Source: Salinicola corii (GTDB lineage: Bacteria; Pseudomonadota; Gammaproteobacteria; Pseudomonadales; Halomonadaceae). Taken from it: a stretch of DNA of 64,000 nucleotides. The stretch spans positions 1 through 64,000 of the forward strand of contig NZ_VTPX01000010.1 in NCBI RefSeq assembly GCF_008298015.1, in the 5' to 3' direction. The position numbers and the translations under genes are program-made. Under the pieces are notes generated by a model. That model did no database searches. It was not told the DNA's origin and saw only the letters and a list, made by a program, of their open reading frames with translations. Every line of letters starts with the position of its first letter. The first letter of the stretch is position 1. Positions 1-64,000 of this stretch are shown piece after piece.

Positions 1-117
1 GCCTGACGACCATAGCGAGTGGGAACCACCTGATCCATGCCGAACTCAGCAGTGAAACCGCTTAGCGCCGATGGTAGTGTGGGGTCTCCCCATGTGAGAG
101 TAGGTCATCGTCAGGCT
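1..117 (+). rRNA. rrf: 5S ribosomal RNA (3' end of an rRNA operon)
   Basis: The sequence reads as a gammaproteobacterial 5S rRNA. It has the conserved core around positions 24-60 (CCACCTGATCCATGCCGAAC) and the loop region GGTAGTGTGGGGTCTCCCCATG. The 5' GCCTGAC at 1-7 pairs with GTCAGGC at 110-116 to close helix I. One or two 5' bases may lie before the window. The 23S and 16S genes are presumably just upstream. An intrinsic terminator follows at once. Confidence 0.95.
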
Positions 118-125
118 TCTATCCC

Positions 126-160
126 AAACCCCCAGCTTCGCGAGAAGCTGGGGGTTTTTC
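126..160 (+). terminator. Intrinsic terminator of the rRNA operon
   Basis: An 11-bp perfect stem CCCCCAGCTTC / GAAGCTGGGGG (129-139 / 144-154) has a GCGA tetraloop and is followed by TTTTTC. It sits 9 bp after the 5S rRNA, so it ends the rrn transcript. Confidence 0.93.
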
Positions 161-256
161 TTTGCCGCGAAGAAAATCACGGCAGGCCATGGGCCACATT
201 ATCGATAAGCCGCGAAGTCCGCTAGAATATTGGTTTTTGTCGCTAGGCGTACCCTG

Positions 257-1234
257 ATGAGTATCGGTGACCTGATTCGTTTGCTCAGTGATGGCAGCTA
301 CCACTCCGGTCAGCAATTGGGTGAACGTCTTGGCGTGTCGCGCACCGCAGTCTGGAAACAGCTCAAGAAGCTGGAGGCCATGAATCTGCCTCTAGAGGCG
401 GTCAAGGGGCGGGGCTATCGGCTGGTCAATCCGCTGGATTCGCTCGACGGCGCCTGCATCGTTTCTCGGCTGTCGGCCGAAACCCGGCATTATCTCAAAC
501 GGCTCTTCGTCGAGGACGTTCTCGACTCCACCAACACGTTTTTGCGCGACCGTTTCCGGCATGGCGCGGGACATGGTGAGGTGTGTCTTGCGGAGAGCCA
601 GACAGCGGGCAGGGGGCGCCGAGGGAAGGCCTGGAGTACCAGTTGGGGGGCTAGCCTGATTCTCTCGCTGGGTTGGCGGTTCGAGTCCGGCGTGGCGACG
701 CTCGAAGGGCTGAGCCTGGCCGTCGGGGTGATCCTGGCCAATGTCGTCGATGCCTTGGGTGTTGAGGTCGCCCTGAAATGGCCCAACGACGTTCTGCTTG
801 CCGTCGGTGGTGAATGGCGAAAACTTGCCGGTATCCTGCTCGAGGTCACCGGAGACGTGGAAGGGCCTTGCGAAGTGGTCATTGGAATCGGCCTCAACGT
901 CTCTGCGAGCGATGCTGTTCGAGAAGCTGCGGGGCAGCCTGTAGGCGCGCTCGCCGATGTGGTTGACGCCCCCTCGCGCAACCATGTCGCGGCGGCTTTG
1001 ATCGAGTCGCTGCTGATGATGTTGCCCGAGTTCGAGCGCCAGGGTTTCGGTGCCTGGCGGGAGGAATGGAACAGCCGGCATGCCTATGCCGGCAAGACAA
1101 TTCGTGTTCATCAGGGCTCCACCTCCTTTGCTGCGGAGGCGGTCGAAGTAGATCTGAGCGGCAACCTGATCGTGAAAACCGATGCCGGCGAGCGAGCGCT
1201 CACGGGAGGAGAGATAAGTATCCGGCCAGAGTGA
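257..1234 (+). CDS. birA: Bifunctional biotin--protein ligase / biotin operon repressor BirA
   Basis: Attaches biotin to the BCCP subunit of acetyl-CoA carboxylase through biotinyl-5'-AMP. With its N-terminal helix-turn-helix it can also repress biotin genes. The 325-aa product has the winged HTH (about residues 5-60, LGERLGVSRTAVWKQLKKL), the ligase signature GRGRRGKAW, the catalytic KWPNDVLL and a C-terminal SH3-like domain. Its length matches the 321-aa E. coli protein. I chose the ATG at 257 because the family starts near this HTH. An in-frame start at 230 would add nine residues, and neither start has a clear Shine-Dalgarno sequence. The coaX gene that often follows birA is missing. Confidence 0.95.
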   Translation: MSIGDLIRLLSDGSYHSGQQLGERLGVSRTAVWKQLKKLEAMNLPLEAVKGRGYRLVNPLDSLDGACIVSRLSAETRHYLKRLFVEDVLDSTNTFLRDRFRHGAGHGEVCLAESQTAGRGRRGKAWSTSWGASLILSLGWRFESGVATLEGLSLAVGVILANVVDALGVEVALKWPNDVLLAVGGEWRKLAGILLEVTGDVEGPCEVVIGIGLNVSASDAVREAAGQPVGALADVVDAPSRNHVAAALIESLLMMLPEFERQGFGAWREEWNSRHAYAGKTIRVHQGSTSFAAEAVEVDLSGNLIVKTDAGERALTGGEISIRPE

Positions 1235-1412
1235 CCCGTCTCTCGGTCGGCAACGAGCGTGTGGGGAAATCGACGGCACGTGGCGTGGGCAGGGCAAGGT
1301 CGAAAAGATGGTGTTCGAGCTTGCATTCGATGCCCTGCTTTGACACAATGCGCCCCGCTTTGGATGCAAGGCCATCGATGATAGGCACTGTTAATGCAGT
1401 AAAAACAGGTGC

Positions 1413-1440
1413 TTGACATCAATGAGCGGCAGTGTAGAAT
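1413..1440 (+). promoter_or_regulatory. Sigma70 promoter for the tRNA-Tyr-Gly-Thr operon
   Basis: The -35 box TTGACA (1413-1418) and -10 box TAGAAT (1435-1440) are separated by 16 bp and lie 14 bp before the mature 5' end of tRNA-Tyr. A GC-rich discriminator follows, as expected for a stable-RNA promoter. The stretch from the end of birA (1235) to this promoter holds no other gene that I can see. Confidence 0.85.
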
Positions 1441-1453
1441 CTGTCGCCGGCAT

Positions 1454-1537
<84 letters not shown>

Positions 1538-1592
1538 TTATTCTGTAAAGTTTTGCCGGTCTGTCTCGGCAAGCCAGAGTCAGAGCGGGTAG

Positions 1593-1666
<74 letters not shown>

Positions 1667-1687
1667 TTTGATGTTGAGGTGATTCAG

Positions 1688-1762
1688 GCTCATGTAGCTC
1701 AGGGGTAGAGCACACCCTTGGTAAGGGTGAGGTCGACGGTTCAATTCCGTCCATGAGCTCCA
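1688..1762 (+). tRNA. thrT: tRNA-Thr (GGT)
   Basis: Acceptor stem GCTCATG / CATGAGC, anticodon GGT at 1720-1722, encoded CCA. It is the last tRNA before a terminator. In many relatives a tuf gene follows here, but in this genome it does not. Confidence 0.97.
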
Positions 1763-1788
1763 TTTCGATCATCGGCTTTTGATGTGCG

Positions 1789-1815
1789 AAAAGCGAGCCA
1801 GGAGCTCGCTTTTTT
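1789..1815 (+). terminator. Intrinsic terminator of the tRNA operon
   Basis: A 10-bp stem AAAAGCGAGC / GCTCGCTTTT (1789-1798 / 1804-1813) has a five-base loop and is followed by a T run. It closes the Tyr-Gly-Thr tRNA unit and separates it from the tRNA-Trp-secE unit. Confidence 0.9.
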
Positions 1816-1841
1816 GATGAGAAAGAAAAATGCCGGATGGG

Positions 1842-1871
1842 TTGTATTTTCTGGCATTTCTTCGCTATCAT
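1842..1871 (+). promoter_or_regulatory. Sigma70 promoter for tRNA-Trp and secE-nusG
   Basis: TTGTAT (1842-1847) and TATCAT (1866-1871) are 18 bp apart, immediately upstream of a GC-rich start region and 43 bp before tRNA-Trp. It is a reasonable promoter for the tRNA-Trp-secE-nusG unit. The boxes are close to consensus but not perfect. Confidence 0.6.
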
Positions 1872-1914
1872 AGCGCCCTCCTAATTTCCGGGTGATTCTC
1901 GGGAGTGTAGTTGC

Positions 1915-1990
<76 letters not shown>

Positions 1991-2062
1991 GTCTTCCCCA
2001 GGCTGGCTTGTATTTGATATCTTGTCTTGTTCGGTTATCGCGCCTTGAGTTGAGGAGTTTTC

Positions 2063-2431
2063 ATGAAGCACAACGCCGAGGTGCAGGAGTCACGCTTCGA
2101 CACTCCCAAGTGGGTCGTCGTCGTGTTGCTGCTGGCAGTCGCGGTTGGCGGCAACGCGTGGTTCGCGGATCAGGCGTTGCTGTACCGCGTGCTGGGCGTC
2201 GTTGTTATCTGTGGTGTTGCCGCCGCGATTGCGTTGACCACGGCAAAGGGGCAGGCCTTGATGGATCTGGCGCGCGGTTCCAAGCGTGAGATTCAGCGGG
2301 TGGTCTGGCCGACCCGACAAGAGACCATTCAGACGACGTTGATCGTACTGGCGGCTGTTCTTGTCGTGGGGCTGCTGCTGTGGCTTATCGATACCGTCCT
2401 GGGTTGGGCGATGTCCGGAATCATTGGCTAG
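2063..2431 (+). CDS. secE: Preprotein translocase subunit SecE
   Basis: Small inner-membrane subunit that clamps the SecY channel of the SecYEG protein export machinery. The 122-aa protein has two N-terminal membrane helices (about residues 15-32 and 39-59), then the conserved amphipathic segment [17 protein letters not shown] (about 76-92), then the essential third helix (about 93-113). This is the long three-helix form typical of gammaproteobacteria (E. coli 127 aa). A GAGGAG ribosome site precedes the ATG. It lies 8 bp upstream of nusG and is surely co-transcribed with it. Confidence 0.97.
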
Positions 2432-2439
2432 GAGTTTTC

Positions 2440-2973
2440 ATGTCCAAGCGTTGGTACGTCGTTCACGCCTATTCCGGTTTCGAGAAACAGGTGATGCGTT
2501 CGCTGATCGAACGGGTAAAACTCTACGAGGTCGAAGACCAGTTCGGTGACATTCTGGTGCCTACTGAAGAAGTCGTCGAAATGCGAGACGGCAAGCGCCG
2601 CAAGAGCGAGCGTAAGTTCTATCCCGGCTATGTGCTGGTCGAAATGGAGATGAACGAACAGACTTGGCATCTGGTCAACGAGACGCCGCGCGTAATGGGG
2701 TTCATCGGTGGCACGCCGGAGAAGCCTGCCGCGATCACTCAGAAAGAAGCGGATGCGATTCTGCGCCGTGTCCAGGATGGCACCGACAAGCCACGCCCCA
2801 AGACACTCTTCGAGCCAGGCGAGACTGTCCGTGTCGTCGATGGCCCCTTCGCCGATTTCAACGGTGTTGTGGAAGAGGTCAATTACGAAAAGAGTCGCCT
2901 GCAGGTCAGCGTGCTGATCTTCGGGCGTTCGACGCCGGTGGAGCTGGAATTCGTCCAGGTGGTCAAGGACTGA
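2440..2973 (+). CDS. nusG: Transcription termination/antitermination factor NusG
   Basis: Binds RNA polymerase through its N-terminal NGN domain and links it to Rho or to ribosomal protein S10 through its C-terminal KOW domain. The 177-aa product begins [18 protein letters not shown], the standard NusG start. The KOW domain is visible from about residue 125 ([19 protein letters not shown]). The start at 2440 is chosen over an earlier in-frame ATG at 2380 because it has GGAG six bases upstream and matches the 181-aa E. coli protein. Confidence 0.97.
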
Positions 2974-3023
2974 TCGGCGTCGCAGTGAGTTCATCGCAGC
3001 GTCAGCTGGTGCTGCGTTATCGT

Positions 3024-3080
3024 TGCCGGTCGTTATGCCGGCTGAATTGGGGAGCCGCAAGGCGTCCGTACCCGACTGGA
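3024..3080 (+). promoter_or_regulatory. Possible L1 autoregulatory leader upstream of rplK
   Basis: The 114-bp gap between nusG and rplK holds a structured GC-rich stretch (GGGGAGCCGCAAGGCGTCCG near 3050-3069). In enterobacteria, L1 binds the rplK leader in a fold that mimics its 23S rRNA site. The position fits, but I have not verified the fold, so this is an inference from context. Confidence 0.3.
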
Positions 3081-3087
3081 GTTTAAA

Positions 3088-3519
3088 ATGGCTAAGAAAG
3101 TTCAGGCCTACATCAAGCTGCAGGTTGCAGCTGGCAAGGCCAATCCGAGTCCGCCCGTGGGCCCTGCGCTGGGTCAGCATGGCGTCAACATCATGGAATT
3201 CTGCAAGGCGTTCAACGCCGCGACTCAAGAAATTGAGCCGGGCCTGCCGACGCCGGTCGTGATCACTGTATACAGCGATCGCAGCTTCACCTTCGTCACC
3301 AAGACGCCGCCGGCAGCCGTGCTGTTGAAGAAGGCTGCGGGCATCAAGTCCGGCTCCGGTGTGCCGAACAAGACCAAGGTCGGTACCGTGACGCGTGAGC
3401 AGCTCGAAGAAATCGCCAAGACCAAGGAGCCGGACCTGACGGCCGCCAGTCTTGACGCTGCTGTTCGTACCATCGCTGGTAGTGCCCGCAGCATGGGCCT
3501 CAACGTGGAGGGCCTCTGA
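3088..3519 (+). CDS. rplK: 50S ribosomal protein L11
   Basis: Component of the GTPase-associated centre of the large subunit, near the L7/L12 stalk base. The 143-aa product (E. coli 142) carries the proline-rich N-terminal domain ([19 protein letters not shown], residues about 21-39) and the C-terminal 23S rRNA-binding domain ending SMGLNVEG. It is the first gene of the rplKAJL-rpoBC block and lies 2 bp before rplA, so the two are translationally coupled. Confidence 0.98.
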
Positions 3520-3521
3520 TC

Positions 3522-4214
3522 ATGGCAAAGCTGACAAAACGCGCTCAGATGATTCGCGAGAAGGTCGAGCCGGGTAAGGTTTACACTCTCGAAGAAGCCG
3601 TCGCGTTGCTCTCCGAAGTGTCCACGGTCAAGTTCAAGGAAGCCGTCGAGGTTTCCATCAACCTGGGTGTCGATCCACGTAAATCCGACCAGGTCGTGCG
3701 TGGCGCCACCGTGCTGCCGAACGGAACCGGACGTGACGTCCGTGTTGCTGTGTTCGCGCAAGGCGCCGCCGCTGACGCCGCCAAGGAAGCCGGTGCCGAC
3801 ATCGTTGGCATGGAAGATCTGGCCGAAGACGTCAAGAAAGGCAACATGAACTTCGACGTCGTCGTCGCCGCGCCGGACGCCATGCGCGTCGTCGGCCAGT
3901 TGGGTCAGATCCTGGGCCCGCGTGGACTGATGCCGAACCCGAAGGTCGGTACCGTGACGCCTGATGTGGCAACCGCGGTCAAGAACGCCAAGGCGGGTCA
4001 GGTCCGTTTCCGTACCGACAAGAACGGCATCATCCATGCCTCCATCGGTAAGGTGGACTTTCCCGCTGACGCGCTCAAGGGCAACCTCGAAGCGCTGGTC
4101 AACGACCTCAAGCGTCTCAAGCCGAGCACGTCAAAGGGTATTTATCTCAAGAAATTGACCCTGTCCAGCACCATGGGCCCGGGTCTGACCGTCGATCACA
4201 GCGCTTACGCGTGA
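3522..4214 (+). CDS. rplA: 50S ribosomal protein L1
   Basis: Forms the mobile L1 stalk at the ribosomal E site and, in related bacteria, represses its own operon by binding the rplK leader. The 230-aa protein (E. coli 234) shows the conserved [16 protein letters not shown] segment and ends near [10 protein letters not shown]. Its start overlaps the rplK stop region (TGATCATGGCA). Confidence 0.98.
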
Positions 4215-4296
4215 CCGGCGACAACCAGGCAATAACTTTGCGGTCCCCGTGCACTGTCTCGGCGAATCACGTCGTCCTGGCAGAGTGGGGCGGGGC

Positions 4297-4367
4297 ACCG
4301 TCAAAGACCGCAGGTGACAGCGCTGGCCGCTGACTTAATGCCTCAAAAGGGGGCCTGCGCAGATGGT
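4297..4367 (+). promoter_or_regulatory. L10 leader (autoregulatory mRNA element of rplJL)
   Basis: The rplA-rplJ gap (4215-4483) contains the L10-leader signature: ACCGTCAAAGACCGCAGG (4297-4314), then ACTTAAT (4333-4339), then CCTGCGCAGATGGT (4354-4367). CGCAGG pairs with CCTGCG, and CACCGTC pairs with GATGGTG with one wobble. This matches the known kink-turn leader where L10-(L12)4 binds to repress rplJL translation. Recognition is by memory of the E. coli leader rather than by covariance search. Confidence 0.75.
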
Positions 4368-4483
4368 GTTGCTCGCCGAGTCAGGTGTGCAGCCATCATC
4401 CAAGACTTTCACTGCAGTCAGGTGAAAGAGATGGTAACCACCGGGTTGCGACATCGTCGCCCCGGCACGAAGGAGTAACCACT

Positions 4484-4987
4484 GTGCCACTAGCACTCGA
4501 AGGCAAAAAAGCGATTGTTGCCGAGGTCAGTGAAGCCGCTAAGGACGCTCTTTCCGTCGTAGTTGCCGATTCTCGCGGTGTGACCGTTGGCGCAATGACC
4601 GATCTGCGCAAACAGGCACGCGAGAATGGCGTCCAGATTCGTGTTGTCCGCAACACGCTGGCACGCCGTGCGCTGTCAGGGACTTCATGGGAGTGCCTGA
4701 ACGAGACTTTCGCAGGCCCGACGCTGTTGGCCTTCTCCTACGAGCACCCCGGCGCTGCCGCGCGGCTGTTCAAGGAGTTTGGCAAGACGCAGAAGGAATT
4801 CGAAGTCAAGGCGCTGGCTTACGAAGGGGAGATGATCCCGGCTGCCGATATCGACCGTCTGGCAACGCTGCCGACATACGATGAAGCGATCGCCAAGCTG
4901 ATGTCCGTCATGAAGGAAGCTTCTGCCGGCAAGCTGGTTCGTACGCTTGCAGCACTTCGCGACCAGAAGCAGGAAGAAGCTGCCTGA
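4484..4987 (+). CDS. rplJ: 50S ribosomal protein L10
   Basis: Base of the L7/L12 stalk and autorepressor of this operon. The 167-aa product starts with GTG at 4484 ([17 protein letters not shown]), with AAGGAG nine bases upstream. The in-frame ATG at 4385 lies inside the leader RNA and is rejected. The C-terminal helix that carries L12 dimers is visible ([22 protein letters not shown]). Confidence 0.97.
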
Positions 4988-5081
4988 TTGGTAGCCTGTT
5001 CGCGCAGACTGGGTCGACTATTGAATCAACGAGCGCTTGGCCGATATCGGTCGGGGCTCCGCAAAGTTTAGGAATCTGAAA

Positions 5082-5453
5082 ATGGCACTTTCTCAAGAAG
5101 ACATCATCAACGCCGTTGCCGAAATGTCCGTGATGGAAGTTGCGGAACTGGTTTCTGCAATGGAAGAGAAGTTCGGCGTTTCTGCAGCGGCTGCTGTCGT
5201 CGCCGGTCCTGGCGGCGGCGGTGAAGCTGTTGCCGAAGAGCAGACCGAATTCTCCGTCGTTCTGACCGCTGCCGGTGACAAGAAAGTCAACGTCATCAAG
5301 GTCGTCCGCGAAATCACCGGTCTTGGCCTGAAAGAAGCCAAGGGCGCTGTCGACGGCGCTCCGGCGACATTGAAAGAAGGTCTGTCCAAGGACGATGCTG
5401 AAGAAGCCAAGAAGAAGCTGGAAGAAGCTGGCGCTTCTGTGGAGCTCAAGTAA
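5082..5453 (+). CDS. rplL: 50S ribosomal protein L7/L12
   Basis: Multicopy stalk protein that recruits translation factors. The 123-aa protein has the N-terminal dimerisation helices (residues 1-33), an Ala/Gly-rich hinge (about 38-52) and the factor-binding C-terminal domain with [16 protein letters not shown] took the ATG at 5082, preceded by AGGA, rather than the upstream in-frame ATG at 5037. A terminator-like attenuator follows before rpoB. Confidence 0.98.
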
Positions 5454-5491
5454 CTCTGTGCTCACGGCTTCACGCGCTGTGTAAGCGCCAC

Positions 5492-5526
5492 GGCTGGTGG
5501 CGGGCCTACCCGCTGCCGGCCTTTTT
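5492..5526 (+). terminator. Attenuator/terminator hairpin between rplL and rpoB
   Basis: A 13-bp GC-rich stem with three wobble pairs (5492-5504 with 5509-5521, loop CCTA) is followed by TTTTT. It sits in the 269-bp rplL-rpoB gap. In E. coli a partial terminator at the same place lowers rpoBC transcription relative to ribosomal protein genes. The same role is inferred here. Confidence 0.8.
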
Positions 5527-5722
5527 CTGTTTTTGCTAGCCTGGCGTTAGTACGCCTGATCCGGGGTCGACCTCCTGGTTCAGGATTGTAGCCACTAGAC
5601 GAATTCCGACGGCGAGCTCCCTCTTTTGGGAGGCTTGCCGTCAGCGCCTAACGGGGGTAGCCCGCGTTAGGGAGCGCCGACCACGCACCGGTCACCCATG
5701 GTGAACAAGCTGGGGAATACAG

Positions 5723-9799
<4,077 letters not shown>

Positions 9800-9889
9800 G
9801 ACCGGCACAGTCGATCGATAGCGACGGTTTGCGGGGCGAGCGAGTGATTCGCGGCCCCGCTCATGACAACTCCGCAACGGAGCGATCCC

Positions 9890-12800
9890 ATGAAAGATTT
9901 GGTGAAAGTCCTCAAGTCACAGGCGCAATCTGACGAGTTCGACGCGATCAAGATCACGCTCGCGTCGCCGGAAATGATTCGCTCCTGGTCATACGGCGAA
10001 GTCAAGAAGCCGGAGACCATCAACTACCGTACGTTCAAGCCTGAGCGTGACGGGCTGTTCTGCGCCAAGATCTTCGGGCCGGTCAAGGATTACGAGTGCC
10101 TGTGCGGCAAGTACAAGCGCATGAAGCATCGCGGCATCATCTGCGAGAAGTGTGGGGTCGAAGTGACCAAGGCCGCGGTTCGCCGCGAGCGCATGGGCCA
10201 CATCGAGCTGGCCTCTCCGGTGGCGCACATCTGGTTTCTGAAGTCGCTGCCGTCACGCATCGGTATGTTCCTGGACATGACCCTGCGCGACATCGAGCGC
10301 GTGCTCTATTTTGAATCGTTCGTCGTGATCGATCCGGGCATGACCACGCTCGAGCGCGGCCAGTTGCTCAATGACGAGCAGTACTTCGAGGCGCTGGAAG
10401 AGTTCGGCGACGACTTCGATGCGCGCATGGGCGCCGAAGCCGTGCAGGCCCTGCTCAAGGATATCGATCTGGAAGAAGAGATCGATCGGCTGCGCGAGGA
10501 GATTCCGCAGACCAACTCCGAGACCAAGATCAAGAAGCTCTCCAAGCGCCTCAAGCTGCTGGAAGCCTTCTACAAGTCCGGCAATGCGCCGGCGTGGATG
10601 GTCATGGAAGTGCTGCCGGTGCTGCCGCCGGATCTGCGCCCGCTGGTGCCGCTGGACGGCGGTCGTTTCGCGACCTCGGATCTCAACGATCTGTACCGCC
10701 GGGTGATCAACCGCAACAACCGCCTGAAGCGCCTGCTCGACCTCAATGCGCCGGATATCATCGTGCGCAACGAGAAGCGCATGCTGCAGGAGTCGGTGGA
10801 CGCACTGCTCGACAACGGTCGTCGCGGCCGCGCCATCACCGGTTCCAACAAGCGCCCGCTGAAGTCGCTGGCCGACATGATCAAGGGCAAGCAGGGACGT
10901 TTCCGCCAGAACCTGCTGGGCAAGCGCGTCGACTACTCCGGTCGTTCGGTCATCACCGTCGGCCCGACGCTGCGCCTGCATCAGTGCGGTCTGCCCAAGA
11001 AGATGGCGTTGGAGCTGTTCAAGCCGTTCATCTACTCCAAGCTGCAGGGCAGCGGGCAGGCGTCCACGATCAAGGCCGCCAAGAAGATGGTCGAGCGCGA
11101 GCTGCCGGAAGTGTGGGACATCCTCGCCGACGTCATCCGAGAGCATCCGGTCCTGCTCAACCGTGCACCGACCCTGCACCGTCTCGGCATCCAGGCGTTC
11201 GAGCCGCTGCTCATCGAAGGCAAGGCGATCCAGCTACACCCGCTGGTCTGTGCCGCCTACAACGCCGACTTCGACGGTGACCAGATGGCCGTCCACGTGC
11301 CGCTGACGCTGGAGTCTCAACTCGAGGCGCGCGCGTTGATGATGTCCACCAACAACGTGCTGTCGCCGGCCAACGGCGAGCCGATCATCGTGCCGTCACA
11401 GGACGTCGTGCTCGGCCTCTACTACATGACCCGCGAGCGGATCGGCGCCAAGGGTGAAGGCAAGGCCTTCTCCAACCTCAACGAACTGGATCGCGCCTTC
11501 GCGACCCAGAACGTGTCGCTGCACGCCCGGGTCAAGGTACGCCTGACCGAGTGGCTCTCCGACGAGAAGGATGGTGAGATCACCGAACTGACCGAGACCG
11601 TCTCGATCAAGGACACCACCGTCGGCCGGGCGCTGCTGTTCCGCATCCTGCCGAAGGGAATGCCGTTCGAGCTGGTCGACCGTCCGATGAAGAAGAAGGC
11701 GATCTCCGGCCTGATCAACGAGGTCTACCGCCGCACCGGTCTCAAGGATGCGGTCATCTTCGCCGACCAACTGATGTACACCGGCTTCCGTCTGGCGACT
11801 TGGTCAGGCGCCTCCATCGGCGTCAACGACTTCGTCATTCCGGATGCCAAGGCCGAGATCGTCGACGCGGCCGAGGATGAGGTCAAGGAGATCGAGGACC
11901 AGTTCTCCTCCGGTCTGGTGACCGCGGGCGAGAAGTACAACAAGGTCATCGACATCTGGTCCAAGGCCAACGACAAGGTGGCCAAGGCGATGATGGCCGG
12001 TATCTCGAAAGAGACCGTCACCGATCGCGACGGCAACCAGGTTGAGCAGGACTCGTTCAACAGCGTGTTCATCATGGCCGACTCCGGTGCCCGTGGTAGC
12101 GCGGCCCAGATCCGCCAGCTGGCGGGCATGCGTGGCCTGATGGCCAAGCCGGACGGCTCGATCATCGAAACGCCGATCACCGCCAACTTCCGTGAGGGGT
12201 TGAACGTACTCCAGTACTTCATCTCGACCCACGGCGCGCGTAAGGGCCTGGCGGACACGGCACTCAAGACCGCCAACTCCGGTTACCTGACCCGGCGTCT
12301 GGTCGACGTGGCGCAGGACTTGGTCATCACCGAAGAGGACTGCGGCACCGAAGAGGGCCTCACTCTGCATCCGGTGATCGAGGGCGGCGACGTCATCGTC
12401 TCGCTGGCGCAGCGTGTGCTGGGTCGCGTCGTGGCGCAGGACGTCATCGATCCGCAGACCGAGGACGTCCTGATCGCCCGCGGCACGCTGCTCGACGAAG
12501 CCTGGTGCGAGCGTCTCGACACCATGGGCGTCGACGAGATCATCGTGCGCAGCCCAATCAGCTGCGAGACGTCTCATGGCGTCTGCTCGGCCTGTTACGG
12601 TCGCGACCTGGCCCGTGGCCATCAGGCCAACATCGGCGAAGCCGTCGGTGTCATCGCCGCCCAATCCATCGGCGAGCCGGGTACCCAGCTGACCATGCGT
12701 ACGTTCCACATCGGGGGCGCGGCATCGCGTGCCTCCGCCGTGGACAGCGTCCAGGTCAAGCACGGCGGCAGTGTGCGCCTGCACAACATCAAGTCGGTCG

Positions 12801-14116
12801 AACGTGCCGATGGCAAGCTGATCGTGGTTTCCCGCTCCAGTGCCCTGGCCGTCGCCGACGACCATGGTCGTGAGCGCGAGTACTACAAGCTGCCCTACGG
12901 CGCCGAGCTGTCGGTCAAGGATGGCGATCACGTCGAAGGCGGTCAGGTCGTCGCCAAGTGGGATCCGCACACCCACCCGGTCGTTGCCGAGGTGCAGGGC
13001 AAGGCGCAGTTCACGGACATGACCGAAGGTCTGACCATGACCCGCACGGTCGACGAAATGACCGGCCTGTCCAACATCGAGGTGATCGAGTCGGCAGCGC
13101 GTCCGGCATCCGGCCGCGATAAGCGTCCGATGATCATGCTGGTGGGCGAGGACGGTCAGCATGTCACGCTGCCGGGCTCCAACACGCCGGTGCAGTACCT
13201 GATGCCGGGCCGTGCCATCGTCGCGGTGGAGAACGGCACCGAGATCGGCGTGGGTGAAGTCATCGCGCGTATCCCGCTGGAGGCGTCCGGCAACAAGGAC
13301 ATCACCGGTGGTTTGCCACGCGTTGCTGACCTGTTCGAGGCGCGCAAGCCGAAGGAGCCGTCCATCCTCGCCGAGATCAGTGGCACGATCAGCTTTGGCA
13401 AGGAGACCAAGGGCAAGCGTCGTCTGACGATCACGCCGGAAGAGGGCGATCCGCTGGAGATGCTGATCCCGAAGTGGCGTCAGATCGGGGTGTTCGAGGG
13501 CGAGACGGTCGAGAAGGGCGAAGTCATCTCCGACGGCCCGAGTAACCCGCACGACATTCTTCGGCTACTGGGCGTGGCGGAACTGGCCAAGTACATCACC
13601 GTCGAGATCCAGGACGTCTATCGCCTGCAGGGCGTGAGCATCAACGACAAGCACATCGAAGTCATCGTGCGTCAGATGCTGCGCAAGGTCGAGATCACCG
13701 ATTCCGGCGACTCGACGTTCATCCCGGGCGATCAGGTCGAGCTGGTTCGGGTGCTCGAGGAGAATGCCCGTCTCGAGCAGGAAGAGAAGTTCCCGGCCAA
13801 GTACGAGCGACTGCTGCTGGGTATCACCAAGGCTTCGTTGGCCACCGAGTCGTTCATCTCCGCGGCATCGTTCCAGGAGACGACTCGCGTGCTGACCGAA
13901 GCCGCGGTGACCGGCAAGCGCGACTACCTGCGCGGTCTGAAGGAAAACGTGGTGGTCGGCCGTCTGATTCCGGCAGGAACCGGGCTGGCCCACCACGACG
14001 AGCGGCGTCGCAAGCGCGAGGAGTCCGAGCGCACGCTGCAGCCGTCGGCGTTCGACGTCGAGCAGGAGCTGGGCGCCCAGCTCACCGCGCTCGATGCCGA
14101 TGACGACGATCTCTAG
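9890..14116 (+). CDS. rpoC: DNA-directed RNA polymerase subunit beta'
   Basis: Carries the RNA polymerase active-site Mg2+ motif, NADFDGD. The 1408-aa product (E. coli 1407) starts [13 protein letters not shown]. The N-terminal zinc site [13 protein letters not shown]...CEKCG is near residues 70-88. The trigger-loop region and the second zinc site ([24 protein letters not shown]) are intact. I use the ATG at 9890, which has a CGGAG ribosome site, not the in-frame ATG at 9863. Confidence 0.99.
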
Positions 14117-14154
14117 GTCGTGATTCCGGGCCGCCTGCCCTCGGGTGGGTGGCC

Positions 14155-14184
14155 TTGACGGGTCTCATGACAACTGATTAGAAT
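14155..14184 (+). promoter_or_regulatory. Sigma70 promoter of the str operon
   Basis: TTGACG (14155-14160) and TAGAAT (14179-14184) are spaced by 18 bp, about 90 bp upstream of rpsL. This is the expected position for the rpsL-rpsG-fusA-tuf promoter. Confidence 0.75.
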
Positions 14185-14274
14185 GCGCAGCCTTTATGTA
14201 GGGGTAGTGCAACCGATTCATGCACGAAGACCCCGGCATGAGGCAAGGCAACCCATTGGAGTCAGCTAAACATT

Positions 14275-14649
14275 ATGGCAACGATTAACCAGCTCGTGCG
14301 CAAGCCGCGCAAGCGCCCGGTCGTGACAAGCGACGTGCCGGCGCTGCAGGCTTGCCCGCAACGTCGTGGGGTCTGCACCCGCGTCTACACCACTACGCCA
14401 AAGAAGCCGAACTCGGCGCTGCGTAAGGTGTGTCGCGTGCGTCTCACCAACGGCTACGAAGTCAGCTCTTACATCGGCGGCGAAGGCCACAACCTGCAGG
14501 AGCACTCCGTGGTCCTGATCCGTGGCGGTCGCGTCAAGGATTTGCCGGGTGTGCGCTATCACACCGTGCGCGGCGCTCTTGACACCTCCGGTGTCCAGAA
14601 CCGTAAGCAGGGCCGTTCCAAGTACGGTACCAAGCGTCCCAAGTCCTGA
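14275..14649 (+). CDS. rpsL: 30S ribosomal protein S12
   Basis: Decoding-centre protein of the small subunit. The 124-aa product has the invariant [12 protein letters not shown] (the lysine altered in streptomycin-resistant mutants is present as wild type) and [10 protein letters not shown]. It starts [13 protein letters not shown] and ends KYGTKRPKS. First gene of the str operon. Confidence 0.98.
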
Positions 14650-14765
14650 TCCGGACGCCGTCACCAATCATTATCGGTCAGATAAGAGTAAGGTCGGCCG
14701 CTACCGCTAATCAGCGATGAGTCGTGCCGGGTTTACCTGAACGACCCTTAACTAGAGGGCTTATC

Positions 14766-15236
14766 ATGCCAAGAAGAAGAGTTGCCGCTAAGCGCGAGAT
14801 CCTTCCCGATCCCAAGTTCGGAAGTGAGCGCCTGGCCAAGTTCATGAACCACCTGATGATCAGCGGCAAGAAGTCCGTGGCTGAACGTATCGTTTACGGC
14901 GCGTTGGACCGGGTTGCCGAGCGCAGTAACGAAGCGCCGCTGGACATTTTCGACAAGTCGCTGGAAGCCATTCAGCCGATGGTCGAGGTCAAGTCTCGCC
15001 GTGTCGGCGGCGCGACTTACCAGGTGCCGGTCGAGGTTCGTCCGTCACGCCGCCAGGCGCTGGCCATGCGCTGGCTGGTCGACGCCGCCCGCAGCCGTGG
15101 TGAAAAGACCATGGTGCAACGTCTTGCTGGCGAAATGCTGGACGCCGCCGAAGGTAAAGGCGCTGCTGTGAAGAAGCGTGAAGACGTGCACCGCATGGCA
15201 GATGCCAACAAGGCCTTCTCTCACTACCGCTTCTAA
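14766..15236 (+). CDS. rpsG: 30S ribosomal protein S7
   Basis: Nucleates assembly of the 30S head and, in E. coli, autoregulates the str operon. The 156-aa product starts [20 protein letters not shown], the standard family start. The in-frame ATG at 14724 is upstream of the normal N-terminus. The conserved [16 protein letters not shown] segment is intact. It lies 18 bp before fusA. Confidence 0.97.
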
Positions 15237-15254
15237 TCAACGGGGACTTCCATC

Positions 15255-17375
15255 GTGGCACGCAAGACACCACTCAAGCGTTATCGCAACATCGGTATCG
15301 TTGCCCACGTCGACGCTGGCAAGACGACGACTACCGAGCGTGTCCTGTTCTATACCGGCCTGTCCCACAAGGTGGGCGAGGTCCATGAAGGCGCTGCCGT
15401 CATGGACTGGATGGAGCAGGAGCAGGAGCGTGGCATCACGATCACCTCCGCTGCGACCACCTGTTTCTGGCAGGGCATGAGCAAGCAGTTCGACGAGCAC
15501 CGTATCAATATCATCGATACGCCGGGGCACGTCGACTTCACGATCGAAGTCGAGCGTTCTCTGCGCGTGCTGGATGGTGCGGTCGTCGTGCTGTGCGGCT
15601 CTTCCGGCGTGCAGCCGCAGACCGAGACCGTTTGGCGCCAGGCCAACAAGTACGAAGTTCCGCGCATGGTGTTCGTCAACAAGATGGACCGTGCCGGCGC
15701 CGACTACTACATGGTGCTGGATCAGCTGAAGGACCGTCTGGGCGCCAACGTCGTCCCGATCCAGATCAACTGGGGCGCGGAAGACGAGTTCAAGGGCGTG
15801 GTCGACCTCATCCAGATGAAGGCGATTCTCTGGGACGAGGAAAACTTCGGCATGAACTACGAGTTGGTCGATATCCCGGCCGACCTGCAGGAAACCGCCG
15901 AGAAGTATCGCGAGCAGATGGTCGAAGCCGCGGCCGAAGCCAACGAAGAGCTGATGGACAAGTACCTCGAAGAGGGTGACCTGTCGATCGAGGACATCAA
16001 GGCAGGCCTGCGCGCGCGTACCCTGGCCAACGAGATCGTGCTCGTGACCTGCGGCTCCGCGTTCAAGAACAAGGGCGTCCAGGCCGTTCTGGACTGTGTC
16101 ATCGAATACCTGCCGTCGCCGACCGAAGTCAAGGCGATCGAAGGTGAGCTCGATGACAAGGATGGCACCATCGCGACGCGCGAAGCGGACGATAGCGCGC
16201 CTTTCGCGGCGCTGGCGTTCAAGATCGCCACCGATCCCTTCGTCGGGACCCTGACCTTCATGCGCGTCTACTCCGGCGTGCTGAAGTCCGGCGACAGCAT
16301 CTTCAACTCCGTGAAGTCGAAGAAAGAGCGTGTCGGCCGTATCGTGCAGATGCACGCCAACTCGCGCGAAGAGATCAAAGAGGTCTATGCCGGCGACATC
16401 GCCGCCTGTATCGGCCTCAAGGACGTCACGACCGGCGACACGCTGTGTGACCTGAACGACAAGATCGTTCTCGAGCGGATGGAGTTCCCGGAGCCGGTCA
16501 TCTCCGTCGCCGTCGAGCCGAAGTCCAAGCCCGACCAGGAGAAGATGGGGGTCGCCCTCGGCAAGCTGGCGCAGGAGGATCCGTCCTTCCGTGTCCAGAC
16601 CGACGAGGAGACGGGTCAGACCATCATTTCCGGCATGGGCGAGTTGCACCTCGATATCATCGTCGACCGCATGCGTCGCGAGTTCAAGGTCGAGGCCAAC
16701 ATCGGCAAGCCGCAGGTTGCCTATCGTGAAACCATCCGCCAGTCGGTGGAGCAGGAAGGCAAGTTCGTTCGTCAGTCAGGTGGTCGCGGCCAGTACGGTC
16801 ACGTCTGGTTGCGCATCGAGCCGCTGACGGCCGAAGACAAGGGCGAGGACGAGGAGATGTCCTTCAAGTTCGCGTCCGAGATCGTCGGTGGTGTCGTACC
16901 CAAAGAGTACGTGCCGGCCGTCGAGAAAGGGGCTTACGAACAGCTCAAGAACGGCGTTATCGCGGGTTACCCGATGATCGACGTCAAGGTGACGCTGTTC
17001 GATGGCTCCTACCATGACGTGGACTCCAACGAGACTGCGTTCAAGGTCGCCTCGTCCATGGCGATCAAGGAAGGTGCTCGTAAGGCTAAGGCCGTGTTGC
17101 TCGAGCCGGTAATGAAGGTCGAAGTCGTGACTCCCGAGGATTTCATGGGTGATGTCATGGGCGACCTCAACCGCCGACGTGGCCTTGTGCAGGGCATGGA
17201 TGACTCCTCTTCTGGCAAGGTCATTCGCGCCACGGTTCCGTTGGCTGAGATGTTCGGTTATGCAACCGATCTGCGTTCTCAGACCCAGGGACGCGCAAGC
17301 TACACCATGGAGTTTGCGAATTACGAAGAGGCGCCCTCCAGCGTCGTTGATGCCGTCATCAATCAGAACGGTTAA
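15255..17375 (+). CDS. fusA: Elongation factor G
   Basis: GTPase that drives translocation and, with RRF, ribosome recycling. The 706-aa protein begins with a GTG codon. G-motifs are [12 protein letters not shown] (G1, about 17-28), DTPGHVDF (G3) and NKMD (G4). The domain IV/V signature [18 protein letters not shown] is present, and the protein ends soon after EEAPSSVV. The length is that of canonical EF-G1 (E. coli 704). Confidence 0.98.
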
Positions 17376-17404
17376 CCGTTAGCTAACGTAAAGAGGTTAT
17401 AGCA

Positions 17405-18598
<1,194 letters not shown>

Positions 18599-18618
18599 TC
18601 CTCTCGATGATGGTTAAA

Positions 18619-18645
18619 GAAGGGGCGCTGACGCGCCCCTTTTTC
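18619..18645 (+). terminator. Intrinsic terminator of the str operon
   Basis: An 8-bp stem AGGGGCGC / GCGCCCCT (18621-18628 / 18633-18640) with loop TGAC is followed by TTTT. It ends the rpsL-tuf transcript 22 bp after the tuf stop and precedes a separate S10 promoter. Confidence 0.92.
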
Positions 18646-18680
18646 TGTATGGATTCGACGGTCTTCGATCGAGACTCTGT

Positions 18681-18709
18681 TTGACTCTCGATTGGGGCTC
18701 TCCTATAAT
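18681..18709 (+). promoter_or_regulatory. Strong sigma70 promoter of the S10 operon
   Basis: TTGACT (18681-18686) and a perfect TATAAT (18704-18709) are spaced by 17 bp, followed by a GC-rich CGCGTCC discriminator typical of stringently controlled ribosomal promoters. It lies 64 bp before rpsJ. Confidence 0.92.
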
Positions 18710-18773
18710 GCGCGTCCTTTGAACGCGTGGGTCGACGGCTCGCGCCGTCAGCATCCAGTGGAGCATAAGGTAA

Positions 18774-19085
18774 ATGCAGAACCAGAAGATTCGCATTCGG
18801 CTGAAAGCGTTTGACCATCGGCTGATCGATCAGTCGGCTCAGGAAATCGTGGATACGGCCAAGCGCACTGGCGCTCAAGTACGTGGCCCGATCCCGCTGC
18901 CGACGAATCGCGAGCGTTACACCATCCTGATCTCTCCGCACGTCAACAAGGACGCGCGCGATCAGTATGAGATTCGCACGCACAAGCGCGTTCTCGACAT
19001 CGTCGAGCCGACGGAAAAGACCGTCGACGCGTTGATGAAGCTCGATCTCGCCGCTGGCGTGGACGTGCAGATTAAACTCGACTGA
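18774..19085 (+). CDS. rpsJ: 30S ribosomal protein S10
   Basis: Head protein of the 30S subunit and partner of NusG/NusB in antitermination. The 103-aa product starts [16 protein letters not shown] and contains [15 protein letters not shown]. It is the first gene of the S10 operon, and a 138-bp gap separates it from rplC. Confidence 0.98.
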
Positions 19086-19223
19086 AACCAACACTAGACA
19101 CTAGCGGGCGCTGAGTTCGACAGCATCCGCCGCGTCGTGAGACGCCACACAATGTGCTAGTGGAATGCTCTGGAAAGGGCAGCCATAGCGGGTGATAGCC
19201 CCGTACACTAAAGGAGACTGAAC

Positions 19224-19862
19224 ATGACTATCGGTTTGGTCGGTAAGAAGGCGGGCATGACCCGTGTCTTCACCGAAGATGGCGCATCCGTGCCCGTAAC
19301 CGTTATCGAGGTTGAGCCCAACCGCATCACGAGCGTCAAGACCATCGAGTCTGACGGCTACCGTGCGGTGCAGGTTACAACTGGCTCCCGCAAAGCCAAG
19401 CACCTCTCCAAGGCGATTGCCGGTCAATACGCCAAGGCAGGTGTCGAGGCAGGCCGCTCCCTGATGGAGTTCCGTCTCTCCGAAGACGATGAGACTCCTG
19501 AGCTGGGCGGTTCCTTCACCGTATCCCTCTTCGAAGCTGGTCAGAAAGTCGATGTGACCGGTACGTCCAAGGGCAAGGGCTTCCAGGGCGCCGTCAAGCG
19601 CTGGAACTTCCGTACCCAGGACAACACCCACGGTAACTCGCTGTCCCACCGTGCGCCGGGTTCCATCGGTCAGTGCCAGACCCCAGGCCGTGTTTTCAAA
19701 GGCAAGAAGATGGCTGGTCAGCTGGGCAACGAGCGCGTCACCGTCCAGACCCTGGAAGTGGTGCGTATCGATACCGAGCGTAATCTTCTGTTGATCAAGG
19801 GCGCCGTGCCCGGTGCACCCGGCAGTGATGTCGTCGTGCGCAGTGCCGTGAAAGCTCGCTGA
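19224..19862 (+). CDS. rplC: 50S ribosomal protein L3
   Basis: Early assembly protein that reaches towards the peptidyl transferase centre. The 212-aa product (E. coli 209) starts [16 protein letters not shown]. It has the central [20 protein letters not shown] loop carrying the glutamine that PrmB methylates in relatives. AGGAG lies upstream of the ATG. Confidence 0.97.
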
Positions 19863-19876
19863 GGGGACTGAGACCG

Positions 19877-20482
19877 ATGAATCTGAATCTCGTAGGTGCC
19901 GCAGGCACCGTCGAAGTGTCCGAAGAGACCTTTGGCAAAGACTTCAACGAAGCGTTGGTGCACCAGGTCGTTACCGCCTACCTGGCGGCAGGCCGTCAGG
20001 GTACCCGTGCCCAGAAAAACCGTTCCGACGTCCGTGGTGGTGGCAAGAAGCCGTGGCGCCAGAAAGGCACCGGCCGTGCGCGCGCCGGCACCATCCGCTC
20101 GCCGCTGTGGCGCAGTGGTGGTGTCACCTTCGCCGCTCGTCCGCAGGATTACACGCAGAAGGTCAACCGCAAGATGTACCGTGCGGCGATGCGTTCGATC
20201 CTGTCCGAACTGGTCCGTCAGGAGCGTCTGGTGCTGGTCGAAGAGTTCGCCGTTGAAGCGCCCCGTACCAAGGAATTGGTCGGCAAGCTCAAGGAGCTGG
20301 AACTCGAGAAAGTGCTGATCGTTACCGAAGAGATCGACGAGAAGCTCTACCTGGCCGCACGTAACATCCCCAACGTCGATGTCGTCGATGCTGCGGCCGC
20401 CGACCCGGTCAGCCTGATCGCCTTCGACAAGGTGCTGATGACCGTCTCCGCTCTGCGTAAATTCGAGGAGAAGCTGGGATGA
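19877..20482 (+). CDS. rplD: 50S ribosomal protein L4
   Basis: Lines the exit tunnel and, in E. coli, autoregulates the S10 operon. The 201-aa protein has the tunnel loop [20 protein letters not shown] (about residues 45-65). It overlaps rplW by 4 bp (ATGA), indicating translational coupling. Confidence 0.97.
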
Positions 20483-20775
20483 ACCAGGAACGCGTATACA
20501 AGGTTCTGCTCGGACCTCACATGACCGAGAAGGCCGCGCTCGCCGCTGAGAACAACCAGTACGTGTTCAAAGTGGCCCAGGACGCGACCAAGCCCGAGAT
20601 CAAGAAAGCCGTCGAAGCGCTGTTCGGCAAGAAAGTCGCCGGTGTTTCCGTGCTCAACGTCAAGGGCAAGACCAAACGCACTCGCTTCGGCACTGGTCTG
20701 CGCAAGGGTTACCGCAAGGCGTACGTGACCCTGGCTGCGGGCGAGACGCTCGAAGACTTCTCTGGCGCCGAGTAA
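20479..20775 (+). CDS. rplW: 50S ribosomal protein L23
   Basis: Sits at the tunnel exit and docks SRP and trigger factor. The 98-aa product begins [19 protein letters not shown]. The extended loop [13 protein letters not shown] is visible. It overlaps rplD by 4 bp. Confidence 0.97.
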
Positions 20776-20791
20776 GGCAGGAGTACGGATC

Positions 20792-21619
20792 ATGGCAGTA
20801 GTCAAGACAAAACCCACTTCCGCCGGTCGTCGTCACGTCGTCAAGGTCGTCAACGATGAGCTCTACAAGGGTCGCGCCTACGGTGCGCTTGTCGAGAAGC
20901 AGTCGAAGTCGGGTGGTCGTAACAACAATGGCCGCATCACCACGCGTCACGTGGGCGGTGGTCATCGTCAGCACTATCGTTTGATCGATTTCAAGCGCAC
21001 GAAGGATGGCATCAAGGCCGCCGTCGAGCGTATCGAATACGATCCGAACCGTAGCGCCAACATCGCGCTGCTGAAGTACATGGACGGCGAGCGCCGCTAC
21101 ATCATCGCGCCCAAGGCCCTCAAGGCCGGCGACGTGGTGGAGTCCGGTGTCAACGCCGCCATCAAGCGTGGCAACGCGCTGCCGCTGCGCAACATCCCGG
21201 TCGGCTCCACGGTGCACTGCATCGAATTGAAGCCGGGCAAGGGTGCGCAGATCGCGCGTAGTGCCGGTGCCAGCGCCCAGCTGGTGGCTCGTGAAGGCAA
21301 CTACGCGACCCTGCGTCTTCGCTCCGGCGAGATGCGTCGCGTGCTGTCGGAGTGCCGCGCTACATTGGGTGAAGTCGGTAACTCGGAGCACAGCCTGCGT
21401 CAATTGGGCAAGGCTGGTGCGAAACGTTGGAGAGGGGTGCGCCCGACCGTTCGCGGTGTCGCAATGAACCCGGTGGACCACCCGCATGGTGGCGGTGAAG
21501 GCCGTACCAGTGGCGGCCGTCATCCGGTCAGCCCGTGGGGGATTCCCACCAAGGGCCACAAGACCCGCAAGAACAAGCGTACCGACAAGCTCATCGTTCG
21601 TCGCCGCAAGTCCAAGTAA
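20792..21619 (+). CDS. rplB: 50S ribosomal protein L2
   Basis: Required for subunit association and peptidyl transferase structure. The 275-aa protein (E. coli 273) has the OB and SH3-like folds and the invariant C-terminal [20 protein letters not shown], whose histidine is conserved. A GCAGGAG ribosome site precedes the ATG. Confidence 0.98.
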
Positions 21620-21641
21620 CAGACATTAAGAGGTAACGGCT

Positions 21642-21917
21642 GTGCCACGTTCACTGAAGAAAGGTCCTTTTATCGACCTTCATCTGTTGAAGAAGGTCGA
21701 CGTCGCAACGGAAAAGAACGATCGCAAACCGATCAAGACCTGGTCGCGTCGTTCGATGATCCTGCCCAATATGGTCGGGCTCACCATTGCGGTACATAAC
21801 GGTCGCCAGCATGTCCCGGTGCATGTTTCCGAGGAGATGGTCGGCCACAAGTTGGGCGAGTTCGCCGCTACCCGCACCTATCGCGGTCATGCAGCGGACA
21901 AGAAAGCCAAACGGTAA
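21642..21917 (+). CDS. rpsS: 30S ribosomal protein S19
   Basis: 30S head protein that contacts S13. The 91-aa product starts with GTG ([18 protein letters not shown]) and has AAGAGG upstream. The conserved [23 protein letters not shown] segment region (about residues 52-74) is intact. Confidence 0.97.
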
Positions 21918-21934
21918 GCCAAGAGGATTAAGAG

Positions 21935-22267
21935 ATGGAAGTCGCTGCTAAGTTGCGTGGCGCGAGCTTATCCGCCCAGAAGGCCCGTTTGGTGGCTGAC
22001 CAGGTGCGCGGTAAGCCGGTCGCCGAAGCGCTCGACGTGCTGACCTTCTCGCCGAAGAAAGCCGCGAAGTTGGTCAAGAAGGTGCTGCAGTCCGCGATTG
22101 CCAATGCGGAAGAAAACAACGGCATGGACATCGACGAGCTGCGTGTCTCGACCATCTGTGTCGATGAGGGCATGACGCTCAAGCGCATTCAACCGCGCGC
22201 CAAAGGCCGTGCGGATCGCATTCTGAAGCGCACCTGCCACATCACCGTCAAGGTAGCCGAGAAGTAG
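21935..22267 (+). CDS. rplV: 50S ribosomal protein L22
   Basis: Its beta hairpin lines the nascent-peptide tunnel. The 110-aa product starts [20 protein letters not shown]. The hairpin is in the C-terminal half ([20 protein letters not shown]). It lies 17 bp after rpsS and 11 bp before rpsC. Confidence 0.97.
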
Positions 22268-22278
22268 GAGTCGACCAG

Positions 22279-22980
22279 ATGGGTCAGAAAGTCAATCCAG
22301 TCGGTATCCGACTGGGCATCGTCAAGGATCACACCTCGGTCTGGTATGCCGAGCGCGGTGCCTATGCCGACAAGCTGAACAACGATCTGGAAGTGCGTCG
22401 CTATCTCGAGGAGCGTCTCAAGAACGCTTCCGTGAGCCGCATTACCATCGAACGTCCGGCCAACAACGCCCGGATCACCATTCATACTGCCCGTCCGGGT
22501 ATCGTGATTGGCAAGAAGGGCGAGGACGTCGATCGTCTGCGCCAGGATGTCACCCGCATGATGGGTGTGCCTGTGCACGTCAATATCGAAGAAGTCCGCA
22601 AGCCGGAACTCGATGCCGCCCTGGTCGCGCAGAATATCGCCGGTCAGCTCGAGCGTCGCGTAATGTTCCGCCGCGCCATGAAGCGTGCCGTCCAGAACGC
22701 CATGCGTCTGGGTGCCGGCGGTATCAAGGTACAGCTCTCCGGTCGTCTTGGTGGTGCCGAAATCGCACGTACCGAGTGGTATCGCGAAGGCCGTGTGCCG
22801 CTTCATACGCTGCGAGCCGATATCGATTACGCCACCTATGAAGCCCACACCACCTACGGCGTCATCGGCGTCAAGGTCTGGGTCTTCAAGGGCGAAATCC
22901 TCGGGGGCATCGAAGAGGTGCGTGCCAAGCAGAAGCAGCAAGCTCAGGCGCCCGCATCGAAGAAGAAAGGTTCCAGGTAA
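22279..22980 (+). CDS. rpsC: 30S ribosomal protein S3
   Basis: Lines the mRNA entry channel. The 233-aa protein starts [18 protein letters not shown] and carries a type II KH domain ([17 protein letters not shown], about residues 73-89) and the C-terminal S3 domain. A lysine-rich tail ([17 protein letters not shown]) ends it. Confidence 0.97.
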
Positions 22981-22994
22981 GGGGAGACTGATCG

Positions 22995-23408
22995 ATGTTG
23001 CAACCCAAGCGTACAAAGTTCCGCAAGGTGCAGAAAGGTCGTAACCGCGGCCTGGCGCATCGCGGCAGCAAGGTGAGCTTCGGGGACTTCGGTCTCAAGG
23101 CCACCGATCGCGGTCGTATCACCGCACGTCAGATCGAAGCGGGTCGTCGTGCAATCACCCGTCACGTCAAGCGTGGTGGCAAGATCTGGATCCGAGTATT
23201 CCCGGACAAGCCGATTACCAACAAGCCTCTCGAGGTTCGTATGGGTAAGGGCAAGGGCTCCGTCGAGTACTGGGTGGCCCAGATCCAGCCGGGCAAGGTG
23301 CTCTACGAAATCGAAGGCGTCTCCGAAGAGCTGGCGCGTGAAGCCTTCTCTCTGGCGGCCCAGAAAATGCCCATCTCCACCACCTTTGTGAAACGGACGG
23401 TGATGTGA
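22995..23408 (+). CDS. rplP: 50S ribosomal protein L16
   Basis: Contacts the A-site tRNA and helps organise the peptidyl transferase centre. The 137-aa product starts [19 protein letters not shown] and has the conserved [13 protein letters not shown]. Its stop codon overlaps the rpmC start as TGATG. Confidence 0.97.
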
Positions 23409-23602
23409 TGAAAGCCAACGAAATGCGTGAAAAGTCAGTCGATGCGCTGCAGGAGCAGCTGTTTGAACTGCTCCGCGAGCAGTTCAACCTGCGCATGCAG
23501 AAGGCCACCGGCCAGCTGAGCCAGACGCATCTGCTTAAGCAGGTTCGTCGCGACATCGCTCGCGTCAAGACTGTGCTCAACCAGAAGGCAGGTGACCAAT
23601 AA
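23408..23602 (+). CDS. rpmC: 50S ribosomal protein L29
   Basis: Small tunnel-exit protein. I take the ATG at 23408 ([10 protein letters not shown], 64 aa), overlapping the rplP stop by one base, because this matches the family N-terminus. A GTG three bases upstream is also possible. The signature [17 protein letters not shown] is intact. Confidence 0.95.
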
Positions 23603-23862
23603 TGGCTGAAGCAAACAAAGCTCGGACGCTCACCGGCAAGGTCGTGAGCGACAAGATGGAAAAGTCGATTGTCGTATTGATCGAGCGCCGCGAGCGTCAT
23701 CCGATCTACGGCAAGTACATGAAGCGCTCCACCAAGCTGCACGCCCACGACGAGACGAATCAGGCCAAGTTCGGCGACACGGTTTCCATTCAGGAAAGCC
23801 GTCCGCTGTCCAAGAAGAAGGCCTGGACGTTGGTCGAGGTGGTCGAGCAGGCCAAGGGCTGA
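23602..23862 (+). CDS. rpsQ: 30S ribosomal protein S17
   Basis: Early-binding 16S rRNA protein with an OB fold. The 86-aa product shows [19 protein letters not shown] and [19 protein letters not shown]. Its ATG shares the last base of the rpmC stop (TAATG). It is the last gene of the S10 operon and lies 54 bp before rplN. Confidence 0.97.
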
Positions 23863-23916
23863 GCCCGACAGGCGCCTTCTGAACCAGTGCAGTCAGATTA
23901 GGTTTGGAGAAAACCA

Positions 23917-24288
23917 ATGATTCAGACGCAGACAATGCTGGATGTCGCCGACAACAGCGGTGCGCGCCGGGTGCAGTGCATCAAGGTGCTGGGCGGTTCA
24001 CACCGTCGTTATGCCCGCGTTGGCGACATCATCAAAGTGACGGTCAAGGAAGCCATCCCGCGGGGCAAGGTCAAGAAAGGCCAGGTCCTCAAGGCGGTGG
24101 TCGTGCGTACGCGCAGCGGTGTCCGTCGTAACGACGGTTCGCTGATCCGCTTCGACGGAAATGCGGCGGTTCTGTTGAACAACACCAACGAACAGCCGAT
24201 CGGCACCCGTATCTTCGGACCGGTAACTCGTGAACTTCGTAACGAGAAGTTCATGAAGATCATTTCCTTGGCGCCCGAAGTGCTGTAA
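23917..24288 (+). CDS. rplN: 50S ribosomal protein L14
   Basis: Interface protein that forms bridges with 16S rRNA. The 123-aa product starts [18 protein letters not shown] and ends [11 protein letters not shown]. It is the first gene of the spc operon by E. coli convention. I see no strong separate promoter in the 54-bp gap, so read-through from S10 is likely. Confidence 0.97.
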
Positions 24289-24302
24289 GGAGCGAGGCGG
24301 AT

Positions 24303-24620
24303 ATGCACAAGATCAAACGTGACGACGAAGTCATCGTCATCGCCGGCAAGGATAAGGGCAAGCGTGGCACGATCAAGCGCGTCCTCGAAAACGACCGTTA
24401 CGTCGTTTCGGGCGTCAACATGATCAAGCGCCACACCAAGCCCAATCCTATGGTTGGCAACCCGGGGGGTATCGTCGAGCGTGAGGCTCCGATCCATGCG
24501 TCCAACGTGGCCATCTTCAATGCGGAGACCGGCAAGGCGGATCGCGTCGGCTTCCAGCTGCAGGAAGACGGTACCAAGGTACGTATCTACAAGTCGACGC
24601 AAAAGCAGATCGACGCCTAA
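24303..24620 (+). CDS. rplX: 50S ribosomal protein L24
   Basis: Assembly initiator of the 50S subunit with a KOW motif ([20 protein letters not shown], residues about 8-27). The 105-aa length is usual. AAGGAGCG lies upstream of the ATG. Confidence 0.97.
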
Positions 24621-24638
24621 CGCGAGTCGGGTAGCAAA

Positions 24639-25178
24639 ATGGCGAACTTGAAAGAACGTTATCAAAACGAAGTCATGGCTCAGCTCAAAGAGCAGTTCAG
24701 CTATGCCAACGTTATGCAGGTGCCCCGGATCACCAAAGTGACCCTGAACATGGGCATCGGCGAAGCGACCAGCGACAAAAAGCTGATCGACAATGCTGTC
24801 GGCGACTTGGAGAAACTCTCCGGTCAGAAGCCGGTAGTAACCAAGGCGCGCAAGTCCATCGCTGGCTTCAAGGTCCGCGAAGGCTGGCCGATTGGCGTCA
24901 AGGTGACGCTGCGTCGCGAACGGATGTGGGACTTCTTGGACCGGCTGGTCAATATCGCGATCCCTCGCGTACGTGACTTCCGCGGTCTGAACCCGAAATC
25001 CTTCGACGGGCGCGGCAACTACTCCATGGGCGTACGGGAGCAGATCATCTTTCCGGAGATCGAATATGATAAGATCGATCGGATTCGTGGTCTGGATGTC
25101 ACCATTACGACCAGCGCCATCACCGACGAAGAAGGTCGTGCGCTGCTCAGCGCGCTGAACTTCCCGTTCAAGCAATAA
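24639..25178 (+). CDS. rplE: 50S ribosomal protein L5
   Basis: Part of the central protuberance, binding 5S rRNA. The 179-aa product has the family signature [10 protein letters not shown] and [17 protein letters not shown], and ends [11 protein letters not shown]. Confidence 0.97.
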
Positions 25179-25188
25179 GGGTGGATTC

Positions 25189-25494
25189 ATGGCAAAGAAA
25201 AGCATGATTGAGCGTGAGCTCAAGCGCGCGAAGCTGGTCGACAAATACGCCGCCAAGCGTGCCGCGCTCAAGACCGTCATTTATGACGTCAACGCTTCTG
25301 ACGAAGAGCGCTTCGACGCTCAGCTGAAGCTGCAACAGTTGCCGCGGGACTCCAGTCAGGTCCGTCAGCGCAACCGCTGCCGCGTTACCGGCCGTCCGCA
25401 CGGTTACTACAACAAGTTCGGACTGGCCCGTAACAAGCTGCGCGAAGCTGCCATGCGTGGCGATGTCCCTGGACTGAAGAAGTCCAGCTGGTAA
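25189..25494 (+). CDS. rpsN: 30S ribosomal protein S14 (zinc-free type)
   Basis: 30S head protein. The 101-aa product is the long C-minus form. The CxxC pairs of the zinc form are absent, and the corresponding region reads [19 protein letters not shown]. Ten bases separate it from rplE. Confidence 0.97.
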
Positions 25495-25525
25495 GCCACG
25501 TCGAGGAATTCAGGAGCGCAATGTA

Positions 25526-25918
25526 ATGAGCATGCAAGATACTCTGGCGGATATGTTTACCCGTATCCGCAATGCGCAGATGGCCACCAAGGAGACGGTT
25601 ACCATGCCGTCTTCCAAGCTCAAGGTTGAAGTGGCCCGCGTACTCAAGCAGGAAGGCTACATCACCGACGCGACGGTCTCCGAGGGCACCAAGCCCGAGC
25701 TGACCGTGACCCTCAAGTATTTCGAGGGCAAGCCGGTCATCGAGCACCTCCAGCGTATGTCCAAACCGTCACTGCGGATCTACAAGGGCAAGAGCGAACT
25801 GCCCAAGGTCGCGGACGGTCTGGGTGTGGCGATCGTCACCACCTCCCAAGGTGTCATGACCGATCGTGCCGCACGCCAGGCGGGTGTCGGTGGTGAAGTC
25901 ATCTGCACCGTATTCTAG
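25526..25918 (+). CDS. rpsH: 30S ribosomal protein S8
   Basis: Central 16S rRNA-binding protein and, in E. coli, the spc operon repressor acting at rplE. The 130-aa product starts [19 protein letters not shown] and ends [16 protein letters not shown] site precedes it. Confidence 0.97.
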
Positions 25919-25927
25919 GAGTGAGTA

Positions 25928-26458
25928 ATGTCTCGCGTAGCCAAGTATCCGGTTAAACTGCCCAGCGGCGTCGACGTGAAGTTCGACGGCGACCAGCTGT
26001 CCGTCAAGGGCGGCCAGGGCACGCTTGAACTGACCGTGCATCCCGACGTGAAGATCACTCAGGAAGACGGTCAGCTGGTTTTCGCCCCGAGCGAACAGGC
26101 GAAGTCCTGGGCCATGGTCGGCACCACGCGTGCCCTGGTCCAGAACATGGTCACCGGCGCTTCCGAGGGTTTCACTCGGTCGCTGGAAATCAATGGCGTC
26201 GGCTATCGTGCCCAGGCTAGTGGCAAGACGCTGAACCTAACACTCGGTTTCTCACACCCGATCGACTACACGCTGCCCGAAGGTGTCACGGCGGAAACGC
26301 CGAAGAACACCGTGATCGTGCTGAAAAGCGCGGACAAGCAGAAGCTCGGTCAGGTGGCTGCGGAAATTCGCGCGTTCCGTCCGCCGGAGCCCTACAAGGG
26401 TAAAGGCGTTCGTTACAGCGACGAACGTGTCCGCCGCAAAGAAGCCAAGAAGAAGTAA
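25928..26458 (+). CDS. rplF: 50S ribosomal protein L6
   Basis: Two-domain protein near the sarcin-ricin loop. The 176-aa product starts [18 protein letters not shown] and carries the C-terminal signature [12 protein letters not shown]. It lies 9 bp after rpsH. Confidence 0.97.
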
Positions 26459-26467
26459 GGCAGGGTT

Positions 26468-26818
26468 ATGAACGCGAAGAAAGAATCTCGTCTCCGTCGT
26501 GCCCGCCGCGCCCGTGCCAAGATCCGCGATCTGGGTGTGAATCGCTTGTGCGTCAACCGCACCCCGCGTCACATCTACGCGCAGATCATCTCACCGGACG
26601 GCGGCAAGGTCCTTGCCAGCGCTTCCACGCTGGACAAGAGCCTGCGCGAAGGTGCCACGGGCAACGCTGACGCGGCTGCCAAGGTGGGTGCTCTGATTGC
26701 CGAGCGCGCCAAGGATGCCGGCATCTCTCAGGTTGCCTTCGACCGCGCAGGGTTTCAGTACCACGGGCGTGTCAAGGCGTTGGCTGATGCCGCACGCGAA
26801 GGCGGTCTGCAATTCTAA
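26468..26818 (+). CDS. rplR: 50S ribosomal protein L18
   Basis: 5S rRNA-binding protein of the central protuberance. The 116-aa product has an Arg-rich N-terminus ([20 protein letters not shown]) and the conserved [20 protein letters not shown]. Confidence 0.97.
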
Positions 26819-26829
26819 AGGGTTTAACG

Positions 26830-27330
26830 ATGGCGAATAACGAACAGAAGGGCGGCGACCTGCAAGAGAAGTTGGTGCAGGTTAACCGCGTCGCCAAGGT
26901 GGTCAAAGGTGGCCGTATCTTCGGTTTCACCGCGTTGACCGTCGTTGGCGATGGCAACGGCCGGGTCGGCTTCGGTCGCGGCAAGGCACGTGAAGTGCCG
27001 GTTGCGATCCAGAAAGCCATGGACCAGGCACGCCGTAACATGGTCAAGGTCAGTCTCAGCGGCAGCACGCTGCAGTACCCGGTTCGCGCCCGTCACGGCG
27101 CGTCCAAGGTCTTCATGCAGCCGGCTTCCGAGGGTACCGGCATCATCGCCGGCGGTGCCATGCGCTCCGTGCTCGAGCTGGCCGGTGTGCATGACGTTCT
27201 GGCCAAGTGCTACGGTTCCACCAACCCGGTGAACGTGGTTCGTGCCACCATCAAGGGGCTCGAATCCATGCAATCTCCGGAAGACATCGCCGCCAAGCGT
27301 GGCCTGTCTGTCGAAGAGCTGGCGGGGTAA
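26830..27330 (+). CDS. rpsE: 30S ribosomal protein S5
   Basis: 30S body protein involved in accuracy and mRNA unwinding. The 166-aa product has the double-stranded-RNA-binding domain ([20 protein letters not shown]) and [14 protein letters not shown]. Its stop is 6 bp before the rpmD start. Confidence 0.97.
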
Positions 27331-27336
27331 GTGACC

Positions 27337-27519
27337 ATGGCACAGACGATCAAAATCACCCAGACCCGCAGCACCATCGGTGTCCTGCAGAAGCACAAGG
27401 CGACGATGACCGGCCTCGGTCTGCGTCGCATTGGGCACTCGGTCGAGCTGGAAGACACCCCCGCCGTTCGCGGCATGATCAACAAGGTCAACTACCTTGT
27501 TCGAGTCGAGGGAGAGTAA
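27337..27519 (+). CDS. rpmD: 50S ribosomal protein L30
   Basis: Small 60-aa large-subunit protein. I choose the ATG at 27337 ([15 protein letters not shown]), which matches the family N-terminus, over a GTG at 27331. [20 protein letters not shown] is characteristic. Confidence 0.95.
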
Positions 27520-27522
27520 TCC

Positions 27523-27957
27523 ATGAAACTCAATAGCTTAAGCCCGGCGCCGGGTTCCAAGCACGCTGAAAAGCGTCTTGGTCGCGGTATCGGCTCTGGC
27601 CTGGGCAAGACCGGTGGCCGCGGCCACAAGGGTCTGAAGTCTCGTTCCGGCGGTTCGGTCAAGCCGGGTTTCGAGGGCGGTCAAATGCCCTTGCAGCGCC
27701 GCTTGCCGAAGTTCGGTTTCACCTCGGCGAAGTCGCTGGTGTCCGAAGAGGTCCGTCTGGCCGAGCTGGCCAAGGTCGAGGGCGACGTTGCCGATCTCGC
27801 CAGCCTGAAGAAGGCCAACGTGCTCAAGAATGCTACCGAGTACGCCAAGGTCGTTCTGTCCGGCGAGTTGAGCAAGGCGGTTACCGTGCGTGGCCTCAAG
27901 GTCACCAAAGGTGCGCGAGCTGCGATCGAAGCGGCCGGTGGTAAGGTAGAGGACTAA
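27523..27957 (+). CDS. rplO: 50S ribosomal protein L15
   Basis: Late-assembly protein with a long Gly/Arg-rich N-terminal extension ([18 protein letters not shown], about residues 21-38). The 144-aa length is usual. Its stop codon abuts the secY ATG directly, which implies translational coupling. Confidence 0.97.
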
Positions 27958-29292
27958 ATGGCTAAGTCAGGAAACATGCCGGCGAACATGGGTAGCGGTC
28001 TCAGCGAGCTGTGGGCGCGCCTGCGTTTCGTCTTCATCGCGATCGTGGTCTACCGAATCGGTGCCCACATCCCCGTCCCCGGCATCGATCCTGACCAGCT
28101 GGCTGCCCTGTTTCGGGAGAACCAGGGCACCATCCTGGGCATGTTCAACATGTTTTCGGGGGGTGCGCTGCAGCGCATGAGCATCTTCGCGCTGGGGATC
28201 ATGCCGTACATCTCCGCGTCGATCATCATGCAGCTTCTGACCGCGGTATCGCCTCAGCTCGAAGCGCTGAAGAAAGAGGGCGAAGCCGGCCGCCGCAAGA
28301 TCAACCAGTACACCCGCTACGGTACGGTGTTGCTGGCCCTGATCCAGGCGACCGGCATGTCAGTTGGTCTGGTCAGTCAGGGCGTTGCTTATTCGGGTGA
28401 CATCAGCTTTTACTTCACGGCCGTCGTGACGTTCGTCGCCGGTGCGGTATTCCTGATGTGGCTGGGCGAGCAGATTACCGAGAAGGGGATCGGCAATGGT
28501 ATTTCGTTGATCATCTTCTCCGGCATCGTGGCTGGCCTGCCCAGCGCGATCGGGCAATCGTTCGAGCTGGCTCGCAATGACGGTGCGTGGAACGTGTTGC
28601 CACTGTTGGCGCTTTCGATTCTGGGCATCGCCACGGTGGCATTCGTGGTGTTCATCGAGCGCGGTCAGCGCCGCATCACGGTGAACTATCCGCGGCGTCA
28701 GGTTGGCAACAAGATGTATGCGGGACAGAGCAGCTACCTGCCGCTGAAGGTCAACATGGCGGGCGTGATTCCGCCGATCTTCGCGTCGAGTATCCTGCTG
28801 TTCCCGGGTTCCATCGGTCAGTGGCTGGGCCAGGGCGACGGATTCGAGTGGCTGCAGGTGGCTTCACAGCAACTTGCCCCCGGCGCGCCTCTGTACATCA
28901 TTCTGTTTGCCGCGGCAGTGCTGTTCTTCTGCTTCTTCTATACGGCGTTGGTGTTCAATCCCAAGGATGTCGCCGACAACCTGAAGAAGTCCGGTGCTTT
29001 CCTGCCGGGGATCCGTCCAGGAGAGCAGACGGCTCGCTACGTCGACAAGGTGATGACGCGACTGACGCTGTTCGGGGCGCTCTACATCACGCTGGTCTCG
29101 TTGATGCCGCAGTTCCTGGTGGTGGCCTGGCAGGTGCCGTTCTACTTCGGCGGGACGTCGCTGCTGATCGTGGTCGTGGTAATCATGGACTTCATGGCCC
29201 AGGTTCAATCGCATCTGATGTCTCATCAGTATGAGTCGGTGATGAAGAAATCGAACCTGAAAGGCTACGGTAGCGGCGGCCTGACGCGCTAG
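27958..29292 (+). CDS. secY: Preprotein translocase channel subunit SecY
   Basis: Forms the membrane channel of the Sec system with SecE and SecG. The 444-aa product has the expected ten hydrophobic segments, the plug region after TM1, and the signature segments [16 protein letters not shown] and [13 protein letters not shown]. It starts with the base after the rplO stop, inside the spc operon. The partner secE is at 2063-2431. Confidence 0.98.
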
Positions 29293-29321
29293 CCCCCGCG
29301 AGAGAGCATTTGGAGAGAACG

Positions 29322-29435
29322 ATGAAAGTTCGAGCTTCTGTAAAGAAAATGTGCCGTAACTGCAAGATCATTCGGCGCAACGGCGCGGTTCGCGTGATTT
29401 GTACTGAACCGCGTCACAAGCAGCGTCAGGGCTGA
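29322..29435 (+). CDS. rpmJ: 50S ribosomal protein L36
   Basis: A 37-aa zinc-binding protein too short for many ORF callers. It reads [19 protein letters not shown] and then ends [12 protein letters not shown]. The zinc ligands C11, C14, C27 and H32 are all present (C-plus type). TGGAGAG precedes the ATG. It is the last gene of the spc operon, 29 bp after secY. Confidence 0.96.
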
Positions 29436-29471
29436 TTTGACCCTAGCACTGTGAGTAAAAAGCGGGCCATG

Positions 29472-29509
29472 GCATATCCCTTGCCTTGAGAGAGGTTAAG
29501 GGGTATGCT
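29472..29509 (+). promoter_or_regulatory. Promoter and inverted repeat upstream of the alpha operon
   Basis: TTGCCT (29481-29486) and TATGCT (29504-29509), spaced by 17 bp, form a plausible sigma70 promoter 58 bp before rpsM. They lie inside an 11-bp inverted repeat, GCATATCCCTT (29472-29482) with AAGGGGTATGC (29498-29508), which has one wobble. In E. coli the alpha operon leader is the S4 control site. Whether this repeat contributes to that is unknown. Confidence 0.5.
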
Positions 29510-29566
29510 ATTGCGCCCTTTGTGGACGACTAAACGAGCAAGCCGCTCAACATTCGGAGTAAGCTG

Positions 29567-29923
29567 ATGGCCCGTATTGCAGGCGTCAATATCCCGGACA
29601 ACAAGCATGCGGCGATCTCGCTGACCTACATCTACGGGATTGGCCGCACGCGTGCGCAGAGTATCTGTGTCGCTGCCGGCATCGCACCGACCGCCAAGGT
29701 CCAGGAACTGTCAGGCGAAGAGCTCGACGTTCTGCGTACCGAAGTGGGCAAGTACACCGTAGAAGGCGACCTTCGCCGTGATGTGACGCTGAATATCAAG
29801 CGTCTCATGGACTTGGGTTGCTACCGTGGTCTGCGCCATCGTCGTGGTCTACCGCTGCGTGGTCAGCGTACCAAGACCAATGCGCGTACCCGTAAGGGAC
29901 CGCGTAAACCGATTCGTAAGTAA
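29567..29923 (+). CDS. rpsM: 30S ribosomal protein S13
   Basis: 30S head protein contacting the P-site tRNA and L5 (bridge B1). The 118-aa product starts [20 protein letters not shown] and ends with the basic tail [18 protein letters not shown]. First gene of the alpha operon. Confidence 0.97.
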
Positions 29924-29959
29924 TTAACGTTCCGGCGTTTAAGATCAGGATACATCAAC

Positions 29960-30346
29960 ATGGCTAACCCGCGTAGTAACCGTAAAAAGGTTAAAAAGCA
30001 GGTCGTGGATGCGGTAGCACACATCCACGCCTCTTTTAACAATACGATCGTGACGATCACAGACCGCCAGGGCAATGCGCTTTCTTGGGCAACTGCCGGT
30101 GGTTCGGGTTTTCGTGGTTCTCGCAAGAGCACCCCGTTCGCAGCTCAAGTGGCGAGTGAACGTGCAGCGACTGCTGCAGCCGAGTATGGTGTGAAAAACG
30201 TCGACGTGCTGGTCAAGGGCCCCGGTCCTGGCCGTGAGTCTGCCGTGCGCGCATTGAATGCCGCCGGCTTCCGCGTACAGAGCATCACTGACGCGACGCC
30301 GATTCCGCACAACGGATGCCGTCCGCCGAAGAAACGCCGCGTTTAA
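29960..30346 (+). CDS. rpsK: 30S ribosomal protein S11
   Basis: 30S platform protein. The 128-aa product has [19 protein letters not shown] and ends with the conserved [18 protein letters not shown]. It lies 12 bp before rpsD. Confidence 0.97.
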
Positions 30347-30358
30347 GGAGACAGACTC

Positions 30359-30979
30359 ATGGCTCGTTATCTAGGTCCCAAGTGTAAACTGTCTCGTCGT
30401 GAGGGTACCGACCTCTTTCTCAAGAGCGGTGTCACTCCCTTCGAGAAGAAGTGCAAATCCGAGCAGATCCCGGGTGTGCACGGCCAGCGCCGTCAGCGTC
30501 TTTCCGACTACGGCTTGCAGCTTCGCGAGAAGCAGAAAGTGCGTCGTATCTACGGCGTGCTCGAAAACCAGTTCCGCAACTACTACAAGGAAGCCGCTCG
30601 CCTGAAAGGTGCGACCGGTGAAGTCCTGCTGCAGTTGCTGGAATGCCGACTGGACAACGTGGTGTACCGCATGGGCTTCGGCTCCACGCGTAACGAATCA
30701 CGCCAGTTGGTCAGCCACAAGGCGATTTCGGTCAACGGCCGTACCGTCAACGTGGCGTCCTATCAGGTGCGCCCCGGTGACGTCGTCTCTGTTCGCGAGA
30801 AGGCCAAGAATCAGGCCCGTATCCAGCAGGCCCTGTCCATCGCTGCCAACCGCGGCGACGTGACCTGGATCGACATCGACTCGAAGAAGATGGAAGGCAC
30901 TTTCAAGGCTGTCCCGGAACGCGGCGACCTGTCTGCCGACATCAACGAAAACCTGATCGTCGAGCTGTACTCCAAGTAA
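30359..30979 (+). CDS. rpsD: 30S ribosomal protein S4
   Basis: Primary 16S rRNA-binding protein and the alpha operon repressor in E. coli. The 206-aa product has the N-terminal S4 region ([20 protein letters not shown]) and an S4 RNA-binding domain (about residues 96-156, with [20 protein letters not shown]). It ends [15 protein letters not shown]. Length and ends match E. coli S4. Confidence 0.98.
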
Positions 30980-31060
30980 GGCTTGGAGCCGGGCCATTCA
31001 AGCGGCCCGGTTCCTGCCTGGAGTACCGATATTCGTTTGGCAGCCTGGGAAGGTGTTCAT

Positions 31061-32059
31061 ATGCAGCGTTCAGTGACAGAGTTTCTCCGTCCCCGCGACA
31101 TCAAGGTCGAAGAGGTCAACGCACATCACGCCAAGATCGTGCTGGAACCCTTCGAACGTGGTTTCGGCCATACCCTGGGGAATGCGCTGCGTCGCATCCT
31201 GCTCTCTTCGATGCCTGGCTGTGCCGTTGTCGAAGCGGAAATCGAAGGCGTATTGCATGAGTACAGCGCCATCGAGGGTGTTCAGGAAGACGTCATCGAG
31301 ATTCTTCTAAATCTCAAGGACGTGGCCATCAAGATGCATGGTCGCGACGAAGCCGTCCTCACCTTGAACAAGCAGGGCCCCGGTGTAATGACTGCCGGTG
31401 ATATCGCCGTCGGTCATGACGTCGAGATCGTCAATCCGAATCACGTGATTGCTCACCTCAACGATGGCAGCGAGCTGAAAATGCAGCTGAAGATCGTTCG
31501 GGGTCGCGGTTACGAGCCCGCGGATGCGCGTCTCTCCGACGAGGACGAATCCCGTGCCATCGGTCGTCTGCAGCTGGATGCGACTTTCAGCCCCGTTCGC
31601 CGTGTGTCCTATGCGGTCGAAGCGGCTCGTGTCGAACAGCGCACCGATCTCGATAAGCTGGTCATCGATCTCGAAACAGACGGCACTCTGGACCCGGAAG
31701 AAGCGATTCGTCGCAGTGCGACCATTCTCCAGGAACAGCTGGCCGCCTTCGTCGATCTCGAAGCCGACAGAGAGCAGGAAATCGAAGAGGAAGAAGATCA
31801 GATTGATCCGATTCTTCTGCGTCCCGTGGATGATCTCGAACTCACGGTTCGCAGCGCCAACTGCCTGAAGGCCGAGAATATTTACTACATTGGCGATTTG
31901 ATTCAGCGCACGGAAGTCGAGCTGCTCAAGACGCCGAACCTTGGCAAGAAGTCCTTGAACGAGATCAAGGACGTGTTGGCTTCGCGCGGTCTTTCGCTCG
32001 GCATGCGGTTGGAAAACTGGCCGCCGGCGAGCTTGAAAGACGACAAGGCTTCCGCCTGA
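31061..32059 (+). CDS. rpoA: DNA-directed RNA polymerase subunit alpha
   Basis: Scaffold for RNA polymerase assembly and target of UP elements and activators. The 332-aa product (E. coli 329) has the N-terminal dimerisation domain (1 to about 235), an acidic linker ([14 protein letters not shown]) and the C-terminal domain ([19 protein letters not shown]...) with the DNA-binding arginine in context. I take the ATG at 31061 ([14 protein letters not shown]), which has GGAAGG upstream, not the in-frame start at 30983. Confidence 0.98.
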
Positions 32060-32155
32060 CGACGGTGTGCGCCGGGGCTCCGGCTCCCGCGCTCCTGTTC
32101 AGCGTCGAATCCAGTGTGCCGACTCGAATCACCAGTTTGGTAAGGAATAGCAATC

Positions 32156-32542
32156 ATGCGTCATCGTAAGAGTGGTCGTCATCTGAATCGGACCAGCTCG
32201 CATCGGCACGCCATGTTCAAGAACATGTGCACCTCGCTGGTCGAGCATGAAGTGATCAAGACTACCCTGCCCAAAGCCAAGGAGCTGCGTCGTCATATCG
32301 AGCCGCTGATCACTCTGGCCAAGCAGGATAGCGTGGCGAATCGCCGTCTGGCGTTCAGCCGTACCCGCTCCAAGGAAGCCGTCGGCAAGCTCTTCAACGA
32401 GCTTGGCCCGCGTTACGTCAATCGCCCGGGCGGTTACGTCCGTGTGCTGAAGTGCGGTTTCCGCACCGGCGACAACGCCCCGATGGCCTACATCGAGCTG
32501 GTCGATCGCCCCGTTGTTGAAGAAGCCGCTGGCGACGAGTAA
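32156..32542 (+). CDS. rplQ: 50S ribosomal protein L17
   Basis: Tunnel-exit protein and last gene of the alpha operon. The 128-aa product starts [20 protein letters not shown] and contains [22 protein letters not shown] palindromic element begins 7 bp after its stop. Confidence 0.97.
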
Positions 32543-32549
32543 GTCCCTA

Positions 32550-32816
32550 GGGCCTGTTTACACTATCCACGTGGCCACGACGGCGCCGGTTTTATCGTGA
32601 GGCTAGGCGCGAACCTCGGGTTTTGGTGGTTCCAAGCCCTTGGTGAGCAACAACGCCTCGAGGGAAAACCGGCCCGTCCCTTCGGGTTGCGCGTCAACTA
32701 CGCCCAGGCTTCGTTGCGTGACTGGATAAGGGACCCCCCCTTATCGGCGTCCCGCGCCTTGCCTGAACGCAGTTGACGCAGCAACGTGGCTCGCGGCGCA
32801 TAGTGTGAACAGGCCC
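32550..32816. repeat. 267-bp imperfect palindromic element (MITE-like or structured RNA)
   Basis: The ends are inverted repeats matching at 16 of 17 positions: GGGCCTGTTTACACTAT (32550-32566) and ATAGTGTGAACAGGCCC (32800-32816). Further in, GTTGCGCGTCAACT pairs with AGTTGACGCAGCAAC near the right end. At the centre GATAAGGG (32725-32732) pairs perfectly with CCCTTATC (32738-32745). No coding frame in it resembles a known protein. It fills most of the rplQ-uvrA gap. A non-autonomous transposable element is my first guess, and a structured RNA or attenuator the second. No obvious target duplication is visible. Confidence 0.6.
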
Positions 32817-32834
32817 GAGCTTCCTGCACGACAT

Positions 32835-32875
32835 AAAACCGGCTGCCCAAGTGATTGGGCAGCCGGTTTTCTTTT
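32835..32875. terminator. Bidirectional intrinsic terminator between rplQ and uvrA
   Basis: A perfect 16-bp stem AAAACCGGCTGCCCAA / TTGGGCAGCCGGTTTT (32835-32850 / 32855-32870) with loop GTGA is flanked by A and T runs on both sides. It can end the alpha operon from the left and uvrA from the right. Confidence 0.93.
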
Positions 32876-33004
32876 GGCTGGACGTTTTCTTCTGGCCGGA
32901 ACTCCTCGATGCCGGATCTGTCCGACGACGCTTTACGGCACCGGGATCGGACCCAGCGTAGTCGCCGGTCGACGGCGGCGCCGAAGGGCGCCGCGTGAGA
33001 GGGA

Positions 33005-35857
33005 TCAGGCGCGCTTGGCCTTGCGCGCCTTGGGTTCGGGCAGCAGCGGTGCCAGGAAATTGCCCGTGTGGGAGTGCTCGAGCCCCGCCACCTGCTCTGG
33101 CGTGCCCTCCGCGATGATGCGCCCGCCACCGGAGCCACCTTCCGGGCCCAGATCGATGATCCAGTCGGCGGTCTTGATCACATCGAGGTTGTGCTCGATC
33201 ACCACCACCGTGTTGCCGTGGTCGCGTAGCCGATGCAACACGCCGAGCAACTGGCGGATATCCTCGAAATGCAGTCCCGTGGTGGGTTCGTCGAGGATGT
33301 AGAGCGTCTGGCCGGTATCGCGCTTGGCCAGTTCACGCGCCAGCTTGACGCGCTGTGCCTCGCCTCCGGAGAGCGTGGTGGCGCTCTGGCCGAGGCGGAC
33401 GTAGGAGAGCCCGACATCCATCAGCGTCTGGAGGCGTCTCGCGATCGCCGGCACCGGGCTGAAAAACTCCAGCGCCTCTTCGATGGTCATCTCGAGCACT
33501 TCGTGAATGCTCTTGCCCTTGTAGTGAATCTCCAGCGTCTCGCGGTTGTAGCGCTTGCCCTTGCAGACGTCGCAGGGCACGTAGATATCCGGCAGGAAGT
33601 GCATCTCGACCTTGATCATGCCCTCGCCCTGGCACGCCTCGCAGCGGCCGCCCTTGACGTTGAAGCTGAAACGTCCCGGCTTGTAGCCGCGGGCCCGCGC
33701 CTCCTGGGTACCGGAAAAGAGTTCGCGGATCGGGGTGAAGATGCCGGTGTAAGTGGCGGGATTGGAGCGCGGCGTGCGGCCGATCGGGCTCTGGTCGATG
33801 TCGATGATCTTGTCGAGCTGGTCGAGACCCTCGATGCTGCGATAGGGTGCCGCCGTCAGTGTGGTCGCGCGGTTGAGCTCGCGCGCCGCGATCGGCATCA
33901 GCGTCGAGTTGATCAGGGTCGACTTACCGGAACCGGAGACGCCGGTCACGCAGACGAACAGACCCAGCGGCAGCGCCAGGTCGACACTCTGCAGGTTGTT
34001 GCCGGTGGCGCCACGCAGATGGAGCTGTTTGTCCGGGTTGACCGGGATGCGGTAGGGCGGCACCTCGATACAGCGTTTTCCGGAGAGATACTGACCCGTC
34101 AACGACTCCGGAGCCGTCTCGATATCGTGGGGCGTACCCTGGGCCACGATGGTGCCGCCATGCACGCCGGCGCCAGGGCCGATATCGAGAACGTGGTCGG
34201 CGGCGCGAATGGCGTCCTCGTCGTGCTCGACGACGATCACCGTATTGCCCAGGTCGCGCAGGCGGATCAACGTGCGCAGCAGACGATCGTTGTCGCGCTG
34301 ATGGAGGCCGATCGAGGGCTCGTCGAGGATGTACATCACCCCGACCAGACCGGCACCGATCTGGCTGGCCAGGCGTATGCGCTGGGCCTCGCCGCCGGAG
34401 AGCGTATCGGCGCTGCGCTCCAGGGTCAGATAGTCGAGCCCGACGTTGACCAGAAACTCGAGTCGGGCATGAATCTCATGGACGATCTTGACCGCGATTT
34501 CGCCCTTCCTCCCGGGGAGCGTCAACTGGCGGAAATAATCCCAGGCTTCCCCCACCGGCATCCGGGTCAGCGTCGGAAGATTGTGGCCGTCGATGAACAC
34601 ATGGCGCGCCTCGCGCTTGAGACGGGTCCCGTCGCAGGTCGGGCAGGGGCGTACCGCGAGGTACTTGGCCAGGTCGTCGCGAACCATCGATGACTCGGTC
34701 TCGCGGTAGCGTCGCTCCAGATTGGGCAGTACGCCCTCGAAGGGGTGCTCCCGGGTGACCTTGCGGCCGCGGTCGTTGACGTAGCTGAACGGGATATCGT
34801 CCTTGTCGCTGCCGTTGAGTATCAGGTCGCGCTCATGACGGGCGAGCGCGTTCCACGGCGTATCCAGCGTGAAACGATAGTGTTCGGCGACCGCCTGGAG
34901 CTGACTGAAATAGTAGATGCTGCGACGATCCCAACCCTTGATCGCGCCTTCGGCCAGCGACAGCTCCGGATGACTGATCAGCTTGTCCGGGTCGAAAAAC
35001 TGACGCACGCCCAGGCCATCGCAGGTCGGGCAGGCGCCGGCCGGGTTGTTGAACGAGAACAGCCGCGGCTCGAGTTCACTCAACGAGTAGCCGCAGATCG
35101 GGCAGGCGAAGCGTGATGAAAACGCCAGGTCTTCCTGCTCGCCATCCATGAAATGAATGATCGCGGTGCCGTCGGCCAGATTGAGGGCGGTCTCGAAGGA
35201 TTCGGCCAGACGCTGCTGCAGATCCGGGCGAACCTTGATGCGGTCGACCACCACGCTGATGTCGTGCTTGCGTTTCTTGTCGAGCGCTGGCACATCGTCG
35301 AGTTCGACGGTGTGCCCGTCGATCACGGCTCGCACGAACCCCTGGGCCCGTAGCTCGCTGATCAACTGCAGGTGCTCGCCCTTGCGGCCCTTGACCACCG
35401 GCGCCAGCAGCATCAGCCGGCTGCCCTCGGGCAGCGCCAGCACCTGGTCGACCATCTGCGAGACGGTCTGGGCCTCGAGCTCTTCGTCGTGATCCGGGCA
35501 TCGGGGCGTGCCGGCGCGGGCGAACAACAGGCGCAGGTAGTCGTAGATTTCGGTGATGGTGCCGACGGTGGAGCGCGGATTGTGCGAGGTCGATTTCTGC
35601 TCGATGGAGATGGCCGGCGAGAGTCCTTCGATATGGTCGACGTCGGGCTTTTCCATCATCGACAGGAACTGGCGGGCGTAGGTCGACAGGGATTCGACAT
35701 AACGTCGCTGCCCCTCGGCATAGAGCGTGTCGAATGCGAGTGAAGACTTACCCGAACCGGAGAGACCGGTGACCACGATCAACTTGTCGCGCGGCAGTTC
35801 GACATCAATGTTCTTCAGGTTGTGGGTGCGTGCGCCCCTGACCAGAATGCTGTCCAT
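33005..35857 (-). CDS. uvrA: Excinuclease ABC subunit A
   Basis: DNA-damage sensor of nucleotide excision repair, an ABC-type ATPase dimer that loads UvrB. The 950-aa protein (E. coli 940) has two ATPase halves: Walker [11 protein letters not shown] (31-40) and [10 protein letters not shown], with signature/Walker B pairs [12 protein letters not shown] and [12 protein letters not shown]. Zinc modules [10 protein letters not shown]...CPTCDGLG and CEACQGEGM...[10 protein letters not shown] are intact. It starts [17 protein letters not shown]. It faces away from the yajR-ssb genes. I found no LexA box in front of it. Confidence 0.98.
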
Positions 35858-35889
35858 GACTACCTCGTGCTGCGACGCGGGAAACGACC

Positions 35890-35919
35890 ATTATAGGTCG
35901 CGGATCAAATGCCCGGCAA
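35890..35919 (-). promoter_or_regulatory. Sigma70 promoter of uvrA
   Basis: Read on the minus strand, TTGCCG (35919-35914) and a perfect TATAAT (35895-35890) are 18 bp apart, about 33 bp upstream of the uvrA start codon. No SOS box (CTGT-N8-ACAG) overlaps it. Confidence 0.65.
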
Positions 35920-36018
35920 AGCCGGCTGCTTTCACTGAAGGAGGGCGAGCGGTAAAATGCATCGCTCATCCCGAATCATCCTCGGCGCTTGCCGAGTTCA
36001 CCCAACGTTGTGACCTCC

Positions 36019-37401
36019 ATGACTTCTCGTTTTCTCGTTACCGAACGACGTGCCATCGTCGGGCTGGCCAGCCTGTACGCCTCGCGAATGCTGGGGCTAT
36101 TCATGGTCCTGCCGGTGCTGGCGCTGTATGCCGATCATCTCGACGGCGCCACCCCTTTGCTTGTCGGCATGGCGCTGGGCGGCTACGGCCTGACCCAAGC
36201 CATTCTTCAAATCCCCTTCGGTCTGCTCTCCGATCGTATCGGGCGCAAGGCGGTCATCGCCGGGGGGCTGCTGCTGTTCATCATCGGCAGTATCGTCGCC
36301 GCCAGTGCCACCTCCATTACCGGCATCATCATCGGGCGCTGCCTGCAGGGCAGTGGCGCGGTCGCTGGCGCCATCATGGCACTGCTGGCGGATCAGACCC
36401 GCGAAGAGATTCGCACTGCCGCGATGGCGACCATCGGGCTCTCGATCGGCGTGGCATTCGCTATCGCCATGGTCGTGGGGCCCCTGGTCGCGGATGTCGG
36501 CGGGCTCGCCGGCGTATTCTGGTTCACCGCGATACTCTCTGCCTGCGGACTGCTGATCCTGTGGAAACTGGTGCCGCGAGCGCCGAAGCGGATGCCGCAT
36601 CGGGATGTCGGCATCGATCGTCGTCAATTGCGCGCCACGCTGGGACAAGGCGACCTTCTGCGGCTCGATTTCTCGATCTTCGCCCTCCACCTGATTCTGA
36701 CGGCGTGCTTCACGGCGCTGCCGTTTCGGCTCGAGTCGCTGGGATTCGCCCCAGCGGATCACGGCTGGGTCTACCTGCCGGTCATGGCGCTGGCCTTCGT
36801 CGGCATGATTCCGCTGGTCATCGTGGCCGAGAAGTATCGCAAGATGAAGCCTGTCTTCGTCGGTGCCGTCGCGGCGATGACATTGATTCTGCTCGGCTTC
36901 GGCGAACTGGCGAATGACCGAGTCGCCCTGTTGACCCTACTTTGGGGCTTTTTCGTCGTCTTCAATCTGCTGGAGGCAACACTGCCGTCGATGATCAGCA
37001 AACTAGCGCCGGCGGGGGCCAAGGGCACCGCCATGGGCGTCTACTCGACCAGCCAGTTCTTTGGCGCCTTTCTCGGCGGTACCCTGGGCGGCGCCCTCTC
37101 CCAGGGTTTCGGCGTCCAGAGCGTCTTCCTGGGCACGGCGGTGGTCGGGGCGATCTGGCTGGCCGTGGTCTGGAAGATGCCGGCACCACGCCATCTCTCC
37201 AGCGAGATCATTGCACTCGACGAGCAATCCATGGGCATGCTCGATACACTACTCGAGCGCTTTATCGCGGTGACCGGCGTCGAGGACGCCGTGGTCGTAC
37301 CCGAAGAACAGGTCGCCTATCTCAAGGTCGACCGCCAGCGCCTGGATGTCGAGGCGCTGGCCCGTATCGCAGGCAATCAATGGCAACGAACCGACGCATG
37401 A
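36019..37401 (+). CDS. yajR: YajR-type major facilitator superfamily transporter
   Basis: A 460-aa inner-membrane proton-coupled transporter of unknown substrate. It has twelve hydrophobic segments and the MFS motif [13 protein letters not shown] in loop 2-3. The repeated family segment [18 protein letters not shown] is seen here as [20 protein letters not shown]. After the last helix come about 75 soluble residues ([20 protein letters not shown]...) that resemble the C-terminal YAM domain of E. coli YajR. The start at 36019 matches the E. coli N-terminus. The uvrA / this gene / ssb order is also found in Pseudomonas. Confidence 0.85.
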
Positions 37402-37435
37402 GAGCGTCGCAACGCAGGAATGCGAGGAGACAACG

Positions 37436-38038
37436 ATGGCCCGAGGTGTGAACAAAGTCATCCTGATCGGCAACCTGGGACAGGATCCGGAAGTGCGCTT
37501 CCTGCCCTCGGGGAATCCGGTGTGCAACCTGCGCATCGCGACTACCGATAGCTGGACCGATCGCCAGAGCGGCCAGCGCCAGGAGCGCACGGAATGGCAC
37601 AGCGTGGTGCTGTTCAACAAGCTAGCGGAAATCGCCCAGCAGTACGTCAAGAAAGGCTCGCGGATCTATATCGAAGGACGCCTGCAGACCCGCAAGTGGC
37701 AGGGGCAGGATGGTCAGGATCGTTACTCCACCGAGATCATCGGCAACGACATGCAGATGCTGGACTCTCGTGGCGGCGGCCAGGGTGGCGGGGATTACGC
37801 CCAGCCACAGGGCCAGTATGGCGGAGCGCCGCAGGATGGCGGCTACGATCAGCAGCCGCAGCAGGGCGGTTACGGTGGCAACCCGCAACAGCCGCAACAG
37901 CCGCAGCAGCAGCGTCCGCCTCAGGGCCAACGTCCGCCGCAGCAGGGACAGCCGGCCCCACAACCGAACCAGAATCCGAACTACGGTGCGCCGAATCCTG
38001 GCAGTTTCGATGATTTCGATGACGAAATTCCGTTCTGA
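37436..38038 (+). CDS. ssb: Single-stranded DNA-binding protein
   Basis: Coats single-stranded DNA in replication, repair and recombination. The 200-aa protein has the OB fold (residues 1 to about 110, [19 protein letters not shown]). A long Gln/Gly/Pro-rich disordered linker follows (about 113-190), then the acidic partner-binding tip DFDDEIPF. The start at 37436 gives the family N-terminus. An in-frame ATG at 37346 overlaps yajR and is rejected. Confidence 0.97.
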
Positions 38039-38064
38039 CGGATGCGCCTGAGTATAGATACACC

Positions 38065-38100
38065 CGACGGAGCCCCGTGTTGGTAGGGGGTCCGTCGTTA
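38065..38100 (+). terminator. Probable ssb terminator
   Basis: CGACGGA-GCCCC (38065-38076) pairs with GGGGTCCGTCG (38087-38097) with one bulged base, followed by TTAT. The short T run makes it a weak intrinsic terminator. The remaining 38101-38431 holds no gene that I can support; an AT-richer patch at 38308-38335 may contain the regulator promoter. Confidence 0.5.
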
Positions 38101-38431
38101 TCGACCAGATGCCGCGATTAGGCCATCGATACCCTTCAGGCTTCCCACCGCCGTACCGATAAACTTTGGGCAAAACAGGCTCGTAATGGCAGGCTGCCAA
38201 TGCCGTGTTCGACGTCGCGCCTGGTGGCAGGAAGCGTGATCATCCATTTCCCTGGCGATGAACAGGATATGACCGTCGTATTGTGAGGTGCAGGTTCATC
38301 GGTAAGCTTTAATTATCGTTTTGAGTAATATAGGGCTTCTCGAGGACGGCTGATACAACCATCGAGCCAAAACTCATCCCGCATCGAGTCGTTCGCTCGC
38401 ACTCCACGATGTGTTCAATAGTGCAGGGGTC

Positions 38432-39106
38432 ATGTCGCAAACCAATCATCGGACAGTGCCGCGCAAACCGGGTCGCCCGAAAGAGGGCGAGGATCTACGT
38501 TATGTCATTCTCGACGAGGCTGAGCTTGCCTTTGCCGAACACGGCTTTGCAGGCACCCGTGTTCGAGACATCGCCATGCTCGCCGGTGTCAACCAGGCCC
38601 TGATTCGCTACTATTTCGGCTCGAAGCAGGAACTGTTCGATGAAGTACTGCGACGGCGTGGCAGCGATATCTCCGGCGCGCGCCATGTGCAGCTGGATAG
38701 ACTGCTGGCGCTTCCCGATCCGCCCAGTGTTTCTCAGATCATCCGTGCCTACCTGCAACCGCAGTGGGACATGAAACAGAGCGGCCCCAACGGCGCCGCT
38801 TTCGTGCGCCTTCAAGCGCGCTTGCATGCCGAGCCCGAAGCGCATGCGCTGCGTTTGCGCAGCGAGGTCTACGATGCTTCGGTCAAGCGATATATCCAGG
38901 TACTCTCCGATGCACTGCCCGAGATTCCTCGGGAGACCATTAGCATGCGTATGGCATTCCTCGTCGGTACTTATCTGTTCATGCTCAATGACCTGGGGCG
39001 ATTGAACGATCTGACGGATGGCCAGATCGGTGACATCGCGCAGGATGAGATGCTCGGTCAACTGGTGCGCTTCCTGGCGGCTGGGCTAGCGGCACCGGTG
39101 TCCTGA
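38432..39106 (+). CDS. TetR-family regulator, probable controller of the nic genes
   Basis: A 224-aa one-component regulator. The TetR helix-turn-helix is at about residues 26-70 (VRDIAMLAGVNQALIRYYF). The C-terminal ligand domain ends NDLTDGQIGDIAQDE. It sits directly upstream of and in line with nicE-nicD-nicX-nicF. In Pseudomonas putida one of the two nic regulators, NicS, is also of the TetR family, so control of this cassette by a pathway intermediate is likely but inferred. I prefer the ATG at 38432 (MSQTNHRTVPRKPGRPK); another in-frame ATG lies at 38411. Confidence 0.8.
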   Translation: MSQTNHRTVPRKPGRPKEGEDLRYVILDEAELAFAEHGFAGTRVRDIAMLAGVNQALIRYYFGSKQELFDEVLRRRGSDISGARHVQLDRLLALPDPPSVSQIIRAYLQPQWDMKQSGPNGAAFVRLQARLHAEPEAHALRLRSEVYDASVKRYIQVLSDALPEIPRETISMRMAFLVGTYLFMLNDLGRLNDLTDGQIGDIAQDEMLGQLVRFLAAGLAAPVS

Positions 39107-39160
39107 CAGGTCTCGCTTAAGCGGCCAATAGGTTTTGGATAGCGTCGGACTGGCGAGTGA

Positions 39161-39200
39161 CTCGAGTTGTAATTATACAAAATTATAATTTATTCTCGAG
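39161..39200. promoter_or_regulatory. Operator-like AT palindrome upstream of nicE
   Basis: A perfect 7-bp inverted repeat AATTATA-N6-TATAATT (39171-39177 / 39184-39190) is flanked symmetrically by two CTCGAG palindromes (39161-39166 and 39195-39200). It lies between the TetR-type regulator and nicE, 27 bp before the nicE ATG, and includes a TATAAT (39184-39189). It is the likely regulator binding site and promoter of the nic operon. The surrounding DNA is GC-rich, so the block stands out. Confidence 0.6.
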
Positions 39201-39226
39201 AGAGCTTACCGCTTGAGGACAACAAC

Positions 39227-39976
39227 ATGAAGCACTTCCGGGTCGGGCAGATCGTGCCCAGTTCCAACGTCACCATGGAGACTGAGATTCCCGCATTGCT
39301 ACGAGCTCGTGAAAGCGTGGGCGAGGAACGCTTCACCTTCCACTCTTCGCGCATGCGCATGAAGCACGTCACCAAGGAGGAGCTGGCGGCAATGGATGCT
39401 GACAGCGACCGCTGCGCGCTGGAACTTTCCGATGCCCGTGTCGATGTCATGGGCTACGCCTGTCTCGTCGCCATCATGTCGATGGGCCACGGCTACCACT
39501 GCGTTTCGGGTCCGCGCTTGCAGCAGGTGGCGGCGGACAACGGCGCGTCGACGCCGGTGGTGACCTCGGCCGGGGCGCTGATCGAAGGGTTGCGGGCGAT
39601 GGGCGCCAAGAGGGTGGCAGTGGTCGCACCCTACATGAAGCCGCTGACCGAGATGGTCGTCGACTATATTCGTCACGAAGGGTTCGAGGTTTCCGACTAC
39701 CGCGCGCTGGAGATCCAGGACAACCTGGCGGTGGCCGCACATGATCCGATGAACCTGCCGGATATCGTCGCCGGGATGAACACCGACAACGTCGATGCGG
39801 TGGTGCTGTCGGCCTGCGTGCAGATGCCGTCGCTCCCCGCGGTACCGATGGTCGAGGCTCGCACCGGCAAACCGGTGGTGACCGCGGCGATCGCCACCAC
39901 TTGGCAGATGCTCAAGGCACTCGATGTCGAAACGCGGGTGCCCGGTGGCGGCACCCTCCTGTCAGGCGCTTATTGA
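39227..39976 (+). CDS. nicE: Maleate cis-trans isomerase NicE
   Basis: Converts maleate to fumarate, the last step of aerobic nicotinate degradation. The 249-aa cytoplasmic protein belongs to the Asp/Glu racemase superfamily. Both catalytic cysteines are present: C79 in MGYACLVAIM and C197 in VVLSACVQMP. Other hallmarks are VGQIVPSSNVTMETEIPALL, FHSSRMRMKHVT and the C-terminal GTLLSGAY, which match NicE closely. GAGGA precedes the ATG. It is 9 bp upstream of nicD. In P. putida nicE lies later in the gene order. Confidence 0.92.
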   Translation: MKHFRVGQIVPSSNVTMETEIPALLRARESVGEERFTFHSSRMRMKHVTKEELAAMDADSDRCALELSDARVDVMGYACLVAIMSMGHGYHCVSGPRLQQVAADNGASTPVVTSAGALIEGLRAMGAKRVAVVAPYMKPLTEMVVDYIRHEGFEVSDYRALEIQDNLAVAAHDPMNLPDIVAGMNTDNVDAVVLSACVQMPSLPAVPMVEARTGKPVVTAAIATTWQMLKALDVETRVPGGGTLLSGAY

Positions 39977-39985
39977 GGACACATC

Positions 39986-40792
39986 ATGACGATAGACAAC
40001 AAGGTCAATGAAACCGGTTATAACGTGCACGCCAACGGCATTCGTCAGCATCTGATCCACTATCCCGGCCCGGGGGAGCAGATGGTGCTGATTCCCGGCA
40101 TCACCTCGCCCGCCATCACCTGGGGCTTCGTTGCCGAGCGGCTGGCCGAGCGCTTCGACGTGCACGTGCTCGACGTGCGCGGCCGGGGCTTGAGCCAGGC
40201 CGGTGAACTGGACTATTCGCTCGATGCGATGGCTGCCGATGTGCTGGCGGTAATCGCGGCGGCCGGGCTCGAATCGCCGGTCGTGTTGGGGCACTCGATG
40301 GGCGCACGCACCGCGATCCGGGCGGCGCGAATGAATACCGCGCCGATCGGCCAGATAGTGTTGGTCGACCCGCCGGTGTCGGGGCCGGGCCGGCGTGCCT
40401 ATCCCTCGCCCTGGAACTGGTACGAGGATTCGATCCGGCTGGCCGAGAAGGGCTGTTCGGGCGAACAGATGCGCCAGTTCTGTCCCACCTGGAGCGACGA
40501 ACAGAACGCGCTGCGCGCCGAGTGGCTGCACACCTGTCAGCTCGATGCGATTCGTACCGCCTACGACGGTTTCCACAGCGACGACATTCATGTCGATCTG
40601 GCTGAGATCACGTTGCCGATCCGCCTGGTCGTGGCCGGCGGCGCCCCGGTGATCGAAGACGACGATGTAGCAGAAATCCAGGCGCTGGCACCGCAGACCG
40701 AGGTGCGCACCGTCGAAGGTGCCGGCCACATGATCCCTTGGGATGACCTCGAAGGTTTCCTCGGCGCGGTCATGGATCTGGAGAAACACTGA
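39986..40792 (+). CDS. nicD: N-formylmaleamate deformylase NicD
   Basis: Hydrolyses N-formylmaleamate to maleamate and formate. The 268-aa alpha/beta hydrolase has the nucleophile elbow LGHSMGARTA (S104), the acid D128 in VLVDPP and the catalytic histidine H248 in GAGHMIPWDD. The spacing is the same as in P. putida NicD (S101, D125, H245). The oxyanion region PGITSPAITWG follows strand 3. It is tightly linked to nicE (9-bp gap). A 183-bp gap separates it from nicX. Confidence 0.9.
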   Translation: MTIDNKVNETGYNVHANGIRQHLIHYPGPGEQMVLIPGITSPAITWGFVAERLAERFDVHVLDVRGRGLSQAGELDYSLDAMAADVLAVIAAAGLESPVVLGHSMGARTAIRAARMNTAPIGQIVLVDPPVSGPGRRAYPSPWNWYEDSIRLAEKGCSGEQMRQFCPTWSDEQNALRAEWLHTCQLDAIRTAYDGFHSDDIHVDLAEITLPIRLVVAGGAPVIEDDDVAEIQALAPQTEVRTVEGAGHMIPWDDLEGFLGAVMDLEKH

Positions 40793-40975
40793 TTTATTGC
40801 TGCGCTCGATATCTTGATTGCCGGCGGTGCTCAAAATCCTCATTTAACACCGCGTAAACTCCGGTTTTTGCGCTCCGGCGGCGACCAACCTCTCTTCGCT
40901 CGCTACATAAATCAGCGCTTCCCTAGAAGCCCTGTGAGTCATTGGCATTTGACCAAGAACAAAGAGGATCGACCG

Positions 40976-42007
40976 ATGGATCAAGCAAGCTTTACCGAGA
41001 TCTGCCTGCATCAGTTGACAATGTCCGGTGTACACGAGGGCGAGAAGCTCGTGGTGCTGACGCAGGGAAACGAACGCCTCGATTACGCTGATGCCTTCAT
41101 GGCAGCGGGGCAACGATTGGGCGCCAACATGTACCACATGCGCCTGCCAGCGCCGTTGCCCACCGGCAGCTGGAATGTCGGTGTCACCGGGCTGGCGGCG
41201 TTGCCCGAGGCGGTCGAAGCGCTGAAGCAGTGCGACATGCTGATCGACTGTGTCTTTCTGCTGTTCTCGCCGGAGCAGTTCGCGATCCAGGCCGCAGGTA
41301 CGCGGATTTTGACCGCGGTGGAGCCGCCCGAGCTGTTGGCGCGGATGCTGCCGTATCCCGAGCTGCGCGAAAAGGTCGAGATCGCCGCCGAGATGCTGTC
41401 GAAAGCCAAGGTCATGCGCATCACTTCGCCACATGGCACCGACGTGACCTACCAGCTCAACACTTATCCCACCGTCGCTGAATACGCCTGCACCGATACG
41501 CCAGGACGCTGGGACCACTGGCCCTCGGGCTTCGTCTTCACTGGCGGCGACGACGACGGTGTGGATGGCCGGATCGTGGTGGCGCCGGGCGATGTCCTGT
41601 TGCCGCAGAACATGTACGTGCGCGAGCCGATCACCTACACCATCGAGAAGGGCTGGATCACCGACATCCGTGGCGGACTCGATGCCGAACTGGTGAAATC
41701 CTACATGGCGGCTTTCAACGATCCTCGCGGCATGGGCATGAGCCATGTTGGTTGGGGCATGAATCCGCAGGCCAAATGGCACGGCATGACGCCGGGTGAA
41801 TTTCCTGGTGGTATGGGCATGGAGCCGCGCAGTTTCTACGGCAATGTGATGTTCTCGACCGGGCCGAACAACGAACTCGGCGGCCCCAACGACACCGCTT
41901 GCCACCTCGATATTCCGATGCGCGGCTGCTCGTTGTTCCTCGACGACAAGCCGATCGTGATCGACGGCGATATCGTCGTCAAAGAGATTCAGATGCAATG
42001 TGATTGA
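40976..42007 (+). CDS. nicX: 2,5-dihydroxypyridine 5,6-dioxygenase NicX
   Basis: Iron(II) extradiol-type dioxygenase that opens 2,5-dihydroxypyridine to N-formylmaleamate. The 343-aa protein has a fold related to leucyl aminopeptidase (M29-like). The metal ligands reported for P. putida NicX (H265, H318, D320) correspond here to H257 (MSHVGWGMN), H310 and D312 (CHLDIPMRG), a constant offset of eight. I take the ATG at 40976, with AGAGGA upstream. An in-frame ATG at 40814 would add 54 residues unlike the family. Confidence 0.92.
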   Translation: MDQASFTEICLHQLTMSGVHEGEKLVVLTQGNERLDYADAFMAAGQRLGANMYHMRLPAPLPTGSWNVGVTGLAALPEAVEALKQCDMLIDCVFLLFSPEQFAIQAAGTRILTAVEPPELLARMLPYPELREKVEIAAEMLSKAKVMRITSPHGTDVTYQLNTYPTVAEYACTDTPGRWDHWPSGFVFTGGDDDGVDGRIVVAPGDVLLPQNMYVREPITYTIEKGWITDIRGGLDAELVKSYMAAFNDPRGMGMSHVGWGMNPQAKWHGMTPGEFPGGMGMEPRSFYGNVMFSTGPNNELGGPNDTACHLDIPMRGCSLFLDDKPIVIDGDIVVKEIQMQCD

Positions 42008-42052
42008 CACTGCAGCGGCCCACCCAGGGCCGCTTGGCTTATAGGAACAACA

Positions 42053-42682
42053 ATGTCCCAACAGACGGTCTATGATCAGGCCGGTTTTGGCCGCGCGGTA
42101 CCGCGCGGCAGCCGTCCGGCCATCGTCGTGGTCGATTTCAGCTATGGCTTCACCGATACCCAATATCCCACCGCCGCCGATATGCACAGCCAGATCGCGG
42201 CAACCCGGCGTTTGACCGACGTCGCCCGGGCAGCGGGTTTTCCGGTGATCTATACCACCATCGCCTACCATCCGGGCGAGCTGGACATGCTCCCCTGGCT
42301 GAAGAAGGCCAGCGGTATGGCGGCGCTGCTGGCAGGGTCTCGTCTGGTTGAAATCGACGCCGCGACCGGCATCCAGTCGTATGACGCCATCGTCACCAAG
42401 AAGGGGGCCTCGGCATTCTTCGGCACCTCGCTGGCCGCGATGTTGAGCGGCTCCCTGGTGGATACCCTGGTCGTCACCGGTGCCACGACCTCGGGTTGCG
42501 TGCGCGCCACCGTGGTCGACGCTGTGCAGTCAGGCTTCAACGTGCTGGTGCCTCGCGATTGTTGCGCCGACCGGGCCTCTGCGCCGCACCAGGCCAACCT
42601 TTATGACATGCACCAGAAATATGCCGATGTGACGGATGCCGACGATATCCACGCCTGGCTGCTGACGTTGGCTGACCCATGA
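42053..42682 (+). CDS. nicF: Maleamate amidohydrolase NicF
   Basis: Hydrolyses maleamate to maleate and ammonia, supplying the substrate of NicE. The 209-aa isochorismatase-like (cysteine hydrolase) protein has the catalytic triad D28 (AIVVVDFSYGF), K116 (VTKKGASAFFGTSL) and C149 (GATTSGCVRATVVDA). An AGGAA ribosome site is present. It is the last gene of the nic cassette, 45 bp after nicX. No clear terminator follows, and 42683-42959 has no supported gene. Confidence 0.9.
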   Translation: MSQQTVYDQAGFGRAVPRGSRPAIVVVDFSYGFTDTQYPTAADMHSQIAATRRLTDVARAAGFPVIYTTIAYHPGELDMLPWLKKASGMAALLAGSRLVEIDAATGIQSYDAIVTKKGASAFFGTSLAAMLSGSLVDTLVVTGATTSGCVRATVVDAVQSGFNVLVPRDCCADRASAPHQANLYDMHQKYADVTDADDIHAWLLTLADP

Positions 42683-42959
42683 CACAGACTGGCGTGGATC
42701 AGAAGAGTTCGCCATGAGTTGGCTGACAACCGGACAAACCATCGACTAGAGAACACGGACGATTTGAATGAATTGACCGATCACTCATAACGTTGATGGC
42801 TCGACGCTCGGTGCGGGAGATTCTAAAATAACAATACCGATAGCCATCTAACGATTTCGGGTGCATCGTTATGCTCGATGTGCCGTCATCGCGCCTTCAC
42901 CGTTGCCGGTGGAGGCGCTGTGTTTTTTGCCACATCTCTCATTTCAAGAGTGTCCCTGC

Positions 42960-45056
42960 ATGTCGCAACGTATTCCCGATGGGGCTCGCCTGCCCGAGCT
43001 GACGCTGCGAGGCGTCATTCTAGGTACCGTCATCACGCTGTTGTTCACGGCTTCCAACGTATATCTAGGGCTCAAGGTCGGGTTGACCTTTGCCTCGGCG
43101 ATTCCTGCCGCGGTCATCTCCATGGCCGTGCTGCGACGCGTGGCGGGGGCCAACAAGCTCGAAAACAACATGGTTCAGACCCAGGCTTCTGCGGCGGGAA
43201 CGCTCTCCGCGATCATCTTCGTGTTGCCGGGGCTGCTGATGATCGGTTACTGGCAGGGCTTCCCGTTCTGGCAGACCACGGCGATCTGCGCCATCGGCGG
43301 CATCCTCGGCGTGCTTTACACGATCCCGCTGCGTCGGGTGATGGTGGTACAGAGCGATCTTCCCTATCCGGAAGGGATCGCGGCGGCGGAGATTCTCGAG
43401 GTCGGCAGCCGCGGTTCGACCACGCCGGATGCGGCCCGCGATGCCAACGATGGCCAGCCTGGCGACAAGGATGCCGACACAGCCACGGGCGAGCCCGGTG
43501 CCAGGGAGATCCTGCTGGGCGGTGTCGTCGCTGCCGGCTTCTCCATCGCCAGCGGCGGTCTGCGGGTGCTGGCGGACAGCGTCAGCGTGTGGTTCTCGGC
43601 CGGGCGCGCGGCTTTCCAGCTCTCGACCGGGTTTTCGCTGGCACTGGTCGGCGCCGGCTATCTGGTTGGTATCGTGGGTGGGATGGCGATGCTGATCGGG
43701 ACGCTAATCGCCTGGGGCATTGCGGTCCCCTGGCTGACCAGCATCACCCCGCCGGAGGCAGGACAGTCGCTGGCCGATGCCGGCATGGTGCTGTGGTCCG
43801 ACAAGGTCCGCTTCATCGGCGCTGGCACCATCGGGGTCGCGGCGGTCTGGACGCTGGCGACGCTGTTCAAGCCGATGCTGATCGGCATTCGCACGTCATT
43901 GGGCGCGATGCGCGGCGACCAGGGCGCGTTCCGCGATCAGGTGCGGACCGAGCGCGACCTGCCGGCGGGCATCATCCTGACGTTGACCGGGGCGCTGCTG
44001 GTGCTGCTGACCGTGGTTTTCGCGATCTTCCTTCACGGCGCGGCACCGCAGCTGGCCGGCGCCGCATTCTGGACGCTGACCCTGGGCAGCGTGCTGTTCG
44101 CCGGCGTGTTCGGTTTCCTGATCGCCGCCGCCTGCGGCTACATGGCCGGGCTGGTCGGTTCCTCCAGCAGCCCGATTTCGGGCATCGGCATCGTGGCGGT
44201 CATTCTGGTGTCGCTGCTGCTGCTGGGTTTCACCGCCATCAGCGATGCGTTCGATTCGCTGGATCCGGCGGTGGCGCGCATGCTGCCGACGGCGCTGGCA
44301 CTGTTCGTGACCTCTGTCATTCTCGCCGTCGCGGCGATCTCCAACGACAACCTGCAGGATCTCAAGACCGGCTATCTGGTCGGTGCCACGCCGTGGCGTC
44401 AGCAGGTGGCGCTGATCATCGGTTGCGTGGTTGGGTCGCTGGTCATCCCGCCGGTGCTTTCGCTGCTCTACAACGCCTATGGCTTTGCCGGGGCGATGCC
44501 ACGGGAGGGGATGGACCCCGGCCAGGCGCTGGGGGCGCCCCAGGCCTCGCTGATGACCGCCATCGTGCGTGGCGTATTCTCCCACGATCTCGAATGGACG
44601 ATGATCGTCATCGGTCTGGGGATCGGCGCCGTGCTGATCGGCGTCGATGGGCTGCTGCGCAAGCGAGGAGGCAAGGCGCGGTTGCCGGTGCTGGCGGTGG
44701 GTATCGGCATCTATCTACCCCCGAGCATCAACATGCCGCTGGTGATCGGCGCCGTGCTGGGTTGGCTGATCGATCGCCGGCTCCGTGCCCGCGCCCTGGC
44801 GCGGGGCGATGATGTCGAACGCGCTTCTGAGCGGCCGCGCCGCCGTGGCGTGCTGCTCGCCTCTGGGCTGATCGTCGGCGAGAGCCTGGTCGGCGTGCTG
44901 CTGGCTGGCATCATCGGCCTGAGCGGGGCGCCGGCGCCGTTGGCGCTGGTCGGGGATGATTTCGCCGCTATCGCCCAGTGGCTGGGGCTGGCGGTGTTCG
45001 TCGTCATCTGCCTCGGTTTCTACCGCCGCGTGCTGGCGGCGCCCGTGGCCAGGTGA
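42960..45056 (+). CDS. OPT-family (oligopeptide) transporter
   Basis: A large inner-membrane protein of 698 residues with about 14-16 hydrophobic segments. It begins with the OPT hallmark LPELTLRGVILGTVITLLFTAS region (about residues 10-31) and includes the SSSSPISGIGIVAVI and LPYPEGIAAAEIL segments. Bacterial OPT members of this subgroup are mostly uncharacterised; peptides or metal chelates are the usual guesses. I choose the ATG at 42960 (MSQRIPDGARLPE); the upstream in-frame extension from 42861 is not family-like. It follows nicF in the same direction, but a 277-bp gap argues for a separate promoter, and no link to pyridine uptake can be read from the sequence. Confidence 0.85.
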   Translation: MSQRIPDGARLPELTLRGVILGTVITLLFTASNVYLGLKVGLTFASAIPAAVISMAVLRRVAGANKLENNMVQTQASAAGTLSAIIFVLPGLLMIGYWQGFPFWQTTAICAIGGILGVLYTIPLRRVMVVQSDLPYPEGIAAAEILEVGSRGSTTPDAARDANDGQPGDKDADTATGEPGAREILLGGVVAAGFSIASGGLRVLADSVSVWFSAGRAAFQLSTGFSLALVGAGYLVGIVGGMAMLIGTLIAWGIAVPWLTSITPPEAGQSLADAGMVLWSDKVRFIGAGTIGVAAVWTLATLFKPMLIGIRTSLGAMRGDQGAFRDQVRTERDLPAGIILTLTGALLVLLTVVFAIFLHGAAPQLAGAAFWTLTLGSVLFAGVFGFLIAAACGYMAGLVGSSSSPISGIGIVAVILVSLLLLGFTAISDAFDSLDPAVARMLPTALALFVTSVILAVAAISNDNLQDLKTGYLVGATPWRQQVALIIGCVVGSLVIPPVLSLLYNAYGFAGAMPREGMDPGQALGAPQASLMTAIVRGVFSHDLEWTMIVIGLGIGAVLIGVDGLLRKRGGKARLPVLAVGIGIYLPPSINMPLVIGAVLGWLIDRRLRARALARGDDVERASERPRRRGVLLASGLIVGESLVGVLLAGIIGLSGAPAPLALVGDDFAAIAQWLGLAVFVVICLGFYRRVLAAPVAR

Positions 45057-45066
45057 CCCCGGCGTG

Positions 45067-45948
45067 CTACAGCGTCGAGTCGTTTGGCATGATCACCGCC
45101 GTGGTGGCGATGCCACCGGTCTCGACGGCAATCTCGAACAGCGCACCGGCCAGCGGCTCGTCATGGCAGCCGGTGGCCGCCGAGGTGACGAACAGCCGGT
45201 CCAGTGCGTCGCCGCCGAAGATGCAGGAGGTGGGGCGGGAGACGGGCAGGGCGATCTCCCGGTCCAGCGAGCCATCGGCGTGGAACCGGGCGGTACGACC
45301 GCCGTCCCACAGTGCGATCCACAGCCCGCCTTCGCGATCACAGGTCATGCCGTCCGGGTAGCCTGCGCCGGGGGCGAGTCGTATGTGCTCGCGACGATTC
45401 GACAGTTCGCCGTCATCGTCGAGATCGAAGGCAAACACGGTCTGGCGCGGGCTGTCGTTATGGTAGAGTGTGTCGCCGTCCGGGCTGATGGCGGGGCCGT
45501 TGGTGACGTGATATTCACTGTCCATCCGGATGACGCCACGGCTGTCGAGGCGAAACAGATGGCCGCGCGCCTCGTTTTCGGCGTCGTCCATGGAACCGAA
45601 CCAGAGCCGGCCGCGCGTGTCGCTTCCGGCGTCGTTGAGGCGGTCGCCTGCCGGGAGCCACTCGATCGGCGTCAGACGCTTGCCGATGCGGGGGCCCTGC
45701 TCGTCGAGTTCGAGCTCTACGACCCCGGAGCGCAGGCCGGCAACGAAACCGCCCCCTTCTCGAGGTAGCAGCCAGCAACACGCTTCTTCGAGATCCCAGC
45801 TTCGATGCGCGCCGTCTTCGGGGTGATAGACGTGTAGCCTGGCCCGTCGAATATCGACGAACACCAAGGCGTGAAGGGTGCCGGACCAGATGGGGCCCTC
45901 GCCGAGTTCGGCGCCAATTTCCCAGGCTACGGCGACATCCTTGTCCAT
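45067..45948 (-). CDS. SMP-30/gluconolactonase-family lactonase
   Basis: A 293-aa soluble six-bladed beta-propeller hydrolase of the SMP-30/LRE type. The metal ligands are recognisable: E17 (ELGEGPIW), N150 (VTNGPAISPDG) and D199 (GYPDGMTCD). N105 in DRLNDAGSD is the usual substrate-contact position. Family members open sugar lactones; the substrate here cannot be told. It is convergent with the OPT gene (10-bp gap) and divergent from the next gene. Confidence 0.85.
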   Translation of the reverse strand: MDKDVAVAWEIGAELGEGPIWSGTLHALVFVDIRRARLHVYHPEDGAHRSWDLEEACCWLLPREGGGFVAGLRSGVVELELDEQGPRIGKRLTPIEWLPAGDRLNDAGSDTRGRLWFGSMDDAENEARGHLFRLDSRGVIRMDSEYHVTNGPAISPDGDTLYHNDSPRQTVFAFDLDDDGELSNRREHIRLAPGAGYPDGMTCDREGGLWIALWDGGRTARFHADGSLDREIALPVSRPTSCIFGGDALDRLFVTSAATGCHDEPLAGALFEIAVETGGIATTAVIMPNDSTL

Positions 45949-46143
45949 GTTGACTCTCTCAATGGGTTAGCGAATGGTCGAGCAGTTCCTGCGAGTATCG
46001 ATGTCTGCCACTATCGGTACTTTACCCGCCATCGAGTCTTATGCGGGTACGTATCTTTCATCATAGTGCCTAGACCGACCAGGGAAGTGTAGTTCTCAGA
46101 AAAGTAAGGATTCCAGAGCGATGAGGCGTTCCGAGGTGCCATC

Positions 46144-47058
46144 GTGAAGTGTTTGGTGTTGCAGGCGGAGCACTGCCTGAGCCGGGCGTTGCACGCTATC
46201 TCCATGCAACGTGGCGATATCGAATATGTCTCGTTGCCGGACGTGGCGGATGCCGAGGCGTTGGCCATGGTCGAACCCGATGCCGTGATCGTGCCCCCGC
46301 TGGCGGATCCGGGGCGCTGCGAGCCGGCGGTGGTCTACGCCCACGCCGACCGGGTGGAGGCGTTGCTCGAGTCGTGCCGGGCACGGCAGATCCCGCTGGT
46401 CTGGTGCGTCTCCGACGCGCTGTACGAGGATGGAGCAGACGCTCCCATCGACGAGGATGTCCTGCCCCGGCCGCGGGACGAGGCGATGCGCCGACTGGTC
46501 GCCGTTGGCGAACTCGTGCGCCGTCATCCCCGGCATCTGATATGGCGCCTGGGGCCGCTGTTCGGACGCGAGGGCGACGATGCCTGGTTGAGCGAACTGA
46601 TCGACTCGCTGATGCGCGGCGAATCGGTCAGGGCGGCCAGGGACTTGGTAGTGTGCCCGACATCCGTCATGGCCGTGGCGCGCGCGCTGACGGGGGTGTT
46701 GTTACAGATCGAGAGCGGCGCCAGCGCCTGGGGCACCTATCACCTCTGCGGCACGGAGCCCGTCAGCGTCTTCACCTTCTGCTCCGTGGTGCGGACACAG
46801 CTGGAGACACGGCTGGCGGGAGTGGGAGAGTCGCCGACGCTGGGAAGGTTGGAAGGACTCGACCAGCACCACGACACGCCGCTGCGACGCGTGCTCAATT
46901 GTCGTCGGCTGCTCGATGTCTTCGGTATCCATCAGAAGTCCTGGCGCCTGGAACTCGGATTGATGCTGGATGCGTGGTGTCAGGAGCGCTATCCCGATCA
47001 CGATGAGGTCGATAATGGCGATCAACGTCGCAGCAGAGAGGAAGCGGCCGGTACATGA
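46144..47058 (+). CDS. Epimerase/RmlD-like sugar-nucleotide-binding protein (degenerate Rossmann)
   Basis: A 304-aa protein that starts with GTG. Its secondary-structure pattern resembles the extended SDR / dTDP-4-dehydrorhamnose reductase group: acidic strand ends such as VVYAHADRVEALLESC, LIWRLGPLFGREGDDAWLSEL and GTYHLCGTEPVS. The N-terminus (MKCLVLQAEHCLSRALH) lacks the GxxGxxG nucleotide motif, so NAD(P) binding is doubtful. It overlaps plsC by 4 bp (ATGA), so the two are translationally coupled. No function can be assigned. Confidence 0.6.
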   Translation: MKCLVLQAEHCLSRALHAISMQRGDIEYVSLPDVADAEALAMVEPDAVIVPPLADPGRCEPAVVYAHADRVEALLESCRARQIPLVWCVSDALYEDGADAPIDEDVLPRPRDEAMRRLVAVGELVRRHPRHLIWRLGPLFGREGDDAWLSELIDSLMRGESVRAARDLVVCPTSVMAVARALTGVLLQIESGASAWGTYHLCGTEPVSVFTFCSVVRTQLETRLAGVGESPTLGRLEGLDQHHDTPLRRVLNCRRLLDVFGIHQKSWRLELGLMLDAWCQERYPDHDEVDNGDQRRSREEAAGT

Positions 47059-47813
47059 ACGTCTTTCGTAGCATTATCTTCTATATTGGTTACTTTCTGG
47101 CGATCCTGGTCTCGGGGTTACTGATGTTGCCGGTGGGTTTTGCCTTGCCGATGCACTCGCGCTTTCGGCTGTTCAACTGGCACAACCGTTTTATCGTTGG
47201 CTGGCTCTCCGTCACCTGTGGCATCCGTTATCACGTGACAGGGCGTGAGCGGGTACCAGAGGGCCCCTGTGTGGTGCTGGCCAACCACCAGAGCGAGTGG
47301 GAAACCGTCTACCTGCAGCTGCTCAAGACGCCGATCTGCACCGTGCTCAAGAAAGAGCTGCTCAACATCCCGCTGTTCGGCTGGGGGGTGCGACTGCTGC
47401 GACCGATCCCGCTGGATCGGTCGAAGCCATCGGCCGCCATGCGTCAGGTGCTTTCCCACGGCAAGCAGCGTCTGGAAGAGGGGTTGTCGGTGCTGATCTT
47501 CCCCGAAGGAACCCGCGTGCCGCCAGGGCAGCGGCGCCGTTTCAACAAGAGCGGCGCGGTCATCGCCTGCCGCACCGGCGTGCCGGTGCTGCCGGTGGCT
47601 CACAATGCCGGCGAACGGTGGGGGCGGCACTGGGTCAAGCAGCCGGGGGTGCTCAATGTGGTGGTGGGGGAGCCGATCGAGACGGTGGGTCGTAAACCCG
47701 AAGAGGTGATGGCCGAGATGGAGGCATGGATCGAGGGCACCTTGAATGAGATTTCCGAGGTACCGCGCCCCGCGTCGCCGGATAGGGCCGCACCCGCGGA
47801 GCTGCCGTCCTGA
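47055..47813 (+). CDS. plsC: 1-acyl-sn-glycerol-3-phosphate acyltransferase (PlsC family)
   Basis: Membrane enzyme that converts lysophosphatidate to phosphatidate in phospholipid synthesis. The 252-aa protein has an N-terminal hydrophobic segment (about residues 7-31), motif I NHQSEWE (77-83; glutamate in place of the common aspartate), motif II near LLRPIPLDR and motif III FPEGTR (149-154). The Glu variant also occurs in other gammaproteobacterial PlsC homologues. It may be one of several PlsC paralogues. It is convergent with fabB, with a shared terminator in between. Confidence 0.88.
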   Translation: MNVFRSIIFYIGYFLAILVSGLLMLPVGFALPMHSRFRLFNWHNRFIVGWLSVTCGIRYHVTGRERVPEGPCVVLANHQSEWETVYLQLLKTPICTVLKKELLNIPLFGWGVRLLRPIPLDRSKPSAAMRQVLSHGKQRLEEGLSVLIFPEGTRVPPGQRRRFNKSGAVIACRTGVPVLPVAHNAGERWGRHWVKQPGVLNVVVGEPIETVGRKPEEVMAEMEAWIEGTLNEISEVPRPASPDRAAPAELPS

Positions 47814-47842
47814 GACGCGGGAATGGATGAATACCGGCATGG

Positions 47843-47870
47843 AAAAAGGCGCCCCGCGGGGCGCCTTTCA
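47843..47870. terminator. Bidirectional terminator between plsC and fabB
   Basis: A perfect 24-bp palindrome AAAGGCGCCCCG / CGGGGCGCCTTT (47845-47868) has two extra A on the left, giving a TTTTT tail on the minus strand. It can stop both the plsC transcript and the fabA-fabB transcript. Confidence 0.88.
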
Positions 47871-47894
47871 CATTGACGGCTGGCGTACCGGCGA

Positions 47895-49112
47895 TCAGCT
47901 CTCGAAGCGATCCAGAACCAGGCAGGCGTTGGTGCCGCCGAAGCCGAAGCTGTTGGAGAGCACCCGCCTGACATCGACGTCGTCGCGGCGCTGGCGAACG
48001 ATATCGAAACCGCAGGCCTGCTCGTCGAGCGTGTCGATGTTGGCCGACGCACAGATGAAGCGGTTCTCCATCATCAGCAGCGAGTAGATCGCTTCCTGAA
48101 CGCCGGTCGCGCCCAGCGAATGGCCGGTCAGCGACTTGGTCGAGCTCATCGCCGGCGTACTGTCGCCGAAGACCGCACGGATTGCCTTGAGCTCGGCGAC
48201 ATCGCCCACCGGCGTCGAGGTACCGTGGGTGTTGACGTAGTCGACCTTGCCTTCCAGCCCGGCAAGCGCTTGACGCATGCAGCGTGCCGCGCCTTCGCCG
48301 GAGGGGGCGACCATGTCGTGACCGTCGGACGTCGCGCCGTAGCCGGTGATCTCGGCGTAGATCTTGGCGCCGCGGGCCTTGGCGTGTTCGAGTTCCTCGA
48401 TCACCAGCATGCCGCCACCGCCGGCAATGATGAAGCCGTCACGGTCCACGTCGTAGGGGCGCGAGGCCTTCTCCGGCGTGTCATTGTAGTGCGTGGTCAG
48501 CGCGCCCATGGCATCGAACAGGCACGACAGCGTCCAGTGCTCCTCTTCACCGCCGCCAGCGAACACGACGTCCTGCTTGCCGAGCTGGATCTGCTCGACG
48601 GCGCTGCCGATACAGTGGGCCGAGGTGGCGCAGGCCGAGGAGATGGAGTAGTTGATGCCCTTGATCTGGAACGGTGTCGCCAGACAGGCAGAAACCGTGC
48701 TGCCCATGGTCCGGGTGACCCGATAGGGGCCGACGCGACGCAGGCCCTTTTCCCGCATCACATCGGCTGCTTCGACCTGATTGGCACTGGACGCGCCCCC
48801 GGAGCCGGCGATCAGGCCGGTGCGAGGATTGGAGATGTCGCCGGCTTCGAGTCCTGCGTCATCGATCGCCTGCTGCATGGCGATGTAGGCGTAGGCTGCC
48901 GCATCCCCCATGAAGCGCAGTTGCTTGCGATCGACGAGAGATTCGATGTCGATGTCGACGACACCGGCGACCTGGCTACGAAAGCCGAGTTCGGCATATT
49001 CCGGCTTGAAACGTATGCCGGAACGCCCCTGGCGCAGAGAGTCGAGCACCTGTTGGGCGTCGTTGCCCAGACAGGAAACGATACCCAGGCCGGTGACTAC
49101 CACTCGTTTCAT
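47895..49112 (-). CDS. fabB: 3-oxoacyl-[acyl-carrier-protein] synthase I
   Basis: Condensing enzyme needed to elongate unsaturated fatty acids made by FabA. The 405-aa protein (E. coli 406) has the catalytic C161 ([12 protein letters not shown]), H296 ([12 protein letters not shown]) and H331 ([12 protein letters not shown]). It ends [15 protein letters not shown]. It lies 13 bp downstream of fabA, forming the classic fabAB operon of gammaproteobacteria. Confidence 0.97.
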
Positions 49113-49125
49113 GGAAGCCTCCCGC

Positions 49126-49641
49126 TCAGAATTTCTCAGTGTTAGTGAACAGACCGACGCGCAAGTCCTTGGCCTGGTAGATATCCTGACCGTCGACCGA
49201 CAGTGTGCCGTCGGCGATGCCCAGCACCAGGCGACGCGTGATCACGCGCTTGATCTCGATATGATACGAAACCTGGCCAGCGCTCGGCAGGATCTGTCCG
49301 GAGAACTTGACTTCGCCACAGCCCAATGCCCGGCCGCGACCGGGATTCCCCAGCCAGCCGAGATGAAAACCCACCAGTTGCCACATGGCGTCCAGGCCGA
49401 GGCAGCCGGGCATCACCGGATCGCCCGGGAAATGGCACTGGAAGAACCACAGGTCAGGGTGGATATCCAGCTCGGCGATGATCTCGCCCTTATGGTATTT
49501 GCCGCCATCCTCGTTGATCTGCGTGATGCGGTCGAGCATCAGCATGTTGGGTGCTGGCAGTTGGGCATTACCGGGGCCGAACAGTTCCCCCCGGCTGCAT
49601 TTCAGCAGATCGTCTTGGCTGAAAGAGTGCTGTCTGGTCAC
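49126..49641 (-). CDS. fabA: 3-hydroxydecanoyl-[acyl-carrier-protein] dehydratase/isomerase
   Basis: Introduces the cis double bond at the C10 stage of anaerobic unsaturated fatty acid synthesis. The 171-aa product (E. coli 172) has the active-site H70 ([14 protein letters not shown]) and D84 (GLDAMWQL). The start codon is GTG at 49641 ([15 protein letters not shown]), with GGAA upstream. First gene of the fabA-fabB operon; divergent from the GGDEF-EAL gene. Confidence 0.97.
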
Positions 49642-49873
49642 TGGATCGTTCCGAGAATCGAAGAAGAGTTTGCCTCGTCGTCCCGAGGCGCGGCCAGTCT
49701 AATGGCTGCGGACGCCGAATGCACGCCGGCCAAAGCCTAGTCTTGAGCGAACCACGGCGCAACGGGCGGTGCGACGCTTGCCCTGGCGAACGTCGCCGGG
49801 GCATGATGCGGAACGGGAACAGAGTCTATCCGAGAGCCGCCAGGCAAACCATAACGACGACAAACGACATCCT

Positions 49874-51709
49874 ATGTGGCCTTCCTTCACGCTGAATCGA
49901 CCGCTGACCTGGTTGGGCCTAGCGGCACTGGCTGCCGCTGGCGTATTGCCGTTGCTGACGCTACGGTTGGTGGCGTTGGCCCTGGTCGTCGTCGGGGTCG
50001 CCGATGTCTGGCGCCAGATTCGACTGGAGCATCAACGCCGCCGCCTCAGCGAGCAGGCCCTCGAGCTTTCGCCGGACGGCGTGATGATTACCGATACCGC
50101 CAACCGAATCGTGACCGTCAACCCCGCCTTTACTCAGATCACGGGTTATACCCCCGAGGAGGTTCGCGGGCTCAACCCCTCTTCCCTCTCCTCGGGGCGC
50201 CACGACAAGGCCTTCTACGACCGCTATTGGCAGACGTTGCAGACCACCGGTCGCTGGGAGGGCGAGGTCTGGAACCAGCGCAAGCATGGCGACCAGTACC
50301 CCGAGTGGTTGCGGGTCCAGGCTTGCCATGATCGCAAAGGACGAGTGTCCCATTACGTGGGGTTGTTTACCGATATCAGCCGGCACAAGGCACGCGAGCA
50401 GGACCTGCGGCGCATCGGCTTCGAAGACCCCCTGACCGGGCTGCCCAACCGGCGGCGGCTGCATGATCTACTGGCGTCTCGCCTGCGACATTTACGTGCG
50501 GGGGAAGGCCTGGACCTGGCGCTGATCGATATCGACGCCTTCAAGGCGATCAACGACAGTCTCGGCGTCGATAGCGGGGATCGCCTGCTGTCGCGCTTCG
50601 GCCAACGTCTGGCCGCGCAGGTGGCCGGAGGTATCGTCGGGCGACTGGGCGGTGATGAATTCATGGTCATTCGCACCACTACCTTTGACGATCACGAGAA
50701 GTGGGTTGCCAGCCTACGTCATCACTTGAGCGAACCCTTCGAGATCGACGAGAGCTCGCTGCACCTGGGATTGACCATCGGCAGCTGTCGCGCGCCGGAG
50801 GATGGCGCCGATCCCAACGTCCTATTCCAGCGGCTAGAGTCCGCCCTCTACAGCGCCAAGCGGCATGGGCGCAATCACGACCGACGATTCCGTCCCTCTC
50901 TGGAAGTCGAGTCGGACCGCCATCTGACTATCCTCAACGAACTGCGCCAGGCCCTGGCCCAAGGATCGCAATTGGACCTCTACTACCAGACCCAGCATCG
51001 TCTCGACGATGGCGGACTGGTGGGGATGGAGGCGTTGCTGCGCTGGCACCACCCCGAGCACGGCCTGATCCTGCCCAGCGAGTTCATTCCGCTGGCCGAA
51101 CGCCACGGGCTGATGCCTGCGCTGGGCAGTTGGGTCATCGACCAGGCGGTGGCCCAACTGGCGACCTGGCGAAGCCAGGGGCTGAATGTGCTGCCCGTTT
51201 GGGTCAATCTGTCGGCGCTGCAACTGATCCAGGGCGACCTCGAGTCCCATTTGATCTCCACTCTGAACCAATATCGAGTGCCGGCGCGATTGCTTGGCCT
51301 CGAGCTGACCGAGTCGGTGCTTCTCGACGAGCGCGCTGGCGACATTTCACCGCGGCTGGAAGCGCTGCGGCGTGAAGGACTGCAAATTGCCATAGACGAT
51401 TTCGGGACCGGCTACTCGTCGATGGCTTACCTCAAGCGTCTGCCGGTCGACAAGCTCAAGCTCGACCGGGAATTCATTCGTGCGCTGCCGCACGACCATG
51501 CCGATGCGGCGATCTCCTCGGCGGTGCTGGCGATGGCGCAGGGGCTGAACCTGGATGTCATCGCGGAGGGGGTAGAGACCGCCGAACAGCGCGACTTCTT
51601 GTTGGCGAGAGGGTGTCGCCACGTTCAGGGATATCTCTATGCGCGGCCACAGCCTGCCGACGAGGTTGAAACGCGGCTGCGCCAATCGCGCTCTAGCGTC
51701 TACTCCTGA
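49874..51709 (+). CDS. PAS-GGDEF-EAL cyclic-di-GMP enzyme
   Basis: A 611-aa inner-membrane signalling protein. It has an N-terminal hydrophobic hairpin (about residues 11-45), a PAS domain with PAC (about 60-172), a GGDEF domain with intact GGDEF at 259-263, and an EAL domain with EALLR at 386-390, NLSALQL, ELTES, DDFGTGYSS and EGVET. Both synthesis and hydrolysis of c-di-GMP look chemically possible. The inhibitory RxxD site five residues before GGDEF is absent (the position reads VAGG). I chose the ATG at 49874 (MWPSFTLNRPL) because it starts just before the membrane segment. Confidence 0.92.
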   Translation: MWPSFTLNRPLTWLGLAALAAAGVLPLLTLRLVALALVVVGVADVWRQIRLEHQRRRLSEQALELSPDGVMITDTANRIVTVNPAFTQITGYTPEEVRGLNPSSLSSGRHDKAFYDRYWQTLQTTGRWEGEVWNQRKHGDQYPEWLRVQACHDRKGRVSHYVGLFTDISRHKAREQDLRRIGFEDPLTGLPNRRRLHDLLASRLRHLRAGEGLDLALIDIDAFKAINDSLGVDSGDRLLSRFGQRLAAQVAGGIVGRLGGDEFMVIRTTTFDDHEKWVASLRHHLSEPFEIDESSLHLGLTIGSCRAPEDGADPNVLFQRLESALYSAKRHGRNHDRRFRPSLEVESDRHLTILNELRQALAQGSQLDLYYQTQHRLDDGGLVGMEALLRWHHPEHGLILPSEFIPLAERHGLMPALGSWVIDQAVAQLATWRSQGLNVLPVWVNLSALQLIQGDLESHLISTLNQYRVPARLLGLELTESVLLDERAGDISPRLEALRREGLQIAIDDFGTGYSSMAYLKRLPVDKLKLDREFIRALPHDHADAAISSAVLAMAQGLNLDVIAEGVETAEQRDFLLARGCRHVQGYLYARPQPADEVETRLRQSRSSVYS

Positions 51710-51766
51710 AGCGTCTATGTCTGAACCAGGCCCATCGACGAGCGGTTTCTTTGATGAGGTCCTGCA

Positions 51767-53203
51767 TCAACTCAAGCTCTTGAATGCCTCCAGGGCACGC
51801 TCTCTGGCGCGCTTGTGATCGACGATCGCCTGCGGATAGTCTGTCTTGTGGCGCTCTTCTGCGCTGGGTTCATGGCGGGCTGTGGCCGGCAGATCGGCCA
51901 GCTCCGGCAACCAATGGGCGATGAACGTCGCGTCCGGGTCGAAACGCCGGGATTGCGTCGTCGGGTTGAAGATACGGAAATAGGGCGAGGCATCGGTACC
52001 GGTCGATGCGGCCCACTGCCAGCCGCCGTTGTTGGAGGCGAAGTCGCCATCCACCAGATGTTGCATGAAGAAGGCCTCGCCACGGCGCCAGTCGAGCAGC
52101 AGGTGCTTGCTCAGGAACATCGCCGTCACCATGCGTAGTCGGTTGTGCATCCAGCCGGTGGCGACCAGTTGACGCATCGCGGCATCGACCAGCGGGAAGC
52201 CGGTACGACCTTCGCACCACGCCTTGAAGTCCTTGTCGCTGTAGCGCCAGTTCAACTTGTCGGTTTCGAGCTTGAAAGGACGGTGACGGCAGACACGGGG
52301 AAAACCGACGGCGATATGCTGATAGAACTCGCGCCAGATCAGTTCGCTGGTCCAGCTCGCCAGGCCGGCACCGCCATCGGCCAGATGACCGCCGTTATTG
52401 GCCATCACCGCTTGCAGGCACTGGCGGTGAGAGATCATTCCGGTGGAGAGATAGGCGGAGAGTCCACTAGTGCCGTCGATGGCAGGGAAGTCGCGATCGT
52501 CAGCGTAGCGACGCGCCCGCTGCTGAAGAAAAGTGGCCAGCCGATCGGCGGCGGCTTCCTGACCCGCCGGCCAGGGGCGATCCTTGGTTTTGGACGGTGC
52601 GGGGGAAACGACGTCGGAAAGGTCCTGCCGCGTCAATGCCGGAATCCGATCACTCGAGATTTCCAGCTTGGCCTGACACCGGGGCGTTTCACGCAACGCC
52701 AGTTGATCCGCGCCCACGCGCTGGTGCCAGGCTCTGGAGAACGGCGTGAAGACCTTGTAGTACTCGTCCTGTCCTGTCAGCAATTCGCCCGGCTCGAAGG
52801 CGATGTGATCGGTGTAGTCGAAGACGGCGAGACCCGCGCGCGTGAACTCGTCGGCCACCAATTCGTCACGCCTTTGTTCGTCGAGGGGATACTCGCGATT
52901 GAAATGGAGCGCCTGCGCGTGGTGCCGACGAGCCGCTTCCAATAGTGTTCCGGGGGCCGCATCGAAATCATCGATATCGCGATAGAGCAGTGGGATATTG
53001 AGCGCTTTCAACTCGTCCTGAAGCGCGACGACGCCACGATGCACGAACGATATCTTATTGGCTCCGTGCCCGTGGCTTCGCCATTGTCGCCTACAGGCGA
53101 GAAAGATGCCGACGACCGGCCCCTTCCTGGCCGCCGCACTCAACGCGGAGTGATCGAGGGTCCTGAGGTCGTTGCGGAACCAGACCAGTTGCGTGGATGA
53201 CAT
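51767..53203 (-). CDS. phrB: Deoxyribodipyrimidine photolyase (class I CPD photolyase)
   Basis: Light-driven repair of cyclobutane pyrimidine dimers using FAD and an antenna pigment. The 478-aa protein (E. coli 472) has the N-terminal antenna domain (TQLVWFRNDLRTLDHSAL) and the FAD domain with WTSELIWREFYQHI, WCEGRTGFPLVDAAMRQL and SNNGGWQWAASTGTDA. The ATG at 53203 has GGGAAGTG upstream and gives the family start. It lies 101 bp downstream of the MerR-type gene on the same strand, so co-transcription is likely. Confidence 0.96.
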   Translation of the reverse strand: MSSTQLVWFRNDLRTLDHSALSAAARKGPVVGIFLACRRQWRSHGHGANKISFVHRGVVALQDELKALNIPLLYRDIDDFDAAPGTLLEAARRHHAQALHFNREYPLDEQRRDELVADEFTRAGLAVFDYTDHIAFEPGELLTGQDEYYKVFTPFSRAWHQRVGADQLALRETPRCQAKLEISSDRIPALTRQDLSDVVSPAPSKTKDRPWPAGQEAAADRLATFLQQRARRYADDRDFPAIDGTSGLSAYLSTGMISHRQCLQAVMANNGGHLADGGAGLASWTSELIWREFYQHIAVGFPRVCRHRPFKLETDKLNWRYSDKDFKAWCEGRTGFPLVDAAMRQLVATGWMHNRLRMVTAMFLSKHLLLDWRRGEAFFMQHLVDGDFASNNGGWQWAASTGTDASPYFRIFNPTTQSRRFDPDATFIAHWLPELADLPATARHEPSAEERHKTDYPQAIVDHKRARERALEAFKSLS

Positions 53204-53304
53204 GGGCACTTCCCTGTTGCCGGTCAATGGGCGGCGCATCCTTGCACCGTGAGCTGCCGCTCTTCACGCCCGTCATGCGGCCACCGCCGCGGTCGGCGCA
53301 GAAC

Positions 53305-54222
53305 TCAGATACCTGCGTCGATCATCGATCGCATGCGGCTCAACGCCTGGCTCATGTCCTCTCCCAGCACGGCGACGGCGCTGTTCTCCAAGTCGCCGGC
53401 GCGAATACGGGCGACCGGCCCCACCAGGCACACCGGCGCTTCGCACTGCTCCGCCAGGCGCGGGAGCTGGCGACGGATGACGTCGCTGCGCTCAGCATGA
53501 CCGCTGGCGAGCAGCAGGGCCTGTGTGCCGAGGCGTTCGACAGCGAACGGAAACTCGCTCAACGGCACCTCCCCGTCGATCAACTGGACTCGATAGCCTG
53601 AAGCCGACGCCGTCAGGCCCATCAGTAGGGACCAGAATCCACTGCTGTCATCCGGCAGGCGTGCCACCAGGACGGTCTCCGCGTTGTTCAGCTGGTTGGC
53701 GTGGTAGATCCGGGTCCCGATACGGGTACGCAGGAATGATTCCAGCACCCGGCGTTGAAGCGTCGCGCCGAATTGACCGCCCCAGCGCTCCTCCAACTGG
53801 GAGATGACCGGTTGCCACAACTCAGCGACACAGAGTCCGACCGGATAGAGCGACAGGCTTTGATTGAACAGTGCCTCCAGCCGGCCGGTGTCCAGTGCTT
53901 CCACGGCCTGGATCACGTGCTGGCGCTGGCTGGCCCAATCCCCCATCTGGGGCGCGGGAGTCTCGGCGGTTTCCGGCTGGTCGAGCAGTTCGCGCACCTG
54001 ACTGACCGGGACGCCTCGGTTGAGCCATTGCAAGATGCGCTCTACACGCTCGATGTCATTGCGTCCGTAGAGGCGGTGGCCTTTCGGCGTGCGCTGGGGG
54101 CGGATCAAGCCGTAGCGTCGCTCCCAGGCACGTAATGTGACGGAATTGACTCCCGTGAGTCGCGATACTTCACGAATCGGGTAGAGCGGCGCGGCATTGG
54201 AATCCATCGCCTTGTAAGTCAT
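53305..54222 (-). CDS. MerR-family regulator of the LitR/CarH group, without B12 ligands
   Basis: A 305-aa protein. The N-terminal MerR winged helix (about residues 13-80, YPIREVSRLTGVNSVTLRAW) is followed by the helical cap and Rossmann-like domain of LitR/CarH regulators. The two features needed for adenosylcobalamin sensing are missing. The W-x9-EH cap motif ends in R146-W147, and the base-off histidine position is S194 (LPDDSSGFW). This matches class II LitR proteins of Pseudomonas (PplR), which respond to blue light through a separate LOV protein and control phrB. Light control of phrB here is therefore likely but inferred. GGGAGG precedes the ATG. Confidence 0.88.
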   Translation of the reverse strand: MTYKAMDSNAAPLYPIREVSRLTGVNSVTLRAWERRYGLIRPQRTPKGHRLYGRNDIERVERILQWLNRGVPVSQVRELLDQPETAETPAPQMGDWASQRQHVIQAVEALDTGRLEALFNQSLSLYPVGLCVAELWQPVISQLEERWGGQFGATLQRRVLESFLRTRIGTRIYHANQLNNAETVLVARLPDDSSGFWSLLMGLTASASGYRVQLIDGEVPLSEFPFAVERLGTQALLLASGHAERSDVIRRQLPRLAEQCEAPVCLVGPVARIRAGDLENSAVAVLGEDMSQALSRMRSMIDAGI

Positions 54223-54495
54223 GCAAATCCTCCCATGAGGTCTCTGCGTGCGCCGTCTCGTCGAATGGAGTGGTCCATGTCAATGTAGCGAGTCATCACT
54301 GCGGGTTAGAATGGTTCACAACATCGGCTACGGTCATGTGTCGCTGCCGTACCATTTTCGGCCGACAGTGCCCTGACGCTTTGTTACCGTCACCCCACCT
54401 GGGTCGGGTGACGGTCGCCACGCAGCCGATGACTTCGACGAGTCGTGACGAGACGATGGATGTAGTCTCGATAGCCCAAGGATGGGTGAATATAT

Positions 54496-54519
54496 TGTAC
54501 GGTTCAAGTGGTTTGTACA
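54496..54519. promoter_or_regulatory. LitR/PplR-type operator, two TGTAC half sites 12 bp apart
   Basis: TGTACG (54496-54501), 12 bp, then TGTACA (54514-54519). This fits the direct-repeat consensus T(G/A)TACA-N12-TGTA(C/T)A described for PplR1 of P. putida except for one base. It lies in the gap between the MerR regulator and yfcH. Which direction it controls is not settled. Confidence 0.65.
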
Positions 54520-54528
54520 ACATCAATG

Positions 54529-54729
54529 CAATACATGGCAGCCTGCCGCACCCGCAGTCGGGACTCGACCATGGCGGCGGATGCCTCGGCGAATGTCGGA
54601 TCCCCGCTTGTCGTGGAGAACAGCGAGAAGGTCTCGATCCGGGCGACGCCTTGGGCAGTCCCCAGCGGGCATCGCTGGAATCGACTGCCGGCCGATTGGG
54701 TCATGCTGCCCCCGGGTAGCTCGGGTTGA
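54529..54729 (+). CDS. Possible small protein in the regulator-yfcH gap
   Basis: A 66-codon frame (MQYMAACRTRSRDS...NRLPADWVMLPPGSSG) has the high third-position GC of real genes here and begins just after the operator repeat. No ribosome site or known family is recognised, and an antisense frame overlaps it. It could be a small light-regulated protein, a decayed gene or chance. Apart from this frame and the two operator sites, the 585-bp gap 54223-54807 shows nothing else. Confidence 0.22.
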   Translation, partial: QYMAACRTRSRDSTMAADASANVGSPLVVENSEKVSIRATPWAVPSGHRWNRLPADWVMLPPGSSG

Positions 54730-54751
54730 CACCGATGGGCGCGTGCAGGCG

Positions 54752-54781
54752 TTGGGGGTGCTAACCTGTGAATATTGTACA
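54752..54781 (+). promoter_or_regulatory. Possible promoter and TGTACA half site before yfcH
   Basis: A TGTACA hexamer (54776-54781) lies 26 bp before the yfcH ATG and overlaps TATTGT (54774-54779), a possible -10. TTGGGG (54752-54757) is 16 bp upstream. No clear second half site at N12 spacing is present. It may let the MerR regulator repress yfcH. Confidence 0.4.
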
Positions 54782-54807
54782 ACACCGATATGATCGGGAG
54801 TAACGGC

Positions 54808-55713
54808 ATGCGTTTATTGATCACTGGCGGCACGGGCTTCGTCGGGCGACGGTTGATCGAGCGGGCCCTGGCGGCCGGCCATGAGGTGATGGTGATTTCC
54901 CGAGACCCCGAGCGGGCTCGCCGGCGACTTCCCCATGATGTCCGCATTGGCGATGATGCCACGGATTTCGCGTCGTCCCCGCCCGAGGCCATCGTCAACC
55001 TGGCCGGCGAACCGATCGCCGACCGGCGCTGGAGCGATCCGCAGAAGACACGACTGATCGAATCAAGGCGTCATGCAACGCGGGATGTCGTCGCACTTTG
55101 CGAGCAGCTGGCGCAGCAGGGTCGGGCGCCTCGGGTGCTCGTCTCCGGTTCGGCCATGGGATTCTACGGCGATCAGGGCGACCGCGAGGTGACCGAGGAG
55201 ACGCCGCCGCACGATGAATTCGCCCATCGGCTGTGTCGGGCCTGGGAAGCGGAAGCCGTCAAGGCCGAAGCGTTCGGGGTGAGAGTCGCCTGCCTGCGCA
55301 CCGGGCTGGTGCTGGATGCCGGCGGCGGCACGCTGGCCAAGCTGATGCCGGCGTTCAAGTTGGGGCTGGGCGGTCGTCTCGGCGATGGGCGGCAGTACAT
55401 GCCGTGGATCCATCGTGAGGACCTGGTCAGTGCGATCGAGTTCCTGCTCGCGGAATCCTCGTTGAGCGGGGCTTTCAACGGCTCGGCGCCCAATCCGGTG
55501 ACCAATGCCGAGTTCACTCGTGCTATGGGACGTCATCTGCATCGCCCCACGGCGCTCTGTGTGCCCGCGCCGCTGCTGAAGCTCGGGCTGGGAGAGATGT
55601 CCCGTCTGCTGCTGACCGGCGCTCGCATGCGGCCGAAACGGCTGCAGGAGGCCGGCTTCACCTTCCGCTACCCCACCCTGGACGAGGCGCTGGCGGCAAT
55701 CGTCTCACGCTGA
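54808..55713 (+). CDS. NAD-dependent epimerase of the TIGR01777/YfcH family
   Basis: A 301-aa extended short-chain dehydrogenase-like protein (E. coli YfcH 297 aa). The dinucleotide motif GGTGFVGRRL is at residues 6-15, NLAGEPIADRRW follows strand 4 and the C-terminal DUF1731-type region ends the chain. The natural substrate is unknown. The ATG at 54808 has GGGAG seven bases upstream. It is divergent from the MerR/phrB pair and preceded by TGTACA sites, suggesting it belongs to the same light-response group. Confidence 0.85.
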   Translation: MRLLITGGTGFVGRRLIERALAAGHEVMVISRDPERARRRLPHDVRIGDDATDFASSPPEAIVNLAGEPIADRRWSDPQKTRLIESRRHATRDVVALCEQLAQQGRAPRVLVSGSAMGFYGDQGDREVTEETPPHDEFAHRLCRAWEAEAVKAEAFGVRVACLRTGLVLDAGGGTLAKLMPAFKLGLGGRLGDGRQYMPWIHREDLVSAIEFLLAESSLSGAFNGSAPNPVTNAEFTRAMGRHLHRPTALCVPAPLLKLGLGEMSRLLLTGARMRPKRLQEAGFTFRYPTLDEALAAIVSR

Positions 55714-55751
55714 CCCGCGTACCGCTTTCATGGGAGAACTTCGGCCGCAAG

Positions 55752-58703
55752 CTATCGGGCGTCCTTGTCGACGGTAACGATGACACGTACCGCGTCGAGA
55801 CGCAGCGATGCGCTCTCGATGACGGTATCGAGGGCGTGGCGCTCGTCGCTCATTGCTTGCAGTTCGTCGTCGCGAATGGCGCCATTGTGTCGCGACAATG
55901 CCTTGAGCCGAGAGAGTTCCAGGTCCAGCGTTTCCCGCATTTGTCGCTGCGCGCGCTCGACCAGCGTCGGCAGTTCGCGTTGTGCCTCCCGCTCGCCTTC
56001 CACAAGCAGCTTGCGCAACTGGTCGTGACGCGACTTCAGCAGTTCTCTGGCAACGCCTTTCTTGACCCGCTGAAGGTTGCGGGAGAGTCCGCTGAACGTG
56101 ACCTTGTCCGACAGGTTGGCGCCGCTCTCGTCGAGCAGGACGCGAATACCCGTGTCCGGCAGGAAGCGCCCCAGCTGCAGTCGGCGCGGAGCGGGGCAGT
56201 GGGTGCGGTAGATCAGCTCGAGCATCAATCTGCCGCCGGGAATGCTGGGATGCTTGAGCAGGGCGAGTGCGGTGTTGCCGAGGCTGGAGTCGAGCACGCG
56301 CTCCATCACGGTCATGACCAGCGGGTGTTCCCAAGAGAGACGCTGGATGTCGTCGCGTGCCAGCGCCCTTGCGCGCGAGTAGGTGACGGTAAACCCTTCG
56401 TCGCCCTGGGCCAGACCGGGAAGGCTGTCGATCATGTGGGCGCCCGGCGTGAGATGCATCAGTCCGTTGCCGAGATCCCGGCTGTCGACGCCGAAGACAT
56501 CCAGCGCCTGATCGACGTAGCGTGGCAGGGCGCTGTCGTTGTCCTGCTCCACCACCGTGCTGATCACCGCGTCGGCGCGCTCGGGGCGGCACGCATTCCA
56601 CTCCAGCAGCCGGTTGCGACCGGCTTCGCGTTCGGCGAGGCGGGCATCGTTGAAGGTGCGGGTCTCCTCGATCAGGGCGTCCAGGCCGCCGCTGCCCTCC
56701 TGACCGTCGTCGAGGCTCTCGCGCAAGGCGTCGCCGAAAGCCTCGAGTACGTCGCCGCCCGCCGCGTGCGGGGCCTCGAACGCGGCGAGACCATCCCGAT
56801 ACCAGCGCAGCAGTGCTTCGCTGGGGCTGCCCTCGATCACCGGGACGTGAATGTCGATGGGGTGCAGCTGGCCGATGCGGTCGAGTCGTCCGATGCGCTG
56901 CTCCAGTAGATCGGGATGCCACGGCAGGTCGAACATCACCAGATGATGGCAGAACTGGAAGTTGCGTCCCTCGGAACCGATCTCGGAGCAGATCAGCAGT
57001 TGGCAGCCGCTATCGTCGTCGGCGAAGGCGGCGGCGGCGCGATCGCGCTCGACCAGGCTCATCTCTTCATGGAAGACCGGTGCCTGGACGCCGGCGCGCA
57101 CGCGCATCGCCTCGGCCAGATCCACGGCGGTCTGGCGCCGATGGGCGATCACCAGGACCTTCTGCTGGCTGCCCAGGGTCTCGAGCTGGCCGATCAGCCA
57201 TTCGACCCGGGGATCGAATCGCCACCACGGGACCTCATCGTGGTTCGCATCATCGTGCAGGGTGCGGTAGGCCGCTTCGGGATAGAGGCGAGCCTCGTGC
57301 GTACTCAGATCGGCAGCGGTCAGGCGGGCGGCAAAGTGGTCATTGCCCTCGCGCAGCTCCTGGAACTGGTCGCGATAGGCCGATGGCATCGACAACGAGG
57401 CGACGTGGAGGTGGCGCTCGGGAAATCCCCCGACATGGCGCCGGCTGTTACGGAACATGACGCGGCCGGTGCCATGGCGGTCCAGCAGCTGTTCGCGCAG
57501 CTGTCGGCGCGCGCTCTCCCGCTGGCCGGTGTCGCTCTCGCTGTCCAGCAGCGTCTCGAGCAGCGCCCGGCTGTCGCTGTCATCGATGATGGCACCGATG
57601 CGGTCGCGGTCGGCGGCGTTGCCCGGCAGCCGCTCGAGCGCCTCGATCGCCGCCGCCACGGCCGCGTAGCCGGCCTCCTCTTCACGGAAGCGCTCCAGGT
57701 CGTGGTAGCGATCGGGGTCGAGCAGGCGCAGTCGGGCAAAATGGCTCTCCAGTCCCATCTGCTCCGGCGTCGCGGTCAACAGCAGCAGGCCCGCGATACG
57801 CGCCGAGAGTCTCTCGATGCAGGCATAGCCCGGCCCCTCGGCCTGCGGCGACCAGTCGAGGTGGTGTGCCTCGTCGACGATCAGCAGGTCCCACTGGCAC
57901 GCCTCGATCTGGCGCTGACGACGGGGATTGGCGAATAGCCACTCCTGGCTGGCCAGGATGCACTGGCCACTCTCGAAGGGGTTCTCTTCGTCGAATGCCT
58001 CGCTCTGGGCCTCGTCCAGCAGGGTGACCGAAAGCGAGAAGCGGCGCAGCAGTTCGATCAGCCACTGATGGGTCAGGCTGGAGGGCACCAGGATCAGGGC
58101 GCGGTCGACGCGTCCGGTCAACAGCAGGCGATGCAGGATCAGCCCGGCTTCGATGGTCTTGCCCAGCCCGACTTCGTCGGCAAGCAGCACGCGGGGCGCG
58201 TGACGCCGTGACACCTCGTCGGCGATGTACAGCTGGTGCGGGATCAGATCGATACGGGGTCCCGCGAGCCCCAGCGCCGGACTGCGGGCGATACGCTGGT
58301 GGTGATGCAGCGAGCGGTAGCGCAATTCGAACCAGTCGTTGCGATCGACCTGCCCGGTCAGCAGGCGGTCCTGCGCCTGATGGAAACGCATGCTGTCGGA
58401 GAGCTTGGCTTCGCTGAGCGACACGGCTTCGCCGTCGTCGGTCCGGCCATGATAGGTCACGCACCCATCGCGTTCCTCGATGCGTTCGACGGTCAGTTGG
58501 CCGCCGTCGGCGGTATCGATGCGATCGCCGGGCCCGAACACCACCCGGGTCAGTGGGGCTTGGCGGGCGCTATAGGTGCGGGTTTCCTGACTGGCGGTGA
58601 ACAGCACGGTAACGCTGCGTGCGTCAACGGTGAGGATGGTGCCGAGCCCGAGCTCGGTTTCGCCGTCGCTGATCCAACGCTGGCCGGGAGAGAAATCGCT
58701 CAT
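55752..58703 (-). CDS. rapA: RNA polymerase-associated ATPase RapA (HepA)
   Basis: Swi2/Snf2-type ATPase that binds RNA polymerase and promotes its recycling after termination. The 983-aa protein (E. coli 968) begins MSDFSPGQRWISDGETELGL. It has tandem Tudor-like N-terminal domains (about 1-110), Walker A LADEVGLGKTIEAGLIL (K182) and DEAH at 277-280. In the second RecA lobe it has LICSEIGSEGRNFQF and LLEQRIGRLDRIGQ. The start at 58703 removes a non-family extension of 17 residues. It is convergent with the yfcH-type gene. Confidence 0.97.
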   Translation of the reverse strand: MSDFSPGQRWISDGETELGLGTILTVDARSVTVLFTASQETRTYSARQAPLTRVVFGPGDRIDTADGGQLTVERIEERDGCVTYHGRTDDGEAVSLSEAKLSDSMRFHQAQDRLLTGQVDRNDWFELRYRSLHHHQRIARSPALGLAGPRIDLIPHQLYIADEVSRRHAPRVLLADEVGLGKTIEAGLILHRLLLTGRVDRALILVPSSLTHQWLIELLRRFSLSVTLLDEAQSEAFDEENPFESGQCILASQEWLFANPRRQRQIEACQWDLLIVDEAHHLDWSPQAEGPGYACIERLSARIAGLLLLTATPEQMGLESHFARLRLLDPDRYHDLERFREEEAGYAAVAAAIEALERLPGNAADRDRIGAIIDDSDSRALLETLLDSESDTGQRESARRQLREQLLDRHGTGRVMFRNSRRHVGGFPERHLHVASLSMPSAYRDQFQELREGNDHFAARLTAADLSTHEARLYPEAAYRTLHDDANHDEVPWWRFDPRVEWLIGQLETLGSQQKVLVIAHRRQTAVDLAEAMRVRAGVQAPVFHEEMSLVERDRAAAAFADDDSGCQLLICSEIGSEGRNFQFCHHLVMFDLPWHPDLLEQRIGRLDRIGQLHPIDIHVPVIEGSPSEALLRWYRDGLAAFEAPHAAGGDVLEAFGDALRESLDDGQEGSGGLDALIEETRTFNDARLAEREAGRNRLLEWNACRPERADAVISTVVEQDNDSALPRYVDQALDVFGVDSRDLGNGLMHLTPGAHMIDSLPGLAQGDEGFTVTYSRARALARDDIQRLSWEHPLVMTVMERVLDSSLGNTALALLKHPSIPGGRLMLELIYRTHCPAPRRLQLGRFLPDTGIRVLLDESGANLSDKVTFSGLSRNLQRVKKGVARELLKSRHDQLRKLLVEGEREAQRELPTLVERAQRQMRETLDLELSRLKALSRHNGAIRDDELQAMSDERHALDTVIESASLRLDAVRVIVTVDKDAR

Positions 58704-58857
58704 GGTGCCTCGGTCGTGTGTACGCTGCGGGAACGGATCGAATGGGCGACGCATTCTAGCCTAAACCGGGGTCGGCCTTAAGCACTGAAGGATTCGGCAT
58801 GCCTGGTCAATGGCGTTACACTGCGCCGGCGCTCATTCCAGGGCTCGAGGAGGGGGC

Positions 58858-59085
58858 ATGGCGGGGACAAGGCAAAGAGATGGGCTGCGGCGCATCGCGA
58901 TCGCCAGTCAGGCGACAGGTTTCATCCTGATCATCACGCTGGAGACCTTACTGGGGGATGCCGCGAGACCGTGGCAGGGCGCGACGCTTGCAGCGATGCT
59001 GGCGGCCGCCGGCTGGCTGGCGCTGGTCCGGCGCTATCGGCGCAACAAGGAGCGTCGCCGGCGGGAGATGCGCGACGAGGTCTGA
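58858..59085 (+). CDS. Small two-helix membrane protein
   Basis: A 75-aa protein of unknown function. Two hydrophobic helices (about residues 12-33 and 40-58) are followed by a strongly basic tail (RRYRRNKERRRREMRDEV), so the C-terminus should be cytoplasmic. GAGGAGGGGG precedes the ATG at 58858, which I prefer to the start at 58810. No family recognised. Confidence 0.6.
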   Translation: MAGTRQRDGLRRIAIASQATGFILIITLETLLGDAARPWQGATLAAMLAAAGWLALVRRYRRNKERRRREMRDEV

Positions 59086-59129
59086 GCGAGTCTCGTCAGC
59101 GGCCAGGCGGGGGCATGGCCGGCTGCGAT

Positions 59130-59876
59130 TCACATCGGTGGCACGGTACCGTCGAGCCCGACGATTACCGCCTTGGCCTCGATCGGATCCTGGGTGATGT
59201 CTCCGGCGACGAAGACCGCCGCATCCTGCTTGAGATCGTCCATGGAGCCTTTGCTGACCTTCACGGTGGGAGCATCGTGCGGCACGCGAATCTGCTTGCT
59301 GCCATCGCCGTAGTCGACCGTCAGTGTCATCATGCCATCTTCGTCGGCGGCACGGTTTACGGTGCCGTTGGTCATTGTCGAGCCGCTGGAGGCGTCACTC
59401 ATCTTGCCGTCGCCGGTGGAACTGACGGTACCATTGGTCATGGTCGAGCCACTGCCATTGCCGCCCAGCTTTCCATCACCGGATCTGCCCTTGGTGGCGC
59501 CGCGCGGCATATCCCAAGGATAGTCGCCTTCACCGGTGCCTTTCATCGATGCCGGGAAGATCACCATCTCCAGTGCTTTTGCCGGCTGCCCGTCCTCGCC
59601 GGGCACGTTGGCGGTGCCGATGAACGTTCCTTCCTCTATCTGGTCGAGGCTGCTTTTGCTGACGGCGGCGAGTCGGGTGTCGTCGTCGATTATCACCCGG
59701 TGGCTGCTGCCGTCGGTGATGGACTCGACGGTGATGCCGTCGTCGCTGACGGCGGTAATGGTGCCGCGCAGGTTGTTGGGGATGTTCTGTGCCGCCAGGG
59801 CGCTGGCGGCGAAACAGCCGACGGTCAGGCCGAACAACGCCATGCGAAGCGCGCGAGTTGCGGTAATGGCTGGCAT
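59130..59876 (-). CDS. Secreted DUF5666-like protein with internal tandem repeat
   Basis: A 248-aa protein with a clear Sec signal peptide (residues 1 to about 29, ending CFAASALAAQ). After it comes a small-barrel segment (GTITAVSDDGITVESITDG, about 38-110). A Gly/Ser/Thr-rich insert holds two copies of a 22-residue unit (GDGKx8-9GSTMTNGTV, about 133-173). A second segment ends VIVGLDGTVPPM. The ends resemble periplasmic DUF5666-type proteins often mislabelled as metal transporter permeases. It has no transport features. AAGGAG lies upstream of the ATG. Confidence 0.65.
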   Translation of the reverse strand: MPAITATRALRMALFGLTVGCFAASALAAQNIPNNLRGTITAVSDDGITVESITDGSSHRVIIDDDTRLAAVSKSSLDQIEEGTFIGTANVPGEDGQPAKALEMVIFPASMKGTGEGDYPWDMPRGATKGRSGDGKLGGNGSGSTMTNGTVSSTGDGKMSDASSGSTMTNGTVNRAADEDGMMTLTVDYGDGSKQIRVPHDAPTVKVSKGSMDDLKQDAAVFVAGDITQDPIEAKAVIVGLDGTVPPM

Positions 59877-60100
59877 GAGAATCCTTCTCCTTGCGAATCG
59901 TGGGGCGGCTAAGTTTTCTGAGAAAGCCGCTATCTGGAGTTCAGTCGATCGCGAGGAATTGTCAAGCACCCGCGCCCGTGGGGGCATCGCCGCCCAAGCG
60001 ACGCCCCATAGCACGCTGGCGGCTCGGGTGGGCCCGCGAGGCTCGCTCCTCTGGCTGCAGCAATCGCATCGCGGATGCGGGAGGTGAACAAAGGCGGCGT

Positions 60101-60442
60101 TTACTGGGACTCGAGGACCGGCGAGCACTGGTCGAGGGTCTTGTCGAGCTCTGGGGGGCGGCGGTCTTCACGGTCGCCCGGATTGTACTCGCGTTGCATT
60201 TTGCGGACCTCCGCTGCGGAAAAACGCGCCTGCAGGGCTTTGGTGGCGCATTCGCAGTAGCGCTCGACCTTGGGTCCTTCGATGCCACTGGCGGTAATGT
60301 TGGCGCGGCACTGGGCCTGGGACGCTTCGATGGCTTTTGCCGGCCAGGGGGGCGGTGCTTCGCTGTCCTGTGCGCTGGCCTGCGCGAAGGTGACCAAGGT
60401 AAGACAGAGCGTGATGGTGGTGGTGCGAAGCCATGTGGACAT
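60101..60442 (-). CDS. Small secreted protein with four cysteines
   Basis: A 113-aa protein of unknown function. It has a signal peptide (residues 1 to about 24, ending FAQASAQ), then an exported domain with cysteines in QCRAN, YCECATKAL and QCSPV that could form two disulphides. AGGAG precedes the ATG at 60442. No family recognised. It is 224 bp upstream of the DUF5666-like gene on the same strand. Confidence 0.6.
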   Translation of the reverse strand: MSTWLRTTTITLCLTLVTFAQASAQDSEAPPPWPAKAIEASQAQCRANITASGIEGPKVERYCECATKALQARFSAAEVRKMQREYNPGDREDRRPPELDKTLDQCSPVLESQ

Positions 60443-60768
60443 GATGATTCTCCTGGCAGGCATGCCTGTAGCGGGTGGGCCCCTGGCAAGCGCTGGTGGC
60501 GAGAGGTGAGGATTCGGCCCGATACGTTTCCGCAAGGCGCAGGCTTTTCCGGCTCGGCGCCGTGTTATTCAGGCTGGATTCCCTGAGGCTTCCTGGGGGG
60601 ATCCTATATATCCCTCTCCTCTCTCACTTTAGGGAGTGTGACCGCGTTTGCCCATGCTTCTTAGGTGGGGCCAGCGGTCGAGCGCTTCCGCGCGAGACGC
60701 GGCCGGGCGCAAGGGGCGGTGCGCGGAGCGTTGCGGTCGATGCTGGACGGCCACGCCGGGCCAGACGT

Positions 60769-60806
60769 AAAAACGCCCGCCAGGCAGTGCCTGAACGGGC
60801 GTTTTG
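60769..60806 (-). terminator. Terminator of the original tRNA-Pro gene
   Basis: Read on the minus strand, a 10-bp stem AAAACGCCCG / CGGGCGTTTT (60805-60796 / 60779-60770) contains an inner CAGGCA / TGCCTG stem and is followed by a T run. It sits 9 bp beyond the CCA end of the tRNA-Pro remnant, where the tRNA transcript would end. The stretch 60443-60768 has no gene that I can support. Confidence 0.8.
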
Positions 60807-60814
60807 CAATACGG

Positions 60815-60862
60815 TGGTCGGAATAGCAGGATTCGAACCTACGACCTCTGCCTCCCGAAGGC
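60815..60862 (-). other. tRNA-Pro(CGG) 3' fragment: island attachment site
   Basis: On the minus strand this is the 3' part of a tRNA-Pro: half of the anticodon stem, the loop TTCGGGA with anticodon CGG, the 3' stem GGCAG, the T-arm with GGTTCGAATCC, the acceptor strand TATTCCG, discriminator A and CCA. Pairing fails beyond 60862 and no 5' half (which should begin CGGAATA) follows. A tyrosine integrase lies 157 bp away. This is the left attachment site of an island whose intact tRNA-Pro copy should sit at its far end. Confidence 0.85.
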
Positions 60863-60864
60863 CT

Positions 60865-60907
60865 GTGGATAATATAACTTGAGATAACCACAATCTCAAG
60901 TGGATAA
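60865..60907. repeat. Inverted and direct repeats next to the integrase
   Basis: A perfect inverted repeat ACTTGAGAT-N7-ATCTCAAGT (60877-60885 / 60893-60901) is framed by two direct copies of GTGGATAA (60865-60872 and 60900-60907). It lies between the att site and the integrase gene. It is a candidate binding site for integrase arms or for the island's excisionase or repressor. Confidence 0.55.
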
Positions 60908-61018
60908 CTATATCCATTTCAAATCAATACGTTACGTGTCTGCGGTCTTTTCCGGTTGTTGCCCAACTTATCCGGTTTTATCCTCCTCTCAGAACCTATA
61001 CGGAACCTAGAGACGGGC

Positions 61019-62362
61019 ATGGGGAAAACCACGGAAAAGCTGACAACGCGAGCGCTTGATCGCCTGGCGCGCGAGCTGCCGAACAGCGATGAGGTATGGG
61101 ATAGCGAGCTGGGAGGTTATCACGTACGCGCTGGCCAGCGAGGCCTGGCGTTGCGTGTCTCGTACTACAACACGGGAAACAAGCGGCGGGTTCTGACGCT
61201 CGGTAGGTATGGGGAACTGACCGCCGCCCAGGCGCGTGAGTCTGCCCGCGAGACACTCGGGATCGTGGCACGTGGTGGCGATCCCCGAGCAGTGTTGGAG
61301 GAGGCCAAAGCCCAGGCGGTTTACCAACAGCAGCAGACGCTAGGCGTCTACCTCCGGGGTGACTATGCCGATCATCAGCGACGCCGGAAGGATGGCGACG
61401 CAACGCTTAGGCGGATCGAGCGCGATTTTCCCGACTGGCTCAACCGTCCGATGGATGGGCTCGACCGCAGCGACGTCGAGCGCTGGCAATCGAAGATGGA
61501 AACCGGCGACCTGAATGCCGAGCCGCCTGTCCGTGGCCTCGCCTACTCGACACTTTCCCGATCCTATGGGGCGTTGCAGACGCTGCTGAATCACGCCGCT
61601 CACCGTGGGGTGATCCCCTCCAATCCGATTAGCGGCGTTCGCCTCCAAAAGCCAGCGCTCACGGAGGAAGATCTCGAGGAGGACGAGGCGCGGCGCTATC
61701 TGGAGCCCGACGAAGTTGGCCAGTTCTTCGAAGGCTTGGAAGCGTATCAGGAAGAGAAGCGGCGTCGGCGCCGCAACAGCCAAGCCCACGGTAAAGGCTA
61801 CCTGCCGGATCTCGATGGCGTCGCCTACGTCGATCACGTGTCGCCCTGGTTGCTCACCATGTATTACACCGGGTTTCGACCTGGAGATCTCATGGGGTTG
61901 CGGTGGCCGCACATCAATTTCGAGTTCGCGACGATTCGCAAGATCATCGAGAAGACGGCGCACCAGACACCGGAGCCGCAGACGTTCCCGTTATCGGATG
62001 AAGTGCTGGCCGTGTTGAGAGCATGGTGGGAGCAGCAGGGGAAGCCACGGAGCGGCTATGTGTTCCCGTCGCCGACATCGGGGAAGCGATTAGGCAAGAG
62101 TGGCATGCGCGGCCCGTGGAGGAACGTTCGAAAGCTGGGCCGGCTGCATGAAGACCTGGCGCTCTATACGTTGCGCCACAATTTCGCGAGTCAGTTGGTG
62201 ATGGCTGGTGTCGATCTGCTGACGGTGAGCAAGTTGATGGCGCATTCCGATATCCAGACCACCATCAAGTACTACGCTCACCTCCAGCCCGATCATAAGC
62301 GTCAAGCGGTGCAGCTCTTCGCTCAGATCGGGCGTGATAGGGGCGCCCCTCCACAGTCATGA
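61019..62362 (+). CDS. int: Site-specific tyrosine recombinase (island integrase)
   Basis: A 447-aa phage-type integrase. It has an N-terminal DUF4102-like arm-binding region (LTTRALDRLARELPNSDEVW), a SAM-like core-binding domain (about 105-200) and the catalytic domain with R287 (TGFRPGDLMGLRW), K312, R386 in YTLRHNFAS (tyrosine replaces the usual box II histidine, as in many phage integrases), H409 (LMAHSD) and nucleophile Y419 (KYYAHL). The catalytic set looks functional. The ATG at 61019 is chosen over 60956, which extends into the repeat region. It points away from the tRNA fragment. Confidence 0.93.
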   Translation: MGKTTEKLTTRALDRLARELPNSDEVWDSELGGYHVRAGQRGLALRVSYYNTGNKRRVLTLGRYGELTAAQARESARETLGIVARGGDPRAVLEEAKAQAVYQQQQTLGVYLRGDYADHQRRRKDGDATLRRIERDFPDWLNRPMDGLDRSDVERWQSKMETGDLNAEPPVRGLAYSTLSRSYGALQTLLNHAAHRGVIPSNPISGVRLQKPALTEEDLEEDEARRYLEPDEVGQFFEGLEAYQEEKRRRRRNSQAHGKGYLPDLDGVAYVDHVSPWLLTMYYTGFRPGDLMGLRWPHINFEFATIRKIIEKTAHQTPEPQTFPLSDEVLAVLRAWWEQQGKPRSGYVFPSPTSGKRLGKSGMRGPWRNVRKLGRLHEDLALYTLRHNFASQLVMAGVDLLTVSKLMAHSDIQTTIKYYAHLQPDHKRQAVQLFAQIGRDRGAPPQS

Positions 62363-62668
62363 GGCAGCGGCAGCACGATGCATTGCGGCCTCTGCCGTGC
62401 TGGCGTAGCTCTCGCTCGATTCGAGCCACTCATACACGTCCGACAGACGATAGCGGACCTGGTGGCCTCGCTTCACGAAACGCGGCCCGGGGCGGCCCAG
62501 CAGCGTACCGGTACCGCGCGCCTTTCTCGCCGTCGCCGGCATGGCTGGGATCAGCCGCGGGAACACCACGATGTCGGGCAGCTCGATCATCGACGGATCC
62601 ACGCCAGCTTTGACGCGCGCCAGCGCGTCGGCGATTGCCTGATCAGGGTTTGGCTGTGCGGCTCTCAT
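62357..62668 (-). CDS. AlpA-like helix-turn-helix protein (possible excisionase)
   Basis: A 103-aa protein. The C-terminal half reads like an AlpA/excisionase winged helix (LLGRPGPRFVKRGHQVRYRL, then DVYEWLESS). Such proteins bend att DNA or activate integrase genes. It is convergent with int (6-bp overlap of 3' ends). AGGAGG precedes the ATG at 62668. Its start overlaps the stop of the next upstream gene by 4 bp. Confidence 0.7.
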   Translation of the reverse strand: MRAAQPNPDQAIADALARVKAGVDPSMIELPDIVVFPRLIPAMPATARKARGTGTLLGRPGPRFVKRGHQVRYRLSDVYEWLESSESYASTAEAAMHRAAAAS

Positions 62669-62934
62669 GATGCCTCCTTGTTTCTCGCTCTCCAGCGATT
62701 GAATCGGTTCTGAATCAGCCGGAACGTCGCGCTGGCCTGCTGGTTGGTATCGAGTTCGGCGCGGCTGCCGACGCGGCACGCTTTCCGGATCCAGTCGCCG
62801 GCGTCCTGCTCGGTGTGTGTGCCGTCCGGCACGTCCGCGCCGAATCTGACGCGGGCGCGGCGGTCGAGGTAGAGCCGGAACGCCGGATCGCGGCATAGGA
62901 TGCCCGCGGCGCGGGCGTGGGGATTGCCAGCCAT
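62665..62934 (-). CDS. Conserved phage-type hypothetical protein
   Basis: An 89-aa protein beginning MAGNPHARAAGILCRDPAFR, with VPDGTHTEQDAGDWIRKAC and ASATFRLIQNRFNRW. I recognise the pattern from proteobacterial prophages (a small protein with a DGTH motif), but no function is known to me. It overlaps the AlpA-like gene by 4 bp, which implies coupled translation. Confidence 0.7.
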   Translation of the reverse strand: MAGNPHARAAGILCRDPAFRLYLDRRARVRFGADVPDGTHTEQDAGDWIRKACRVGSRAELDTNQQASATFRLIQNRFNRWRARNKEAS

Positions 62935-62945
62935 CGTTCGGCCCC

Positions 62946-63161
62946 TCAGTACTGATACCGGCCCGGCATCGCCGGGCGCGGATCGGTGGTGGTCATGTTT
63001 GTCGTCTCTGACAGATCGCTAGTGTGGATCTCGATCACCTCGATGCGTGGCATGAAGCGAGAAGCCAGCGCGGTTCCGGTCTGAAGAGCGACGCCGATAG
63101 CAAGCGCGAGGATCAGCAAGGCCGCGATATTCGTCAGCCGCTTGATACGTTCACCGAACAT
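62946..63161 (-). CDS. Small single-span membrane protein
   Basis: A 71-aa protein with a basic N-terminus (MFGERIKRLTN) and one membrane helix (about residues 12-33). The 35-residue polar C-terminal tail is probably periplasmic. AGGGGG lies upstream of the ATG at 63161. No family recognised. It overlaps the next upstream zinc-finger gene by 11 bp. Confidence 0.6.
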   Translation of the reverse strand: MFGERIKRLTNIAALLILALAIGVALQTGTALASRFMPRIEVIEIHTSDLSETTNMTTTDPRPAMPGRYQY

Positions 63162-63372
63162 GGCGCCCCCTGGCTTCGCGGATCGACTGGCAGTCGATGC
63201 AAGTGGTCGCCCAGGGCGCCGCCTGTCGACGCTGGGCCGGAATCTCTGCCCCGCAGTCTTCACAGTCGATATCCATCGCGCCGGCGACGGTCACCGGCAG
63301 TTGGTGCCGGGCGAGGGCGTTGGAGAGGTGGCGCTCGATGACAGCACCGGCGTTGTCTGCTGCATCAGCCAT
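63151..63372 (-). CDS. TraR/DksA-type C4 zinc-finger protein
   Basis: A 73-aa protein with C37-x2-C40 (DCEDCGAEIP) and C58-x2-C61 (TCIDCQ), the four-cysteine finger of the phage TraR/DksA group, and a short N-terminal helical stretch. Related small proteins can bind the secondary channel of RNA polymerase. That role here is inference. Confidence 0.78.
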   Translation of the reverse strand: MADAADNAGAVIERHLSNALARHQLPVTVAGAMDIDCEDCGAEIPAQRRQAAPWATTCIDCQSIREARGRHVR

Positions 63373-63559
63373 GGGGGCGCTCCTTCGTTCGCTTTTGCAC
63401 GCTCGGCAACTCGCTGTAGCAGCCTTTACAGGTGCTTCTCAGACCATCCGGCTGGCGACGGTTGCCGTAGAAGAACTCACGGTCTGCAGGGAAGTCCTCT
63501 CCACAGCTCACGCAGATCTTGGTTTTTTCTTCGACGGTGGCGCTCTTGATATCAGCCAT
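63365..63559 (-). CDS. Small four-cysteine zinc-binding phage protein
   Basis: A 64-aa protein with C16-x2-C19 (KICVSCGEDFP) and C44-x2-C47 (STCKGCY) around an aromatic core (REFFYGNRRQPDGLR). This resembles zinc-ribbon or HNH-adjacent fingers common in phage. Function unknown. It overlaps the TraR-like gene by 8 bp. Confidence 0.7.
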   Translation of the reverse strand: MADIKSATVEEKTKICVSCGEDFPADREFFYGNRRQPDGLRSTCKGCYSELPSVQKRTKERPHG

Positions 63560-63788
63560 GGTTCAGCTCCTGGACGCGCTGGCTGTCGCGATACGCACAG
63601 CGGTGATTGACGACGGCCTGGCGCAGGGCTTCCTCGCTGTCGAAGGCGATGACCATGGCGTAGCGGTGGCGGGTCGCGCCGGTGCTGGGCGCCAGCACTT
63701 CGACTTCGCCGGCGTCCTGCAACGTGCCGCGTGGTACCGCCATGTCGACGCCGGTCCAGCGGGGTTTGCTCGTCTTCTGATGAGTCAT
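63552..63788 (-). CDS. Hypothetical phage-island protein
   Basis: A 78-aa soluble protein (MTHQKTSKPRWTGVDMAVPR...) with no recognised family. The central strand-helix RYAMVIAFDSEEALRQAVVN suggests a small alpha/beta fold. An AGGAGACC ribosome site precedes it, and it overlaps the next gene by 8 bp. Confidence 0.6.
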   Translation of the reverse strand: MTHQKTSKPRWTGVDMAVPRGTLQDAGEVEVLAPSTGATRHRYAMVIAFDSEEALRQAVVNHRCAYRDSQRVQELNHG

Positions 63789-63800
63789 ATCGGTCTCCTG

Positions 63801-64000
63801 TCAGATCCCCTCGGGGAAATGCTCGGGGGTGCCCTGCCTTTCCGGCGGGGCAGGTTTCGGGTGCCGCCGGACGGCGGCCTGGATCATTCGGTGCTCGAGA
63901 TCGGCGTTTTCCATTTCCTGCCGGACGTGTTCACTGGCGCGCCACTCTCGATATCGCTGGAGTTGCTCGTCGAGCTCCTCCTGGGTGAGTTCTTTCGGAG
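63801..64000 (-). CDS. Hypothetical protein, 5' end beyond the window
   Basis: An open frame enters from the right edge and stops with TGA at 63801-63803. The visible 66 codons read as a charged, helical segment (ELTQEELDEQLQRYREWRAS...MENADLEHRMIQAAVRRHP) and end PEHFPEGI. It lies 12 bp upstream of the next gene in the same leftward train, so it is very probably real. No family recognised. Confidence 0.55.
   Translation of the reverse strand, partial: PKELTQEELDEQLQRYREWRASEHVRQEMENADLEHRMIQAAVRRHPKPAPPERQGTPEHFPEGI

Follow-up and report, generated by a model that had tools for sequence, protein, structure and literature searches.

A palindromic element between rplQ and its terminator in Salinicola corii, probably an IS5-type MITE with a folded, two-module body

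What is the 267-bp palindrome that separates rplQ from its terminator in Salinicola corii, a mobile element or a structured RNA, and how did it come to be there? The window, by which is meant the full 64,000-nt stretch of DNA that was analysed, carries this element at positions 32550..32816, delimited by its ends, fold, copies and empty sites, with no strand assigned to it. It starts 7 bp beyond rplQ (32156..32542, + strand), the stop codon of which ends at 32542, and it is followed by a terminator-like stem at 32835..32870 (+ strand), a predicted intrinsic terminator; both are context outside the element, and rplQ is named here from an earlier, sequence-only reading of this DNA and from its conserved place in 18/18 genomes of the genus. 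The terminal inverted repeats were placed by comparison of end motifs at 32550..32566 (+ strand) and 32800..32816 (- strand), and the left end, GGGCCTGTTTACACTAT, matches the right end read as its reverse complement, GGGCCTGTTCACACTAT, at 16 of 17 positions. The end motif occurs with up to three mismatches at two sites in the window, both of them ends of the element, where 0.31 would be expected by chance, and at least two matches were seen in 3 of 100 shuffled windows. Both ends fit the degenerate end pattern exactly and are placed as the termini of one palindrome. The ORFs of at least 40 aa lying wholly within the element specify 44 and 59 aa, and longer ones merely overlap it. The sequence-only reading had described inverted terminal repeats, an insertion 7 bp past the rplQ stop, a terminator after the element and no coding capacity, and direct comparison bore out all four points. 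It had also proposed counting genome copies, looking for empty sites in relatives and searching for an insertion sequence (IS) with the same ends, and it had offered an either/or test, in which repetition would denote a mobile element and covariation a structured RNA.

The end of rplQ could be located in 18/18 Salinicola genomes, S. corii included, and the site between rplQ and the terminator was found empty, as had been looked for, in 17/17 of the others, the terminator following without the element. The nearest empty sites read TAAGTCCC-NN-GCTTC and the occupied site TAAGTCCC-TA-[267]-GA-GCTTCC, a comparison that fits a 2-bp target duplication, with a left copy, TA, at 32548..32549 that is missing from the relatives' empty sites, and a right copy at 32817..32818 that has presumably mutated since and now reads GA. 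The proposed count of copies returned seven places by blastn in the element's own genome, the window copy included. One is a second full-length copy (C24:393725-393991) with ends GGGTCTGTTCCCGTTTC and TA within CTAG on both sides, and the remainder are partial copies or short palindromes barely longer than the ends, the end-only ones measuring 52 bp (C4), 45 bp (C22), 69 bp (C24) and 52 bp (C29). Used as query, the window copy found matches in 9/58 genomes including its own (8/57 relatives), all Salinicola, and none in E. coli genomes, while the sister copy matched in 56/250 genomes of the family, again including its own. These results support a MITE (non-autonomous transposable element) that entered at the TA of a CTAG-like site.

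Copies lacking one or both hairpins of the body are present. At a single insertion site, recognisable by its shared flanks, two Salinicola genomes have 265 and 266 bp, another has about 200 bp and S. corii has 68 bp, so hairpins are lost while the ends remain. Matches on plasmids were few (Azotobacter, Pseudomonas, Halomonas); the plasmid collection gave no match to the Polaromonas copy, and the phage collection none to either the sister copy or the Polaromonas copy. On two Azotobacter chroococcum plasmids (L079, L081), copies directly adjoin an IS630-type IS at a common CTAG site. At another locus (L046, G012:C37:76500-80000), a pair of copies whose ends are unusual stand in opposite orientation about 1.1 kb apart, one of them within an ORF that by eye resembles a transporter.

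ISs sharing these ends were also found. On plasmids of Halomonas, Azotobacter (twice), Raoultella (ISPa67), Aeromonas and Pseudomonas avellanae, six ISs of 855-857 bp with an IS5 annotation have the ends GGGNCTGTTNNC beside TA in CTAG, and the end of the P. avellanae IS equals that of the second full-length copy of S. corii over 17 bp. The scan of genome contigs with TAGGGCCTGTTCACACTAT described below yielded two further elements, of 830 and 818 bp, that contain IS5 transposase frames; one end of each is identical to the window-type end and the other differs from it at 3/19 positions. NF033580 and PF13340/PF01609 are matched by the transposases; of the individual frames in the 830- and 818-bp elements, one exceeds the curated cut-off (134 bits vs 110) and the others do not. 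A TA target and CTAG are suggestive of IS630, and a partner of that family was considered; NF033545 has matches in 8/18 genomes of the genus, the end motif was seen in 0/12 loci examined of 18, and IS5 was preferred. Integron attC sites, retrons and group II introns were weighed from shape alone and set aside, since the boundaries are accounted for by IS5-type ends. ISPa67 and similar IS5 ISs (LC735983) have in common with the rplQ element the end motif and the TA inside CTAG, but they carry a transposase, whereas the rplQ element has only their ends. IS427-group ISs are listed with 2-bp repeats in the available part of PMC3281130. Searches of the S. corii genome returned no intact matching IS: the Halomonas transposase as query retrieved one fragment with three stops, and NF033580 five pieces, all below the cut-off, so the window copy may be stranded. 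Matches to NF033580 occur in 6/18 Salinicola genomes, and one of the 21 loci examined (L126, which ends at a contig end) has GGGCCTGTTGACG beside TA.

The body of the element folds at -154.3 kcal/mol, compared with -105.4 (sd 4.5) for shuffled sequences (z -10.8; 0/200 as low). It had been described as an imperfect palindrome nested around a perfect hairpin; the perfect hairpin is there, GATAAGGG (32725-32732) pairing with CCCTTATC (32738-32745), but the body is an outer stem that encloses a mini-hairpin flanked by two long hairpins, and not a single nested palindrome. R1, a covariance model built on a single hairpin, was applied at E <=1e-4, with at most 10 candidates scored per genome, strict filters and rough E-values. 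It places stem-loop module A at 32677..32788 on the - strand (102.4 bits, this copy being part of the R1 training set) and module B, an inverted copy of A, at 32576..32687 on the + strand (58.3 bits). The two meet at a shared centre, CCCTTCGGG / CCCGAAGGG (32678..32686, no strand), recognised from column identity and sequence comparison. The model matches again on the opposite strand, overlapping at the centre, in 18/19 sources, the 19 being the window and 18 loci taken from the 30 numbered L307-L336. The body thus consists of one stem-loop module present twice in inverted orientation, with CCCGAAGGG common to both copies.

For comparison of sequences, 81 full-length copies were gathered, of which 51 remain at <95% identity and 18 at <80%. 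This set was restricted beforehand to copies of about 255-286 bp, and the narrow range of its lengths is therefore no evidence of constraint; five loci with boundaries not located (L028, L034, L022, L151, L157) and one with Ns (L240) were left out. The centre is weak in 7/81 copies (L213, L279, L290, L021, L059, L162, L164), three of which belong to the 18, and the orientation of these seven is therefore less sure.

For the 18 divergent copies, the RNAalifold consensus has an outer stem, a pair of long hairpins and a mini-hairpin at the centre, and 67/89 of its pairs have at least one change on both sides. Applied to 18 rows that include the window itself, the window-copy structure is paired in 86.0% of cells compared with 65.5% when shuffled (0/500 reach the observed value) and 33-42% when slid, and its covariation score is 0.527 vs 0.160, these being controls that leave some relatedness. 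One inner helix is paired in just 59% of cells. Arms of the same copy pair at 0.92-0.94, and arms swapped between copies at 0.46-0.54. Mean column identity is 0.90 at the ends, 0.55 in the arms and 0.92 in the centre, and the AGGCGC and GCAACG motifs of the internal loop of hairpin A, which are not palindromic, reach 0.82-0.90. The either/or test of the sequence-only reading fails here, since mobility and covariation occur together in the one element.

Strong folding and covariation are also what would be expected of a structured RNA with a function of its own, carried by the MITE and working either in cis, on rplQ mRNA, or as a small RNA, and since the element precedes the terminator it should be transcribed with rplQ. 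When the structure is taken from one strand, G-U cells exceed A-C cells by 133 to 53, as an RNA would have it, but such a fold itself favours G-U; for pairs found from both strands the counts are 79 and 59, or 67 and 59 with one pair removed. Across the 51 copies, 25 have more G-U, 14 more A-C and 12 are tied, and the mean folding energies of the two strands are practically equal (-163.9 and -165.7). Against an RNA function there are also the emptiness of the site in every other genome of the genus, a search for a promoter-like site that found none, and Rfam, which had no family at gathering score on the rplQ element or in four relative loci. This explanation is judged unlikely, and the covariation, which has no clear strand preference, is read as structure at the level of DNA. 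Elsewhere in the window, Rfam matched a 5S rRNA and four tRNA genes above cut-off at the left edge (2-1987), and gave a sub-threshold match to the Burkholderia sRNA BcKCsr2 at 32763-32873 (20.2 bits vs a cut-off of 40), a segment spanning the right end and the terminator.

The module is widespread. R1 has matches in 113/369 genomes of the class (own included), from 91/272 sampled genera, and found nothing even at E <=1 in 58 loci (180 kb, some overlapping) that were chosen independently of the element. A set of 29 loci was selected by the hairpin, without TA being demanded by the script and with L322 excluded as it ends at a contig end. A clear outer inverted repeat is seen in 28 of these (L334 is without convincing ends), the length is 259-271 bp in 25/29, and TA stands symmetrically on both sides in 20/29. 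The ends themselves vary, and by our own grouping 16 are like GGGCCTGTT, four like GGGAAACTCTG or GGAACCTCTG, three AGAGCCTRTC (all of one genus) and two GTACTCTTTCAAGG, with one each of GTGCTCTATCAA, GTGTCCCTTAAC and CTCCGTCCAGG, and one unclear.

Bodies selected by the hairpin therefore carry several end types, two of which match two IS5 subgroups. A genome with a GGGAAACGCTGATTAATG-ended copy also has a 1222-bp IS whose ends resemble those of the copy, with 2 and 3 mismatches over 16 positions, and whose transposase matches NF033581, a different IS5 subgroup from NF033580. A Salinicola relative has a weak IS5-like frame within a 1228-bp element, the ends of which, GGGAAACGCTG, lie beside CTAG. 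In genome G545, where copies end in AGAGCCTATC, 4/6 IS5-like stretches examined have ends GGTTCTGTTGACGTT at 822 bp and 2/6 have none, a seventh stretch (L378) having been scanned for end motifs only; that genome holds several copies of the 822-bp IS5-like IS (L372, L373, L375, L376). Among 11 genomes with unusual end types, no PF01609 transposase was found in five and an IS with similar ends in only one, and searches for a partner IS of the remaining end types found none. From the variety of ends on bodies of one kind we infer exchange of ends, as opposed to drift of the ends alongside their ISs.

A second sample was drawn from the ends, by scanning genome contigs with TAGGGCCTGTTCACACTAT while ignoring the body, and seeking a partner end 35-2600 bp away with up to six mismatches (spacings include both TAs). 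Among the matches listed, a second end was present in 72/118 stretches, and 48/72 of the spacings fall at 267-271 bp. The other spacings among the matches listed are 43-63 bp (12 cases), 134-163 bp (six), two that are ISs, and one each of 223, 237, 284 and 350 bp; the other 46/118 of the listed stretches have no partner end, by eye about half of them lying near a contig end. Hosts among the matches listed are mostly Burkholderiales, together with Pseudomonadales, some Acidobacteria, Desulfovibrio and others; many of the genomes are MAGs, so the odd hosts may be binning errors. Polaromonas genomes carry many copies of the family. The 350-bp copy (L204:191-540, Ramlibacter lithotrophicus) seems to have a second palindromic insertion within one hairpin, and elements of 151 and 163 bp, with a single hairpin between the same ends, occur in distant hosts, a Desulfovibrio (L252) and a Cystobacterineae MAG (L268).

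How, then, is the body maintained? It could be that this is an ordinary IS5 MITE with a body of no selected role, the palindromes persisting solely because replication template switching homogenises their arms. Such switching does homogenise inverted-repeat arms, according to the accessible text of PMC8604942, and covariation that is symmetrical between strands fits it, as do the body-less stubs, which indicate that the body can be lost. What it does not readily explain is a non-palindromic loop motif in hairpin A that is far better conserved than the arms, the 259-271 bp length kept by most hairpin-selected copies, and a module still recognisable in a third of the sampled genera. The conserved loop motif and steady length speak against homogenisation as the whole story, and as a complete account it is plausible although we lean against it. 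Much less probable, to the point of being nearly negligible, is a REPIN- or BIME-like element moved by a RAYT transposase. REP ends and the lack of an IS-type target duplication define that class. Two inverted hairpin modules were indeed found here (18/19 sources), but with IS5-type ends, TA duplicated at CTAG-like targets and ISs that share the ends. Of the earlier suggestion of a MITE or BIME-like element, the MITE half is upheld by the copies in the genus, the empty sites, the apparent 2-bp duplication and the ends shared with ISs, while the BIME half falls with the IS5-type ends and TA target. REPINs, as portrayed in the available part of PMC3116915, do resemble the rplQ element in their two inverted hairpin modules, compensatory changes and conserved length, likenesses that favour such an origin, but they go with RAYTs, and the modules here are about 100-112 nt.

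The reading that we hold with considerable confidence is that of a non-autonomous IS5-type MITE (type II), inserted into a CTAG-like site in the gap between rplQ and terminator in this Salinicola lineage, with TA duplicated, moved in trans, having a body kept for its fold and exchangeable ends, and being here a passive 3'-UTR insertion. An element sharing only its ends with an IS jumped into the site and duplicated TA, and an ISPa67-like IS5 transposase would probably have moved it in trans. The folded body may be kept because a single-stranded DNA form aids movement or persistence; the fold might, for example, bring the ends together, or allow a protein to recognise the conserved AGGCGC / GCAACG internal loop. 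The ends would be exchangeable, bodies of one lineage having probably used more than one IS5 subgroup. At rplQ the insertion leaves the terminator in place and most likely has a passive role, with an effect on the mRNA possible.

A MITE is ordinarily recognised by its ends and regarded as the lineage-specific remnant of a single IS, and in the usual picture of type II MITEs the sequence outside the ends is not so widely shared. The rplQ element differs in that its body keeps a two-module fold across many genera, the sequence of the arms being free and the ends of several types. It agrees with the type II MITEs of IS5-family ISs, as summarised in the accessible portion of PMC10969869, in being shorter than 500 bp and gene-free, with terminal inverted repeats shared with an IS, a target duplication and stable stem-loops. 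Literature searches found no description of this family, subscription papers, including Mattes et al. 2008, being mostly outside their coverage. That work reportedly concerns a MITE of Polaromonas sp. JS666, which may be a member of the family.

A broader proposal, advanced tentatively as a little short of an even prospect, is that this is a mobile body defined by its folded DNA shape and not by its ends: two inverted modules of near-constant length and shape with free stems, found in about one-third of the sampled genera of the class and surviving through exchange of ends among IS5 subgroups. If true, selection would be acting on the internal anatomy of a gene-free element that holds its fold over many genera as its ends change; this is directly testable by asking whether pairing of the arms, whatever their letters, affects movement. 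R1 also labels many otherwise unexplained intergenic palindromes, and it accounts for the perfect palindromes of 43-69 bp in these genomes as remnants left after hairpin loss.
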